Assembly (NCBI GenBank): GCA_945891385.1 | Contig: CAMDDJ010000013.1 | Coordinates: 1-64,000, forward strand | DNA: 64,000 nt | From: Candidatus Kuenenia stuttgartensis | GTDB taxonomy: Bacteria > Planctomycetota > Planctomycetia > Pirellulales > UBA1268 | Reading direction: 5' to 3' | In this document: piece after piece, positions 1 to 64,000 of the stretch | Layout: the number at the start of each line of letters is the position of its first letter | How positions within the stretch are numbered: the stretch's first letter is position 1 | Notes under the pieces: generated by a model | Database searches by the model: none | Told to the model about the DNA's origin: nothing | What the model saw: the letters and a program-made list of their open reading frames with translations, nothing else | Program-made: the position numbers and the translations under genes

Positions 1-192
1 GAGGGCTCCCAGGCGGTGAGCCGGACGGCGACGCCGCGTGGGAGCGGCCGGACGATGCCAACGCTGGAACAACACCATCAGACGCACGCTCCGGTAGCGG
101 TTTTCCCGGGCGCAGCCAGCCGAAACGAGGGCCGCCGCCACCACGAAGAGTTGCTCGAAAGGGTAGTCCTCGCTGCCGGACAGGGCAAGCAA
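1..192 (-). CDS. Partial hypothetical CDS running off the left edge
   Basis: Reverse-strand frame reads LLALSGSEDYPFEQLFVVAAALVSAGCARENRYRSVRLMVLFQRWHRP... with GC-rich third positions; start (TTG?) uncertain. Confidence 0.3.
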   Translation of the reverse strand, partial: MLALSGSEDYPFEQLFVVAAALVSAGCARENRYRSVRLMVLFQRWHRPAAPTRRRRPAHRLGAL

Positions 193-287
193 TCGGCCTC
201 TGCGATTACCACCAAAACCGATTCGTTTGGAGCACGCGTCGGCCCAGCCCCTCCTCCGGGAGTTGCCTGGTGGGGCAAAACGCTCCA

Positions 288-335
288 CCCCTGGAGCGAT
301 TCGCACCACCCCCCTGGGGCGAATCGCTCCAGGGG
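288..335. repeat. Perfect 17-bp inverted repeat (hairpin), 14-nt loop
   Basis: CCCCTGGAGCGATTCGC (288-304) and GCGAATCGCTCCAGGGG (319-335) are exact reverse complements. Confidence 0.85.
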
Positions 336-491
336 CAGCCCAAGCAGAGCGGCGGCCGGAGGGCTGTTCCGGGTTTTTCCCGAGGATACAGCCAAAGTGA
401 CGATTCGGTGATTTTCGGCACGAGAAGTGCACTCAAAAGTCAGCAGGCCATACCTCGGCCGCGTTCTCCCCTCACGCACGAGGACCTTTCG

Positions 492-1640
492 ATGCACCGC
501 CCCGTGTTCTCGCTCGACGCCGCATCGATGCCATGGCCCCGGCCGCGCCCCGGCCGCCGGCTGAGGGCCGGGGCGATTCTCGCCGCGGCCGCCGCGGTGG
601 CGTCCCTCCTGCCGTTGGAGTCCGCCCGGGCGGTGACGATCACCATGGTCACCGTCGGCAATCCCAACAACGCTGCCGATACCAACGGCCGCGGTTCCGT
701 GGCGGCGGCCTACCAGATCGGTGCCACCGAGGTGACGATCGGGCAGTACGTCGATTTCCTCAATGCGGTGGCGACCACATCGACCGAGACGATCTACGAC
801 GCAAACATCAATACGGCCGCCAGCGCCAGTGGGATTTCCCGCACGGGCGACGGGAGCGGCACACCCTATTCCTATGCGGCGACCATCGTTGCCAGCAGCG
901 GTGGACAGTCGGCCGCCAATCGGCCCGTGACGTTCGTCAATTGGTATAACGCCGCCCGGTTTGCCAACTGGCTGGCCAACGGCCAGCCCACCACCGGGAC
1001 ACAGACCGCCGCGACGACCGAGAACGGGGCCTACGATCTCACCGGCGGGCCGACCTCCACCGTTGCCCTCAACTCCATCAATCCGAACACCTCGGCGGCG
1101 CCGCTGTTCGCCCTGCCCACGCTGGATCAGTGGTACAAAGCAGCGTATTACGCGCCGACGCTCGGCGGCGGGACTGGCGGCTACTACGCGTTTCCGACCC
1201 AGAGCAACTTGGCCCCCGGCAACACCGTCGGCAGCTCGGCCAATCAGGCAAATCACGTCGTCGGCGGCAACTACGCGGTGACGGGGGTCGCCTTCGCTTC
1301 CAATCAGAACTACCTGACGGACGTGGGGGTGTTCTCGGGGAGCGCGAGTTACTATGGCACGTTCGACCAAGGCGGCAATGCCGGCGAGTGGTACGACCCG
1401 GGTTCGGGACAGGCCAGCTCGGGAATCCTCGGCGGCGCCTGGAATCTCAACAATGGCGGCAGCAGCAGTTTCAACGTCTCCACCCCGATCGGCACCGCCA
1501 ACGTCGACACCGGCTTCCGCGTGGTGGCGCCGGTGCCGGAGCCATCCGTCTGCCTGTTGGCCGTGGCCGGCCTGGCCGCCCTTGGCCACCGTTGGCAGCG
1601 CAGCCGCGGCCTCAAGGCGGCGGTGCGGCAGGTTCGGTGA
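492..1640 (+). CDS. Formylglycine-generating-enzyme/SUMF1-like secreted protein with PEP-CTERM sorting signal
   Basis: Signal-peptide-like N-terminus, 'IGATEVTIGQYVDFLNAV', 'PVTFVNWYNAARFANWL', C-terminal 'VPEPSVCLLAVAGLAALGHRWQRSR'. Confidence 0.85.
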   Translation: MHRPVFSLDAASMPWPRPRPGRRLRAGAILAAAAAVASLLPLESARAVTITMVTVGNPNNAADTNGRGSVAAAYQIGATEVTIGQYVDFLNAVATTSTETIYDANINTAASASGISRTGDGSGTPYSYAATIVASSGGQSAANRPVTFVNWYNAARFANWLANGQPTTGTQTAATTENGAYDLTGGPTSTVALNSINPNTSAAPLFALPTLDQWYKAAYYAPTLGGGTGGYYAFPTQSNLAPGNTVGSSANQANHVVGGNYAVTGVAFASNQNYLTDVGVFSGSASYYGTFDQGGNAGEWYDPGSGQASSGILGGAWNLNNGGSSSFNVSTPIGTANVDTGFRVVAPVPEPSVCLLAVAGLAALGHRWQRSRGLKAAVRQVR

Positions 1641-1668
1641 CAGAGGGGCCCGGTCGTCGCCTCGTATT

Positions 1669-3549
1669 CTGAACGCGTGCGGGTGTGTCGTTGTCGCGGC
1701 GGTCGTAGCGCTGGCCGCGACGGCGATCAATCCAACGGTCGCGGCTGCGGCCGCCCCGCCCCAGCCCGCCGAACGGGTGCTCGTGATCGATCAGGAGGGT
1801 CAGACACGCCCTGCCTTCGTGCAGTTCATGGATGGCTTTCGGGCAGGGCTGGCCAAAGGTTCGCGGCGGTATGACGTCTTCGTCGAGAATCTCGACCTCG
1901 CCCGTCTCGATCGAAACTCCAGCGATCCAGAGCGTGCGGCGGGATGGCTCGTCGCCAAATACAGCGACCGGTCGTTCGACGTGATCGTGCCCACGAGCGA
2001 GGTGACCCGTGACTTCGTGCTCGTCAACCGCGAGCGGCTGTCGCCCACCGCACGGATCGTGGCTCTCGAGCGACCCGGCGACCGCCCGCCTTCGCTCGAT
2101 CACGCACCCGACTACACATCCGTTTCCACCGATTCCACGATCGGAGCTACGGTGGAGCTGGCCTGCCAACTCCTTCCAAATCTCAGGCAGGTCGCCCTCA
2201 TCAGCCAGTCGGCCCCGCACTCCGGACTACGCGTGCTCCAGACCGAGCAGGTCCGCACCGCGGCGAAGGAAAAGGGGATCGAGTTGCTGCCGCTCATCGA
2301 CCTGCCCCTCGCCGAAGTGCGACAGCGGCTTCGCGAACTGCCTCCGGACTCGGCGGCGGTGTTCAGCGGTTATTGGAAGGACGAGACCGGCCGGGCATGG
2401 GTGCCGGCCGACGTGCTCGAATCGCTCTGCCGCGACTCGCCGGTGCCGTTCTTCGGGATCAGCGACACCTACGTCGGCCGAGGCATCGTCGGCGGGATCT
2501 GCGCCGACACCCGAGCGCTCGGCGAGGCAACCGGCCGCCTCGTGGTCGCCAGCGGCGATGGCCCGCTGCCCGAGCCGGCCAGAGTTCCCCCGGTCTGTCT
2601 GCTCGATGAACGCGTGTTAAACCGTTTCGGTATCCCCGCCTCCCGGCTGCCGCGAGGAAGCACGGTGCTCTTCGCGGAACCGCGAATCTGGGACCGCTAC
2701 CGGCCGCTCATTCTCGGGGCCGCGGCCGTTCTCGCCGTCCAGGCCGGTCTGATCGCTGCGCTCGTCGCGCAGTCGCGGCTCCGCCGCCGGGCCGAAAAGA
2801 TCGTGGGCGAGCAGCGCGACCAGATCGCCCATGCGGGCCGCGTCTCCATGATGGGCCAGCTGGCGGCGTCGCTGGCCCACGAGCTCGGTCAGCCGCTCGG
2901 CGCGATTCTCAACAACGTCGAGGCGGCCGCGCTGCTCCTCCGCGACGACCGCTCGGAGAATGCCGCCGAGCTGCGGGCGATCATCGGCGACATCGCCGCC
3001 GACGATGCGCGAGCCGGCGAGGTGCTCGATCGCATCCGGGCGATGGTTCGCCGGCAGCGGTTCGCCGTCCGGCCGGTGGAGGTGCCTGGGCTGATTCGCG
3101 GGGTGGTCGCGCTCGCGGGGCCGGCCCTTGCCGCCGACCGCATCGGGGTCACCGTGCTCTGCGATCCCGACCTGCCCCGGGTGGCGGGCGACGAGGTCCT
3201 TCTCCAGCAGGCCCTCCTGAACCTGGTCGGCAACTCAGCCGACGCGATCCGGGCCTCAACGGGCGACCGCGAGCAGCCGGGGGCGATCACCATCCGGGCC
3301 CGCCGCGACGGGGATTCGGTGGACCTGGCGGTGATCGACAACGGTGGCGGGATCGAGGAAGGTATGATGGAAAAGGTTGTCGAACCCTTCGAATCGACGA
3401 AAATCGACGGGCTCGGAATGGGGCTGCCGATCGTGCGAGCGATCGCCGAACAGCACCACGGAGCCCTCCGGCTCGAAAACAATCCAGTCGGCGGGCTCAC
3501 GGTGAGCCTCCGCGTGCCAGAGTGGAAGGAAGGAAGAGGAAGAGCGTGA
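1669..3549 (+). CDS. Sensor histidine kinase with N-terminal ABC-type substrate-binding-like domain
   Basis: Periplasmic-binding-like N-terminal region, TM segment, H-box 'SLAHELGQPLGAILNN', N/G boxes 'NLVGNSADAI', 'DNGGGI', 'GLGMGLPIV'; start uncertain because the open frame extends back to 1354. Confidence 0.85.
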   Translation: MNACGCVVVAAVVALAATAINPTVAAAAAPPQPAERVLVIDQEGQTRPAFVQFMDGFRAGLAKGSRRYDVFVENLDLARLDRNSSDPERAAGWLVAKYSDRSFDVIVPTSEVTRDFVLVNRERLSPTARIVALERPGDRPPSLDHAPDYTSVSTDSTIGATVELACQLLPNLRQVALISQSAPHSGLRVLQTEQVRTAAKEKGIELLPLIDLPLAEVRQRLRELPPDSAAVFSGYWKDETGRAWVPADVLESLCRDSPVPFFGISDTYVGRGIVGGICADTRALGEATGRLVVASGDGPLPEPARVPPVCLLDERVLNRFGIPASRLPRGSTVLFAEPRIWDRYRPLILGAAAVLAVQAGLIAALVAQSRLRRRAEKIVGEQRDQIAHAGRVSMMGQLAASLAHELGQPLGAILNNVEAAALLLRDDRSENAAELRAIIGDIAADDARAGEVLDRIRAMVRRQRFAVRPVEVPGLIRGVVALAGPALAADRIGVTVLCDPDLPRVAGDEVLLQQALLNLVGNSADAIRASTGDREQPGAITIRARRDGDSVDLAVIDNGGGIEEGMMEKVVEPFESTKIDGLGMGLPIVRAIAEQHHGALRLENNPVGGLTVSLRVPEWKEGRGRA

Positions 3550-4202
3550 CCCCGACGATCCATGTCGTCGACGACGACGACTCGTTTCTCCGCAGCATGG
3601 AACGGCGGCTCCGTGGCCACGGCTACACGGTGGCCACCTACCCGTCGGTGGCCCGGTTTTTCGAGCGGCCCGATTCCGACGCGCCGGGGTGTGTGCTGGC
3701 CGACCTCCAGATGCCGAAGCAGAGCGGCTTCGATCTCCAGGAGACGCTGGCGGAGTCGAAGAACCCGCTGCCCGTGGTGTTCGTGACCGGCAAGGGAGAC
3801 ATTCCCACCAGCGTGCGGGCGATGCGGGCCGGCGCGGAAGACTTCCTGACCAAGCGGGCGGCCACGGCCGACCTCGTCGCGGCGATCGACCGGGCCATTG
3901 CCCGCGACGCCCGGGAGCGGGCGGAGCGGATGCGGGCCGCGGAGGCGCGGAAGAAGCTCGCTCTGCTCAGCGACCGTGAGTTGCAGATGCTGTTCGGGAT
4001 CGCCAAGGGGATGCAGAACCGGGATATGGCCGAGGCATACGGGATCTCGGAGCGGACGGTGAAGTATCACCGCACCATGCTCACCCGGCGGCTCAACATC
4101 TTTGCCTCGGTCGATCTCACGCGGCTCGTGCAGGAGGCCGGCATCTCGCTCGAGGAACTTGCCGCGATGGCCGGCGAGGCGATGCCAGAACACGACGGCT
4201 GA
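3546..4202 (+). CDS. FixJ/NarL-type response regulator (REC + LuxR HTH)
   Basis: 'IHVVDDDDSFLRSMERRL', 'ADLQMPKQSGFD', LuxR HTH 'LSDRELQMLFGIAKGMQNRDMAEAYGISERTVKYHRTMLTRRL'; GTG start overlaps the kinase stop. Confidence 0.93.
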   Translation: MTPTIHVVDDDDSFLRSMERRLRGHGYTVATYPSVARFFERPDSDAPGCVLADLQMPKQSGFDLQETLAESKNPLPVVFVTGKGDIPTSVRAMRAGAEDFLTKRAATADLVAAIDRAIARDARERAERMRAAEARKKLALLSDRELQMLFGIAKGMQNRDMAEAYGISERTVKYHRTMLTRRLNIFASVDLTRLVQEAGISLEELAAMAGEAMPEHDG

Positions 4203-4401
4203 GCGTAACGGTGCCGGGTGGCCCGACATCAGAGTAGACGGACCGATCGACGATCGTTGCGAGGCGTTCCGGGCATGCCATGGATCAGCGGCGGCCCGGC
4301 AGCGTCAAACGTCGCAATGGCAGAACCAACGGACGCCCGACCTCGCCGCCAGCGCGATCCTGCTGCATACCCGGTGAGGAAAAACACCGGCGGGGTCCTG
4401 C

Positions 4402-5115
4402 TCAGGCGGCGAGGCGGAGGCGGGCCGGCGCGACGGAGCCACGGATCATGATCCGCACCGCATCTTCGTAATACCAACGGAAGTGCGACCGCACCTCGAA
4501 GGCGAGCGCGCCGGCTTCGGCGAGATAGGTGCCGGCGTCCCGGCCCTGGCGAGGATTGGCGTTGAGTCGGCCCAGGTACGCGGGCGGTTCGATCCCGAAT
4601 TCTTCGCAGACGGTCTCGAGCCCCGGCTCGAGTGACTGAAAGTCGATCAGCCGGGTTGTGGCCCAGGCCGGCCCGCCGACGTCGAAGTAGGTCGCGTAGT
4701 TGGCGAGGAGTTTCTCGCCCACCGCGAGGGCGAGAAACTGGCGGAAGGTGCCCGTCCGCGCGGCTCTGATCAGTTCACCCTCGGGCTCCTCGGCGAACTC
4801 ATACCGCCGCCAGTAGCCGTAGAGGGAGATCAGCATCTCGAACGGCTCGCGGACGACGCCGATGATCGGCAGCTCGACCCGCGGCGGTGCGAGTTGCTGC
4901 ACCAACCGGAGACACTCCCGCATGAGTCGCGGCCGGGCCCCGATCTGGCCGACCAGGCCGAGCTGCTCGAGCGAGGTCCGCACCGGCATGTGGCAGTTGC
5001 CCGGCTGAACGTGCGACGAATCGGGAAACGTCTGCCGAAACCACTCCGTCAGCGACGAACCGGCTGTCTTCGGGTAGTGGGCAAACGCGATGTGCGCGGC
5101 CGGGCTGTAGAGCAT
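4402..5115 (-). CDS. Sulfotransferase-family protein
   Basis: 'AFAHYPKTAGSSLTEWFRQTFP' 5'-PSB-like motif and 'IIGVVREPFEMLISLYGYW' 3'-PB-like motif. Confidence 0.75.
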   Translation of the reverse strand: MLYSPAAHIAFAHYPKTAGSSLTEWFRQTFPDSSHVQPGNCHMPVRTSLEQLGLVGQIGARPRLMRECLRLVQQLAPPRVELPIIGVVREPFEMLISLYGYWRRYEFAEEPEGELIRAARTGTFRQFLALAVGEKLLANYATYFDVGGPAWATTRLIDFQSLEPGLETVCEEFGIEPPAYLGRLNANPRQGRDAGTYLAEAGALAFEVRSHFRWYYEDAVRIMIRGSVAPARLRLAA

Positions 5116-5389
5116 CCTGGGCCCGATTCTGCGTGCAAGAAGAGTTCGACGGCGCGGTCCGCCCCGTGCCGATCACCCGTGTTTTCGGTCTCCCGTTCGG
5201 AAAGGCTTTGATGATTTTTCCGGCTCTTCCCGTCAAGGCCAGTTGACGCCCACGGCCCGGTTTGCCCAGGCTGCCTGGACAGCCGCAGGAGGGGGCCCGG
5301 CCGCGTGAGTCGCGCCGCCCGCCCCTGACCGATTCCGTCAGGCGACGGCTGTTACAACGTGGCCCTGCCTGCCGCTCACGAGCCTGCTC

Positions 5390-8300
5390 ATGTCGCTCCG
5401 CTGCCACCTCGTCCGTTGCCTCGCCGACGTCGTCCCGGCGGCGGTGCGGTTTCTTTCCCGGCCGGGGGATCCGTTTCTCCGGCAGCGGATCGTCGTGCCC
5501 CACGCGGGCGCCCGGGCCTGGCTCGAGTCGGAACTGGCCGCGCGGCTCGGAGCAAGCGGCCCGGAGCATCGCGACGGGATCTTCGCCACCGTCGACATCA
5601 TGTTTCCCGGCTCGATCCCGCTGCTCGTGCAGCCGCTCCGAAAAGGGCCCGATCCCTGGAGCATCGATCGGCTCACCTTCGCGGTGCTCGACTCGCTCGC
5701 CGCCGACCGGTCGCTCGGCCTGCCATTCGACCATGCGAACCATCCGCTCTTGGAGGCCCGGCGAATCGCCGCCCGATTCGACGATTATCACATCCGTCGC
5801 CCCGGCATGATCCGCCAGTGGGACCGCACGCCGCCCAATCCCGTGCTGAGCCCGACCTCCTCCGACGAACAACACGATGGCGAGGCTGTGCCCGACAAGC
5901 TCCCCCCGGCCGACCGCTGGCAGTTCGACCTGTGGCGGAGCGTACGAGAGCGAATCGGCGAACCACCGCCACCGAGCCGCTTCACCACCGAGAACCAGGC
6001 GACCCGCGGGCCGCTGCTCGTGGCGGGCGTCGAGTCGCTCTCCCTCCATCAACTCGACTGTCTCGAGGAACTGGCCAAGGTCTGCGACGTCGAGATCCTG
6101 CTCGTGCATCCGTCGCCCGGCCTGGAGCGGAGGCTGGCAACGTCGCTGCCCGCGGCCAGCCCTGGGGTGGCCTGCCGCCGAGCGGAGCCCGAGCTGATCG
6201 ATGGGGTCGATCCGCTGGTGGCCACCTGGCTCACCGGCGCGCACAACCTTCAGATCCTGCTCGCATCGCAGGGAGTAGCCGTGACCGGCGGTGGCCGCGC
6301 TGCGACTGCCGTGCCCGCGAGCCTGCTCGGCCGGATGCAGGCCACGGTGGCCGCGGGAACCGAGGCCCGGCCCGAGCCACACGCCCTCGCCACCGACCGT
6401 TCCCTCACGATCCACCGCTGCCACAACCTCGCCCGTCAGGCCGAGGTCGTCCACGAGGCGCTGCTCCACTGCTTCAGAGAACTCCCTGACCTCCAGCCCC
6501 ACGAGGTGGCGATCCTCTGCCCCTGTATCGACCAGGCGGCGGCCCACCTCGTGGCCGCCTTCGGCAGAGACGTGACCGGCCGCGACGCCGGCGGCGCAAA
6601 GACGACGATTCACCTGCCGCTGGTGATCGCCGACCGCGGCATTCGCGAAGTGAGTCCGGGAGCCGACCTGCTCGCGGCGGTCTTGGCCCTGCCCGGATCG
6701 CGGTGCGGGGTCGACGACGTGCTCACCGTCGCAACCCATCCGCTCGTGCGAGCCCACTTCGATGTGGATGACGACATGGCGACCAGCTGGGCCGACCTCG
6801 TCGAGCGGTCGGAGGTTCGCTGGGGCCTCGACGCGGCCCATCGCGAACGCCGAGGGCTGGCCGGCATCTCGGAGATTCACACCTGGAAGCAGGGATTGGA
6901 ACGGATGCTGCTCGGGGCCGCCCTGCCCGACGCCCCGCCGCGAGCCGAGCTCGGGGGTGTGGTGCCACTGGCCGATATCGACACCGCCGACATTCCGGCG
7001 ATCGCCCCGCTCGTGAGAATCCTCTCGGTCATTCAAGATATGGAATACCGCACGGCCGGCCGACTGCCCGTCGCGGGCTGGTGCGATGCGATCGAGGCTG
7101 CGCTTGCCGACCTCTGCGGCCAGGAGACGGGCGACCTCGTCGAGCCGCTCGCGTGCCTGCGGCGGCTCCGCGGGGCCGCGGAAGGGACTGCGGCCGATCA
7201 GGAGCCTGTTCCATTCGAGGATGTCCGCGAACTGGTCACCGGCTGGCTCGAAGACAAGGCGGGCCGCCAGCCGCTGCGAACCGGCGCGATCACCGCCTCG
7301 TCGATGCTGCCGCTCCGCGGCGTGCCCTTCCGCGTGATCGGCGTGGTCGGCTACGACGACGGCGTCGTGGGCGTGTCGGAGAGCGAAGGCGACGACCTCG
7401 TGGCCCGCCAGCAGCTCGCGGGCGACCTCGACCCGCGGATCGACGAGCGACGGGCCCTGCTCGACTGCCTGCTGGCCTCCTCGGATCGGCTGCTCGTCGC
7501 CTGCACGGGCCAGAGCATCAAGACCAACGAACCGTTGCCGCTGGTCACACCGCTGGCCGAGCTGGTCGACTTCGCAGTGCGGCATGGCGTCGCGCCGGCC
7601 GATGCCGCGAAGCCGTCGGGGATCGAGGTTCTCCATCCGCGGCACCAGCTCGGACGACGAAACTTCCGCGCGGATGACGTGCAGCCGGGCCTGGTCTGGA
7701 GCCACGATCCGACGGCGCTCGCCGTTTCGGCGCGACTCGGAGCGGAACCAGCGCCGCCGCCGGCCACGGCCGCGGCCCCGATCCCACCGACGCCGGTCGT
7801 CGCGCTCGAACTGCTCGAACGGCTGGCGGGCGATCCGCTGAAGCTGCATCTCGAAGAGACGCTCGGGATCGACACCTGGCGGGCCGACGAGTCTGAGACG
7901 CCGGCCACGTTTCCGCTCGCCTTCTCGGCCCGCGAGGTCCGCCGAGCCACCACCGAACTGCTGGGTGAGTTGGTGGCCGATCCCGGCGGCGAGGCGGCCT
8001 GGCTCGAGGCGCTCGAAGCCAGCGGACGCCTGCCGCTCGGACCGCATGGCGAGGCCCAGCTGCGGGAGATCGTCGACCTCGCCCGCGGGATCGTGGCGAT
8101 CGCCGCGACCAAGCAGGTGCCGCTGGCCGGTTTCGTCTCGCGGGAACTGCGACTCGACGCCGGGATCGCGCGGGTGGCGGGGCACCTGCTCGGGCTCCAC
8201 GAGCCGTCGCGGCAGCTCGTGCACGTGACCACCGGCCCGGCGGAACGCACCACCTGGGGCCGGCCGCTGCATGTGGCTGCGGTCCGGCTGGTGGCGGCGC

Positions 8301-8737
8301 GGGCGGCGGGGCTCGGAATCGAGCGGGTGGCGATCATCGCCCGCAACGGATCCTGGTCGCCTGGCAAGGAGACTCCGACGGGCAAGCCGATCGCCCCCTG
8401 CCAGGTTCGCACGATCGTCGCGGCCGACGACCTCGACTGCCGGCAACGGCTAACCGAACTCGTGGAGCTCGCCCGCGAGGCGCTCGCCGAGCCGCGGGGC
8501 CTGTTCGGGCTGGCGGAGGTGGAGCGGGAGAAGCGGCGGAAGAAGTTCGAAGAGGCCATCTCCACCAAGCATGGCCCCGAGTACGCCCGCACGACCGAGG
8601 CGTTTGTCTTTGGCCTGCGGCCGGTCTACGAGCAGGTGTTCGCTCCGGGCTCGGCCGCGGAGCGGTTTCTCGATCGGTATCAGGCCGCGCTCACGCTCAC
8701 CGGCAAGCAAGGCTCGTCGGAGTATCGCCTGACATGA
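5390..8737 (+). CDS. recC: Exodeoxyribonuclease V gamma subunit (RecC-like)
   Basis: 1115-aa RecC-like protein directly upstream of recB and recD; N-terminus 'FLRQRIVVPHAGARAWLESELAARLG' resembles RecC. Confidence 0.9.
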   Translation: MSLRCHLVRCLADVVPAAVRFLSRPGDPFLRQRIVVPHAGARAWLESELAARLGASGPEHRDGIFATVDIMFPGSIPLLVQPLRKGPDPWSIDRLTFAVLDSLAADRSLGLPFDHANHPLLEARRIAARFDDYHIRRPGMIRQWDRTPPNPVLSPTSSDEQHDGEAVPDKLPPADRWQFDLWRSVRERIGEPPPPSRFTTENQATRGPLLVAGVESLSLHQLDCLEELAKVCDVEILLVHPSPGLERRLATSLPAASPGVACRRAEPELIDGVDPLVATWLTGAHNLQILLASQGVAVTGGGRAATAVPASLLGRMQATVAAGTEARPEPHALATDRSLTIHRCHNLARQAEVVHEALLHCFRELPDLQPHEVAILCPCIDQAAAHLVAAFGRDVTGRDAGGAKTTIHLPLVIADRGIREVSPGADLLAAVLALPGSRCGVDDVLTVATHPLVRAHFDVDDDMATSWADLVERSEVRWGLDAAHRERRGLAGISEIHTWKQGLERMLLGAALPDAPPRAELGGVVPLADIDTADIPAIAPLVRILSVIQDMEYRTAGRLPVAGWCDAIEAALADLCGQETGDLVEPLACLRRLRGAAEGTAADQEPVPFEDVRELVTGWLEDKAGRQPLRTGAITASSMLPLRGVPFRVIGVVGYDDGVVGVSESEGDDLVARQQLAGDLDPRIDERRALLDCLLASSDRLLVACTGQSIKTNEPLPLVTPLAELVDFAVRHGVAPADAAKPSGIEVLHPRHQLGRRNFRADDVQPGLVWSHDPTALAVSARLGAEPAPPPATAAAPIPPTPVVALELLERLAGDPLKLHLEETLGIDTWRADESETPATFPLAFSAREVRRATTELLGELVADPGGEAAWLEALEASGRLPLGPHGEAQLREIVDLARGIVAIAATKQVPLAGFVSRELRLDAGIARVAGHLLGLHEPSRQLVHVTTGPAERTTWGRPLHVAAVRLVAARAAGLGIERVAIIARNGSWSPGKETPTGKPIAPCQVRTIVAADDLDCRQRLTELVELAREALAEPRGLFGLAEVEREKRRKKFEEAISTKHGPEYARTTEAFVFGLRPVYEQVFAPGSAAERFLDRYQAALTLTGKQGSSEYRLT

Positions 8738-11700
8738 CGCACGACCCCGGCCACCACAAGCCCTTCGAGCTCACCGAGTATCCGCTCCCCTCCGGCACGG
8801 TCGTGGAGGCGAGCGCAGGCACGGGCAAGACCTACTCCGTGGCGGCCTATGTGACGCACGCGTTGGCCAGCGACGAGAGCCTGCGGATCGGTGGGATCCT
8901 CGTCACGACCTACACCCGCAACGCCGCCGCCGAACTCCGCGATCGGATCCGTGGCCGGCTGGTCACGACCGCCCGGCTGCTCCGCACGGTGGCCACCGAG
9001 GGCCGCGACGAACTCGATGCGAAACTGCTCGCCGCTGCCCCCGACGAGCGGCTCGCGATCGCCCGGCGACTCGAGCGGGCCGTGGCCGAATTCGACACGG
9101 CCACGATCGGCACGATCCATTCCATCTGCGGCCGCGTGCTGCGGATGGCGGGAATCGAGCCAGGCCAGGCGGCCGACGAGGATCTCCTCGAACGGACGGT
9201 GGCCGAGGCGGTCAACGATGCGGTGGTCACCGAAGCCGCCGCGGGCCGAGCCTGGGACGAGGAGCGGCTCGTCGAGCTCGTCACCGCCGCGCTCCGCGAC
9301 CCCTTCATCGTGCCCTGGTTCGACCCGACGAACCGGCCTCCGGAGGAGGTCGACCTTCTGAAACAGGCCGCGACGATCGTGAGGGCCTGTGTCGAACGGG
9401 TGCAGGGGGCGATGCGGGCCACGCCGAGCTTCGACGACCTCCTGCGGCTGGCCTGGGAGGAGGTGCGCCGGGCCGATCGAGTGGGGCTCGTGACGGAACT
9501 CCGCCGCCGGTTTCGGCTCGCGATCGTGGACGAGGCCCAGGACACGAGCCGGCTGCAGTGGGAGTTTTTCCACGAACTGTTTCCGACCGACGACGTCGAG
9601 CGGCGGCTGGTCGCGGTGGGCGACCCCAAGCAGGCGATCTACGGCTTCCGCGGCGCCGACATCACGGCCTACCTCCGGTTTGCCGCGGGGGATGGGAGCG
9701 GGCGGCCCCGCCGCACGCTCGCCGTCAACTTCCGCTCCGACGGCCCGCTGCTCGAGACGCTCAACGAGGCAATGGCGGGCGCCTCGTTCGGCCCGGGCAT
9801 CGAATACCAGCCGGTTTCGCCGGCCGAGCACCGCGGCGCGTCGCGGCTGGTCGATCTGCCTCCGGTCGAGTTCATCGGCCTGGGCGATGCCTGGGCCACC
9901 GACACCGCGGTTCGCAAGGTGTTCGAACTCCTCGAGCGCGGGCGATTCAAGGCGGGCGAGGAAGCCGAGCCTCAGGAACTGCCGATCACGCCGCGGGATA
10001 TCTGCGTGCTCGTGCGGATCAATTCGATCGGAGCGGCGATCGAGGAGCGGCTGGCGCGGCTCGGCATCCCGGCGGTGAGCACCGGCACGGCCAGCGTGAT
10101 GCAGGGCCAGACGGCCGACGACCTGCGGGTGTTGTTCGAGGCGATGGAACGGCCCGGCAGCGGGAGCCGCGTGCGGCGGGCCGCGGCCACGATGTTCTTC
10201 GGCTACCCGCTCACCGACGTCGGCCGGCTGGGCGAGGCGGCCGAACAGGCGGTGCAGGAGCGGATCGCGGCGCTGCATGGGATTCTCCGCAGCCGCGGCA
10301 TCGCGGCGGTGCGGGCCGCGATCATGGGCGACGTGGCGCTGGGCAGCCGGCTGGCCGCCGGCTCCGAGGGCGAGCGGCACGTGGTAGACCTGGCCCATCT
10401 CGTGGAACTGCTGCACGACGCGTCGGGCGGCCGCGGCTGCCATGCCCGGGCGATGCTCGAACAGATGGCCGACCTGGCCCGCCGCGATGAGAAGTCGGAC
10501 CTCGTCAGCCGCCGCGTCGAGAGCGACGAAGACGCCGTGCGGATCATGTCGGTGCACGTGGCCAAGGGGCTCGAGTTTCCCTGCGTCGTGGTGGTGGATG
10601 ACTGGGAGGAGAAGCGTCGAGCGCCCCGCGGTCCGGCCGTGTTCTATGCCGGCAGCGAACGGCGGCTCGACCTGGCCTACGCACTCACCGGCACCGCTTC
10701 GCCGGTCGCCACCGCCGCCGTTCTGGCCGATGCCAACGAGGAACTCCGCCGGCTGTTCTACGTGGCCGTGACCAGGCCGCGGCATCACCTCTGCGTGATC
10801 CGACCGGCCGACGGGAGCGATGGCGTGATCGAGGCGACGCTCACCAACCCGCCGCCGCTCCGCGACGCCTCCGACCTGCCGTTGCCGCCCGCCCGCTGGC
10901 GACCGCGATCCGATCAGGCCAAGAGCGGCGCCGCGGCAGCGGTGGCCCCGCTGCCGCCGGAGGTGAAGCAGACCTATCGCCGCACCTCCTTCAGCGGGAT
11001 CGTGGCGGCGGCCGCGCATGGCCAAGCTGGCGACCACACGCCCGTCGGACGCGGCCACGATGAAGGGCTCGCCGCCGCCGGCAGCACCGGCGACTTCGCG
11101 CCGCCGACAGCCGTCGAGGCTGCGACGCCGCAGCCTGAGCAGGCCGCCCCCGATCTCACATCGTTTTCGATCCCCGACCTGCCCGCCGGCACGGCCTTCG
11201 GGTCGGCCGTCCACGAGATCTTCGAAGAGCTCGAAATCGATCCGGCCGCCGATGCGACGGCCCGCGCCGCCGCCGTCGCCCGCACGGTAGCCGACGTGGC
11301 CAGCTCCGCGATCCTCCGGCCGTATCACGAGCCACTGGCCGCCATGATCTCGGCTGCGATCGAGACTCCCTTCGGCGGACCGCCGGCCGCGGCGTTTCGC
11401 GAGCTTCGGTTCGCCGACTTCTCGGCGGCCGACCGGCTCGTGGAACTCGACTTCGAGATGGGCCTCGCCAGCCTCGCCGCCGGCGTGAAGGCGAGCGATG
11501 TGGGCCGGGTGCTGGCCGCAAGCCTGCCCGCCGACGACACGCTCGCCCGCTACGCCCGGGTGCTGGCCGGGCCGACCTTCGACATCCCGCTCGCCGGGCT
11601 GATCAACGGCTCGATCGACGCGGTGCTCCGGCTGCCCGGTCGGCCGGCCGACGATCCGCGGCTGGTGATCGCCGACTACAAGACCAACCGGCTTCACCGG

Positions 11701-12033
11701 CGAGCCGACGCCGTGCCGCTGGCTGCCTATGCCCCGAGCCGGCTCGGGGCCGCCATGGCCGACCATCATTATCCGCTCCAGGCCGTCGTCTACGGCACGG
11801 CCGTCTATCGGCTGCTCCGCTGGCGGCTCGCTCCGGTGAAGCCGCCGGGCTGGGATGCCGGCGAGTGCCTGGCGGGTGTCGTCTACGGATTCATCCGCGG
11901 CATGCACGGACCGAACACACCGACCGATGAGTATGGCCATCGCTATGGAGTCTTCGCCTGGGTGCCGCCGCCGACGCTCTGGCGACAGCTCAGCGATCTC
12001 TTTGCCGGGAAGCACACGGAGGCCAGCCGATGA
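8734..12033 (+). CDS. recB: Exodeoxyribonuclease V beta subunit (RecB), UvrD-type helicase + nuclease
   Basis: Walker A 'VEASAGTGKTYSVAAYV', 'LAIVDEAQDTSRLQWEFF', 'VGDPKQAIYGFRGADI', nuclease motif 'LVIADYKTNRL'; ATGA overlap with recC. Confidence 0.95.
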   Translation: MTHDPGHHKPFELTEYPLPSGTVVEASAGTGKTYSVAAYVTHALASDESLRIGGILVTTYTRNAAAELRDRIRGRLVTTARLLRTVATEGRDELDAKLLAAAPDERLAIARRLERAVAEFDTATIGTIHSICGRVLRMAGIEPGQAADEDLLERTVAEAVNDAVVTEAAAGRAWDEERLVELVTAALRDPFIVPWFDPTNRPPEEVDLLKQAATIVRACVERVQGAMRATPSFDDLLRLAWEEVRRADRVGLVTELRRRFRLAIVDEAQDTSRLQWEFFHELFPTDDVERRLVAVGDPKQAIYGFRGADITAYLRFAAGDGSGRPRRTLAVNFRSDGPLLETLNEAMAGASFGPGIEYQPVSPAEHRGASRLVDLPPVEFIGLGDAWATDTAVRKVFELLERGRFKAGEEAEPQELPITPRDICVLVRINSIGAAIEERLARLGIPAVSTGTASVMQGQTADDLRVLFEAMERPGSGSRVRRAAATMFFGYPLTDVGRLGEAAEQAVQERIAALHGILRSRGIAAVRAAIMGDVALGSRLAAGSEGERHVVDLAHLVELLHDASGGRGCHARAMLEQMADLARRDEKSDLVSRRVESDEDAVRIMSVHVAKGLEFPCVVVVDDWEEKRRAPRGPAVFYAGSERRLDLAYALTGTASPVATAAVLADANEELRRLFYVAVTRPRHHLCVIRPADGSDGVIEATLTNPPPLRDASDLPLPPARWRPRSDQAKSGAAAAVAPLPPEVKQTYRRTSFSGIVAAAAHGQAGDHTPVGRGHDEGLAAAGSTGDFAPPTAVEAATPQPEQAAPDLTSFSIPDLPAGTAFGSAVHEIFEELEIDPAADATARAAAVARTVADVASSAILRPYHEPLAAMISAAIETPFGGPPAAAFRELRFADFSAADRLVELDFEMGLASLAAGVKASDVGRVLAASLPADDTLARYARVLAGPTFDIPLAGLINGSIDAVLRLPGRPADDPRLVIADYKTNRLHRRADAVPLAAYAPSRLGAAMADHHYPLQAVVYGTAVYRLLRWRLAPVKPPGWDAGECLAGVVYGFIRGMHGPNTPTDEYGHRYGVFAWVPPPTLWRQLSDLFAGKHTEASR

Positions 12034-13832
12034 ATCTCTCGACACCCCGGTTGGCCGCGTCGCCACCGCCGAGCATCGCCGCCGTTGTCGATGCCGGCAT
12101 CCTCTCGGCCGACGATGTCGCTGCGGTGGGGGTCTTCGTGTCGCTGGCCGCGCGGGACGAGCCGCTGGCACTGGAGCCGCTAGCCTGGGTCGCCCTCGGC
12201 CTGGCCGTCCGCACGCCCCGCGATGGCCACACCTGCGTCGATCTCGCGCGGATTGGTGAGTGGTTTGGCGGGGCGAGTCGTGATGGGGCCGAGGCCGACG
12301 CCATGCTTCCCTGGCCAACCGATGCCGCGGCGTGGAAGGCCGCCCTCGATTCCGCCGGTCCGCTGGTGGGCGTGCCCGGGGAGCGGCGGCCGTTCATCGT
12401 CGACGGCGATCGGCTCTATCTCGCCCGCTCGCTCCACGAGGAAAAGGCCATCGCGAAACGGCTGGCCGGGGGCAGCCAGACGGAACCGGGCGCGGAACCT
12501 GACGGCACCGTCGCTGCAGAGCCACCGCGGGGCCGGGTGCGGATCCTGCTCGGTGGGCCGGGCACGGGCAAGACGACGGAGGTGGCCCGCCGGCTGATCG
12601 AGAAGTTCACGGCCGACCCGCTGACGCGGATCGCACTGGCCGCGCCGACGGGCAAGGCAGCCGCCCGGATGGCCGAGGCCCTGCGGAATCGCTGCGTGGC
12701 CGAGCAGGCGCCGCAGGAGGTGCTCGACGCGATCGACGCGGCCCGGCCCGTGACGGTCCACCGGCTCCTGAAGATGCGACCCCAGGGCACGCCGCGGTAT
12801 CGGTTTCATGCCGACCATCCGCTCGCCTACGACCTCGTGGTGGTAGATGAGACCTCGATGCTTTCGAGCGCCCTGATGTATCGGCTGCTGGAAGCGGTCT
12901 CGGTCGATACGGAGCTCTTGCTCGTGGGCGATCCCGACCAGCTGGCGAGCGTGGAAGCCGGCTCGGTGCTCGCCGACATCGCCCGCGCGGCGGCGCGGCC
13001 GGGCTCCCCGCTAGCGACCGTGACCGACCGGCTGGTGACGCGGCATCGCTTCGGCGCCGAGATCGGGGCCCTCGCCGACGCGATCCTCGCCGGCGACGCG
13101 GCCGGCGTGCTCGATCTGCTCGACACCGCCCGGGCCCAGCCCGCCGGACTGTTCGGGGGGCCGATCGCCTGGGTGGAGCCCGGCTCGCCCGGGTTTCGCT
13201 CACTGGTCGCCGAAGTCGTGGCTCAGGCCCGACGGCTCGGCACGCTCGCCCGCGATGGCGATGCCCCGGCCGCGGTCGAAGCCCAGAAAAATCTTCAGGT
13301 GCTCTGCGCCCATCGCGGCGGCCCGCTCGGCGCGGCGGGCTGGAACACGCTCGTCGAGCGGCAGCTCGGTGTGTTTGGCGGGCCGCCCTGGTATCCGGGC
13401 CGCCCGGTGATGATCACCCGCAACACGCCCGCGCTCGATCTCTTCAACGGCGACATCGGCCTGGCCGTGCCTGCGGCCGATGAGGCAGCCAAGGAATCGG
13501 GTTCGCTCCGCCTGGAGGTGGCCTTTCCGCAGGGCCGGTCGGTCAGAAGGGTTTCAGTGACCCGGCTCGACGAGGTGGCCACGGTCCACGGGCTCACGAT
13601 CCACAAGAGCCAGGGGTCGGAGTATCGCCACGCGATCGTGGTGCTCCCCGAACGGGCCAGCCGAATTCTCTCCCGCGAACTCCTCTATACGGGCGTGACG
13701 CGGGCGATCGACCACGTCACGGTGGTAGGCTCGCGCGACGTGATCACCGCCGCCGTGGCCCGGCCGATCCGTCGAGCCAGCGGCCTCGCCGACCGGCTGG
13801 AAGGCCTCTCAGCGAGCGGCGGCGCCGAGTAG
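12030..13832 (+). CDS. recD: Exodeoxyribonuclease V alpha subunit (RecD)
   Basis: 'LLGGPGTGKTTEVARRL', 'VVVDETSMLSSALMYRLLEAV', 'TIHKSQGSEYRHAIVVLP'; 4-bp overlap with recB. Confidence 0.95.
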   Translation: MNLSTPRLAASPPPSIAAVVDAGILSADDVAAVGVFVSLAARDEPLALEPLAWVALGLAVRTPRDGHTCVDLARIGEWFGGASRDGAEADAMLPWPTDAAAWKAALDSAGPLVGVPGERRPFIVDGDRLYLARSLHEEKAIAKRLAGGSQTEPGAEPDGTVAAEPPRGRVRILLGGPGTGKTTEVARRLIEKFTADPLTRIALAAPTGKAAARMAEALRNRCVAEQAPQEVLDAIDAARPVTVHRLLKMRPQGTPRYRFHADHPLAYDLVVVDETSMLSSALMYRLLEAVSVDTELLLVGDPDQLASVEAGSVLADIARAAARPGSPLATVTDRLVTRHRFGAEIGALADAILAGDAAGVLDLLDTARAQPAGLFGGPIAWVEPGSPGFRSLVAEVVAQARRLGTLARDGDAPAAVEAQKNLQVLCAHRGGPLGAAGWNTLVERQLGVFGGPPWYPGRPVMITRNTPALDLFNGDIGLAVPAADEAAKESGSLRLEVAFPQGRSVRRVSVTRLDEVATVHGLTIHKSQGSEYRHAIVVLPERASRILSRELLYTGVTRAIDHVTVVGSRDVITAAVARPIRRASGLADRLEGLSASGGAE

Positions 13833-13873
13833 AAACATCGGTTGGTTCGGAGGAGTTGCCCGTACCAATCGAG

Positions 13874-13970
13874 CGGCGTAGGAAACCAGCGGAGCCATGG
13901 ATGGCGGAGCGCAGTTTCCTCCGAGTGAGCGGAGGCCTGGAGGGCCGGAGCGAACGTCCGGCGAGATGGT
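13874..13970. repeat. Family B structured intergenic repeat
   Basis: GCGTAGGAAACC...GTTTCCTCCGAGtGAGCG...GGAGCGAACGTCCGGCGA shared with 58.58-58.67 kb; internal AGGAAAC/GTTTCCT inverted repeat. Confidence 0.7.
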
Positions 13971-14096
13971 GCGGGCAACTCCGGCGAGATTGGGCTCTTT
14001 TCGCCGCCCGCGAGCCGGCGAACCACGCTTGACTCGGGATTGAACTTTCGTACACTGCCGAGGCTGCCGTTCGATTCGGCCGCATCGGAGCCGCCC

Positions 14097-15434
14097 GTGA
14101 TCAGCTTTGTCCACACCGCCGACTGGCAGATCGGCAAGCCGTTTGCCTCGATCACCGACCCGGCCAAACGGGCCCGGGTGCAGCAGGAGCGGATCGAGGC
14201 CATCCGTCGGATCGGCAGCGTTGTCCGCGAGCGCCGCGCGGCCTTCGTGGTCGTGGCCGGCGACCTCTTCGATTCGCCCACGCCGACCAACGCCGTCGTC
14301 GCCGCGGCGCTCGACGCAATCGCGTCGCTCGAAGTGCCGGTCTACTGCATCCCGGGCAACCACGACCACGGCGGCCCGGGCAGTCTCTGGGACCAGGCGT
14401 TCTTCAAGAGTGAGCATCGGCGGCTCGCGGCCAACTTCCACCTGCTGCTCGAACCGGAGCCGGTCGTGGTCGATCTCGCCGGCGGTGCAGCCGAGCCTGC
14501 GAGCGTCGTGCTGCTCCCCTGCCCCTTGCGCCGCCGCCATGAGGCCGACGACCCCACCGCCTGGATTCGCACGCTCGACTTCACGCCCTTCGGCGAGCGG
14601 CCGCGAATCATGATCGCCCACGGCAGCACGACTGTCTTCGCCTCCGGCGGCACGAGCCAGGCCGATGACGAGGAGCCGACCGCGGCAGGCATCAACACGC
14701 TCGCGCTCGATCGGCTGCCGCTCGACGAGCTCGACTACCTGGCCCTCGGCGACTGGCATGGCTTCCTCGCCGCCGGCCCCAAGGCCTTCTATAGCGGCGC
14801 TCCCGAGGTCGACCGGTTTCCCAAGCCGGGCCAGCGGCCGGGCCAGGTGGCCGTGGTCGCGGCGGCGCGGGGCGACCAGCCGCGGGTGGAGCCGGTGGCC
14901 ACGGGCCGTTTCCGCTGGCTCGTTCACGCGTTTGACCTCGGCGACGACGGTCCCCGGCAGCTCGACGACTGGCTGGCCGAGGCCGCCCGGCCGACCGCCC
15001 CCGGCGAGCCCGGCTTCGATGCGGCGCTGGCACGACTGGAGGTGAGCGGCAGCGTGTCCCTGGCCCAGCGGGCCGAGTTCGACCGGATCGTCGAGTCGTG
15101 GACAGCCCGGCTCCTGCGGCTCGATCTCGACGACCAGACCGTTCTGGCGCCATCGGCCGACGAGATCCGTGAACTCGCCGAGCGGCCAGGGGATCCGATC
15201 ATCGCCCGGGTGGCCACCGAACTCGTCGCGATGCTCGACGGCACTGCGGCAGCCGCGGCCACCGCCCCTGCGGCCGAGCCCGACGTCATCCGCCGCGCGG
15301 TCCACATTCTTCACGCCCTCGTGACCGCCGCCGATACCGAGCCGGCCGAGGCCCAGCCCCCGGCCTGCGACGCCCGCACCGCGGCCGAGCCGGCGGCCGC
15401 CCTCCCAGCCCCCGCCGAGGAAGCCGCCCCGTGA
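14097..15434 (+). CDS. sbcD: DNA repair metallophosphoesterase (SbcD/Mre11-like)
   Basis: 'FVHTADWQIGKPF', 'VVAGDLFDSPTPT', 'CIPGNHDHGG', 'LALGDWHGF' metallophosphoesterase motifs; GTG start proposed. Confidence 0.85.
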   Translation: MISFVHTADWQIGKPFASITDPAKRARVQQERIEAIRRIGSVVRERRAAFVVVAGDLFDSPTPTNAVVAAALDAIASLEVPVYCIPGNHDHGGPGSLWDQAFFKSEHRRLAANFHLLLEPEPVVVDLAGGAAEPASVVLLPCPLRRRHEADDPTAWIRTLDFTPFGERPRIMIAHGSTTVFASGGTSQADDEEPTAAGINTLALDRLPLDELDYLALGDWHGFLAAGPKAFYSGAPEVDRFPKPGQRPGQVAVVAAARGDQPRVEPVATGRFRWLVHAFDLGDDGPRQLDDWLAEAARPTAPGEPGFDAALARLEVSGSVSLAQRAEFDRIVESWTARLLRLDLDDQTVLAPSADEIRELAERPGDPIIARVATELVAMLDGTAAAAATAPAAEPDVIRRAVHILHALVTAADTEPAEAQPPACDARTAAEPAAALPAPAEEAAP

Positions 15435-18277
15435 AGCTCCTCGCTGTGACGGTCGAAAACTACCGCGTCTTGAAGACCGCGACCGTGGCCTTCGACCCGG
15501 CCCGCACGGTGGTCGGCGGCGATCAGGAGTTTGGCAAGAGCACGCTCGTCGAGGCGATCCACAACGCCTTCTTCCTGAAGAGCCGCGGCACCGGCGGGCC
15601 GCACAAGGCGATGCGGTCCGACCTCCATCCAGGCCATCCCGCCGTCACGCTCTCCTTCGAGACCGGCGGCCGCAAGTACACGATCAAGAAGACGTTTGCC
15701 GGCAACGCCGCCGCCTCCGCCACGATGCTCACCGACGAGGGGCCTGCCACCGACGCAGCTGCTGGCTCCGGCCGGAGTGCGGGGGGCCGCACGCTCCACG
15801 GCGACGAGGCCGAGGCCCGGATCCACGACCTGCTCCGGGCGGAGAACCTCGGCAGCCGCACGGTGGACAGCCGCCTCAAGATGCAGTGGTCGCACCTCTG
15901 GGTCTGGCAGGGCACGTCGGGTGCCGATCCGGTGAGCCACGCCAACATGGAGAAGGCGTCCGAACAGCTCCGCAGCCGGCTGGGCCGGCTGGGCGGCGGC
16001 GGCGTGCTCGAATCGTCGCTCGACGCGCGGGCGAGCCGCGAGCTCGACGCCCGCAAGGCGGCGATCTTTCGTGACAACGGCGGTATCAAAACAGGCTCAG
16101 ACCTCGCTCGGGCCGGCGACGAAACCGCCGACGCCGAGGCGGCGTATGCCGCCGCCACCCTGCTCGTGGACAGCCTCGACGCGGCCGTCGCTACGATCGA
16201 CGCAGCCGACCGCACGATCGCCCTTACCGACGCCAATCTGGAGATTCATGCCGCCGAAGCCCAGGCCGTGGCCGATAAGCTCCGCTCGGTCAATGACCTG
16301 CGAATCCGGCTTGCCGAAGAAGAGGCTTCGGCCCGGGAAGCCGCGGCCGCCCTGGATGAGATCACCAAGGCCGATGCTGAGATCCACAGCTGTGAGGGGC
16401 GACTGGCCGGACTCGAGCAATCGATCGAACCGGCCACGAAGCGACTGGCCGAGCTAGCCGCAACGGAAACCGCGGCCTCGACGGCCGTGACCGAAGCGTT
16501 TGCCGCGGTCGACTCGGCCAGCACCCGCCAGCAGGAGGCAGCTACCGCCGTCGCCCTCCTCGAACTCTGCGAGCAGCGGGCCCGGCTTACGGTCGAGCGG
16601 CACGGTCTCGGCGGCCGCTGCCGGCGGATCGAGGCCCTCCGCGGCAAGGTGGCCGCCCTCGAAGCCGAACGACGATCGCTTCCCGCGATCACGCCCGACG
16701 ACCTGGTCCGGCTCGACGCGCTCGAGCGGACTCGCGACGCTGCGGCCACCACGCTCGATGTGATCGCCACGAAGGTGGAACTCGTGAGCGGCCCCAGCCC
16801 TGCCCGGCTGGCGGGCGAGTCACTGACGCCGGGCACCGCCGTCACGATCACCGCCGAGAGCGATCTCGTCGTCGGGCCGCCCGGCGGCGAAACGATCCTG
16901 AGGATCGCCCCCGGCGGTGGTCGGTCGCTGGCTGACGCCACCCGAGCCAGCCAGACGGCCGAGCGAGAACTCGCGGCAGTCCTCGACGGGCTCAAGATCG
17001 AATCCGTGGCCACGGCCCGACGGGCCGTGGCCCGCCTCCAGGCGATCGCGGCCGAGATCGCGGCCCAGGAGGGGGCGATCGACGGACTCGGTGGCGACGG
17101 TGCCCGCCGTGAGTTCGAGGCCCTCGTTGGCAAGATCACGAGCGTCGAGGCCGAGATCCTCCGCCGGGGCGGCGATGATTTCGAACTCAAACCTGGCGAG
17201 GGCCACGAGCCGCCGGCCGGCTCCGACGCCGGACAGACCGAAGCAGCCATGCGGCAGGCCGAGTCCCTCAAGGCAGCCATTCATGTTCGGCTCGTGGAGG
17301 CCCACACGTCACGCGACCAGGCCTCGAAAGACGCCGCCCGGGCCAGCGCTGCCGCTGCCGCCGCCCGCAAGCGGCACGACGAGGCGGCCGCGACCCGGCG
17401 CCAGGTGGCCGAATCGATCCAGGCGACCAAGGCCACGATCGATTCCCTCACGGCCCGTCGGGCGATCCTCGTCGAGCGGTGTGGAGGCGACCGGGCTGCC
17501 ACGATCGCCGCGCGAACGACGGCGGCCGGTGCGGCGGCTGCCGCAGCCAAGACAACGCAGGATTCGCTGACGCGGCTCGCGCCCGACTCCCTCGCCCGGG
17601 AGCAGACCCGGCTTGAACGCGCGACCGCCAACCTGCGTTCGCAGCGACAGGAGGCCGAGACGGCCCGTCAAGTGGCTCGCGAGAAACTCCGCCGTGAGGG
17701 CACCGAAGACCCGCGCGAGGATCTGGCTCGGGCGACCGTCCGTCGCCGGCTCGCCACGGCCAGACTCGCCAATGCCCGCCGCGAGGCCGATGCCACGCGA
17801 CTGCTGGCGGATCTGTTTGCCGAGAAGAAGCGCGACGTCGAATCGCAGTTTGTGGCACCGCTTTCGAGTCGCGTGGCCGATTACCTCCGCACGATCCTGG
17901 GGCCCGACACCGCCGTCGACCTCGGTTACGCAGGTGGCCGGTTCGAGCGGCTTTCCGTGGCCCGCGGCGAATTCGGCAACGTCACCTGGGATTTTTCGAG
18001 CCTGAGCGGCGGCACGCGAGAACAGGTCGGCGCGGCCTTCCGGCTAGCGATGGCCGAGATCTTGGCCGAGGCCCACGACGGCACGCTCCCGATCATCTTC
18101 GACGACGCCTTCACCAACAGCGACGCCAAGCGGCAGCTGAAACTCCAGCGGCTGCTCGATCTCGCCGCCGACCGCGGCCTCCAGGTGATCGTGTTTTCCT
18201 GCACGCCAGAGGACTACGCCGGCCTGGGCGCCCAGCAGGTGTCGCTGCCGCGACCGAACGCAGCCAGCAGAGCGTGA
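15431..18277 (+). CDS. SMC/Rad50/SbcC-like coiled-coil AAA ATPase
   Basis: 'VVGGDQEFGKSTLVEAIHNAFF' Walker A, long coiled coil, 'FSSLSGGTREQVGAAFRLAMAEIL' signature, 'LPIIFDDAFTNSD' Walker B; overlaps the SbcD-like gene. Confidence 0.85.
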   Translation: MKLLAVTVENYRVLKTATVAFDPARTVVGGDQEFGKSTLVEAIHNAFFLKSRGTGGPHKAMRSDLHPGHPAVTLSFETGGRKYTIKKTFAGNAAASATMLTDEGPATDAAAGSGRSAGGRTLHGDEAEARIHDLLRAENLGSRTVDSRLKMQWSHLWVWQGTSGADPVSHANMEKASEQLRSRLGRLGGGGVLESSLDARASRELDARKAAIFRDNGGIKTGSDLARAGDETADAEAAYAAATLLVDSLDAAVATIDAADRTIALTDANLEIHAAEAQAVADKLRSVNDLRIRLAEEEASAREAAAALDEITKADAEIHSCEGRLAGLEQSIEPATKRLAELAATETAASTAVTEAFAAVDSASTRQQEAATAVALLELCEQRARLTVERHGLGGRCRRIEALRGKVAALEAERRSLPAITPDDLVRLDALERTRDAAATTLDVIATKVELVSGPSPARLAGESLTPGTAVTITAESDLVVGPPGGETILRIAPGGGRSLADATRASQTAERELAAVLDGLKIESVATARRAVARLQAIAAEIAAQEGAIDGLGGDGARREFEALVGKITSVEAEILRRGGDDFELKPGEGHEPPAGSDAGQTEAAMRQAESLKAAIHVRLVEAHTSRDQASKDAARASAAAAAARKRHDEAAATRRQVAESIQATKATIDSLTARRAILVERCGGDRAATIAARTTAAGAAAAAAKTTQDSLTRLAPDSLAREQTRLERATANLRSQRQEAETARQVAREKLRREGTEDPREDLARATVRRRLATARLANARREADATRLLADLFAEKKRDVESQFVAPLSSRVADYLRTILGPDTAVDLGYAGGRFERLSVARGEFGNVTWDFSSLSGGTREQVGAAFRLAMAEILAEAHDGTLPIIFDDAFTNSDAKRQLKLQRLLDLAADRGLQVIVFSCTPEDYAGLGAQQVSLPRPNAASRA

Positions 18278-18280
18278 TCG

Positions 18281-19123
18281 CTACTGCGCCAGATACAACG
18301 GCAGCGGGCTGTCCCGCAGGAGCTTGAGGGCCGTCTCACCAAACAGCCGCCTCAGGATCAGATTCTTGGAACTGTTGCCGGCCACGATCAGGTCGGCGCT
18401 CCAGGCCTGGGCGTAGGGAATGAGTTCCCGCTCGGGATCGCCCTGGCAGTGGTCGATGCTCGACGGGCGGGCGTGGGCCAGGAAATAGGCGGCCGCCTTG
18501 TCGAGCCGCCGCTGAGCCGCCGCCTGATCGCTGCCGAAGTGCACGATCCGCACCTCGGCGTCGGCGAACAGCCCCGACTGCACGAAATGCTTGAATGTTT
18601 TGGCGCTCTCGATCGAGCCTGAGTAGGCCACGAGCACCCGCTTCACCGGCCGATACTCCTCGGCCACCGCCAGGATCGGCCGCACGCCCCCGGACACGAG
18701 CCGCTCCAGGGCATCGATCGGCTCGGGCACGACGTCGTGTTCGAACAGGCCTCGCAAACCGAACACGCACATGTCGTGGTAGCGGACGAGATCCTCGGCC
18801 ACCTCGAAGGGATCACCGGTCTCTTCGTTGATCCGATGGGCCACGCCCGCCGCCCGGCAGCGGGTGGCGAAGGTCTCCTCGGCAGCCAGGATGTCGGCCC
18901 GGGCCCGGTCGTAACGGTTCCGCCGCAGATCCGCCGTCGCCTCCTCCACCCCGATGCCCATCGGCCGGGGGCCGGTCCACTCCAGCCGGATCGGGTCGGT
19001 CACAGCCAGGCCCACGAGTTCCGCCCCTCGCGGCTTGGCGATCGCGATCGCGTGTTCGGTGACGCTCGTGGCTGTCTGGCTCGTGCCGAGGCCCACGAGG
19101 ATTCGCTTGACTGGCTCGGACAT
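18281..19123 (-). CDS. Universal stress protein (tandem UspA domains)
   Basis: 'KRILVGLGTSQTATSVTEHAIAIAK' and 'KRVLVAYSGSIESAKTFKHFV', 'DLIVAGNSSKNLILRRLFGETALKLLRDSPLPLYLAQ'. Confidence 0.88.
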   Translation of the reverse strand: MSEPVKRILVGLGTSQTATSVTEHAIAIAKPRGAELVGLAVTDPIRLEWTGPRPMGIGVEEATADLRRNRYDRARADILAAEETFATRCRAAGVAHRINEETGDPFEVAEDLVRYHDMCVFGLRGLFEHDVVPEPIDALERLVSGGVRPILAVAEEYRPVKRVLVAYSGSIESAKTFKHFVQSGLFADAEVRIVHFGSDQAAAQRRLDKAAAYFLAHARPSSIDHCQGDPERELIPYAQAWSADLIVAGNSSKNLILRRLFGETALKLLRDSPLPLYLAQ

Positions 19124-19191
19124 GCAGAGACTCTCCCGGGGTGAGATGCCCTATGCTACGGCATCGCCGCTTCACCTGGGAGGGTCATGCC

Positions 19192-20469
19192 ATGAACTCA
19201 TCGCTCGATCGGAGCCTGCCGCGAGAATGCTTGGGCGGACACGCCCGGCACATGCTGGCAGTCGCCCTCCTGCTCGGCAGCCCCCTCGCCATCGGCGCCG
19301 ACCCTGCCTGGACGCAGTGGCGGGGGCCGGCCCGCGACGGTTTCGTGACCGCCGGCGACTGGCCCGATGGCCTCGCTCCCGAGCGGCTCGAGAAGCGGTG
19401 GCGGGTGGAACTGGGGCCGAGCTACTCGGGCCCCGTGCTCGCGGGAGACCTCGTGATCGTGACCGAGACCCGCGAGGAGAAGACGGAGCATGTCCGGGCC
19501 TTCGATCGGGCCACGGGCGAGGAGCGGTGGCACGTCGAGTGGGAGGGGGCGATGAGCGTGCCGTTTTTTGCCGCCTCCAATGGCTCCTGGATTCGGGCGA
19601 CGCCCTGCGTCGACGAAGGCCGGGTGTTCGTGGCCGGGATGCGCGACCTGCTCGTCTGCCTCGACGCGGCGACGGGCAAGGAACTCTGGCGGGTGGACTT
19701 CGTCGAGGCCCTCGACAGCCCGCTACCGGCCTTCGGCTTTGTCTCGAGCCCGCTCGTGATCGACGGGCATGTCTACGTGCAGGCCGGCGGCGGCTTCGTC
19801 AAGCTCGCAAAGGCGACCGGTGAGATCGTCTGGCGGGTGCTCGACGACGGTGGCGGCATGTCGGGTAGCGCCTTCTCCTCTCCCTATCCCGTCGAACTCG
19901 ACGGCGTGCCGCAGATCCTCGTGCAGACCCGCAACGACCTCACGGGAATCGATCCCGAGACTGGCGCTGTGCTCTGGAAGACCGAGGTCGAGGCCTTCCG
20001 CGGGATGAACATCGTCACGCCCACCGTCCATGCGGGCCACGTGTTCACCACGAGCTACGGCGGCGGCTCGTTTCTGTTCGCGGTGGATCGGTCCCGTGAG
20101 GAGAAGCCCGTCGAGCAGCTCTGGCGAAACAAGGTACAGGGCTACATGTCGAGCCCGATCGTGATCGGCGACCATGCCTACGTGCACCTCCGCAACCAGC
20201 GGTTCGCCTGCCTCGACCTGACCACCGGCAAAGAAGCCTGGATCACGAAGCCGTTCGGCAAGTATTGGAGTCTCGTGGCCAACGGCGAGCGGATCCTGGC
20301 GCTCGATGAGACCGGTGACTTGCGGCTCATCCAGGCCGCGCCCGAGTCGTTTCAGCTGATCGGTGAGGCGAAGGTGGCGGAGGAGGAGAGCTGGGCCCAC
20401 CTGGCCGTCGAAGGGCGGGAACTCTACGTCCGTGACCTCCAGGGCCTCACGGCCTACGACTGGCGCTGA
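19192..20469 (+). CDS. Secreted PQQ-like beta-propeller protein
   Basis: Signal peptide then 'WTQWRGPARDGFV' and repeated 'ATGKELWRVDF', 'ATGEIVWRVL', 'TTGKEAWITK'. Confidence 0.9.
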   Translation: MNSSLDRSLPRECLGGHARHMLAVALLLGSPLAIGADPAWTQWRGPARDGFVTAGDWPDGLAPERLEKRWRVELGPSYSGPVLAGDLVIVTETREEKTEHVRAFDRATGEERWHVEWEGAMSVPFFAASNGSWIRATPCVDEGRVFVAGMRDLLVCLDAATGKELWRVDFVEALDSPLPAFGFVSSPLVIDGHVYVQAGGGFVKLAKATGEIVWRVLDDGGGMSGSAFSSPYPVELDGVPQILVQTRNDLTGIDPETGAVLWKTEVEAFRGMNIVTPTVHAGHVFTTSYGGGSFLFAVDRSREEKPVEQLWRNKVQGYMSSPIVIGDHAYVHLRNQRFACLDLTTGKEAWITKPFGKYWSLVANGERILALDETGDLRLIQAAPESFQLIGEAKVAEEESWAHLAVEGRELYVRDLQGLTAYDWR

Positions 20470-23251
20470 GCCGACCCAGAGACACGACCCACTTGGCCAC
20501 TTCGATCACCGTCACGGGCACCAGCGCCAGGCCGATCACCAGCAGCCAGTCGCGGCCGAGCTGCGAGCCGACCTCGAAGACGTCCTGGGCATAGGGCAGC
20601 GTGACGACGGTCACTTGCAGCAGGGCCGACAGGGCGACGGCAGCCAGCAGCCAGGGATTGGAGAAGAAGCCCAGGTCGATCGCGGTTCGTCGGTCGCTGC
20701 GGCAGCCGATCGCAAAGAAGAGCTGACTAAAAGCCGCCACGCAAAACGTGACCGTGCGGGCGTGGGGCAGGCGGGCGGGATCGCCGCCCCAGGTCCAGCG
20801 GAAGGCCACGATCGCGACCGCCGCCACGATCACCCCGTGGACCAGAATCAGCCCGCCCCGGGCCCAATCGATCACCGGGGCTCGTGGCGACCGCGGCGAC
20901 CGCTCCATGATGTCGGCCTCGGGAGACTCGAGCCCCAGCGCCAGGGCTGGCAGCCCATCGGTCACGAGGTTCAGCCAGAGGATCTGGATCGCCGCCAGCG
21001 GCGCCGGCCAGCCGGCCAGCGCCGCCACGAACATCACGAGCACCTCGCCGGCGTTGCACGAGAGCAGGTAGTGGATGAACTTCTGGATGTTGTCGTAGAT
21101 GCCCCGTCCCTCCTCGACCGCGGCCACGATCGAGGTGAAGTTGTCGTCGGTGAGCACCATGTCGGACGCTTCCTTCGTGACGTCGGTACCGGTGATCCCC
21201 ATCGCGATCCCGATATCGGCCGCCCGCACGGCTGGGGCGTCGTTGACCCCGTCACCCGTCATCGCCACCACGGCGCCGTCGGCCTGCCAGGCCTTGACCA
21301 CCCGGAGCTTGTGCTCCGCTGATACCCGCGCGTAGACGGCCACATGGGGCACGAGCGCGGCGAGCGCTGCCTCGTCGAGCTGCTCGAGCTCCGCGCCGGT
21401 CACGGCCCGACCGCCCGCCTCGACCATCCCCAGTTCGCGGCCGATCGCCAGGGCCGTGGCCGGATGGTCACCTGTGATCATCACGGGCCGGATGCCGGCG
21501 GAGCGGCAGGTTTCGACGGCCCGCCTCACCTCCTCTCGCGGCGGATCGATCATCCCCACGAGGCCCACGTGCACGAGATTCCGCTCCACCGAATCAGCGG
21601 CCTGCTCCACCGACTCGCCCTCCCCGAGCGGACGGCAGGCGAGTGACAGAACCCGCAGCGCCCGATCGGCAAGCGCCTCCGCCGTGGCCATGATCTCGTG
21701 CCGCCGCTCCTCGGAGAGCGGCACGTCGCGGCCGTTCCACCGCTCGGCGACGCAACCCGGCAGCACCGCCTCGGTGGCTCCCTTCGTTTCGAGTACCCGG
21801 CTGCCGTCGGTCAGCCGCACCACCACGCTCATCCGCTTGCGGTCGGAATCAAACGGAATCTCGAACACGACCGGCTCGGCAGGCTCAGTCCGCGACACAC
21901 CCCCCTTGAGCGCCGCGACCACGAGCGCCCCCTCGGTAGGATCGCCCACCACCTGCCAGCCGCCGCCTTCTTCGCCCGGCCGGACCTCGGCGTTGTTGCA
22001 CCGGGCCGCGATCTGGAGCAGCCGCCGAAGGTCGGGCTCGTCGGCGGGCCGCGCCACGGTCACTTTCGCCGCGCCTCCCGCCGCCTCCTCGGGCCGAAAC
22101 TGCCCCTGGGGCGCATAGCCGACCCCGGTCACGTGCCAGCTTCCGGCCGCGGTCACGATCTCGCGCACGGTCATCTCGTTGCGAGTGAGCGTGCCGGTCT
22201 TGTCGGAGCAGATCACGGTCACGCTCCCGAGGGTCTCCACGCTTGGCAGCCGACGGACCAGCGCGTTGCGGCCGACCATCCGCTGCAGCCCGATCGCCAG
22301 CACGACCGTGACCACCGCAGGCAGCCCTTCGGGCACCGCGGCGACGGCCAGGCTCACCGCCCGCAGGAGCACCTCGCCAAACTTGCCGCCAGCCCACATC
22401 GCGGCCAGCCCTCCACCCCGCCAGACCTCGAGCGCGAAGATCACGCCCACGACCGCCAGGCAGACCACGATCAACACCCGGCCGAGTTCCGCCAGCCGCC
22501 GTTGGAGCGGTGTCGTTTCAGGTCCTGTCGTCTCGAGCAGGCTGGCGATCCGCCCGAGTTCGGTCGCCATGCCAGTTGCCACCACGACCGCTGTCGCATG
22601 GCCGGCCGCCACCACCGTTCCGGCGTGGACCATCGTGCGGCGGTCGCCGATCGCCGCGCCCGCCGCGGCCTCGCCCGAGGCCTGCTTCTCCACCGGCACG
22701 CTCTCACCCGTGAGGGCCGACTCCTGCACCTTGAGCGAAAACGATTCGAGTAGCCTGGCATCAGCGGGCACGGCATCGCCAGCCTCCAGCTCCAGCCGGT
22801 CGCCCGGAACCACCTCCCGCGCCGGAATCGCCCGGGCCTCTCCGTCCCGGATCACCTTCGCCAAGGGAGCCGCCATCTGCTGGAGCGCCGCGAGGGCCGC
22901 CTGGGCCCGCTCCTCCTGGAGGAAGCCGATGATCGCGTTGACGAGCACGATCGCCACGATCGCCGCCGTGTCGGCCCAGTCGCCCATCGCCCCGGCGATC
23001 ACGGCCGCCGCAATCAGGATCCAGATCACGAGCTCCTGAAACTGCCGCAGCAGCTTCCACCACCAGCCCTCGGCTGGCCGCTCCCGCAGAATGTTGTCGC
23101 CATGTTCCCGCCGCCGCCGCTCCGCCTCGAGGACGGAGAGCCCCCGATCGGCGTCGCTGCCCAGGCGTTCGACCACCGCCTCGGCCGCCAGCGTGTGCCA
23201 CGGGGGCTGCGTCGGCTCGGCGGCGGCGGTTGGTGGAGAGACGGTGTTCAC
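20447..23251 (-). CDS. P-type calcium-translocating ATPase
   Basis: 'VICSDKTGTLTRNEMTV' phosphorylation motif, 'MTGDGVNDAPAVRAADIGIAMG', 'TGESVPVEK', 10-TM architecture. Confidence 0.95.
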   Translation of the reverse strand: MNTVSPPTAAAEPTQPPWHTLAAEAVVERLGSDADRGLSVLEAERRRREHGDNILRERPAEGWWWKLLRQFQELVIWILIAAAVIAGAMGDWADTAAIVAIVLVNAIIGFLQEERAQAALAALQQMAAPLAKVIRDGEARAIPAREVVPGDRLELEAGDAVPADARLLESFSLKVQESALTGESVPVEKQASGEAAAGAAIGDRRTMVHAGTVVAAGHATAVVVATGMATELGRIASLLETTGPETTPLQRRLAELGRVLIVVCLAVVGVIFALEVWRGGGLAAMWAGGKFGEVLLRAVSLAVAAVPEGLPAVVTVVLAIGLQRMVGRNALVRRLPSVETLGSVTVICSDKTGTLTRNEMTVREIVTAAGSWHVTGVGYAPQGQFRPEEAAGGAAKVTVARPADEPDLRRLLQIAARCNNAEVRPGEEGGGWQVVGDPTEGALVVAALKGGVSRTEPAEPVVFEIPFDSDRKRMSVVVRLTDGSRVLETKGATEAVLPGCVAERWNGRDVPLSEERRHEIMATAEALADRALRVLSLACRPLGEGESVEQAADSVERNLVHVGLVGMIDPPREEVRRAVETCRSAGIRPVMITGDHPATALAIGRELGMVEAGGRAVTGAELEQLDEAALAALVPHVAVYARVSAEHKLRVVKAWQADGAVVAMTGDGVNDAPAVRAADIGIAMGITGTDVTKEASDMVLTDDNFTSIVAAVEEGRGIYDNIQKFIHYLLSCNAGEVLVMFVAALAGWPAPLAAIQILWLNLVTDGLPALALGLESPEADIMERSPRSPRAPVIDWARGGLILVHGVIVAAVAIVAFRWTWGGDPARLPHARTVTFCVAAFSQLFFAIGCRSDRRTAIDLGFFSNPWLLAAVALSALLQVTVVTLPYAQDVFEVGSQLGRDWLLVIGLALVPVTVIEVAKWVVSLGRLSASRRP

Positions 23252-24276
23252 GAGAGCCGATAGACCATCACCAGGCCGCCGATCACGACGAGAAACACGA
23301 GCAACGCGTCGGGTTCGACGACGGGAATCCGCTTCTCCTCATGATACAGCTGCCCCAGCACGGCGATCGCCGTGGCCACGATCACGGCCAGGGCGGTCAC
23401 GGCATGCACCGGCGACACCGCCGCGAACAGCGGCCCGGCATGAAGAAAGTCGAGCGGCACGAACATGATCATGTTGAAGGCGTTGCTGCCGAAGGTGTTG
23501 CCGATGGCCAGATCGAAGGCACCCATCCGCACCGCCGCGATCGAGGCCACGAGTTCCGGCAGCGAGGTGGTGACGGCCACGAGCGTCGTGCCGACGAAGG
23601 TCCGCCCCCAGCCCGACTCGGTCGCCAGCCGGTCGGCCACATGCGCGAGCCTGGGCCCCGTCACGAGCAGCACGACCGCCGCTGCCAGAAACACCGCGAT
23701 CGGCAGCACGAGGCCCGGCCGCTTTCCCGTCGCGGCCGGGGGCCCGGGCTCTCGGGGCGTGGATGCCTCGGCCTCGACGGCAGCCCGCACCGAGATTCGC
23801 TGGTCGATGAACAGCATCCGGGCCCCGAGCATCCAGGCCACCAGAATCGCCCAGGACCAGCCCCCCACCCCCAGCACCGTCAGCGGCGGCAGTTTCCCCG
23901 CCGTAAGCACGGCCGTCGCGACGAGCGCCGTCAGGGCGATCGAGAGCGTGGCCGAGAGCGCGTGGGAGGCGGCCTCCCGGGACAGCATCCGCCGGCCCGA
24001 CCGCTGAGCCAGATCGACGCCCGCCAAGATCAAGAGGTTCATCAGGCTCGAGCCGAGCAGGTCGCCGGCGGCCAGGTCGGGCATGCCTCCGCGGACTGCG
24101 GCGATATCAACCGAAAGCTCCGGTAAGGAGGTCGCCGCCGCCAGCAGGACACTGCCCACAAACAGCCGTCCCAGGCCCGTTGCCTCGGCGATCCGATCGG
24201 ACGATCGGGCCAGGAACGTACCGGCCGTCGCCACCGCAGCAGCCAGGGCGACGAACTGGATGACTAGCCAGGGCAT
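23248..24276 (-). CDS. Sodium/calcium exchanger family protein
   Basis: Two alpha-repeats: 'AATSLPELSVDIAAVRGGMPDLAAGDLLGSSLMNLL' and 'VTTSLPELVASIAAVRMGAFDLAIGNTFGSNAFNM'. Confidence 0.92.
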   Translation of the reverse strand: MPWLVIQFVALAAAVATAGTFLARSSDRIAEATGLGRLFVGSVLLAAATSLPELSVDIAAVRGGMPDLAAGDLLGSSLMNLLILAGVDLAQRSGRRMLSREAASHALSATLSIALTALVATAVLTAGKLPPLTVLGVGGWSWAILVAWMLGARMLFIDQRISVRAAVEAEASTPREPGPPAATGKRPGLVLPIAVFLAAAVVLLVTGPRLAHVADRLATESGWGRTFVGTTLVAVTTSLPELVASIAAVRMGAFDLAIGNTFGSNAFNMIMFVPLDFLHAGPLFAAVSPVHAVTALAVIVATAIAVLGQLYHEEKRIPVVEPDALLVFLVVIGGLVMVYRLS

Positions 24277-24366
24277 CAGAATCCCTCGGGGGCTCCCACA
24301 GGTTTTCTAAGCCCGTCGCGCCTGCATGGCAAACGGAACATGGAAGCCAAGAACATGAGCGCGGGA

Positions 24367-24445
24367 GGCTCGGGGGTCGGCGAACGCTCGCGGAGCAATT
24401 GGGGCGTATCCTCGCCCGCGACGCGACTTTTGCCGCCCCCGAGCC
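24367..24445. repeat. Family A 79-bp repeat with inverted ends, copy 1
   Basis: GGCTCGGGGGTCGGC...GCCGCCCCCGAGCC ends; near-identical to 24568-24646. Confidence 0.88.
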
Positions 24446-24463
24446 GGTGCAGCTTGCTGTCCC

Positions 24464-24554
24464 GTGGACAAAGCCTTCCATGGCCTTTGTCCACTCCGGC
24501 GACCGCAGGAAACGCCAAGGGTTTCCTGGGTCGCCAGTCGCCGCTTCCTGCGGC
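24464..24554. repeat. Cluster of three hairpins between two family A copies
   Basis: GTGGACAAAG/CTTTGTCCAC (24464-24494); GGCGACC-gc-AGGAAAC/GTTTCCT-gg-GGTCGCC (24498-24535); GCCGC/GCGGC (24540-24554). Confidence 0.75.
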
Positions 24555-24567
24555 TTATAAAGCGGGA

Positions 24568-24646
24568 GGCTCGGGGGTCGGCGAACGCTCGCGGAGCAAT
24601 CGGGGCGTATCCTCGCCCGCGACGCGACTTTTGCCGCCCCCGAGCC
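24568..24646. repeat. Family A 79-bp repeat, copy 2 (direct orientation)
   Basis: Same sequence as 24367-24445 apart from about one base (attgggg/atcgggg). Confidence 0.88.
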
Positions 24647-24671
24647 GGTGCAATACATCCCCCGATTCGCG

Positions 24672-25466
24672 TCAGCCGATCTGGCGGCGCATCGTGACGA
24701 GCGAGTCAGCCGCGTCGCGGACACCCCGGCGGCTCATCGGCTTGGCGAGCACGAGCCCGGCGATGAAGCCGGCCACGTGGGCCGAGTAGGCCACGCCCCC
24801 TCCGCCCCCACCACTTGAATCGAAGAAGCCGCTGATCACCTGAAACAGAAACCAGATCCCGACGGCCACGTAGCCCGGCACGTCGATCATCATCCGGACC
24901 GCGAGCACGGTCACCCGCCGGTTGGGATGGAGCACGAGATAGGCCCCGAGCACACCCGAGATCGCTCCACTGGCGCCAAGGCAGGGCGTGAGCGCCGACT
25001 CTCCCGAGGCATTCAAGGCCACGAAGGCCAGCGAGGCGATCACGCCGCAGGCGATGTAGAAGAGCAGGTAGGAGAAGTGGCCCATGTCGTCCTCGACGTT
25101 GTCGCCGAAGATCCAGAGAAACCACATGTTGCCCAGGAGGTGCATCACGCTGCCGTGCATGAAGATCGCCGTGAGGAGCGTGAGCCAGACCGGGATCGGG
25201 GTCTCTCGCAGCCCGGGCACCGGCACCTGCACGAGGCCATTGGGCGTGGGCACCGCCCGCACCTCGTCCTCCGTCACGACGTCCTTGCCCGAGATGATCT
25301 CGGCCGGAACCTGCACGTAGGCCATCGTGAAGTTCTCGTCGATGCCCTGCGGGTTGAACCCCTTTTGGAGCACGGCGAAGACGAACACATTGGCCACGAT
25401 CAAGAGGATCGTGACCAGGGGAAAGGTCGCGCGATCGGAGTTGTCGTCGCCAATCGGAAAAACCAT
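24672..25466 (-). CDS. Rhomboid-family intramembrane serine protease
   Basis: 'HGSVMHLLGNMWFLWIFGDNVED', 'CLGASGAISGVLGAYLVLHP' (GxSG), 'HVAGFIAGLVLA'. Confidence 0.95.
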   Translation of the reverse strand: MVFPIGDDNSDRATFPLVTILLIVANVFVFAVLQKGFNPQGIDENFTMAYVQVPAEIISGKDVVTEDEVRAVPTPNGLVQVPVPGLRETPIPVWLTLLTAIFMHGSVMHLLGNMWFLWIFGDNVEDDMGHFSYLLFYIACGVIASLAFVALNASGESALTPCLGASGAISGVLGAYLVLHPNRRVTVLAVRMMIDVPGYVAVGIWFLFQVISGFFDSSGGGGGGVAYSAHVAGFIAGLVLAKPMSRRGVRDAADSLVTMRRQIG

Positions 25467-25630
25467 CGGTCTTTACCCGGAGTGCCGAAATGCCGCGGAA
25501 TCGGTAGCGGTCGTGTCGGCCAGAATAGCCGCCACCGTCTACCAGGGCGAACCCTCAGTCCGCCGACCGAGAAACAGCGAGGGTTGACCCGCCAGGAACC
25601 CCGCTGGCAACCGCGGGGCGGTGCGCAGTT

Positions 25631-27613
<1,983 letters not shown>

Positions 27614-27623
27614 CCCTTGGGGC

Positions 27624-28871
27624 TCAGGGCGTGAACCGGTGGACCATCACGTGGCGATAGGTCTGGCCGGGCTCGAGCCGCGGGCTCGGCCACTCGGGAT
27701 GATTCGGGCTGTCGGGAAACGTTTCCGTCTCGAGGCAGAGCCCGCCGTTCTGGACGTAGACCGCGCCCCCCTTGCCCGTGAGCGTGCCGTCGAGAAAGCC
27801 GCCCATGTAGACCTGCACCGCCGGCTGGTCGGAGAAGACCTCGAGGGTGCGGCCGCTCTTTGGATCGCGAAACGTGGCGGCCTTCCGCAGTTCGCCATCG
27901 GGCTTCCAGTCGCGGAGGACGTAGGCATGGTCGACGCCGAGCGGGTCGCCGGGCTTGGCGTCGGGCGGCAGCGTGTCGATCGCCGGGCCGCAGCGGCCCC
28001 AGGGCTGCCGCTCGGGCCGGTAATCGAAGCTCGTGCCTTCGACGAGTTCGAAGCTGCCGGTGGGAATCGCGCCCTTGTCGACCGGCACGTAGCGGTCGGC
28101 CTCGACGGCCAGCTCCTGATCGCGGATCGAGCCCGACTCGTGGCCGGCCATGTTCCAGTAGGAATGGTTGACGATGTTCAGGATCGTGGGGGCGTCGGTG
28201 GTGGCCTCCATCTCCACGATCAATTCGCCCTTCGGCGTGAGCGTATACGTGGCCTTGGCATGGAGCGTGCCGGGGTAGCCCTCCTCGCCGTCGGGTGAGA
28301 TGTGTTCGAAGGACACGGCCGGCCCCTTGGGGGTGACATGGGGCGTGGCCTTCCAGAGCTTCTTGTCGAAGCCCTCTACGCCGCCGTGGAGATGGTTCTC
28401 GCCATTGTTGGTGGCAAGCGAATACGTCGTGCCGTCGAGCTCGAACGTCCCTCGGGCAATCCGGTTGGAATAGCGGCCGCAGATCGCGCCGAAGTAGGGA
28501 TGGCCGGCGAGGTAGCTGTCGAGCGAATCGAAGCCGAGCACCACGTCGGTCGGCCTGCCGGCCGGATCGTCGGCCCGCGGCGGCACCAGGAAGCTCGTGA
28601 GGATCGCCCCGTAGTCGGTGATCGTCGCCTTCCAGCCGCCGGGCACTGCGAGCGTGTAGAGATGCGCCTCCCGGCCGTCGGGGAGCCGCCCGAAGGGCTC
28701 GACCGTGGGCATGGCAAAGGCGGGGCTCAACTCGGTGGCGGGCATGGATTTCTCCGCGACGGGACTGGCAGGACCGGCCGCGCACGCGGCCACAGACAGG
28801 AACGCGACGGTCAGCAACGCAGCCGCGGAGGGCACACCATCACGACGGCGAAAAGCAAACGGCACGAGCAT
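27624..28871 (-). CDS. Aldose 1-epimerase (galactose mutarotase), secreted
   Basis: 'LTVAFLSVAACAAG' signal, 'YFGAICGRYSNRIARGTFELDGTTYSLATNNGENHLHGG', 'NIVNHSYWNMAGH'. Confidence 0.93.
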   Translation of the reverse strand: MLVPFAFRRRDGVPSAAALLTVAFLSVAACAAGPASPVAEKSMPATELSPAFAMPTVEPFGRLPDGREAHLYTLAVPGGWKATITDYGAILTSFLVPPRADDPAGRPTDVVLGFDSLDSYLAGHPYFGAICGRYSNRIARGTFELDGTTYSLATNNGENHLHGGVEGFDKKLWKATPHVTPKGPAVSFEHISPDGEEGYPGTLHAKATYTLTPKGELIVEMEATTDAPTILNIVNHSYWNMAGHESGSIRDQELAVEADRYVPVDKGAIPTGSFELVEGTSFDYRPERQPWGRCGPAIDTLPPDAKPGDPLGVDHAYVLRDWKPDGELRKAATFRDPKSGRTLEVFSDQPAVQVYMGGFLDGTLTGKGGAVYVQNGGLCLETETFPDSPNHPEWPSPRLEPGQTYRHVMVHRFTP

Positions 28872-28974
28872 GGATGAATCCCCCCGGGAATCGTTGATTC
28901 GAGGGCGAGATCATACCACCGCAGGGCCCGGCTGGGCACCGACCCCCGCAGCTCGTCGTCAAACCTGGCGCATC

Positions 28975-29293
28975 GGCTCGGGGGCGGCAAAAGTCTCGTC
29001 GCGGGCGAGGATACGCCCTTATGCTCCGCGAGCGTTCGCCGACCCCCTCGCCTCAGGTCTGCTCTGCTGCTTCGGCTCGGGGGCGGCAAAAGTCTCGTCG
29101 CGGGCGAGGATACGCCCTTATGCTCCTCGAGCGTTCGCCGACCCCCTCGCCTCAGGTCTACTCCGCTGCTCCGGCTCGGGGACGGCAAAAGTCTCGTCGC
29201 GGGCGAGGATACGCCCTTGTGCTCCTCGAGCGTTCGCCGACCCCCTCGCCTCAGGTCTGCTCTGCTGCTTCGGCTCGGGGACGGCAAAAGTCG
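28975..29293. repeat. Tandem array of family A repeat (three 99-bp units plus a partial fourth)
   Basis: 'GGCTCGGGG[GA]CGGCAAAAGTC' begins at 28975, 29074, 29173 and 29272, exactly 99 bp apart. Confidence 0.9.
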
Positions 29294-29299
29294 TGGCCG

Positions 29300-29794
29300 T
29301 TACGAGGCCGGCTGCTGTGCCTTGGTCGCGGTCCGGCCCTTCGAGGGAGTCGATTCGGCTTCCTCGCGTTTGAGCGCGATCCAGCCATCCACGCTCCAGG
29401 GTCCGCCGCCGAAGGCCATCAGGGAAAGCAGACCGCCGCCGATCGCCAGGTTCTTCATGAATTGGATTGTCTGCAGTTGCCGCGCACCGGCGTCGGCGAC
29501 GGTCCAGAAGTCGTGGAAGTAGTAGGTGGCGGCGGCGAGGAACACGAACAGGAAGCCCGCGCCCAGCCGGGTCCAGGCCCCGGCGATCACCGACAGGCCG
29601 CCGAGGAGCAACAGGCCGATCGCGCCGAATAGGGCGAACTTCGGATTTGGCACTCCCTCGGTGGCCATGTATTCGGCCGTCTGCGAGAACTGCGGAATCT
29701 TGTTGCCGATCGCGCTCGCCAGAAAGATCGTCGCCAACAGGAGCCTGGCCAGCAGCGCCACAAACCCCTGTACCGCCGTCGCGAATTGTTCCAT
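29300..29794 (-). CDS. DoxX-family membrane protein
   Basis: 'FVALLARLLLATIFLASAIGNKIPQF' and four hydrophobic segments typical of DoxX. Confidence 0.8.
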   Translation of the reverse strand: MEQFATAVQGFVALLARLLLATIFLASAIGNKIPQFSQTAEYMATEGVPNPKFALFGAIGLLLLGGLSVIAGAWTRLGAGFLFVFLAAATYYFHDFWTVADAGARQLQTIQFMKNLAIGGGLLSLMAFGGGPWSVDGWIALKREEAESTPSKGRTATKAQQPAS

Positions 29795-29886
29795 GGTCTG
29801 GTCCTCCGCCGTTCGGTCTCACGATCCCGCCAGGTGGATAATGGAGAAGCCGGGCGGCTGAGGCAAGGCCGGAATCAGCGGGCGGT

Positions 29887-30921
29887 TCAACCCGCTGCTG
29901 GCTCGTCGCGGGTGACGCAGTGCACGGCTCCGCGGCCACGGACGAGGGCCCGGCAATCGACCGGCTCGATCCGGCGGTCGGGGAAGCATTCCTCGATCGT
30001 CCGCAGGGCCGGCTCGTCGGTCGGGCCGCCAAACACCGGCACGGCCACGAAGCCGTTGCCGACGAGATAGTTCAGGTGGCTCGCCGGCAGTTGGGTGCCC
30101 TGGAATGCGAACCGGGCCGGGATGTCGATCGGGATCACCTCCAGCCGGCGACCATGGGCATCGGTGAAGCCCGCCAGCAGGTCGAGGTTGGCCGCGAGCG
30201 AGGCGTGATTGGGGTCGCTGCGGTCAGGCTGCCGGGCCGCCACCACGCGACCCGGCGCCACGAACCTCGCCAGCTGATCGATGTGGCCGTCGGTATCGTC
30301 GCCGGCGAGTTCACCACCGAGCCAGAGCACCCGCTCCACACCCAGCCAGTGTTCGAAGGCCCGCTCCATTCCGGCGCGATCCACGCCCGGGTTTCGCCGC
30401 TCGTCCACCACGCATCGTTCGTTGACCAAGAGCGTGGCTTCGCCGTCGGTCTCGATCGCGCCGCCTTCGAGCACGAGCCCAGGCTCGATCGGGTCGAGTC
30501 CGAGTTGCCGCGCGATCGCCCGAGACACGCCGGCGTCGGCATCCCAGGGCGGATACTTGCCTCCCCAGGCATTCCAGTTCCAGCAGACTGCCTGCGGTCG
30601 GCCATCGGCGGCATCGGCACGGGGCACGAGAAACACGGGGCCGGTGTCACGAATCCAGGAATCACTCGTCGGAATCTCGACGAACGACACGTTGGCCGCA
30701 TCGGCCAGCGCCGCCCGCGGCGCGGCCAGCACCTCGGGCGAGCCGATGATCCGCACCGGCTCGTACCGGGCGATCACGCGGGCCAGCCGCTCGTAGGCAG
30801 GGGGAATCTCGGCGAAAGGCCCGAGAAAGGTGGCTCGCCGATGCGGCCAGGCGATCCAGGTGGCGGCATGGGGCTCCCACTCGGCCGGCAGCCGATGGGT
30901 GGAGATGGCGGACGGCGACAT
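29887..30921 (-). CDS. aguA: Agmatine deiminase / porphyromonas-type peptidyl-arginine deiminase
   Basis: 'RLPAEWEPHAATWIAWPH', 'SWIRDTGPVFLV', 'LVLEGGAIETDGEATLLVNERCV', 'GDDTDGHIDQLARFV'. Confidence 0.92.
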   Translation of the reverse strand: MSPSAISTHRLPAEWEPHAATWIAWPHRRATFLGPFAEIPPAYERLARVIARYEPVRIIGSPEVLAAPRAALADAANVSFVEIPTSDSWIRDTGPVFLVPRADAADGRPQAVCWNWNAWGGKYPPWDADAGVSRAIARQLGLDPIEPGLVLEGGAIETDGEATLLVNERCVVDERRNPGVDRAGMERAFEHWLGVERVLWLGGELAGDDTDGHIDQLARFVAPGRVVAARQPDRSDPNHASLAANLDLLAGFTDAHGRRLEVIPIDIPARFAFQGTQLPASHLNYLVGNGFVAVPVFGGPTDEPALRTIEECFPDRRIEPVDCRALVRGRGAVHCVTRDEPAAG

Positions 30922-31818
30922 TCAGCCACCCCACCGCTGCAGGAGGCCGCCATAGGCGTCGATCCGCCGGTCGCGGAAGAAGGGCCAGCGGGTTCGCGAC
31001 CACTCGATCCGAGCCAGGTCGCACTCGATCACGGCCGTGAGCGGTTCGTCGTGCGAGGCCTTCAGGAGGCAGTCGCCGTTGGGGGCATAGACCACGCTCG
31101 CGCCCCAGAACCGCAGCGGTCCTTCGCGGCCGGTGCGGTTCACCGCCACCACGAACACGCCGTTGGCGATCGCATGGCTCCTGAGCATCGTGTCCCAGGA
31201 TTCATACTGCTCGCGGTGGAGCGACTCTTCGCCGTCGAGCCAGCCGATCGCGGTGGGGTAGAACAGCGTCTGGGCTCCGGCGAGCGCCGTCAGCCGCGCC
31301 GCCTCGGGATACCACTGATCCCAGCAGACGAGCGGCCCCACCGCAAGCCGGCTCGTGGCCACGCTCATGAAGCCGGTATCGCCCGGCGCGAAGTAGAACT
31401 TCTCGTAGTAGTGCGGGTCGTCGGGGATGTGCATCTTGCGATAGACGCCGGCCGTGGAGCCGTCGGCCTCGAAGATCACGGCCGTGTTGTGGAAGAGGCC
31501 GGCCGAACGACGTTCGAACACACTGCCGACGAGCACCACGCCGTGTGCCTTGGCCGCAGCGGCCAGCCGGTCGGTGAGCGGCCCCGGCACCGTCTCGGCC
31601 TCGGCAAACTTCCCATGGTCTTCGGCCTGGCAGGGGTACTCCCCGGCGAAGAGTTCCTGGAGGCAGACCACCTCCGCCCCCTGCCCCGCGGCCGCGGCGA
31701 TGCCGGCAAGCGCCTGGGAAATATTGGCCTCACGGTCACCCGTGCAGGCCGACTGCACGAGGCCGATGCGGACGGTGGTGGATGGCCTAGAACGGTGGTC
31801 GCGGGATGTGGTGTTCAT
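30922..31818 (-). CDS. aguB: N-carbamoylputrescine amidase (carbon-nitrogen hydrolase)
   Basis: 'VVCLQELFAGEYPCQ', 'YRKMHIPDDPHYYEKFYFAPGD', 'LVCWDQWYPEAARLTAL' nitrilase triad; adjacent to aguA. Confidence 0.92.
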   Translation of the reverse strand: MNTTSRDHRSRPSTTVRIGLVQSACTGDREANISQALAGIAAAAGQGAEVVCLQELFAGEYPCQAEDHGKFAEAETVPGPLTDRLAAAAKAHGVVLVGSVFERRSAGLFHNTAVIFEADGSTAGVYRKMHIPDDPHYYEKFYFAPGDTGFMSVATSRLAVGPLVCWDQWYPEAARLTALAGAQTLFYPTAIGWLDGEESLHREQYESWDTMLRSHAIANGVFVVAVNRTGREGPLRFWGASVVYAPNGDCLLKASHDEPLTAVIECDLARIEWSRTRWPFFRDRRIDAYGGLLQRWGG

Positions 31819-31867
31819 ACGCCACCATCCTACTCCAGGCCTGAACAGGGGACGCAACGAACGCACC

Positions 31868-32008
31868 TCACTCCGCGACGCGGGCTGCCCGCAACCGGGC
31901 TGCAAGGTCGAGATCGACATCGACCGTCATGACCAGATATCGCAGCCCCTGGTTTTCCAGAAACGTGAATGCGAGCCGGCAGAACTCGTCGAATTCACTC
32001 GGCCGCAT
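31868..32008 (-). pseudogene. Truncated nucleotidyltransferase-like ORF remnant (46 aa)
   Basis: MRPSEFDEFCRLAFTFLENQGLRYLVMTVDVDLDLAARLRAARVAE resembles the N-terminus of AbiEii/NTase proteins, then ends abruptly. Confidence 0.45.
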
Positions 32009-32240
32009 GATCACGCATTGCCGGCGGTGCCGCCACGCCCGGCCGCAGCCCGAGGGCAATGGCCAGGCTACGGGGCCGGTCGTCGTCAGGGAACTCGGCC
32101 AGCCGCATCAACTCGGAGGTCAGGAGGGCCTCCCCGATCGCGATCGACTCCTACCCGCTCATGCGCCGCAAGGATTCCCATCGTTCCTGCTCGAATTGCC
32201 GGGCGTGGGCCCTTGGGTTCTTGATCACGAACCCGATCAT
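31995..32240 (-). pseudogene. Small ORF interrupted by in-frame TAG
   Basis: MIGFVIKNPRAHARQFEQERWESLRRMSG*ESIAIGEALLTSELMRLAEFPDDDRPRSLAIALGLRPGVAAPPAMRDHAAE*; TAG at 32151-32153, same frame on both sides. Confidence 0.5.
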
Positions 32241-32860
32241 TCCTCACGGCGGCATGCCCGAAGAACGACCCTCGACCCTGCGGCAAGGGCCTCCTCGACC
32301 CGCCGGTTTTCCGGTGACGCGACCTGGCACGGCTCCAGAAACCAGTCGCTCGGGCTCGAAGCCATCGCCTCATACCGATCCGCCGCGCGGGCGGCATGCC
32401 GCCAGGCTTCAGTGCCCACCAGGAAGTCGCCAGATCGACTGTCTTGCATGATGCCGCCACCCGCGACCGTCAGCGCAGCCGCCGCGAAGCACTGGAGCCT
32501 GTGATCGGCCACCGTCCGGCCACGATCGGTCGAAAAGTGGGCCTCAAGTGGACACCGCCTGTGCAAAGCCCGCACGTATGCGGGGCATTCGGTCGAGAGC
32601 ATCGCATGGTCCTCGGGACTAAGCCGCTGAAAACTCGCGTCGAAGCCCGCCTGAATCGGCCACGCTGCGTAGCGGCCTGCCGCCGGAAAACTCCCGGGCT
32701 CCACCATCAGCCGGAATTCCAGGCGGCCTTCTGGATGGGCCGCCGGGTCGCAGGCGGCAACGAGTTCGACGACCAGGCCATGGGACCAAAGGCTCTCCTG
32801 CCAGAGCAGGCCCAGGTCTGGCGGCCACGTCGGAAGGTTGACGGTGAGACCGTAATACAT
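32237..32860 (-). CDS. Hypothetical protein
   Basis: MYYGLTVNLPTWPPDLGLLWQESLWSHGLVVELVAAC...; stop overlaps the next ATG (ATGA); upstream open frame overlaps the neighbouring gene, so the internal ATG at 32860 is preferred. Confidence 0.55.
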   Translation of the reverse strand: MYYGLTVNLPTWPPDLGLLWQESLWSHGLVVELVAACDPAAHPEGRLEFRLMVEPGSFPAAGRYAAWPIQAGFDASFQRLSPEDHAMLSTECPAYVRALHRRCPLEAHFSTDRGRTVADHRLQCFAAAALTVAGGGIMQDSRSGDFLVGTEAWRHAARAADRYEAMASSPSDWFLEPCQVASPENRRVEEALAAGSRVVLRACRREE

Positions 32861-32901
32861 CCCGTAATACCTGTTGACTCTGGAATCATCGATCGCACCC
32901 A

Positions 32902-34602
32902 CTACTCGGCGGTGCGCTCTGCGGAAACCGGTCCATGCGCCCGCAGCGAGCGGAGGATCTTCTCGACCTGGCGATGCCCGGCCGTGTTGTGGGTGATCGC
33001 CAGGCAGCTGACGCCCCCTTCGAACACCCAGATCGGAGGCTCGCCCGCGAACCGCCCCTGCGGCGGCTCCTGCATTCCTTGCAGGATGCGGAGCACCAGC
33101 GAGTCGGAGGTGTGCCCCGCTGCCAGCAGGTCGTCGACTGGATAGTAGGCTGCCGCAGACCAGCTGGCGGGTGTCACGATCAGCTGGTCCCTGGCCACCT
33201 CGAAGCGGAGACCGGCATCCGAGAGGATCCATTCCAGGACGGTCGCCAGGGTCTCACCCTTCGTCGGCGGCAAGACCGAAACGGGCTGCTGCATCCGCGG
33301 CGAGCGGTCGCGCTGCAAGGGATCGATGACGATGATCGCCGGGGTCGCCTCGGCAAGCCGCGCGATCGCGTCGCCCAGCGGCATGCCATCGAGGGGGAGA
33401 TTTGTCAGCCGCCGGTCGAGCGCGGCCCGGGCCTCCCGCGCCGATTCCGAATTGCTCCAATACCCGTCGGCTGAGACCGGCACACGGTCGACCCCCGGCG
33501 TCGAGCGAAGCTGCCGCAGAAGGGCCAACAGTCGCGCGACCCGCCACTGCCGCCACCACTCGGCCCGCACCATGAAGCGATCGAGCCAGGCCGCGTTCTG
33601 CGGCGAGTCTGCCGCTCTTTGTTTGGCCGCTTCCGCGAAGACCGTGAGCACGCGGTAGGCCGAGATCGGATGGGGCTCGAGCGGCCAGCTGGCTTCGCTG
33701 AGGAACTGGGCCAATCCGTTCCCGGCCGGATCACTCGGGTCAATCAGGTCGGCTACTCCGTAGGTTCGGTCGATCATCATCTGGTCGGCGAGTGGCGTCG
33801 TGACTTGGATTCCAGCGCCTTCGGGGATCCAACGAAGCTGCTTCGTTCGCATGATGCCGCTGAGCGCACTGCCGAGCGGAACGTTGCCCACCCGGGCCGT
33901 AAAAGGCGACTCGGGATCGATGCCCGCCTCACGAATCAACCGCTCGTCGATCGAAATCGGGATTCCCGCCGCCTTCCCGATCCGATCCAGCACCTCCCGC
34001 AGGGGTTGGTCGTGGAGGACCAAATCTGGGAGCGGACGCAGGAGCGCCGCGTCGATCTCCGAGGCCCGGGGAATCTCGTCGATCGCCGGCACGTCGTCGA
34101 GCGACGGAATTCGCACGACCCGCCTCACGACACCGCGACTGAAAACGCCCGGGAGGGACGGCCCATACTCCGGCTCGTAGGGCACCGGCAGTGACAAGGC
34201 AGGGCCGCCTGACGAACTCGCAGGTGGGACATTCACGGCGGGAACCCCCGCGGGCTCTTTGGCAAACTCGAGTTCCAGCCGGGTGATCCTGCCCGCGGCG
34301 ATCTCGACCTGCTGCACCCGCGGCTCCCGACCGCTGAACTCCACCTTCACGCTCGATACACCCGGCGGCACGATGAACAGCCCGTCGCTCGGCCCCAACG
34401 GTTTGCCGTCGAGTGTGACCTCCGCACCCGGGGGTACCGTCTTCACATACAGCCGCGTCGTCGGCGTCGGCGAGGTCGTGACCGCCGGCGCGGTCGCAAC
34501 CGCCCCCGGGCCCGGCTGCTCGTCGGCGGCCTGGAGCGTCATGAGCCCCAGGGAGGGCCAGACCATCGCAGCGATCACGAGCGAATTGACGAAGCAACGC
34601 AT
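32902..34602 (-). CDS. PEGA-domain and STN-like protein
   Basis: Signal peptide; PEGA-like 'TRLYVKTVPPGAEVTLDGKPLG'; STN-like 'LPDLVLHDQPLREVLDRIGKAAGIPISIDERLI' and 'GMPLGDAIARLAEATPAIIVIDP'. Confidence 0.75.
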   Translation of the reverse strand: MRCFVNSLVIAAMVWPSLGLMTLQAADEQPGPGAVATAPAVTTSPTPTTRLYVKTVPPGAEVTLDGKPLGPSDGLFIVPPGVSSVKVEFSGREPRVQQVEIAAGRITRLELEFAKEPAGVPAVNVPPASSSGGPALSLPVPYEPEYGPSLPGVFSRGVVRRVVRIPSLDDVPAIDEIPRASEIDAALLRPLPDLVLHDQPLREVLDRIGKAAGIPISIDERLIREAGIDPESPFTARVGNVPLGSALSGIMRTKQLRWIPEGAGIQVTTPLADQMMIDRTYGVADLIDPSDPAGNGLAQFLSEASWPLEPHPISAYRVLTVFAEAAKQRAADSPQNAAWLDRFMVRAEWWRQWRVARLLALLRQLRSTPGVDRVPVSADGYWSNSESAREARAALDRRLTNLPLDGMPLGDAIARLAEATPAIIVIDPLQRDRSPRMQQPVSVLPPTKGETLATVLEWILSDAGLRFEVARDQLIVTPASWSAAAYYPVDDLLAAGHTSDSLVLRILQGMQEPPQGRFAGEPPIWVFEGGVSCLAITHNTAGHRQVEKILRSLRAHGPVSAERTAE

Positions 34603-34781
34603 GGCGGCATCCAGGACAAGACGGACTGTTCAGCCCGTATCAGACGGTATGCGCGACCGCCTGGAAATCTGTCGCGGTTCCACTCCCGGGCGACCGATTC
34701 CGGTATTCTGATGGACGCGAGGCCAGGGTTTCACCTGGGCTCGTCCATGTGGGGATCGAGGCCGGAGCGGCCGCCGCAGCG

Positions 34782-35492
34782 ATGAACACGCCGACGCAGG
34801 TCACGCTCCTCGAACGCCTCCGGGAGGGGTCCGACCCGCTCGCCTGGGATGAGTTCTACCAGCGCTACTGGCGGCTGATCTTCTCGACCGCTCGTCGCCG
34901 CGGCTGCTCCGATCACACCTCCGAAGAGATCGTGCAGGAGGCGATGCTCGCCGTGTTCCGAGGGCGGGATGCTTTTCGGTACGACCCTTCCCGCGGTCGG
35001 TTTCGCGACTGGCTCGGCACCGTCGTGCGCAACGCCGTGGCCGCGCGGCGCCGCTCCCCCGCCGACCGACCGCAGCCGTTGGCCGACGACGCCCCGCTCG
35101 CGGCCGTGGTCGATCCGGGCCCGGAGCCCGACGCGGCCTGGGAACGCGGCTTCGATCTTGCCACGCTCGCCTCCCTCCTCGACGTCGTGCGACACGAGGT
35201 CGCCCCGGCGACCTTTCAGGCATTCGAACTCGCCGTGCTCCAGGAACTGCCGGGAGCCGACGTGGCACGGGTGACGGGGCTGTCGCGAAACGCCGTGTAT
35301 CTCGCGAGACGACGGATCCTCGCCCGCCTCAAGGAACTCGGAGCCCATGCCGAGCCCGCCGCCTCGCTCACGGCGCGACTGCGGGAGGCGATGCACGACG
35401 CCCCGCGGCATGCGGTCGAGCGAGCCGTCACCCTGCACGTGGAACAGACGCTCCTCGCGGCCCGGCCCGACGGCCACGGAGCCGACTCATGA
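34782..35492 (+). CDS. ECF-type RNA polymerase sigma factor
   Basis: 'WDEFYQRYWRLIFSTARRRGCSDHTSEEIVQEAMLAVFR', 'FRDWLGTVVRNAVAARRR', sigma-4-like 'ADVARVTGLSRNAVYLARRRILARL'. Confidence 0.88.
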   Translation: MNTPTQVTLLERLREGSDPLAWDEFYQRYWRLIFSTARRRGCSDHTSEEIVQEAMLAVFRGRDAFRYDPSRGRFRDWLGTVVRNAVAARRRSPADRPQPLADDAPLAAVVDPGPEPDAAWERGFDLATLASLLDVVRHEVAPATFQAFELAVLQELPGADVARVTGLSRNAVYLARRRILARLKELGAHAEPAASLTARLREAMHDAPRHAVERAVTLHVEQTLLAARPDGHGADS

Positions 35493-36757
35493 CCACCCCT
35501 CCTGCCGGCGACGGATCCTCCGACGCGGCTCCGCCGGCCATTCCCGACATCGAACTCGTGCGGCGGATCGGCCGCGGCGGTTTCGGCGAGGTCTGGCTCG
35601 GTGTCAATCGGGCCACCGGCGGCCTCAAGGCAGTGAAGGTGGTGCCGCTGGCCAACGGCAGCCGCACGGCCGATCCGGCCGGCCGCGAGGTCGTGTCGCT
35701 CGCGCAGCTGGAGGCGCAGCGGATCGCCCGTCACCCGAATCTGCTCGACGTGCAGCATGTCGGTCGCACGAGCGCCGTGCTCTTCATCCTGATGGATCCC
35801 GCCGACGACGTGTCGGGGCGGCCGGCCGCCAACGATCCCGCCTACCGGCCGGCGACCCTCGAATTGCGGCTCGAACAGGGACCGCTGGCGGCCGACGAAT
35901 GCCTGCGGTGCGCGCGGCAGCTCGTGGCCGGCCTCGCCCACCTGCATGCGGCAGGGATGGTCCATCGCGACGTCAAGCCGTCGAACTGCCTGTTCGTCAA
36001 TCGCGACCTCAAGCTCGCCGACTTTGGCCTGCTTTCCCCCGTGGCCCCGCAGCTCTCCCGGCTCGGCACCGTCCGCTACATGCCGCCCGACGGCCGGATG
36101 GATCTGCGGGCCGACGTCTACGCCGCCGGGCTCGTGATCTACGAGATGCTGACGGGCCTGCCGGCCGAGGCCTTTCCGCGGCTCGGGAAGCGAGCCCGGG
36201 AGATCGCGGCCGATCCACGGCTCGCCCACCTCAACCGCATGGCGATCCAGGCCGCCAGCCGTGACCATCACGCCCGGCCCGCCCATGCCGGTGAACTGCT
36301 GGCGGCCATCGAGGCGACGCCGGCCGCCATGCCACGAAGCATCGACCGCCTCAAGGTTCCGGCAGCGGCCGTCGCCGCGGCGGCGGTGATCGTGGGACTG
36401 CTCATCGCGGGAGCCGCGGTGATCCGAGGGCTTTCGCGGGAGCGACCGCCGGTCGTCACTCGCGGCCCTGAAGCCGAGCCCCTCGCCCCCGCTGCGAGGC
36501 CCGATGTTCCGTTGCCGGCGAGTCAGACACCGAACCTCGCGGTCAACTTCATCACGGAGCCCTTCGGCGCAGCCGTGCTGATCGACGGCCAGCCTGTGAT
36601 CGACGAGGCCATCGGCACCGCCCTCACGACACCGGTCACGATTCCCGTCACCGGGGGCGAACACCGGGTGGGCTTCCGGCATCCAGAACGGGGCCTGCTC
36701 GAGGCCGGCACCGTCGACTTCACCGCAATCCGGGAAGTCGTCGCCCGCTGGCCGTAG
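35489..36757 (+). CDS. Serine/threonine protein kinase with C-terminal PEGA-like domain
   Basis: 'IGRGGFGEVWLG', 'MVHRDVKPSNCLF', 'LADFGLLS', TM 'AAAVAAAAVIVGLLIAGAAV', 'VNFITEPFGAAVLIDGQPV'; overlaps the sigma factor gene by 4 bp. Confidence 0.93.
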   Translation: MTTPPAGDGSSDAAPPAIPDIELVRRIGRGGFGEVWLGVNRATGGLKAVKVVPLANGSRTADPAGREVVSLAQLEAQRIARHPNLLDVQHVGRTSAVLFILMDPADDVSGRPAANDPAYRPATLELRLEQGPLAADECLRCARQLVAGLAHLHAAGMVHRDVKPSNCLFVNRDLKLADFGLLSPVAPQLSRLGTVRYMPPDGRMDLRADVYAAGLVIYEMLTGLPAEAFPRLGKRAREIAADPRLAHLNRMAIQAASRDHHARPAHAGELLAAIEATPAAMPRSIDRLKVPAAAVAAAAVIVGLLIAGAAVIRGLSRERPPVVTRGPEAEPLAPAARPDVPLPASQTPNLAVNFITEPFGAAVLIDGQPVIDEAIGTALTTPVTIPVTGGEHRVGFRHPERGLLEAGTVDFTAIREVVARWP

Positions 36758-36911
36758 CCGCAGGCTCCCAGAGCCTGGCCCCGGAAGCGTTGGGACATCC
36801 TGAGGATTATTTGCGAATTTATCGGTAAAAAACTATGATTCATCTGGATGAACCAAAAAACTTAGATTCGAACTACATGTTGGTTCGGAATCGCGTTCGG
36901 AGCATTTTTCG

Positions 36912-37169
36912 ATGAAAGCAATCACGATTCACGGGCTTGAGGACACCGTCTGGGCCTTGCTCAAGGAGCGGGCCAAACAACAGGGGGCCAGCGTGAACGC
37001 CACGGTCAAAGGCATCCTCGAGCAGGCAATGGGGGTGCAGAGGCCCCGCCAACAACCGCACCGCAAGGACTTCGAGGAGTTCTGCGGAATGTGGGGACAG
37101 CCAGAGTACGAGGAGTTTCGGCAGGCAATCGCCGACGACAGTCGCGTGGAACCAGAGGAGTGGCGATGA
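36912..37169 (+). CDS. vapB: VapB/FitA-like antitoxin (ribbon-helix-helix)
   Basis: 'MKAITIHGLEDTVWALLKERAKQQGASVNATVKGILEQAMG' followed at once by a PIN toxin. Confidence 0.85.
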   Translation: MKAITIHGLEDTVWALLKERAKQQGASVNATVKGILEQAMGVQRPRQQPHRKDFEEFCGMWGQPEYEEFRQAIADDSRVEPEEWR

Positions 37170-37170
37170 G

Positions 37171-37572
37171 ATGAAAAAGGTGCTTCTCGACACCAATGCT
37201 TACTCGGCCTTGGCCCGTGGGGACACCGCGGTGCTCGACTGGATATCCGAAGCTGACGTCGTCTACATGTCGGTGGTGGTGTTGGGGGAGTTGTACGCGG
37301 GATTCAGAGGCGGTTCGCGAGAGAGGGAGAATCGCGAAGCCCTTCACCGACTGCTCGAACGGCCCACGGTTCGGACGCTGTCGCTGACGCCTGAAACTGC
37401 CGATGTCTACGCGTCGGTCAAGCAGGCGCTGAAACAGGCTGGCACCCCGATCCCCACCAACGACGTCTGGATCTGCGCCCACGCTCTTGAAGTCGGAGCC
37501 ATTGTGATCACCGATGACGCTCACTTCTCGGATACCCCGGGGGTCCGAGTGTGGACGAGGGGCGGCGGCTGA
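37171..37572 (+). CDS. vapC: VapC-family PIN-domain ribonuclease toxin
   Basis: 'KVLLDTNAYSALARGD', 'VVVLGELYAGFRGG', 'PIPTNDVWICAHALEVGAIVITDDAHFSDTPGVRVW'. Confidence 0.93.
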   Translation: MKKVLLDTNAYSALARGDTAVLDWISEADVVYMSVVVLGELYAGFRGGSRERENREALHRLLERPTVRTLSLTPETADVYASVKQALKQAGTPIPTNDVWICAHALEVGAIVITDDAHFSDTPGVRVWTRGGG

Positions 37573-37608
37573 GGTCGCCGGGGGAGGCGGGGCGGTCGTC
37601 GCGCTTGT

Positions 37609-38265
37609 TCAGAGGCCGTCGTCGGTGATCGAGCCGAGACCGGTCTTCGGCACCGGTGGATGCCAGACGGTCCAGTTGCCCGCGGACATCCGTTCGTGGA
37701 GGAGGCTCCGATCCACCTCGGGCGATGCGGCCCAGGGTTGGGTGATGTCCTGGGCCGTGTGGTACAGGTAAAAGCCGACGTCTTTCGAGCTTCGCGGCCC
37801 GGGCCGACGGGCCATGGGGCTGTCGGGCTTCAGCGGCCAGACGACGAGCAAGAAATCGCTCGGGGCGACGCCGGCCACCGTGCTCTCCCGCCAGGGCGCG
37901 AAGGTGCACTGCATCATCGGCGGACGGTTCCGCGCGGCAGCAGCATTCGGCGGAGCGGCTAGAGGCTGCCGCTGGTCGAGGGCGTCGAAGAGGGGCTTCT
38001 CCTCCATGAAGGGCAGCACCTCCCGGGCCCAGCCGCCCGGATAGGGAGGATTCGGAGCCGGCGGCAGCCCACGGGCGGCCTCCATGTACATGCGGAGGGC
38101 CAGGCCCAACTGCCGCTTGTGGTCGGCACACTTCGACCGCGCCATCCCCGCCCGCACCGACTGGATCGCGGGCATGAGCAGGGTCAGGAGCGTGGCGATG
38201 ATCGCCAGGCAGACAAGCAGTTCTACGAGCGACACCCCTGGCCGCACAGTCGCCCGCTCCCGCAT
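37609..38265 (-). CDS. DUF1559-like prepilin/pseudopilin protein
   Basis: N-terminal methylation motif 'RPGVSLVELLVCLAIIATLLTLLMPAIQSVR'. Confidence 0.85.
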   Translation of the reverse strand: MRERATVRPGVSLVELLVCLAIIATLLTLLMPAIQSVRAGMARSKCADHKRQLGLALRMYMEAARGLPPAPNPPYPGGWAREVLPFMEEKPLFDALDQRQPLAAPPNAAAARNRPPMMQCTFAPWRESTVAGVAPSDFLLVVWPLKPDSPMARRPGPRSSKDVGFYLYHTAQDITQPWAASPEVDRSLLHERMSAGNWTVWHPPVPKTGLGSITDDGL

Positions 38266-38335
38266 GGCCTGCTCCTTTCGCCCTCACGCCCCGTCGCTCG
38301 GCGAGTCTACACGCTCGTCGAATGCCTGACAGAAG

Positions 38336-41300
38336 CTACGGTGGCGGGAACTTCGGGGTTGTTGGAACCCTCACATCGCCCGACGGAATCCTCACATCGC
38401 CCAGCTGTTTCGCCTCGCCCGGCTCGACGGTGGCGTTCGCCACAGTGAGAACCGCGCCGTTTCTGACATCCTCGGTCGTGCAGTTGTAGTTCCAGCCGGG
38501 CACGAGCTTCGGGAGCGTGAATTCCCCTTTCGCATCTGTCGTGACCTCGCCGCCGAAGCAGGTCGTCGAAAACCGGGGATCGCCAAGGGAGATCGGAACC
38601 CCGTAGCGCAGCCTGACTCCGGCCGCCGCCTGCGATCCGTCCTCCTTCAGCAGCCGACCGCGTGCGCTCCCCAGCGGGCTCAGGGGCACCGTCAGCGCGG
38701 TCTCCGGCGCCTCCACCGCAACGATGCCGCCCGCAGTGTCGTCGCCACTCGAGACATGCACGAGCGCCGGTTCAGAGACCACCTCGACCTCGAATCGGCC
38801 ATCTTCCGCCGTCGCGGCCTTCGCCGTGTCAATTGAGAGCGCGCCTTTGCCGAAGAACGTCACGCGGGCCGCCGCCACTGGTTCCCGGGTGTCACCCCGC
38901 ACCACTGTCCCTGTCAGCGTCTTTCGGCCCTTGACCGGGATCTCGAGATCGATGCCGATCTCGGGCTCGCCGCCGACGGTCACTTTCTTGCCCGGCACCA
39001 TCGGGATGAACAGCTCGTAGGTGCCCTCGCCAGCCATGAATTCGAATTCGCCATCGACGCCGGTCGTGATGGTCTGCTGATACCTCGGGCAGACCCAGAT
39101 CTTCGATCCCTCGGGATTGGGAAGGAGGTCTGCGCCAAGCTCATTGAGCGGCGTGCCCTGCTGGGTGAAATAGACGTACTTCCCGGCCACCGGCTCCGAC
39201 GTGGCGTTGTTCAGCAGCCGTCCGTGCACCCGCGTCGCGGGACCGAGCGTGAAGTCGTGATCCTCGACGGCCATCTCGGGCAGGACGACAAAGCCGGATA
39301 CCGCCGGTGCCGACCATTGTTTGTCGGCGATCGTCAGCATGTACACCTGGAGGGGCGCAACCGGCAGCTCGTAGCGGCCCGCCCCATCCGTCTGAACCCC
39401 GCGGTGAAAGTCGTCCATCGAGTGGCCGGCCCCGTGCGCGACCACGTTGATGCCGGCAGCCGGGCGGCCATCGGCAAACCGAACGCTGCCGCGAAGCGTC
39501 ACAAAACGCTCGAGCTGGACGGCGAGCGTGTGTGCGTCGCGGCCCGGCTCGTATTCCGTCCGCCGCTCGACGAATCCCTCCGCCCCCGACCAGACGGTGG
39601 TCAGAGTCGTCTGCCACGCGGGAAACCAGGCAAAGGTAACGAGCCCGTGCTCGTCGCTCCTCTGATCCATCGCAGGCAGCAGGCTCAGATTCAGCTGGTC
39701 ATCGCGACCCGGCTTCTTGACCAGCCAGACATTGGACCGGGCGGTCGCGATCGGCTCACCCTTGAAATCCTTGATCTGAACGCTGAAGGGCGAGGCGCCG
39801 TCGAGCACCAGGGTTTCGCCGGGCTCGTCGGGAAACCTGGCCGGCTTCGTCAATCGGTCACCGGCCTGGTCCCACGGGAGCGTGTAGAGCTTGTAATCGA
39901 GGCCCTGATGATCCTTCCAGGCGACGACCGCCTCGACGGTCTCCGACTGCGGCAAGGCCACGCTGGCCTGGCCGTCGGCTGCCGTGAGCACGGGGCCGAA
40001 ATTCAGCGGCCACCTCAGCTGAAACGCGACTGCGGCTCCTTCGACAGGGCGGCCTTCACCATCCACCACGAGCACCCGGGCCAGCCGCGCGGGCTCCGCC
40101 ACGATCCTGATGACGTCTGATTCGGGAGCCGAGTCGCCCTCGGGGACCCGGTACAAGCCGATCAGTGATTGATCCGGCGAAGTCGCCGAGATCCGGATGT
40201 TATGCAACACACCAGGCGGGGTCTTGTTCGGGATACCCAGGTCGAGCGAGAACACGCCGGCGTCGTCAGCGACGGCCTTCAACGGAGGCACGGCATCGCT
40301 CATACCGAAGAGGGCTGCCACCCGCACGATTCCGCGCGGCACCGGGTTTCCCGCTCCATCGACGACGACGCCCGCGAGCAACGCCGTCTTAGCGGCCTCG
40401 GTACCAGTGGACGCATCCGGCTCGGATGGGGTGGCCGGCGTCTCGTTCGCGGCCTCGTTTCGCTGTGCGACCGCTGCACCACAGGCCACGAGCATGGCTC
40501 CGGCCACCACGGCGCACCCGAATCGACGCCCGAGCTCGGGCCGCACCGCTCGGTCGGTCAGGATGCGTGTCACCCTCGCGGCGAGCGACGACCGGAGCGT
40601 GACCGCGGCGAACATGGCTGCGGGCGGTTGAGGCACAAGCGCCAGGAGCGAATGAGCGTAGTCCAGAGGATCGCCGCCCGCGTTCACGGCCCAGTCATCG
40701 CAGGCCTCCTCCGCCAGAGTGCGCATCTGCCTGCGACCGAGCCAGGCGAGCGGATTCCACCAGAGCAGCGTGGCCGCCACGTCTCCGGCCAGGTCGGCCA
40801 GGTGATCGCGTCGGACCAAGTGGGCCAGTTCGTGGCAGAACACCGCTTCCCAGGCGAGCGAGGCATCCGGGCCGGCATCGTCGGGCACGAGCACCACCGG
40901 GCGGCCCCAGCACCAGATCATCGGACAGCGACACCCCGGCGAACGGGCCAGACGCGGCGGCGCGATCCCGATCCGCCGCGCCGCGTGCCCGAGCGACGCC
41001 TGCAGTGCCCCGTCGTGAACGGGCACCGCTCGGCGGACGAGCCGCATCCCTCCGACGAGGCCGTGCAGCATGCGAGCCGCCCCGGCGAACGCTCCGGTGA
41101 GCCACATCGCCAGAAGAACCACCGGCTGAAATCCCGCGATCGTCGGCCCTTTCCAGGATGCCGCGTCTCCGATTCCGGTCCGCGGCCTCGGACCGGCGGC
41201 GGTGCGGACTGCACCAGCCCTCTCGGCCATGAGCGTGTCGGCCTCGTCGCTGACCACTGGCCGTGATTCGGGGTGATCGCCGTCGGGCCCGAAGCGGATC

Positions 41301-41563
41301 ACCGGCGATTCAAGATTCGCTGGCATCGCACCTACTTCCCGCGGCGGAAGGAGCCCCAACTGGAGCGATCCGGCGGCCAGCGTGAGCAGTGGCGTCGCCA
41401 CCGCGGCCGCAAGGGCGACCGTGACCGCAAGATGGGCCCGAGCCGGGCGGCAACGCCAGATGCGGCTCGCGATGAGTCCTGCCGCAAGCCAGCAACTCGA
41501 CTGCCAGGCCACGACCCACAGACCGCCGGCGGAAATCGCGGACTCGAAGAAGAGTTCCCTCAT
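38336..41563 (-). CDS. BlaR1/MecR1-type M56 metallopeptidase with carboxypeptidase-regulatory-like repeats
   Basis: Multi-TM N-terminus, 'VFCHELAHLVRRDHLADL', then repeated 'GNPVPRGIVRVA', 'GRPVEGAAVAF', 'GRPAAGINVVAHG' Ig-like segments. Confidence 0.9.
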   Translation of the reverse strand: MRELFFESAISAGGLWVVAWQSSCWLAAGLIASRIWRCRPARAHLAVTVALAAAVATPLLTLAAGSLQLGLLPPREVGAMPANLESPVIRFGPDGDHPESRPVVSDEADTLMAERAGAVRTAAGPRPRTGIGDAASWKGPTIAGFQPVVLLAMWLTGAFAGAARMLHGLVGGMRLVRRAVPVHDGALQASLGHAARRIGIAPPRLARSPGCRCPMIWCWGRPVVLVPDDAGPDASLAWEAVFCHELAHLVRRDHLADLAGDVAATLLWWNPLAWLGRRQMRTLAEEACDDWAVNAGGDPLDYAHSLLALVPQPPAAMFAAVTLRSSLAARVTRILTDRAVRPELGRRFGCAVVAGAMLVACGAAVAQRNEAANETPATPSEPDASTGTEAAKTALLAGVVVDGAGNPVPRGIVRVAALFGMSDAVPPLKAVADDAGVFSLDLGIPNKTPPGVLHNIRISATSPDQSLIGLYRVPEGDSAPESDVIRIVAEPARLARVLVVDGEGRPVEGAAVAFQLRWPLNFGPVLTAADGQASVALPQSETVEAVVAWKDHQGLDYKLYTLPWDQAGDRLTKPARFPDEPGETLVLDGASPFSVQIKDFKGEPIATARSNVWLVKKPGRDDQLNLSLLPAMDQRSDEHGLVTFAWFPAWQTTLTTVWSGAEGFVERRTEYEPGRDAHTLAVQLERFVTLRGSVRFADGRPAAGINVVAHGAGHSMDDFHRGVQTDGAGRYELPVAPLQVYMLTIADKQWSAPAVSGFVVLPEMAVEDHDFTLGPATRVHGRLLNNATSEPVAGKYVYFTQQGTPLNELGADLLPNPEGSKIWVCPRYQQTITTGVDGEFEFMAGEGTYELFIPMVPGKKVTVGGEPEIGIDLEIPVKGRKTLTGTVVRGDTREPVAAARVTFFGKGALSIDTAKAATAEDGRFEVEVVSEPALVHVSSGDDTAGGIVAVEAPETALTVPLSPLGSARGRLLKEDGSQAAAGVRLRYGVPISLGDPRFSTTCFGGEVTTDAKGEFTLPKLVPGWNYNCTTEDVRNGAVLTVANATVEPGEAKQLGDVRIPSGDVRVPTTPKFPPP

Positions 41564-41952
41564 TGTTTCCGCTCCTTGCGTTTCTTCGCGATCAACGCTC
41601 CCAGTTCGGCCAGTTCCTCGGCGGTGATTCGCCGGTCGTCCAAGAGATGCTGAAACGCGGCGAGTGGGTCGCCGCCGAAGACACGATCGACGAGGCCGTG
41701 GAGGCTGCCGCGGCCGGCCTCGTCACGCGAGCAGGTGGGGAAGTAGACATAGGCCCGGCCCGCCTCCCGATGGTCGAGCCAGCCGGCCTTTTCGAGCTTC
41801 TGCATCACCGACAGCACGGTGGTGTAGGCCGGCTGCTTGCGGCGACCGAGGCCGGAGCGGACATCGGCGACGGTGCCCTCCCCGAGTTCCCAGAGCACCT
41901 CGAGCACCGACCGCTGGAGCGCGCCGAGCGTATCGAGCGATCCCGGAGCCAT
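41560..41952 (-). CDS. blaI: BlaI/MecI/CopY-family repressor
   Basis: 'LGALQRSVLEVLWELGEGTVADVRSGLGRRKQPAYTTVLSVMQKLEKAGWLDHREAGRAYVYFP'. Confidence 0.95.
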   Translation of the reverse strand: MAPGSLDTLGALQRSVLEVLWELGEGTVADVRSGLGRRKQPAYTTVLSVMQKLEKAGWLDHREAGRAYVYFPTCSRDEAGRGSLHGLVDRVFGGDPLAAFQHLLDDRRITAEELAELGALIAKKRKERKQ

Positions 41953-41994
41953 CGCAACGCCTCGTGTGCGAGTGTGCCGAACCCACCGCCTTAA

Positions 41995-42013
41995 CTACTA
42001 CGCATCGTAGTAG
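41995..42013. promoter_or_regulatory. Probable BlaI operator
   Basis: CTACTACG-CAT-CGTAGTAG perfect dyad ~43 bp upstream of the blaI ATG; matches TACTAC...GTAGTA BlaI/MecI operators. Confidence 0.8.
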
Positions 42014-42040
42014 GTTATCCTCCTCGCGTCAAGTGACGGC

Positions 42041-42418
42041 TCAAGTCGCCCGCCGATCGAGGAGCTCCCATCCGATCAGATGCCGTGAGCCCCCTGGTTC
42101 CGGGCTCACCGCAGCCGCTTGGCAATGGCACGTGGCAAGATCGCTGATCAGGCCGAGCTTCTCCATTCGCAGGAGCAGATCGCGAAACGTCTCCGATGCG
42201 TTCGCTTCTCGAACCCGCTCCCAGGTGCGAAAAAACTTGAGACTCGATTCAAAAGCCCTCAAGAATCGGTCGCTCAGCGCGTCGAATGGCTCCCGCTCGC
42301 GTGGCGAGTAAATACGGTCCGGGTCGAATGGCAGAAAGCTCGCCGCCGAAGCAAATACGAGTTCGAGAGCCGCCCGCAGTTTGGCCTGGGAGTCGACGAG
42401 GAGCGGCTCGACCGTCAT
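42041..42418 (-). CDS. HEPN-like protein, apparently C-terminally truncated
   Basis: 'LSDRFLRAFESSLKFFRTWERVREANASETFRDLLLRMEKLGLISD' resembles HEPN partner proteins; ATGA overlap with the MNT gene; C-terminus diverges. Confidence 0.6.
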   Translation of the reverse strand: MTVEPLLVDSQAKLRAALELVFASAASFLPFDPDRIYSPREREPFDALSDRFLRAFESSLKFFRTWERVREANASETFRDLLLRMEKLGLISDLATCHCQAAAVSPEPGGSRHLIGWELLDRRAT

Positions 42419-42783
42419 GTGATCCTCACGCGTCGCAGCGACTGCAGAAACGCCTCCTCGGCGGGCCCGAGTCGCTCCGGATCGAGCACGACGACATCGA
42501 TTCGCTCCTCGCACCGCATGAAGAATCGACTGCTCACCCGGCGAGCCGTCTCAAATCGCGGTGCACTCGTGACAATGAGCAGGTCGATGTCGCCGCCCCG
42601 TCCGGTCGGATCGGTCCGTGAGCCAAACAGCTCGACCGAATCCGCCACGATCCCATCGACAGCCGCCGCGACCGCCAGAGCCTCGGCGTCGTCGAGTCTC
42701 ACCAGACCTGCCGCCCGCAGTGTGCCGAGCGACCGCTCGACCGCGACGGCAGACTGGACGTGACCGGTGACGGCGTGCGACAT
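42415..42783 (-). CDS. MNT-type minimal nucleotidyltransferase domain protein
   Basis: 'VELFGSRTDPTGRGGDIDLLIVT' (GSR...DIDL) motif. Confidence 0.8.
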   Translation of the reverse strand: MSHAVTGHVQSAVAVERSLGTLRAAGLVRLDDAEALAVAAAVDGIVADSVELFGSRTDPTGRGGDIDLLIVTSAPRFETARRVSSRFFMRCEERIDVVVLDPERLGPAEEAFLQSLRRVRIT

Positions 42784-42914
42784 GGCCGGCGCTCCGGCAA
42801 GACTTGGGAACTTGCGTGCAACGATTCCCTGATCATATCGCCGCTATGGGACGGTCGAGCCTGCGATGCAGCACCCGCGGCCACCGGCTCGCGGGCCTGC
42901 GCGGACATCGAAGC

Positions 42915-44183
42915 TCAGACAGCCGCCTCGGCACCGGCCTGGAGCCGGGCAGCCGGCACGGGGAACTGCTCGGCCAGATCGGCCACCTCGCCGCGGACCC
43001 GCGCGACCGTGGCCGGGTCGTCGGGCGACCTGAGGGCCTCGAGGATCCAGGCGGCGATCCGCCGCATCTCGTCGGTGCCCATCCCCCGCGTGGTGATCGC
43101 CGGCGTGCCGAGGCGGATGCCGGAGGGATCCATCGGCTTCCGCTCGTCGTAGGGGATCATGTTCTTGTTGCAGGTGATCCCGCAGCGGTCGAGCGTCTCC
43201 TCGGCGAGCTTGCCGCCGATGCCCAGCGGCGTCACATCGACGAGCATCAGGTGGTTGTCGGTGCCGCCGCTGACGAGTTTCACCCCGCCGGCCGCCAGCG
43301 CCGCGGCGAGCGTCCGGGCGTTGTCGACCACGCGGCGGCCATACGCCTTGAAGTCGGGCTTGATGGCCTCGGCGAAGGCCACCGCCTTGCCCGCGATCAC
43401 GTGCATCAACGGCCCACCCTGCTGCCCAGGAAACACCGAGCGGTCGAGATCCTTGGCATGCTCTGCCCGGCACATCGCGATCCCGCCGCGGGGGCCGCGG
43501 AGGGTCTTGTGGGTGGTGCTCGTGACGAAGTCGGCGACGGGCACGGGGTTGTCGTGGATGCCGGCGGCGACCAGGCCCGCGTAGTGGGCCATGTCGACGA
43601 GCAGCTTGGCGCCGACCTCGCGGGCAATCTCGGCGAACTTCCCGTGGGGAATCTCCCGCGGATAGGCGCTCGCCCCGGCCACGATCAGCTTCGGCTTGTG
43701 CTCGCGGGCCAGGCTCGCGATCTGGTCGAAGTCGAGCAGCGAGGTGTCCCGCCGCACGCCGTAGTGGACAAACTTGTAAAAGATGCCCGAGCTATTGAGC
43801 TTCATCCCGTGGGTGAGATGGCCGCCATGGGCGAGGTCGAAGGCGAGCACGGTGTCGCCCGGCTGGATCGCGGCGAGGTACACCGCCGCATTGGCCTGGC
43901 TGCCCGAGTGGGGCTGCACGTTGACATGCTCGGCTCCGAAGAGGGCCTTGAGCCGGTCGCGGGCCAGGTCTTCCACTCGGTCGACGAACTCGCACCCGCC
44001 GTAGTACCGGCGGCCGGGATAGCCCTCGGCGTATTTGTTCGTGAGCACGCTGCCCACGGCCTGCATCACGGCCGGGCTGGTGAAGTTTTCGCTGGCGATC
44101 AGCTCCAAACCTTCCGCCTGCCGCTCCTGCTCGGCGGCGACGGCCGACCAGACCTCGGGATCTTCCTGCTCGAGAATGTTCAC
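42915..44183 (-). CDS. glyA: Serine hydroxymethyltransferase
   Basis: '[38 protein letters not shown]', '[17 protein letters not shown]'; GTG start proposed. Confidence 0.97.
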
Positions 44184-44326
44184 GGGGACGGCTCCTGGGG
44201 CGAAAACGGACACCGGCACCTTCAAAACCGGCCTGCCGGACCGCCCGTAACGGTCGATTGTGGAACCCCCTTGCCGAAGCGTCAACAATCGCTCGTGGCG
44301 GCCGCAGAAGCTAGCCCGGCTCCCGC

Positions 44327-45232
44327 TCAATCGATCCGCAGCGGCTCGGGCATGAACGTCACGATCGGGATCAGAAAACAGGCCAGGCCGAGGGCCGTGC
44401 GGAAGGGGTCGAGCGGCTGACGCTCCTCGCGGATCGGGGGATGGTCCACCCCCAAGAAGCTCACGATCACGATCAGAGCCACCCAGTTTGTCTGGCCGCT
44501 GATGATCACCGTCAGGATCGAGGCGATCAGGGCGGTGCGGGCCACCCAGTTGCCCTTGCGGCCAAACACGGCATAGCAGACATGGCCGCCATCGAGCTGG
44601 CTGACGGGAATCATGTTGAGCCCCGTCACGAGCAACCCCACCCAACCCGCCATGAAGAGCGGATTGGGGGTCACCGTCGTGCCCGTCGGCAGGTCGGGCC
44701 GCACGAGCGACTGGATCCAGACCGCCAGGGGCGCGAGCGCAAAGGGATTCGCCTCGCCCACGGTGCCGCCGATCAGCCCGAGCGTCAACAGCGGGATCGC
44801 CACCACCAGGCCAGCCAGCGGCCCGGCGATTGCGATGTCGAAGAGCTGCCGACGGTCAGCACGGGAGCCCTCCATGCCGATCACGGCGCCAAGGGTGCCG
44901 GTGAGTAGGATCGGCATCGGGATGAAGAACGGCAGCGTGGCCGGAATGCCGTGGAGCTTCGCGGCGATGAAGTGGCCTGCTTCGTGGGCGGTCAGCACGG
45001 CCATCACGGCCGCGGCATAGAGCAACCCACGGCTCCAGTGCTCGGCCACGGCCGAAGCGATGTCGGCATCGTCCACACCCAAGAGCAGCGGCTCCCAGCC
45101 GACGGCGCCGGCCGCGAAGGTGGTGATCGCCGTCAAGATGTAGAGCAGCGTCTGAAGCCTGACCCGCGGCCGCGGCCGCGAGCGCAGAAGCGTCTCCAGG
45201 TCGGGTTCGTCGCGCGAGAAAGCAGGGTTCAT
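44327..45232 (-). CDS. Site-2-protease/M50-family membrane metalloprotease
   Basis: '[30 protein letters not shown]' (HExxH), '[20 protein letters not shown]'. Confidence 0.9.
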
Positions 45233-45318
45233 GGGCGGCACGTCCGCAGAATACTGGCTTTCTTCCAGTTCTGGTAAACTCCAGCCGCTTTTCACCTCCC
45301 CCAAGGGAATCCGCGACC

Positions 45319-47007
45319 ATGCACGCCGCTCGCCGTCTCCTGCTCGCCGTCTCCGCCGCCCTGGTGGCGTTCACCGCGGTCGTTCCGCCGGCTCCGCTCC
45401 GCGCCGCCGAGCCCACCGTCGTCGCCGCCGTGGGCATCGATGGCTATGCCGACATCAAGAAGCAGCTCGGCTGGCTGGGCAACCAGGTCGGCAGCCCGCA
45501 GCTCCCGGCCCTGGCCGAGTCGTTCGTGATGATGGCCACGGAGTTCAAGGGCCTCGCCGGCCTCGATCCCGGCCGGCCGCTCGGCGTGGTCGTGTCGGCG
45601 AATCCGGCCGATGAGAACGAGCCGGTCGCCCACATGTATGTGCCCGTCAAGGATCTCGCCAAGCTGCTCGACGTGTTCAAGGGCGTGACCGGCCCGACGC
45701 AGCAGGTCGGCGACAAGCGGGTGCTCGCGCTACCCAACGGCATGCGGCTGGAAATCGCCGAACGCAACGGCTGGGCGGTGCTCGCCCCCCAGGGCAGCGC
45801 AGCCGGCCTGGCCGCTCCCGAGGAGATCATCGCCGACCTGGTGAAGGATTTCTCAATCGGCGTGCGGCTCTTTCCGTCGGCCATGCCCGAGGGCATGCGA
45901 GAGCGGGTGCGAAGCATGGCCGAAGAGGCGGTCGAGCGAGCCGCCGAGCAGGGGCAGCAGGTCGACCCGGCCGCCCTGGCGCTCGGACTCAAGAGTCTCG
46001 AAACGGTCGAGACGATCACCTTCGGCGTGGCGATCGACGAGCCTGAAGAGCAGGTGTTTCTCGAGAGCCGCACGGTGATGGTGCCGGGCTCTCCGGCGGC
46101 AGCGGGCTGGTCGGCCGCCGCCAAGAGCGATGCCGGCCTCGGGCTGCCAGCAGCCGCCGACGGCAAGCCGGCCGCCGCGCGGGCCCACTACACCCAAGAC
46201 ATCGCCGAGGCCAATCGGCTGGCGATCGAAGCCACGCTCGTGCAGCTCCTGCCCGCGGGCACCGGCGACCCGATCACCGACTCTCTCTTTGGCATCGTCC
46301 AGGATCTCGCGGGGGCGATGCTCGACGCCGGCGGGCTCGACGCCGGCCTGATCGTCGACACGAGCGCGGCCGACGGCGACCATCCCCTGCCCGCCGTCAC
46401 GCTTTCGGCTCACATCAAGGACGGCCCCGCGCTTGAAAAGCAGGTGAAGAATCGACTCGGCCGCGAGGGCTCGCTCCCCCGCGAGGCGACCGCCAAGTTC
46501 GACGTGGGCAAGGAGGCCGGGGCGAATCTCCATGAGATCGCGATCGACATCTCGGGACTGCCGCAGGCCCAGGTGCTGGGCGACACGCTCGTCGCCACGC
46601 TCGCCGTGGCCAACGACCGGGCCTATCTGCTCGTCGGCGGCGATGCCAAGAAGCAGCTGGTAGCCGCGACCGCCGCCGGCAAGCAGCCGGCCGCCGCCAG
46701 CAAGCCGCTGGCCGGGATCGACCTCTCGGTCGCCAGCCTGCTCGGGTATGCCGCCCGGATGAGCGAACGCTTCAATCCCGCAGACCCTGCCGGCGAAGCC
46801 CTGGCGCGGGTTGCGGCCGAGGTCGCCGACAAGCCGGCCACGCTCGTCACCCTGCTCGTGCGGCCAATCGAACGCGGCGGTTCGATTCGGCTGGCGGTCG
46901 ATGCCGGAGCGCTCGAAGCACTCTCGTCGGCCGTCACGGCTCAGAGCATCACGACCCAGCAGTTTGAGGGCGCCCTACCCCCGGGCGTTCCCGCCCTCGC
47001 CCCGTAA
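45319..47007 (+). CDS. Secreted hypothetical protein
   Basis: Signal peptide 'RRLLLAVSAALVAFTAVVPPAPLRAAE', long well-supported ORF, no recognised enzyme motif. Confidence 0.8.
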   Translation: MHAARRLLLAVSAALVAFTAVVPPAPLRAAEPTVVAAVGIDGYADIKKQLGWLGNQVGSPQLPALAESFVMMATEFKGLAGLDPGRPLGVVVSANPADENEPVAHMYVPVKDLAKLLDVFKGVTGPTQQVGDKRVLALPNGMRLEIAERNGWAVLAPQGSAAGLAAPEEIIADLVKDFSIGVRLFPSAMPEGMRERVRSMAEEAVERAAEQGQQVDPAALALGLKSLETVETITFGVAIDEPEEQVFLESRTVMVPGSPAAAGWSAAAKSDAGLGLPAAADGKPAAARAHYTQDIAEANRLAIEATLVQLLPAGTGDPITDSLFGIVQDLAGAMLDAGGLDAGLIVDTSAADGDHPLPAVTLSAHIKDGPALEKQVKNRLGREGSLPREATAKFDVGKEAGANLHEIAIDISGLPQAQVLGDTLVATLAVANDRAYLLVGGDAKKQLVAATAAGKQPAAASKPLAGIDLSVASLLGYAARMSERFNPADPAGEALARVAAEVADKPATLVTLLVRPIERGGSIRLAVDAGALEALSSAVTAQSITTQQFEGALPPGVPALAP

Positions 47008-47021
47008 GGCTTTCGTTCCGC

Positions 47022-48323
47022 ATGACCACACCCCTGCTCGACGCATCCCGGCTCGTTCGCCGGGAGATTGCCGGTGTCTCCGTGGCCGATTTAGCCCGCC
47101 AGCACGGCACTCCGCTCTACGTCTACGACGCCGACATGATCCGCCGCCGGTGCCGCGACCTCGCGGCGTGGGACACGATTCGGTTCGCCCAAAAGGCCTG
47201 CTCCAACCTGGCGGTGCTCGATCTGATCCGTCGCGAAGGGGTGCTCGTCGATGCAGTGAGCACCGGCGAGATCCATCGGGCCTTGGTTGCCGGCTACGAG
47301 CCGCATGCCGCTCCGGGCACCGCGTCGGTCGAGACCCTGCCCCCTGCCCATCCGATCGTCTATACCGCCGACATCTTCGACCGCGAGGCCCTTGACGCGG
47401 TCGCCCGGCTCGGAATCCACGTCAACTGCGGCTCGGCCGACATGCTCGAACAGCTCGCCGAGCGGGTGCCCGGCGCGGCCGTCACGCTCCGGGTCAATCC
47501 CGGGTTCGGTCACGGCCACAGCCAGAAGACCAACACCGGCGGCGAAGGCTCGAAACACGGCATCTGGCACGAGGAGATCCCCGAAGTACTCCGCCGGGCC
47601 GAGTGGGCGGGGCTCTCGGTGAGCGGCCTCCACATGCACATCGGCAGCGGAGCCGACCTCGCCCACCTCGCCGAGGTGGCCGGCGCCCTCGAACGGATCG
47701 CCCACGAGATCGGCCGCTCGCTGACGACGATCTCGGCCGGTGGCGGGCTGCCCGTACCCTACAAGCCCGATGAACAGCATGCCGACCTCGGCGGCTACTT
47801 CACGCTCTGGGACGCCGCCCGCAAGCGGCTCGAAGACCGCTTCGGCCACCGCCTCCGGCTCGAGATCGAGCCGGGCCGCTACCTCACGGCCGAGGCGGGC
47901 TCGGTGGTGACGGAGGTGCGGGCCGTGAAGCGGCAGGGCTCCCGAAAATACATCCTCGTCGATGCCGGCTTTAACACGCTCGCCCGGCCGGTGCTCTACG
48001 GCTCTTACCACCCGATGAGCCTCTGCCCGGCCGCCGGCGGCGAGCCCGACGGGATCGAGGAGGTCGCCGTGGGGGGCCCGTTGTGCGAATCGGGAGACAT
48101 CTTCACCCAGTCCGACGGCGGCTACGTGGCCACTCGGCCGCTGCCCGCGGCGTCGGTGGGCGACCTGCTCGTGATCGAGATCGCCGGCGCGTATGGCTTC
48201 GTGATGGCGAGCAATTACAACTCGAAGCCGCTTCCTGCCGAGGTGCTGATCGACGGGGGCTCGGCCCGCCTCGTCCGCGCCCGGCAGACGCCCGAAGACA
48301 TCGTCCGCGGCGAGACCGTGTAG
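47022..48323 (+). CDS. lysA: Diaminopimelate decarboxylase
   Basis: 'HGTPLYVYDADMIRRRC', 'FAQKACSNLAVLDLI', 'GLHMHIGSGAD', 'GGGLPVPY', 'LEIEPGRYLTAEAG', 'GPLCESGDIF'. Confidence 0.96.
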   Translation: MTTPLLDASRLVRREIAGVSVADLARQHGTPLYVYDADMIRRRCRDLAAWDTIRFAQKACSNLAVLDLIRREGVLVDAVSTGEIHRALVAGYEPHAAPGTASVETLPPAHPIVYTADIFDREALDAVARLGIHVNCGSADMLEQLAERVPGAAVTLRVNPGFGHGHSQKTNTGGEGSKHGIWHEEIPEVLRRAEWAGLSVSGLHMHIGSGADLAHLAEVAGALERIAHEIGRSLTTISAGGGLPVPYKPDEQHADLGGYFTLWDAARKRLEDRFGHRLRLEIEPGRYLTAEAGSVVTEVRAVKRQGSRKYILVDAGFNTLARPVLYGSYHPMSLCPAAGGEPDGIEEVAVGGPLCESGDIFTQSDGGYVATRPLPAASVGDLLVIEIAGAYGFVMASNYNSKPLPAEVLIDGGSARLVRARQTPEDIVRGETV

Positions 48324-48357
48324 CCGCGAGCAGGCCCAGACGCCATCCCGCCCGGCC

Positions 48358-48753
48358 TCAGCCTGCGGCGGCCTTGAGTTCGGCGAGATGCTGGGCCGTG
48401 TTCACCAGCCGTTCCCAGTTCTTCTCGACGTATTCCGGTGGGCCTCCGATCTGGGCCACCACCTGGGCCACATCCTCGGTCGGCACCATCTCGATCGCAT
48501 CCCAGGGGCAGACCTTCAGATCGTAGGGATTCGACTTCTTGCCCGGGATGTGCACGCACACCTCGCAGCCCACGCACCGTTCGATGTCGATCTCGCACCA
48601 GCTCTGGAGATTGTGAAACTGGTCGTACTGTTGCACCTTGACGATGCAGTCGACGGGGCAGACCTCGAGGCAACTCTCGCAGCCGGTGCAATTGTCGGCA
48701 TTGATGACCGCGAGTTCCTTGGGCAGCTTCTTGCGGGGACCTGCTTTTGCCAT
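48358..48753 (-). CDS. 4Fe-4S ferredoxin-family protein
   Basis: 'NCTGCESCLEVCPVDCI' and 'IDIERCVGCEVCVHI...LKVCPWDAI' cysteine motifs. Confidence 0.93.
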   Translation of the reverse strand: MAKAGPRKKLPKELAVINADNCTGCESCLEVCPVDCIVKVQQYDQFHNLQSWCEIDIERCVGCEVCVHIPGKKSNPYDLKVCPWDAIEMVPTEDVAQVVAQIGGPPEYVEKNWERLVNTAQHLAELKAAAG

Positions 48754-48848
48754 GGTGGGAGTGATCGGCGGGGAGGGAAAGGGATCTGAAGTTCTCTTAT
48801 GGTAGCCGCCGCATCCCGACCGGCCAAACCACGGCGGCCGGGGCCGGC

Positions 48849-49514
48849 TCAGGCCGCGCGGCTGGGGGTGGCGGGCGGTTCGAACGCGTAGCCAAACCGC
48901 TCGATGTCGGCTGCGAAGGCCTCTGCCACCCGGCCGGCGAGGGCGGGCGTGTAGTGGTCGCGATAGTCGCCGCGGACAGTCGCGTTGACCCGGGGCAGGG
49001 TCGCCTCGATCCCAATCCGGCCGCAGATGGAGGCGAAATCGGTCACCAGCGATTCATACCGGCCGACGTAGTCGACGAGCAGCCGGCCCCTGCGATCGCA
49101 GAGCATCGCCACCTGGTGAAGCTGGGCCCGGCGGATTTCGTATTCCACGTAGTCGCCGAACGTCGGCAGGCGGGAGACCCGCCGGCTGCGGCGGTGCTCC
49201 GGCTTGCTCTTGAGAAAGTGGTAGGAAGAGACGAGCAAATCCCAGGGGTTGCGGACAAACGCAAACTTGAAGAGCCCCGCGAAGACATCGGCCGGCAGCC
49301 AGGCTTCGAGCACCCGAGCGGCCACGTGCGGGCGAAACTTCTTGGAGCGCCAGGGGGCGAGGTGGTTGACGTGGATTCCCGCCGCGGCGAGCCAGCGATT
49401 GGCCCAGTAGCCGTTCACGTCGTCGGCATGAGGCTTGAGCGCGAGAAACACGCTGCTGCCCCCGGTCTTGGGCACGTGGATAAAAGCGAAGCGGCGAGAG
49501 TGGGAGATCAGCAT
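48849..49514 (-). CDS. Sulfotransferase-family protein
   Basis: 'FAFIHVPKTGGSSVFLAL' and 'FAFVRNPWDLLVSSYHF'. Confidence 0.85.
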   Translation of the reverse strand: MLISHSRRFAFIHVPKTGGSSVFLALKPHADDVNGYWANRWLAAAGIHVNHLAPWRSKKFRPHVAARVLEAWLPADVFAGLFKFAFVRNPWDLLVSSYHFLKSKPEHRRSRRVSRLPTFGDYVEYEIRRAQLHQVAMLCDRRGRLLVDYVGRYESLVTDFASICGRIGIEATLPRVNATVRGDYRDHYTPALAGRVAEAFAADIERFGYAFEPPATPSRAA

Positions 49515-49606
49515 CGACAGGCCCGGCCGAGGTGCCCGGAGGTTCGCAGATCGCCCGCTGCCAGACCAGAGCGGCTTTGACCAGCTCGGGGCAACGCTTT
49601 CGCACC

Positions 49607-49732
49607 GGCTCGGGTGCGGCAAAAGTCGCGTCGCGGGCGAGGATACGCCCCACTTGCTCCGCGAGCGTTCGCCGACCCCCTCGCACTGGCTTCCTGGCTC
49701 GGGGGCGGCAAAAGTCGCGTCAGGGGCGAGGC
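49607..49732. repeat. Family A repeat: one full and one partial unit
   Basis: GGCTCGGGTGCGGCAAAAGTCGCGTCGCGGGCGAGGATACGCCCC...GCCGACCCCCTCGC, then GGCTCGGGGGCGGCAAAAGTCGCGTCAGGGGCGAGG at 49696. Confidence 0.85.
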
Positions 49733-49788
49733 ACTTGCACGCCGCACAGAACGTCCGTACAGTATTGCGACGCTTCCGGAGCCGACTC

Positions 49789-50943
49789 ATGCCACCCCGC
49801 CCCGATGCCCGCCACGACGAGACCTTCCTCGCCCAGGTGCGGCTGGCCTGCGTACCGGGCGTGGGAGGGCGTCTGCGGCAGTTGCTGCTGGAACGGTTCG
49901 GTTCGCCCCAGGCCGTGTTTGCCGCCAGCTCGAAAGAGATCTCCGGGATCGGTCGCATTGGTCAGAGCATCGCCCAGGCGATTCCGGAGTTGGCCCGGTC
50001 TTCGATGGCCGAAGAGGTGATCGCCCTCTGCCAGGCCGAGGGTGTGCAAATCCTCATCGAGGGCGACGACGACTATCCCGGGCTCCTGGGCCGGATCCAC
50101 GATCCACCGGGTGTGTTGTTCGTGCGAGGAGGCTTCGAGCCGTGCGACGCACTCGCGGTGGCGATCGTCGGCGCCAGGCATGCCACCGCCTACGGACGGC
50201 GGATCGCCAGCCAGTTGGCTGGCGGTCTGGCCCGGGCTGGCTACACGGTCGTCAGCGGGCTGGCCCGGGGCATCGATGCCGCCGCCCACCGCGGAGCCCT
50301 CGATGCAGGGGGCCGCACGATCGCCGTGCTCGGCTCAGGGGTGCTCGAGGTCTACCCGCCTGAACATGCCGGTCTGGCAGCCGAGGTGATCCGTCAGGGG
50401 GCGCTCGTGAGCGAAGCGCCGCCGCGGGCTTTTCCCCAGCGGGGCTCGTTTCCCAGCCGCAACCGGATCGTGTCGGGACTCGGGCTGGGCACGGTCGTCG
50501 TGGAGGCCGCCGACCGGTCTGGGGCCCTGATTACGGCCCGGCTGGCAGGCGAGCAGGGCCGCGAGGTGTTCGCGGTGCCGGGGCCGATCGATAGCCGCAT
50601 GTCGCGGGGCTGCCACGGGCTGATCCGCGACGGGGCGAAGCTCGTCGAGAGCGTCGACGACATCCTCGAGGAACTCGGGCCGCTGTTTGAGACCGCGATC
50701 GCGGCCGATGGCCGGGAGGTGCGGTCGCCGGCCGAGCTCCAGCTCGACGATCTCGAACAGTCGGTGCTCACCGCGGTCGACGGTCTCTCAGCCGACCCTT
50801 CCAACACCGCTCGCAGCGCGAGCATCGACGACGTGGTCGCCGAATCAGGCCTGGCGGCCTCGCAGGTGCTCGCGGCGATCGGTGTTTTGGAGATGCGGCG
50901 AATCCTCCGGCGGCTGCCCGGCAACCGCGTGGGCCGGACATGA
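49789..50943 (+). CDS. dprA: DNA-processing protein DprA
   Basis: 'AIVGARHATAYGRRIASQLAGGLARAGYTVVSGLARGIDAAAHRGAL', 'FPSRNRIVSGL', 'SGALITARLAGEQGREVFAVPGPIDSRMSRGCHGLIRDGAKLV'. Confidence 0.96.
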   Translation: MPPRPDARHDETFLAQVRLACVPGVGGRLRQLLLERFGSPQAVFAASSKEISGIGRIGQSIAQAIPELARSSMAEEVIALCQAEGVQILIEGDDDYPGLLGRIHDPPGVLFVRGGFEPCDALAVAIVGARHATAYGRRIASQLAGGLARAGYTVVSGLARGIDAAAHRGALDAGGRTIAVLGSGVLEVYPPEHAGLAAEVIRQGALVSEAPPRAFPQRGSFPSRNRIVSGLGLGTVVVEAADRSGALITARLAGEQGREVFAVPGPIDSRMSRGCHGLIRDGAKLVESVDDILEELGPLFETAIAADGREVRSPAELQLDDLEQSVLTAVDGLSADPSNTARSASIDDVVAESGLAASQVLAAIGVLEMRRILRRLPGNRVGRT

Positions 50944-51013
50944 TCCCCGGCTGAAACGGGTCGTTCGCGATCCGCCCTTCTCCGTCTGGCGCTTCCTCCG
51001 TAAAATCCGGCTC

Positions 51014-52139
51014 ATGGATACAGCTCTCTTTCACCGCGCCGAAGCGCTCAGGGCCCGACTGCTCCAGCTGCGGGACTCTCTTTGACTGGGACGGACGCAA
51101 GCAGTCTGCCGCCCGGCTCGAAGCCTCGATGAGCGAGGCCAACTTCTGGAACAACTCCGACAAGGCCCAGGCCACCGTGGCCGAGCTGAAAGGGGTGAAT
51201 TCCGTCCTCAAGCCGCTCGAAGAGGCGCTCGCCGCGGGCCGGGATCTCGAGGCGCTCGAGGAGCTCGCCCGTGAAGACGAGTCGCTCGAATCCGAGCTGA
51301 CCGTCGAGACCGACCGCCTGGAGAAGCTGCTCGACGCGCTGGAACTGACGTCGCTCCTCTCGGGGCCGCACGACTCCTGCGATGCGCTCGTGTCGATCAA
51401 CGCCCGCGACGGCGGCACCGACGCCAACGACTGGGCCGAGATGCTCCTGCGGATGTATTCCGCCTGGGCCTCGAAACACGATCTCACGATCGAGCTGCTC
51501 GATCGGCAGGACGACGACGTGGCCGGCATCCAGAGCGCCACCGTGGCGATCCGCGGGCCGTGGGCCTACGGGTATCTCAAGGGTGAAACGGGCATCCATC
51601 GGCTCGTGCGGATCAGCCCCTTCAACTCCGAAGGCAAGCGGCAGACGAGCTTCGCCGCCGTCGACGTCTCGCCCGAGATCGCCGACGACGACACCGAGGT
51701 GGAACTCAAGGACGAAGACATCCGCGAGGACGTCTTCCGGGCCAGCGGGGCTGGCGGCCAGCACGTCAACAAGACCTCGAGCGCCATCCGGCTCACCCAC
51801 TTCCCCACGGGCATCGTGGTGCAGTGCCAGAACGAGCGAAGCCAGCACAAGAACCGGGCCACGGCGATCAAGATGCTCCGCGCCCGGATCGCCCGCCTCC
51901 ATGAAGAGCAGCGGGAAGCCGAGCAGCTCGCCCGCTACAAGGAGCGGCCCAAGACCGGCTTCGGCTCACAGATTCGCAATTACTTCCTCCACCCCGACCA
52001 GCGGGTGAAGGACCAACGGACCGGGCACTACGTGGGCAGCTTCCAGAGCGTGCTCGACGGCAATCTCGACGGCTTCTTCGACGCGTTTCTCCGCTGGAAG
52101 GCGGCCGGTTCTGCTCCGGCCGCTGACGACGACAACTGA
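51014..52139 (+). CDS. prfB: Peptide chain release factor 2, programmed +1 frameshift (join 51014..51082, 51084..52139)
   Basis: MDTALFHRAEALRARLLQLRDSL-(CTT TGA C)-DWDGRKQSAARLEASMSEANFWNN; 'GAGGQHVNKTSSAIRLTHFPTGIVVQCQNERSQHKN'. Confidence 0.95.
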
Positions 52140-52226
52140 GATTCCGGGCCTTCGCTGGACCGTTCCAGCCCGCCGGGCTAGATTTGGCGTTCAAAAGGCT
52201 ACGCAATACCACCCCCCGGAGAACCC

Positions 52227-52448
52227 ATGGCGGAGAAGGAACAAGCACTGGAAGTCGAGGGTGTCGTCACCCAGGCCCTGGCCAACACGCGGTTCCGCGT
52301 GCAGATCACGGGCGGTCATATCGTCAACGCACACGTCGCCGGCCGGATGCGGAAGAACTTCATCCGAATCGTTCCAGGCGACAAGGTGAAGGTCGAACTC
52401 TCTCCCTATGATCTCACCAAGGGACGGATCACCTTCCGGGAACGCTGA
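52227..52448 (+). CDS. infA: Translation initiation factor IF-1
   Basis: '[62 protein letters not shown]'. Confidence 0.97.
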
Positions 52449-52508
52449 AGATTCCGAGCCGTTCGTACGGCATCAACGGGCCAGGCCGATGGTGTGGCTC
52501 AGCCGGTG

Positions 52509-55295
52509 CTATCCCTGCGGCTCACCGTCTCCGTCGGCCGGCCGCTCCGGCATGTCTGCCACGGGAGTCGCAGGCGACTCCGAGGTGGTGGGCGGTTCAC
52601 TTCCCACGATCGAGACCGGCTCGGATGCTAGCGTCGGTTGTGAGGCCATCGCTTCCGTGGTGGGCTCAGCCGCAGACTCTCCGGCCTCCGAGGAGGGCTT
52701 CGCTTCCTGGCGTCGCTTCTTCTTCTTCGGCGGCTCGACGGTAGGCTCCGGCTCGGGCTGGAAGAATCGCTTCAAATCCCCGAAGGTGCGAAGGGGCTCG
52801 CGGCCCTCGCGCATCGCCGGCGAGAGGGGCTTCGACTCCTTGACCTGCTTCGCCTCGTAGACCCGCGGCTGCGGCTCGCGCGGCGGCCGTTCGCGGCCTC
52901 GGCCCGGCCCTCGGCCACGCGGCGGCCGCTGCTGCGATCCGGGCCGGCCCTCTCCGCCAGCTCGCGGCCCCGCAGGCTGAGGCTGACGGCCCGGCTCGCC
53001 TGCCTTGTCAGGCCGTCGGCCGCGAGGCTCCCGCGCCGTCTCCTTGCGGCCTTCCTTCCTCCGCTCCATAGCGTCCTGCTGCCGCTGCCGCTCGGCCGGC
53101 GAGAGCATCGTCAGGGCCACCCGCCGCCGGGCCTTGTCGAGTTCGAGCACCCAGACCTTCACGATCTCGCCCACGCTGACCACGTCGTGCGGATCGCGGA
53201 CATATCGCCCCGAGAGCTGGCTGATGTGCACGAGACCGCTGTCGTGCATCCCGATGTCGACGAACGCGCCGAAATCAACCACGTTGAGCACGGCCCCATG
53301 GAGTTCCATGCCCAGCTCGAGATCCTCGAGCTTGAGCACCCCCTTCTTGAAGAAGGGCTCGGGCAGATCCTCGCGGGGGTCGCGACCGGGGCGGGTAAGC
53401 TGCTCGAGGATATCGGCCAAGAGCAGCCGACCAACGCCCAATTCCCCGGCCAGCGCTGCGAGATCGACGGCAGCCACCTTGTCAGCGAGCGCCGCCGCCT
53501 GCTGCCGCGAGGTCAGGTCTGCCGGGCTCCCGCCGAGCCGCTCGAGCACCTTCGTCGCCACCTCGTAGCTCTCCGGATGGATCCAGGTCGCGTCGAGCGG
53601 GTTGGTGCCGTCGGTGATCTTGAGGAAGCCCACGGCCTGCACATAGGAAGCCTCCCCGAAGCCAGGCACCTCGAGAAACTGCTGCCGTGACGTGAACGGA
53701 CCATGGGTTGTCCGCCACTCGTGAAGGTTGCGGGCCGTCGTCTGATTCAGGCCCGAGACATGCCGGAGCAACGCCGGGCTCGCCGTGTTGACGTCGACGC
53801 CCACGTAGTTCACGCAGCTCTCCACCACCGACTCGAGCGAGTCCCGCAGATGCTTGGCCTTGACGTCGTGCTGATAGAGGCCCACGCCGATGTTGGCCGG
53901 CTCGATCTTTACCAGTTCCGACAACGGATCCTGGAGCCTGCGACCGATCGAGACCGCGCTTCGAATCGCCGCCTCGTACGCGGGGAGTTCTTCCCGCCCG
54001 TACTGGCTCGTCGAATAGACACTCGCTCCGGCCTCGTTGACGATTACATAGCCGACGTCGAGCGCGGCCAGTTCACCGGCGACCAATTCGGCCACGATCG
54101 CCTCGGTCTCGCGGGCTGCGGCACCGTTGCCGACCGCGATCACCGTGCTGCCGTGGGCCTGCACGAGTTCCACGATTCGCTTGGCCGCGGCGTCCCGCTT
54201 CTCCTGCTGGCCCACGACATGGAGCACGGCGTGCTCGAGCGGCGTGCCTCGCTCGTCGATCGCCACGGCCTTACAGCCGCTCTTGAATCCCGGATCCAGG
54301 GCTAAGACGCGGCGACCCCGAACGGGTGGCTGGAGCAGGAGGTTGCGGAGGTTGCGGGCAAAGACCTCGACCGCGTGCGATTCGCAGAAGTCGGTCATCT
54401 CCCGACGAATTTCCCGCTCGAGACTGGGCAGGACCAATCGGTTGAGGGCATCCCGGGCGCAGCCCCGGAGAAACTCTGCATGGGGATGATCCCCGGGCAC
54501 GAGCGTCTGTTCGGCCGCAGCCTGCAACTCCTCCGGAGGCCCTTCGATCCGCACCTTCAGCAGCTTGGCTCGCTCGCCGCGGTTGATCGCAAGGAGCCGG
54601 TGGGGCGGCACCCGGTCGATCCGCTCCCCGTAGTCGAAGTAATCACGGTAGTGCTTTTCGTCTTTGGAAAGCGCCTTGCCGGCCGTCTCGACCCGCTGGC
54701 TGCAAAGCCGGCCCGTCCGGTGCAGGATCGTCCGCAACCGCTGCCGCAGATCGGCCCGCTCGCTGAACTCATCGGCGATGATGTGGCCTACGCCGAGCAA
54801 CACCTCCGCCGCGGTGGCCAGTTGGGCCTCGGTCGAGACGAAGTCGGCCGCCCTGCGGTCAAGGTCGGCCGCCGCCGGATCAGCAGACAGAATCTCCCGG
54901 GCGAGAGGTTCCAGTTGCCGCTGCCGTGCTACCTCGGCCAGGGAGAACTTCCGTGGCTTGAAGGGAAGATAGATATCTTCCAGTTGCTTGAGGCTCTCGG
55001 CGGCAACGATTGCCGCCTCGAGTTCGGGCTCGAGTTTGCCCTGGCCCTGGATCGTCCGGAGCACGGTCTGCTTCCGGTCTGCCAGTTGTCGGGCCCGAGC
55101 CAGCCCATGCTGAATCCGGCGCAACGCTTCCTCTTCGAAGCCCCCGGTCGGATCCCGGCGGAAGCGAGCGATGAAGGGAATCGTGTTGCCGGCGTCGAGG
55201 AGTTCGACAACGGCCTGCACCCCCGCCACAGGGAGGCCGAGCCGCCGGGCGAGGAGTCCCAAATCGATGACAGGTGTGATCGCCGTGGATCCCAT
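52509..55295 (-). CDS. tex: Tex-family S1 RNA-binding protein
   Basis: 'VLALDPGFKSGCKAVAIDERG', 'NEAGASVYSTSQYGREELP', 'NIGVGLYQHDV', S1 'GMELHGAVLNVVDFGAFVDIGMHDSGLVHISQLS'. Confidence 0.96.
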   Translation of the reverse strand: MGSTAITPVIDLGLLARRLGLPVAGVQAVVELLDAGNTIPFIARFRRDPTGGFEEEALRRIQHGLARARQLADRKQTVLRTIQGQGKLEPELEAAIVAAESLKQLEDIYLPFKPRKFSLAEVARQRQLEPLAREILSADPAAADLDRRAADFVSTEAQLATAAEVLLGVGHIIADEFSERADLRQRLRTILHRTGRLCSQRVETAGKALSKDEKHYRDYFDYGERIDRVPPHRLLAINRGERAKLLKVRIEGPPEELQAAAEQTLVPGDHPHAEFLRGCARDALNRLVLPSLEREIRREMTDFCESHAVEVFARNLRNLLLQPPVRGRRVLALDPGFKSGCKAVAIDERGTPLEHAVLHVVGQQEKRDAAAKRIVELVQAHGSTVIAVGNGAAARETEAIVAELVAGELAALDVGYVIVNEAGASVYSTSQYGREELPAYEAAIRSAVSIGRRLQDPLSELVKIEPANIGVGLYQHDVKAKHLRDSLESVVESCVNYVGVDVNTASPALLRHVSGLNQTTARNLHEWRTTHGPFTSRQQFLEVPGFGEASYVQAVGFLKITDGTNPLDATWIHPESYEVATKVLERLGGSPADLTSRQQAAALADKVAAVDLAALAGELGVGRLLLADILEQLTRPGRDPREDLPEPFFKKGVLKLEDLELGMELHGAVLNVVDFGAFVDIGMHDSGLVHISQLSGRYVRDPHDVVSVGEIVKVWVLELDKARRRVALTMLSPAERQRQQDAMERRKEGRKETAREPRGRRPDKAGEPGRQPQPAGPRAGGEGRPGSQQRPPRGRGPGRGRERPPREPQPRVYEAKQVKESKPLSPAMREGREPLRTFGDLKRFFQPEPEPTVEPPKKKKRRQEAKPSSEAGESAAEPTTEAMASQPTLASEPVSIVGSEPPTTSESPATPVADMPERPADGDGEPQG

Positions 55296-55717
55296 CCGAC
55301 TTGCGATGCCGCTCGCGCGTTGGCACGTTCGACCCGCAGCATTCTCCTCACCGGCCTGCCCGCCACGACCTGCACGGAGTCGTCGGCGACAGAAACCTGG
55401 GCTGTGAAACGGAGAATCTAGGGTGTTTCCCGCAACGCTGTCAAACGACGCCGCCGCCGAAGTCCCTCCGGCCCCCCCAGTTCGCCGACTTTGACACGTC
55501 CGCCTCCCTCGCGCCTGCCCTTGACGCTGTCCGGAGCGGAGGCCTATCTCCCCCGCGGTGATTGCGATCCCCTCGCGTTGCCGGGCCCAGGCCGTTGCCG
55601 CCGGTTTGGACTGGAGCGGAAACCGCGGTCATGACGATTGAAAAGGATTGACGGGTCGAGACGCTCCGGCGAATGAGCCGCGTCGGGCCCGATGAAAACC
55701 GGAGTCACACGAGCACC

Positions 55718-56998
55718 ATGACCAGCGCCACGTCGCCCGCGGTTCCTGCCCCCCCCACCGCGAATTCCGCTCTCCTGCCGAGCGTTCCGCTCCTGGCCCT
55801 CGATCGGCAGTATGCGGTGCTCCGCGACGAGATTCGCGTCGCCATCGAGCGGGTCTGCGACTCCGGGCGATTCGTGCTCGGCCCCGACGTCAGCGAGCTT
55901 GAGCGGGAACTGGCCGCCGCGCTCGACGTGCCCCATGCCATCAGCTGCGCCTCCGGCAGCGATGCGCTGCTGCTCGCCCTGATGGCGCTCGGAGTCGGCT
56001 CCGGCGACGAGGTCGTGCTGCCGAGTTACACGTTCTTCGCCACGGCCAGCGCCGTCACCCGCCTGGGAGCGGTGCCGATCTTCGCCGACATCGACCCCAC
56101 CACCTACCTGATCGACCCGGCCGACGTCCGACGCAAGGTGAGCCGCCGCTGCAAGGCGATCGTGCCGGTCCATCTCTTCGGCCGCACCGCCGACATGGAC
56201 GCGCTGCTCCCGATCGCCGAGGCGGCTGGCGTGCCGATCGTCGAGGATGCCGCCCAGTCGATCCTGTCGACCTGGCACGGCCGCTGCAGCGGACGCCTCG
56301 GCGACATCGGCTGCTTCAGCTTCTATCCCACCAAGAACCTCGGTGGCGCCGGTGACGGTGGATTTCTCACCACGACTCGCGACGATCTGGCCGCGACGCT
56401 CCGCCTCCTACGGGTGCATGGCATGGAGCCGCGGTATTATCACGACCTCGTGGGCATCAACAGCCGCCTCGATTCGATTCAGGCGGCGGTCCTGCGGGTC
56501 AAGTTGCCCCACCTCGACCGCTGGACCACCGAGCGGCAGGAGAATGCCGCCCGCTACGCGGCGCTCTTTGCAAGCTATGACCTCGCCGAGCACATCACGG
56601 TGCCGACCGACGAGACCCGCGGCCGCCATGTCTGGAATCAATACGTGATTCGGGTCGCCGACGGGCAGCGAGACGCGCTCCGGAAGCACCTCGCCTCCTG
56701 CAACGTCGGCACCGAGATCTACTATCCAGTTCCTCTCCACCTGCAGAAGTGCTTCACCAATCTGGGCTGGAGCCAGGGCGACCTCCCGGCGACGGAACGG
56801 GCGGCGGAAGAGACGCTCGCCCTGCCAATCTTCCCCGAACTCACGGAAGCCGAGCAACGGACGGTCGTCGGTCGAATCGCCGAGTTCTTCAGCGCGACGA
56901 CCAAACCCCCGAAGGCGGCGGCCACAGCGCTCCCGGCCCTCGCGGCACCGCACTTCCTCCGCCGCATGGTCGGCCGGGCCGACGAAGTCAGAAGCTGA
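55718..56998 (+). CDS. DegT/DnrJ/EryC1/StrS aminotransferase
   Basis: 'ISCASGSDALLLALMALGVGSGDEVVLPSYTFFATASAVTRLGAVPIFADID', 'IVEDAAQSILSTWHGRCSGRLGDIGCFSFYPTKNLGGAGDGGFL'. Confidence 0.96.
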   Translation: MTSATSPAVPAPPTANSALLPSVPLLALDRQYAVLRDEIRVAIERVCDSGRFVLGPDVSELERELAAALDVPHAISCASGSDALLLALMALGVGSGDEVVLPSYTFFATASAVTRLGAVPIFADIDPTTYLIDPADVRRKVSRRCKAIVPVHLFGRTADMDALLPIAEAAGVPIVEDAAQSILSTWHGRCSGRLGDIGCFSFYPTKNLGGAGDGGFLTTTRDDLAATLRLLRVHGMEPRYYHDLVGINSRLDSIQAAVLRVKLPHLDRWTTERQENAARYAALFASYDLAEHITVPTDETRGRHVWNQYVIRVADGQRDALRKHLASCNVGTEIYYPVPLHLQKCFTNLGWSQGDLPATERAAEETLALPIFPELTEAEQRTVVGRIAEFFSATTKPPKAAATALPALAAPHFLRRMVGRADEVRS

Positions 56999-57065
56999 TT
57001 GACAGTCTCTGCAGACAGGGCTGCACGGGGGTAGGATTTGGACGGTTTTTCCGTTCCCATCGTGT

Positions 57066-58217
57066 ATGGATCCCATGGCCGCCAAGACGAAGCCCGCCCC
57101 GAAGGCGACACCGGCGAAGCTCCCCGCCGTCGATCTCAAGACCCGCAAGCTGATCGTGGCCCTCGCCGACGAAGTGGCCGCCGCGGCCGAGCGACGTCGG
57201 GATCTCTGGCTCGACATTCCGACCCGCAGCCTGTCGAACGTCCGCTTCAACAAGGCGCGGAAGATCGTCGAGATGGGCGGCCAGAAGAACCGTCGCCAAC
57301 TCTTCAACCTCTCCCAGGCCAAGAGCTACATGCAGACGCTGCTGGTGGCCACCGGCTGCAAGCAATTGATCGAGCAGCAGAAGACCACCAGCATCCGAGG
57401 TCTCTACTACCTCCTCAAGCACACGATCGAGGGCACCCGGGAAGAGACCTTCGCCACCCAGGAAGAGTGCGACCCGATCATCGAGGATCTGGAGGTGACG
57501 CTCGAAAGCCTCCGCGAGGAGCTCCACGTCTACGCCAGCAACCGCGGCGGCATGGTGGGACCGATCACGCTCATCGACTCGGGCGACGAGATCGACTGCT
57601 CCCGCATGGGATCTGGCGGCTACTCGATCCCCTCGATCGTCGAAGCAGACATCATCAAGTTCAAATCCTGCGACGCGAAGTTCATCCTCCATGTCGAAAA
57701 GGACACCGTCTGGCGGCGGTTCAACGAGGACAAATTCTGGCGGAAGCACTCCTGCCTGCTGACCCACGGCGGCGGCCAGCCCCCGCGGGGCGTCCGCCGG
57801 ATGCTCTACCGACTCCATCACGAACTCAAACTGCCCATCTACTGCCTGCTCGACAACGATCCCTGGGGCTATTACATCTACTCGGTGCTCAAGCAGGGCT
57901 CGATCAACCTGGCCTACGAGTCGAAGCGGATGGCGATCCCCGAGGCGAAGTTCCTCGGCCTCCGCAGCCGCGACTACGAGCGGTGCAAACTCAACCCGAG
58001 CGTCCAGATCGCCCTGGCCGATTCCGACGTCAAGCGAGCCAAACAGATCGCCGCCTACCCCTGGTTCGCTGGCAAGAAGGCCTGGCAGAAGGAGATCGCC
58101 ACCATGCTCTCCAACGGCTTCAAGCTCGAAGTCGAGGCCCTGATCTCGAAGGACATCAGCTACGTCACCGAAACCTACGCGCCCGAGCGTCTGGCCGAGG
58201 CCGACTGGCTGGACTGA
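57066..58217 (+). CDS. top6A: DNA topoisomerase VI subunit A (Spo11/Top6A family)
   Basis: 'KTTSIRGLYYLLKHTIEGTREETF' (catalytic-Tyr region) and Toprim-like 'IYCLLDNDPWGYYIYSVLKQGSINLAYES'. Confidence 0.9.
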   Translation: MDPMAAKTKPAPKATPAKLPAVDLKTRKLIVALADEVAAAAERRRDLWLDIPTRSLSNVRFNKARKIVEMGGQKNRRQLFNLSQAKSYMQTLLVATGCKQLIEQQKTTSIRGLYYLLKHTIEGTREETFATQEECDPIIEDLEVTLESLREELHVYASNRGGMVGPITLIDSGDEIDCSRMGSGGYSIPSIVEADIIKFKSCDAKFILHVEKDTVWRRFNEDKFWRKHSCLLTHGGGQPPRGVRRMLYRLHHELKLPIYCLLDNDPWGYYIYSVLKQGSINLAYESKRMAIPEAKFLGLRSRDYERCKLNPSVQIALADSDVKRAKQIAAYPWFAGKKAWQKEIATMLSNGFKLEVEALISKDISYVTETYAPERLAEADWLD

Positions 58218-58218
58218 C

Positions 58219-58264
58219 TTCAGCGCTCAGCGGGCCATCCATTTCAGCGCTCAGCGGGCCATCC
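58219..58264. repeat. Two tandem 22-bp repeats (period 24)
   Basis: TTCAGCGCTCAGCGGGCCATCC at 58219 and 58243, directly after the top6A stop. Confidence 0.8.
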
Positions 58265-58390
58265 CTGGCCCCGCTGAGCTTGCCGGGCCTCCGCCCGGCC
58301 GGCCGCCTTCCGGGCGGCCGATAGCGTGCGGCCTGCGTGGAGTGGTGGCCCTGTCTGCGCGAATGGGCGTCGAGGCGGGGCGACCCGGAT

Positions 58391-58489
58391 GGCACGCAGC
58401 GCGGGCTGCGCCCGCTGCGTGCCGGAGGGCTGAAGGCCAAGTGGTTCCAACTCCATGGCACGCAGCGCGGGCTGCGCCCGCTGCGTGCC
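58391..58489. repeat. Two identical 33-bp hairpins (period 66)
   Basis: GGCACGCAGCG-CGGGCTGCGCC-CGCTGCGTGCC at 58391-58423 and 58457-58489; 11-bp perfect stem. Confidence 0.85.
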
Positions 58490-58579
58490 AGAGGGGTGAA
58501 GGCCACGCGGGGCCGCGGGGCCTGCTTCGGGCACTTTAAAGACGTCTTGTGGTCGGGGTTGCCCGTGCTCCGAGAGCCG

Positions 58580-58890
58580 GCGTAGGAAACCGAGCGCAGC
58601 AAGGATTGCGAAGCGAAGGTTTCCTCCGAGGGAGCGCAGGGCAGGATGCCTGGAGCGAACGTCCGGCGACGGGGCATGGGCAATCCCGACCTACCAGGTG
58701 ACGCTGCTTCCGCCACGTCATCCGCCAGCGAACCTCCGGCGGCGGGGCATGGGCAACACCGACCCGCCAGGTGACGCTGCCTCAACCACTTCATCCGCCA
58801 GCGAACGTCCAGCGACGGGGCATGGGCAATCCCGACCTACCAGGTGACGCTGCTTCCGCCCCGTCATCCGCCAGCGAACCTCCGGTCATC
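58580..58890. repeat. Family B repeat followed by ~73-bp tandem units
   Basis: GCGTAGGAAACC...GGTTTCCTCCGAGG then GCGAAC[GC]TCC starts near 58655, 58728, 58801 and 58874, each containing GGGGCATGGGCAA..CCGACC..CCAGGTGACGCTGC. Confidence 0.82.
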
Positions 58891-58905
58891 CCGTGGTGCG
58901 CTCTT

Positions 58906-59745
58906 CTACGCCTCCTCCCGCAGCAGCGCGGGCGGTTCGTCGAAGTCTTCCAGCTCCGGGGGCAACTGCAGCTGACGCATCGTCGCGTCGGTCTGACGCA
59001 TGCCCTCGGCCACCTCGTCCACCCGCTGGGCGATGTCGGTCACGTCCCGCCGAGCCACGGCACCCTCGGCCAGGGCCGCGATCTTCGATTCCGATCGCTC
59101 GATGTCGGCCGCCACCACCTCGAGCTTTCGCCGCGCCTCCTCGATGTTCGCCAGCCGCTCCCGGCTGGTGTGGAGGTTGTCCTCGAGGGCCGCCCGCAGC
59201 GACGCCGCCGAGTCGTCGGCCGGTAACTCCGCCAGCCGCCGCTCCAGGTCGGCGATCCGCTGGCGGATCGCCTGGTCGTCGGTGTGGTCGAGAAACTCCG
59301 AGAGCTTGGCGGCGTTCCAGATCATTCGGAGGTAGCCCCAGAGCAATCGCTCGAGCGACTCGACCGAGCCGCGATCGCCCCCTGCCGCGTTCGGCCCCCC
59401 CATGCTGTCGGCGAGTTCGACCAGCTTGAGGCAGTGGGTCCGCAGCTGATCGAACCGCCGCAACAGGTTCTTGGGCAGGCTGGCCCGGATCCGGTCGTAG
59501 GCGGCCCGGGTGTCGGCCGTCTCGTTCGCCCGGCGAGCCTTGGCGTCCTGGGCATCGACCGCCGCGCGGAACCGGTCGTTGGTGTACATCTTGGCCAGGT
59601 AGAAGATCTCCCCGGCGGCGATCAGCGGAAGCACCACGTCGGGACGGCCACTGATCAGGGCCACCGCCGCGCCCGCCCCGACATAGAGCAGGTTCCAGTG
59701 GTAGGTGAATGCCGTACGGAGATACCGACCAGTTCGTTCAAACAT
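58906..59745 (-). CDS. Membrane-anchored coiled-coil hypothetical protein
   Basis: N-terminal TM pair 'LLYVGAGAAVALISGRPDVVLPLIAAGEIFYLA', then long helical/coiled-coil region. Confidence 0.75.
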   Translation of the reverse strand: MFERTGRYLRTAFTYHWNLLYVGAGAAVALISGRPDVVLPLIAAGEIFYLAKMYTNDRFRAAVDAQDAKARRANETADTRAAYDRIRASLPKNLLRRFDQLRTHCLKLVELADSMGGPNAAGGDRGSVESLERLLWGYLRMIWNAAKLSEFLDHTDDQAIRQRIADLERRLAELPADDSAASLRAALEDNLHTSRERLANIEEARRKLEVVAADIERSESKIAALAEGAVARRDVTDIAQRVDEVAEGMRQTDATMRQLQLPPELEDFDEPPALLREEA

Positions 59746-59769
59746 CGCGTGGATTGACCAGTGGCCGGT

Positions 59770-60618
59770 TCACTCCCGGGGCTTCGCGGCGGCCTCGATC
59801 CGTTCGATCCGCTCGTGGATCTGCCGCACATGCTCGTTGAACCACGGCTCCGACTGGGCCTCGCGGGCCGGGGCCGAAGGAGCCGGGAGCCGAATCTCTT
59901 CCGCGATCCGGCCGGGCGTAGTGGCCATGAGGAAGACGCGGTCGCCGAGATAGACAGCCTCCTCGACGGAATGGGTCACGAACAAGACCGTCGCCTCGGC
60001 CTCCCGCCAGAGCCGCACCAGCAGGTCTTGCATGTCGAGCCGGGTGGCCGGATCGAGGGCCCCGAAGGGCTCGTCCATCAGGATCACCCGCGGCCGCAGG
60101 ATCAGCGTGCGGGCGATCGCCACCCGCTGCCGCATCCCGCCGGAGAGTTCATGCGGATACTTCCGGGCGTCCCGCACCGGGTCGAGTCCGACCCGCTCGA
60201 TCCAGTCCCGCCCCTCGGCCTCCCGTCGTCGCCGCGGCACCCCCCGACATTCAAGCCCGAAGACCACGTTGTCGAGCACGGTGCGGTTGTCGAAGCTCGT
60301 GTAGTCCTGAAACACCATGCCGCGGTCGGCGCCGGGGCCGAGAATCTCCCGGCCGAGCACCCGCACGCTACCGGTCGTGGGAGGATGCTGCGGTTCGAGG
60401 CCGGCCACCAGCCGGAGCACCGTGCTCTTGCCGCAGCCACTCGGTCCGAGAAAGGAGCAGATCTCACCGTGGTGCGGGCGGTCGGGGATCCGAAAGTTCA
60501 CGTCGCGGATCGCCACGTACTCCCGGGGCGTACCCGGCGCATAGATCTTGGTCACGCCCCGAAACTCGACCGCCGACGGCTCGCCGCCCTCCTCCTGTCG
60601 CTCGCCTGGGGTGCTCAT
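59770..60618 (-). CDS. ABC transporter ATP-binding protein (nitrate/sulfonate/taurine type)
   Basis: 'FLGPSGCGKSTVLRLVAGL', 'ELSGGMRQRVAIARTLILRPRVILMDEPFGALD'. Confidence 0.95.
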   Translation of the reverse strand: MSTPGERQEEGGEPSAVEFRGVTKIYAPGTPREYVAIRDVNFRIPDRPHHGEICSFLGPSGCGKSTVLRLVAGLEPQHPPTTGSVRVLGREILGPGADRGMVFQDYTSFDNRTVLDNVVFGLECRGVPRRRREAEGRDWIERVGLDPVRDARKYPHELSGGMRQRVAIARTLILRPRVILMDEPFGALDPATRLDMQDLLVRLWREAEATVLFVTHSVEEAVYLGDRVFLMATTPGRIAEEIRLPAPSAPAREAQSEPWFNEHVRQIHERIERIEAAAKPRE

Positions 60619-61568
60619 GGCCGAAACTCCGCCCGCGGCGTCGCGGCATGGAAGAGCCGCTGCCAGAGCCCCTTGAGCCGCCCCTTGCCGCCATAGCGAT
60701 AGGGGAACAGGTCGCACTGCAGCCACCACAGCGCCCGGTCGATCGTGTAGGCGAGCAGCGGGATCATGATGAGCACGACCAGGATCGGCTCCCGTTCGCC
60801 CCGCCGCTGCGAGACGTTGATCAGATCGCCCAGGCCGCCGGAATCGCTGCCGAACTTCACCAATTCCGCCAGCATCACGTAGCCGAAGGCCAGGCCGAAC
60901 AGCAGCCGCAACGAATTGAAGATCGCCGGAGCGGCCAGCGGGGCGAGCACCTTGGTGATGATCTGCCAGCGGGAGGCCCCGAGCGTCCGCGCCGTGTCGA
61001 CGAACCGCTCGGGCACCTCGAGCACGGCGGCCGTCGCATCGCTGACCACGAAGGCGACGGCTGCGATGAACAGAAACATCACCTTCTGGAACTCACCGAT
61101 TCCGAACAGGAAGAACGTGAGCGGAATCAGGGCCGCGACCGGAATGTTGCGGCCGAAAATGGTGATCGGATAGAGGTAGGCCCGCACGGCCGGAAAGCAG
61201 GCGGCGGCGATTCCCGCCGGCACCCCCACCAGCGCCGCCAGCCCGAATCCCAACACCACCCGCCGGAGCGTGACGAGGGTGTTGGCTACGAGCTTCCGCT
61301 GGGTGACGATCCCCGGGACGGCCTCGAACACCGCGGCCGGCCCCGGCAGCATGACCGGACTCACGAGCGGCACATACTCCCGCTCGGTCGGCTGTTCGGC
61401 TCCAGCCTCCACGGGCACCGGGAAGAGCGGGGTGGTGATCAGATACCAGCCGCTCAGCACCGTCAGGATCGCCGCCACGCCCCAAAGAAAGGCTGCCTCG
61501 CTCGAGATCGCACCCCGCAGCCGCGCGGGCGGCCGCGAGGCGGCGGCTGCCGGCTCAGACTGCGACAC
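60615..61568 (-). CDS. ABC transporter permease
   Basis: Multi-TM with binding-protein-dependent permease motif 'DTARTLGASRWQIITKVLAPLAAPAIFNSLRLLFG'; ATGA overlap with the ATPase gene. Confidence 0.93.
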   Translation of the reverse strand: MSQSEPAAAASRPPARLRGAISSEAAFLWGVAAILTVLSGWYLITTPLFPVPVEAGAEQPTEREYVPLVSPVMLPGPAAVFEAVPGIVTQRKLVANTLVTLRRVVLGFGLAALVGVPAGIAAACFPAVRAYLYPITIFGRNIPVAALIPLTFFLFGIGEFQKVMFLFIAAVAFVVSDATAAVLEVPERFVDTARTLGASRWQIITKVLAPLAAPAIFNSLRLLFGLAFGYVMLAELVKFGSDSGGLGDLINVSQRRGEREPILVVLIMIPLLAYTIDRALWWLQCDLFPYRYGGKGRLKGLWQRLFHAATPRAEFRP

Positions 61569-61571
61569 GGT

Positions 61572-63365
61572 TCACTCCTTCTCCGCGGAGTAGACCTTGA
61601 TCTCGACGCGGCGGTTGAGGCTGTGCTCGTCGGGACGCTCCGGGTCTGCCGGCCGCTCCCAGCCCAGCCCGTCCACGGCGAACCGGTTCGGGTCGAACTC
61701 GAACTTCGCGATCAGTTCGTCCTGCACGGCGCCGGCCCGGTCGAGCGAGAGTTCCTTGACGAGGTCAGCGGGGACCTTGCCGCGCATCGACGAATCGGTA
61801 TGGCCCTCGATCACGATCCGGGCGTTGCCGAACTGCTGGGCCAGGGCGGCGACTTCGCCGAGTACCAGGTCCACCGTCGGATCGTAGGGCTCCTCCACCT
61901 CCTTGCCGTCGAGCTTGCGGATGATCGTCTTCCGCAGGTCGGCGCTGTTGGGAAAGAAGTGGATCACGACGGTGTTGGTGAGGATCTCCTCGTTCTCGGC
62001 CCGGATCGCGGAGAGCGCCTTCGGGGCGAGGGTGCGGACGTATTCGTCCTTCGACTCGGCGTATTTCGGCTCCTGCCCGAGCTTCTGGATCACCGAGAAA
62101 TCCATCACCTGATCGAACGGCACGGGCGGGTTCGAGATCGCCCCCACGCTCCGATAGAGCCGGTAGGCCTGCTTCCAGATCCGCTCGAAATTCGACGGGT
62201 TATTCCGGTTGATGAAAAACTGGTAATTCTCGGCCCAGTTGGTGGCGTGGGCATCGGCGAGCATGCCCAGGGTGTCGGTCGCGGGGATGTTGTATCCGTC
62301 CGACATGAGCTCGGCGGCCTTCGCCTTCGCCCCCTCAGTCTTGAGTTCCTCCATGGCGTCGAAGATGCCGCGAACAATCGCTTCGATCTTGTCGGGGTGA
62401 TCCTTGGCGAAGTCCGCCCGGGCGAACCAGACGTCGGCGATCAGCCGGTTGGCCGTCTGCGTGGTGACGAGCATCCGGTTGCCCTTGGCCTTTTCCAGGT
62501 TGTAGATGTCCGGAGCCCAGGAGACGCAGCCGGCCAGATCCTTGTTGGCATTGAAGGCCGCCGCCGCCTGGAAGGCGTCGTCGGTGTAGATCATGTCGAC
62601 GTCCCCCGGCTGGAGGCCGCCGGCCACGAGCATGTTGAGGGCGAAGAACTGACTCGGCGAATTCTGGGCGAGCACGAGCTTCTTGCCCGCCAGATCGCGG
62701 ACCGTCTTGATCGTGTCGCGGACGACGATTCCGTCACCGCCGTTGGAGAAGTCCACCTGCTGATAGATCCGGGGCATCGCCCGCGAGTCCTTGGGCTTGC
62801 CCTGGGCATCGACGAGACCTTCGAGGAACAAGGGCACCATGTCGAGCGTGGCCCAACCGATGTGCACTTCGCCCGCCGCCCAGGCATCCCGCATCGTGAC
62901 CGGGTTGTCGATCAGCACGAGTTCGAGCTTGAACGGCTTGCCGTCGGGCGTCTTCCACTCCTTGCCGGCCTTGAAGCCGTTGTTGGCGTAGATGATCGGA
63001 GCCCAGCCCGCCCACACGTTGAGGGCGAAGCGAACGGTGTCGTCCTCGAGCGGCTTGTAGCCGGCGATCCCGGTCACCGGCGGCAGCCGGTCGAAGGGCT
63101 TGAACGAATACTCCTGCACGGTCGTGGGCACCGTCTCGTCGGGGGCTTCGGTCTGCACCGCCTCGCCGCCACCACTTCCGCCGCCACCACTTCCGCCGGC
63201 ATCGCCATCAGCCGGCTTCCCACCGCCGGCCATCTGCCGTTCACCGCCAGCCGGCTTCCCGCCCATGCCCTCGAACGCCCCCCACTTCCACGCGGCGAAG
63301 GCGGCGAGGCTGAGGATCACCAGCCACACGGCCACCCAGAAAGAACCCTTTGGCTGTCCAGACAT
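61572..63365 (-). CDS. Membrane-anchored NMT1/SsuA-like substrate-binding protein fused to C-terminal OmpA domain
   Basis: 'FWVAVWLVILSLAAFAAWKWG' TM; 'VRFALNVWAGWAPIIYANNGF'; 'ARIVIEGHTDSSMRGKVPADLVKELSLDRAGAVQDELI...NRRVEIKV' OmpA motif. Confidence 0.9.
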   Translation of the reverse strand: MSGQPKGSFWVAVWLVILSLAAFAAWKWGAFEGMGGKPAGGERQMAGGGKPADGDAGGSGGGGSGGGEAVQTEAPDETVPTTVQEYSFKPFDRLPPVTGIAGYKPLEDDTVRFALNVWAGWAPIIYANNGFKAGKEWKTPDGKPFKLELVLIDNPVTMRDAWAAGEVHIGWATLDMVPLFLEGLVDAQGKPKDSRAMPRIYQQVDFSNGGDGIVVRDTIKTVRDLAGKKLVLAQNSPSQFFALNMLVAGGLQPGDVDMIYTDDAFQAAAAFNANKDLAGCVSWAPDIYNLEKAKGNRMLVTTQTANRLIADVWFARADFAKDHPDKIEAIVRGIFDAMEELKTEGAKAKAAELMSDGYNIPATDTLGMLADAHATNWAENYQFFINRNNPSNFERIWKQAYRLYRSVGAISNPPVPFDQVMDFSVIQKLGQEPKYAESKDEYVRTLAPKALSAIRAENEEILTNTVVIHFFPNSADLRKTIIRKLDGKEVEEPYDPTVDLVLGEVAALAQQFGNARIVIEGHTDSSMRGKVPADLVKELSLDRAGAVQDELIAKFEFDPNRFAVDGLGWERPADPERPDEHSLNRRVEIKVYSAEKE

Positions 63366-63430
63366 CGCATCTGCCTCGTGAACGGTTGGAAGTGGAATGA
63401 AACGTTGATCAGTCGCCGACCGCGGGCCGC

Positions 63431-63730
63431 TCAGCCGCGAAAGACGGTCTTGGGACGGCTCTGGCCGGCGAGATGCATCGCCTGCATCAGGTCGTAGGCG
63501 GTGACCTCGCAGAGGAGCTGCGTCACCTTCTCGTGGGCCTCGTCGGAGAGGAGCGGCTCGAGTTCCTTCATCAGGCCCACGAGCCGCTTCTCTTGGGCGT
63601 CGAGTTCGCCGCTGGTGACGCGGCCGTCGGCCACAGCGTCGCAAAAGGAGTCGAGCTTTCGGGCATACTCGGCGAGCAGGGGAGCGTCGGTCTTGTCGTC
63701 GAACCAGGGTGTCTTGGCTGCCATCGTCAT
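63431..63730 (-). CDS. Small hypothetical protein
   Basis: Helical ~99-aa ORF in operon context: 'LAEYARKLDSFCDAVADGRVTSGELDAQEKRLVGLMKELEPLL'. Confidence 0.65.
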   Translation of the reverse strand: MTMAAKTPWFDDKTDAPLLAEYARKLDSFCDAVADGRVTSGELDAQEKRLVGLMKELEPLLSDEAHEKVTQLLCEVTAYDLMQAMHLAGQSRPKTVFRG

Positions 63731-63816
63731 CTCCTCGGGGGTGGTCTCGGTTCAGGTCGTCGCGGATCGACAGGGAGTCGGGTTTGACGGTCGTGTCCGC
63801 CGCCGGCAGGGCGGCC

Positions 63817-64000
63817 TCAGGAACTGATCACCTCGCGGATGGCGGCGGCCCGCTCCTGCAGCCGTGAACGGCCGCCGGGGGCATCGACCTGCTTCCGCCA
63901 ATGCTCGGGCAGGAACCGCTTCTCCGTGCACTCGAGCACCGCCACGATCTCCTGCAGTTCTTTCTCGAGCCCCTGGGCGCTCGGCATGAAGTCATCGAGC
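63817..64000 (-). CDS. Partial CDS (C-terminus), unknown product; continues beyond the window
   Basis: Reverse frame: ...LDDFMPSAQGLEKELQEIVAVLECTEKRFLPEHWRKQVDAPGGRSRLQERAAAIREVISS*. Confidence 0.6.
   Translation of the reverse strand, partial: LDDFMPSAQGLEKELQEIVAVLECTEKRFLPEHWRKQVDAPGGRSRLQERAAAIREVISS

Follow-up and report, generated by a model that had tools for sequence, protein, structure and literature searches.

A family-specific hairpin repeat as the likely central module of an IS630-type MITE often found at stop codons

What is the repeated, hairpin-rich DNA that separates a rhomboid-family gene from a sodium/calcium exchanger gene in the window, the 64,000-nucleotide stretch analyzed here, and what kind of element could have placed it there? 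The first-pass annotation of this gap described two near-identical 79-bp direct repeats flanking three hairpins and read them as noncoding, either a mobile unit of the REP/MITE kind or a structured RNA. We followed the repeat through the window genome (G000; 3.77 Mb in 150 contigs, an assembly that is ~94% complete and broken at repeats), through the other genomes of its family and order, and into the elements that carry it elsewhere.

Results

The two direct copies, which lie between the stop of the rhomboid gene and the start of the exchanger gene, are real, and they extend to 91 bp with a single mismatch (99% identity); both genes lie on the minus strand (Table 1). Each 91-bp copy forms one long hairpin (-61.6 kcal/mol, z = -5.4), and the entire region reaches z = -10.4. 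The end sequences quoted for the 79-bp repeats were exact; what they mark, however, are the arms of an internal hairpin and not the ends of a mobile unit, whose real ends lie further out in sister species and have mostly decayed at the window loci. Likewise, hairpins do lie between the two copies, but they are part of a separate dispersed repeat, which we call B, and every 79-bp repeat forms a long hairpin of its own. The locus at 24361-24652 is an A-B-A composite, with two hairpin cores (A) joined by repeat B, and such composites recur (L006, L007, L008, and L011). Repeat B is found at 19 places in this genome (the window copy and 18 others) and folds into further hairpins; because its free-standing copies end in the inverted sequences TGGAAAAAGCC...GGCAGGCTTTTTCCA, it looks like a second MITE. 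Neither an intrinsic terminator nor a sigma-70-like promoter was found in 24250-24720. The recurrences noted at 29 kb and 49.6 kb were also borne out: at 28971-29293 three full A units stand in tandem beside a fragment, and 49603-49732 holds one full and one partial unit.

Table 1. Positions of hairpin cores, repeat B and neighboring features in the window
Feature	Position	Strand	Basis or remark
Sodium/calcium exchanger gene, neighbor	23248..24276	-	context
Hairpin core A, copy 1	24366..24448	+	covariance-model bounds; repeated stretch 24361-24451
Repeat B, second dispersed hairpin repeat, MITE-like	24450..24549	+	links the two A units
Hairpin core A, copy 2	24567..24649	+	covariance model; repeated stretch 24562-24652
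Probable decayed right MITE end	24650..24674	+	assigned at this site from distance to core
Rhomboid-family gene, neighbor	24672..25466	-	context
Hairpin core A, tandem unit	28972..29053	-	covariance model
Hairpin core A, tandem unit	29071..29152	-	covariance model
Hairpin core A, tandem unit	29170..29251	-	covariance model
Fourth-core fragment	29271..29293	-	right arm only
Hairpin core A, single full unit	49604..49686	-	covariance model
Partial core	49695..49732	-	right arm

Copies were sought genome-wide and in relatives, and they were found in quantity. A DNA search of the window genome scored 55 matches from 231 candidates, and the covariance model recovers at least 62 copies. Contiguous sequence totaling 244 kb contains 13 matches, 12 of which are nearly full length; this extrapolates to ~185 copies (95% interval 96-324), an estimate biased upward by its inclusion of the window itself. 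Outside the window, six copies in 180 kb correspond to ~125 per genome; the total is perhaps 100-300. Among the 74 genomes of the family, 64 give covariance-model matches, representing 11 of its 12 genera; ~124 genomes from elsewhere in the order gave none, and a plasmid search gave no match. The hairpin is one family's own repeat, present in dozens to hundreds of copies. In one genome of the set (G018, contig C12, 83700-84563), four cores stand at an exact 261-bp period.

To characterize the fold, we aligned 38 distinct sequences to the model, and 90.5% of cells in this alignment are paired. Both-side changes occur in 14 of 29 pairs, where shuffles give a mean of 3.4 (0/500 reach 14) and slid controls give 1-4; the alignment is fitted to the model, and these counts therefore lean somewhat toward the fold. 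Compensatory changes include GGGCG/CGCCC to GGGCC/GGCCC at the hairpin tip and, in genus g8, the whole replacement of the outer stem with pairing kept; some such changes are likewise present among copies of the window genome, partly as subfamily inheritance. The fold can be assigned to one strand because G.U pairs far outnumber A.C (46 vs 1) and G.A far outnumber T.C (91 vs 5). Three tandem G.A motifs lie in the hairpin, and Watson-Crick pairs can take the place of two of them: the first, G.A/A.G, is invariant (38/38); the second is GA/GA in 22 sequences, GC/GC in 11, and mixed in only 5; the third belongs to the outer stem, with TC/GA as its alternative. The inner sequence is near-invariant. 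Rfam yielded no match above the gathering score and nothing credible at a relaxed threshold. The hairpin appears to be under selection on one folded strand, and it would most likely act as a putative RNA in read-through 3' ends. Insertions show no clear orientation bias relative to genes, and an RNA role accordingly gains no support from that quarter.

An indication of how the core travels comes from sister species, in which it sits at the center of a near-identical 160-bp element, TAGAGCGCATCTCCGCTACGTGTAGCGACGAG...core...CGATACACGTATCTCAGACGCGCTCTA, that has the inverted ends TAGAGCGCAYC and lacks a coding frame. These true ends lie 51 bp and 27 bp outside the hairpin. A transposase with matching ends was likewise found: IS630-family elements of ~1 kb carry such ends in four genomes (G001, G013, G019, and G011, the last cut by a contig end), and the frames of the G013 element match Pfam HTH_Tnp_IS630 and DDE_3. 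IS630 elements duplicate a TA target, preferably within CTAG, and TA borders the G013 elements, in most cases with a C before and a G after (C-TA...TA-G). In its sister-species form the repeat is a MITE of the IS630 family, with shared terminal inverted repeats (TIRs), TA borders favoring CTAG, small size, and no transposase of its own. Four of the IS630 elements (L127-L130) have two reading frames that join at a run of A (GTCAAAAAAAAGT in two elements), the layout expected for frameshifting. We considered and rejected the possibility that the core is part of IS630 itself, since it is absent from 12/12 IS630 loci. In other genera the core has quite different flanks (L189 and L195 in g6; L194 and L196 in g8; L197-L199 in g12); the g6 cores carry GGACCAYCCGCGCGCGGTCT on both sides.

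The ends of the element coincide with the ends of genes. The TAG of the element end is in frame as a stop in 13/13 clearly coding flanks (chance, 1/3 each), a test that assumes independence although several of the flanks belong to a single species. Of 13 elements in 380 kb of G013, 10 lie at a predicted gene stop, vs 4 of the 24 CTAG sites that are outside genes and carry no element (p = 0.0008). A trivial cause, that CTAG sites are mainly stop codons, was rejected, as few CTAG sites without an element end a gene. The convergent gene pair that flanks one G013 insertion could be traced as orthologues across the genus and is element-free in nine species, which align straight through; in G021 the empty site is the bare stop GGCTAG. 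This placement may reflect targeting or the survival of harmless insertions. In the window genome, arrays favor convergent gene pairs (14 of 24 classifiable arrays vs 20 of 127 gene pairs; gene calls come from our own codon-usage heuristic). The window site itself is empty in two relatives (G006 and G020), where the same two genes lie ~10 bp apart vs 395 in the window genome; the stop at this empty orthologue is TGA, not TAG, which gives no support for insertion into a TAG at this particular site.

Most copies and arrays in the window genome have no recognizable TIR, and alignment-based TIR detection there was mostly nonsignificant; end decay is therefore deduced from stop-to-core distances. 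Eight of 22 right-hand neighboring stops fall 24-30 bp from the core, seven of them at 26-27 bp (intact, 27 bp; p = 3e-5), and at the window site the rhomboid stop, TGA on the minus strand, forms the last 3 bases of the probable right end and lies 26 bp from the second core. Right MITE ends survive on contigs C5, C59, and C97, and a left-end box is enriched near cores (9/41 vs 70/2415, p = 4e-6). The stop distances and surviving ends indicate that old MITE insertions are still visible in this genome, the window array included. The clearest old-form copy (C97, 6930-7025) has a diverged core whose right arm contains an insertion, and its MITE right end is intact. Arrays hold 1-3 core units between decayed end modules, although array lengths may be undercounted where contigs end inside the repeat; tandem units share a linker ending GTTGACC, and units are 0.954 identical within arrays vs 0.923 between them. 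Mean core identity is 92%, whereas flank identity drops to background (0.28) within ~10 bp of the core, a disparity for which simple MITE decay is insufficient without conversion or selection. No IS630 transposase (PF13358) was found in the window genome, whose incomplete, repeat-broken assembly leaves loss of the gene unproven.

Discussion

We propose, with fair confidence in the explanation as a whole, that the repeat is the ~83-nt central hairpin module of a family-specific, nonautonomous IS630-type MITE. An IS630 transposase would move the MITE in trans by TA-targeted cut-and-paste; on insertion at a CTAG stop codon, the first bases of the element would regenerate the TAG stop, which would account for the location of copies at gene 3' ends and between convergent genes. 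Within the window lineage, the outer ends would have decayed after movement stopped, while cores may have multiplied inside existing sites by duplication and been homogenized by conversion. The result would be arrays of 1-3 units joined by short linkers or by repeat B, as in the A-B-A composite of the window, with the hairpin fold probably acting as RNA. Several observations weigh against this explanation: the paucity of recognizable TIRs in the window genome, the excess of core over flank identity, the quite different flanks around the same core in other genera, and the TGA at the window site in the empty relatives.

Because conservation is stronger in the core than in the ends, and because the flanks differ between genera, a self-standing core is a serious rival. 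The core might be an independent mobile or replicating module, at the ssDNA or RNA level, that was captured by several MITEs and that in the window genome moves bare, inserts beside existing units, and builds arrays. Its conservation across 11 genera with differing flanks, the fall of flank identity to background within 10 bp, the strand specificity of the fold, and the common linker ending GTTGACC would all fit; on the other hand, a search for a partner enzyme found none, adjacent stops and the right ends that survive put many cores of the window genome inside old MITE insertions, and units within arrays are barely more alike than units between them. We consider such autonomous movement unlikely. 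A related version, which we entertain tentatively, holds that the 83-nt hairpin is an independent functional RNA or ssDNA module that moves between transposon shells, is homogenized within each genome, and is delivered to stop codons by IS630 shells; if so, dozens to hundreds of genes would gain a common folded 3' end. That the repeat is instead a functional structured RNA (3' UTR or small RNA) which selection has dispersed, and for which the MITE link is secondary, seems rather improbable: the 14 compensatory pairs, the strand asymmetry, and the near-invariant inner sequence are what such an RNA would show, but the copies are dispersed and strongly lineage specific, no gene association was found, promoter- and terminator-like sites are absent at 24250-24720, and Rfam holds no match.

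Of the categories first suggested for the repeat, the MITE is supported in part by the TIR-bounded IS630-type element of the sister species and the structured RNA in part by strand-specific covariation, both in noncoding DNA, but REP palindromes moved by a RAYT (Y1) transposase were not supported. High copy number, palindromic structure, and extragenic location at gene 3' ends would all suit a REP or REPIN; nevertheless, the sought RAYT/TnpA_REP partner was not found, PF01797 being absent from five copy-rich genomes (G000, G010, G013, G014, and G017) and the core from all 17 RAYT regions of the family (0/17, some shortened by contig ends), and the sister-species ends are of IS630 type, which makes this origin very doubtful. 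The chance that the repeat is an assembly artefact or a collapsed repeat is close to nil: some contigs do end inside the repeat (L011, L024, and L027), but uniquely flanked copies in dozens of contigs, in 64 genomes, and in dozens of species, together with empty orthologous sites, exclude both assembly error and chance.

Correia-type elements are short IS630-type MITEs whose ends match an IS630-family element and which are bordered by TA. The closest architecture to the hairpin repeat is that of the BOX and RUP elements. In pneumococcus and Streptococcus suis, BOX carries stem-loop modules in tandem, varying in number, between end modules; one central module can occur with more than one kind of end module, and RNA folds are predicted; BOX and RUP, the latter an IS630 MITE, are both enriched between convergent genes (PMC3049150). 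The repeat described here may be similarly modular, with 1-3 central units per array and decayed end modules, and it shares the enrichment between convergent genes and a predicted fold, but its central hairpin of 83 nt has tandem G.A pairs and its sister-species ends are of IS630 type and lie on stop codons; the likeness is one of architecture, and no sequence relation is expected. RUP resembles it as a short nonautonomous element with TA borders and inverted ends matching an IS630-family element (PMC3049150). From both RUP and Correia-type elements it differs in its end sequences, its long conserved internal hairpin, its insertion at TAG stops that are in frame, and the arrays of its internal part. 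REP/BIME sequences associated with RAYT are likewise high-copy extragenic palindromes, in part as composite arrays (PMC2817692, PMC3733652), whereas the present repeat has no RAYT partner, a longer hairpin, IS630-type ends, and a TA target.

An element of this kind is familiar to specialists in bacterial repeats as a MITE, BOX, or RUP; what is unusual is the combination of stop-codon insertion with a G.A-rich covarying hairpin. Three things usually seen apart are joined here, namely a MITE with its matching insertion sequence, an insertion that keeps a TAG stop and spares the coding sequence, and a deeply conserved, strand-specific fold as cargo. Insertion exactly at stop codons lets an element spread without breaking proteins. 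The combination suggests a concrete reason for the clustering of some small repeats at the ends of genes, and it provides a testable example of a folded module reaching many 3' ends across a bacterial family. We found no match in the open literature for IS630 MITEs that insert at stop codons; within the literature searched, such insertion together with a strand-asymmetric, tandem-G.A covarying hairpin looks new. At the stop codon of the gene used in the empty-site test, one further genome (G015, L241) carries TAGGTCGCATTCGA, possibly another element with a similar end at the same place.
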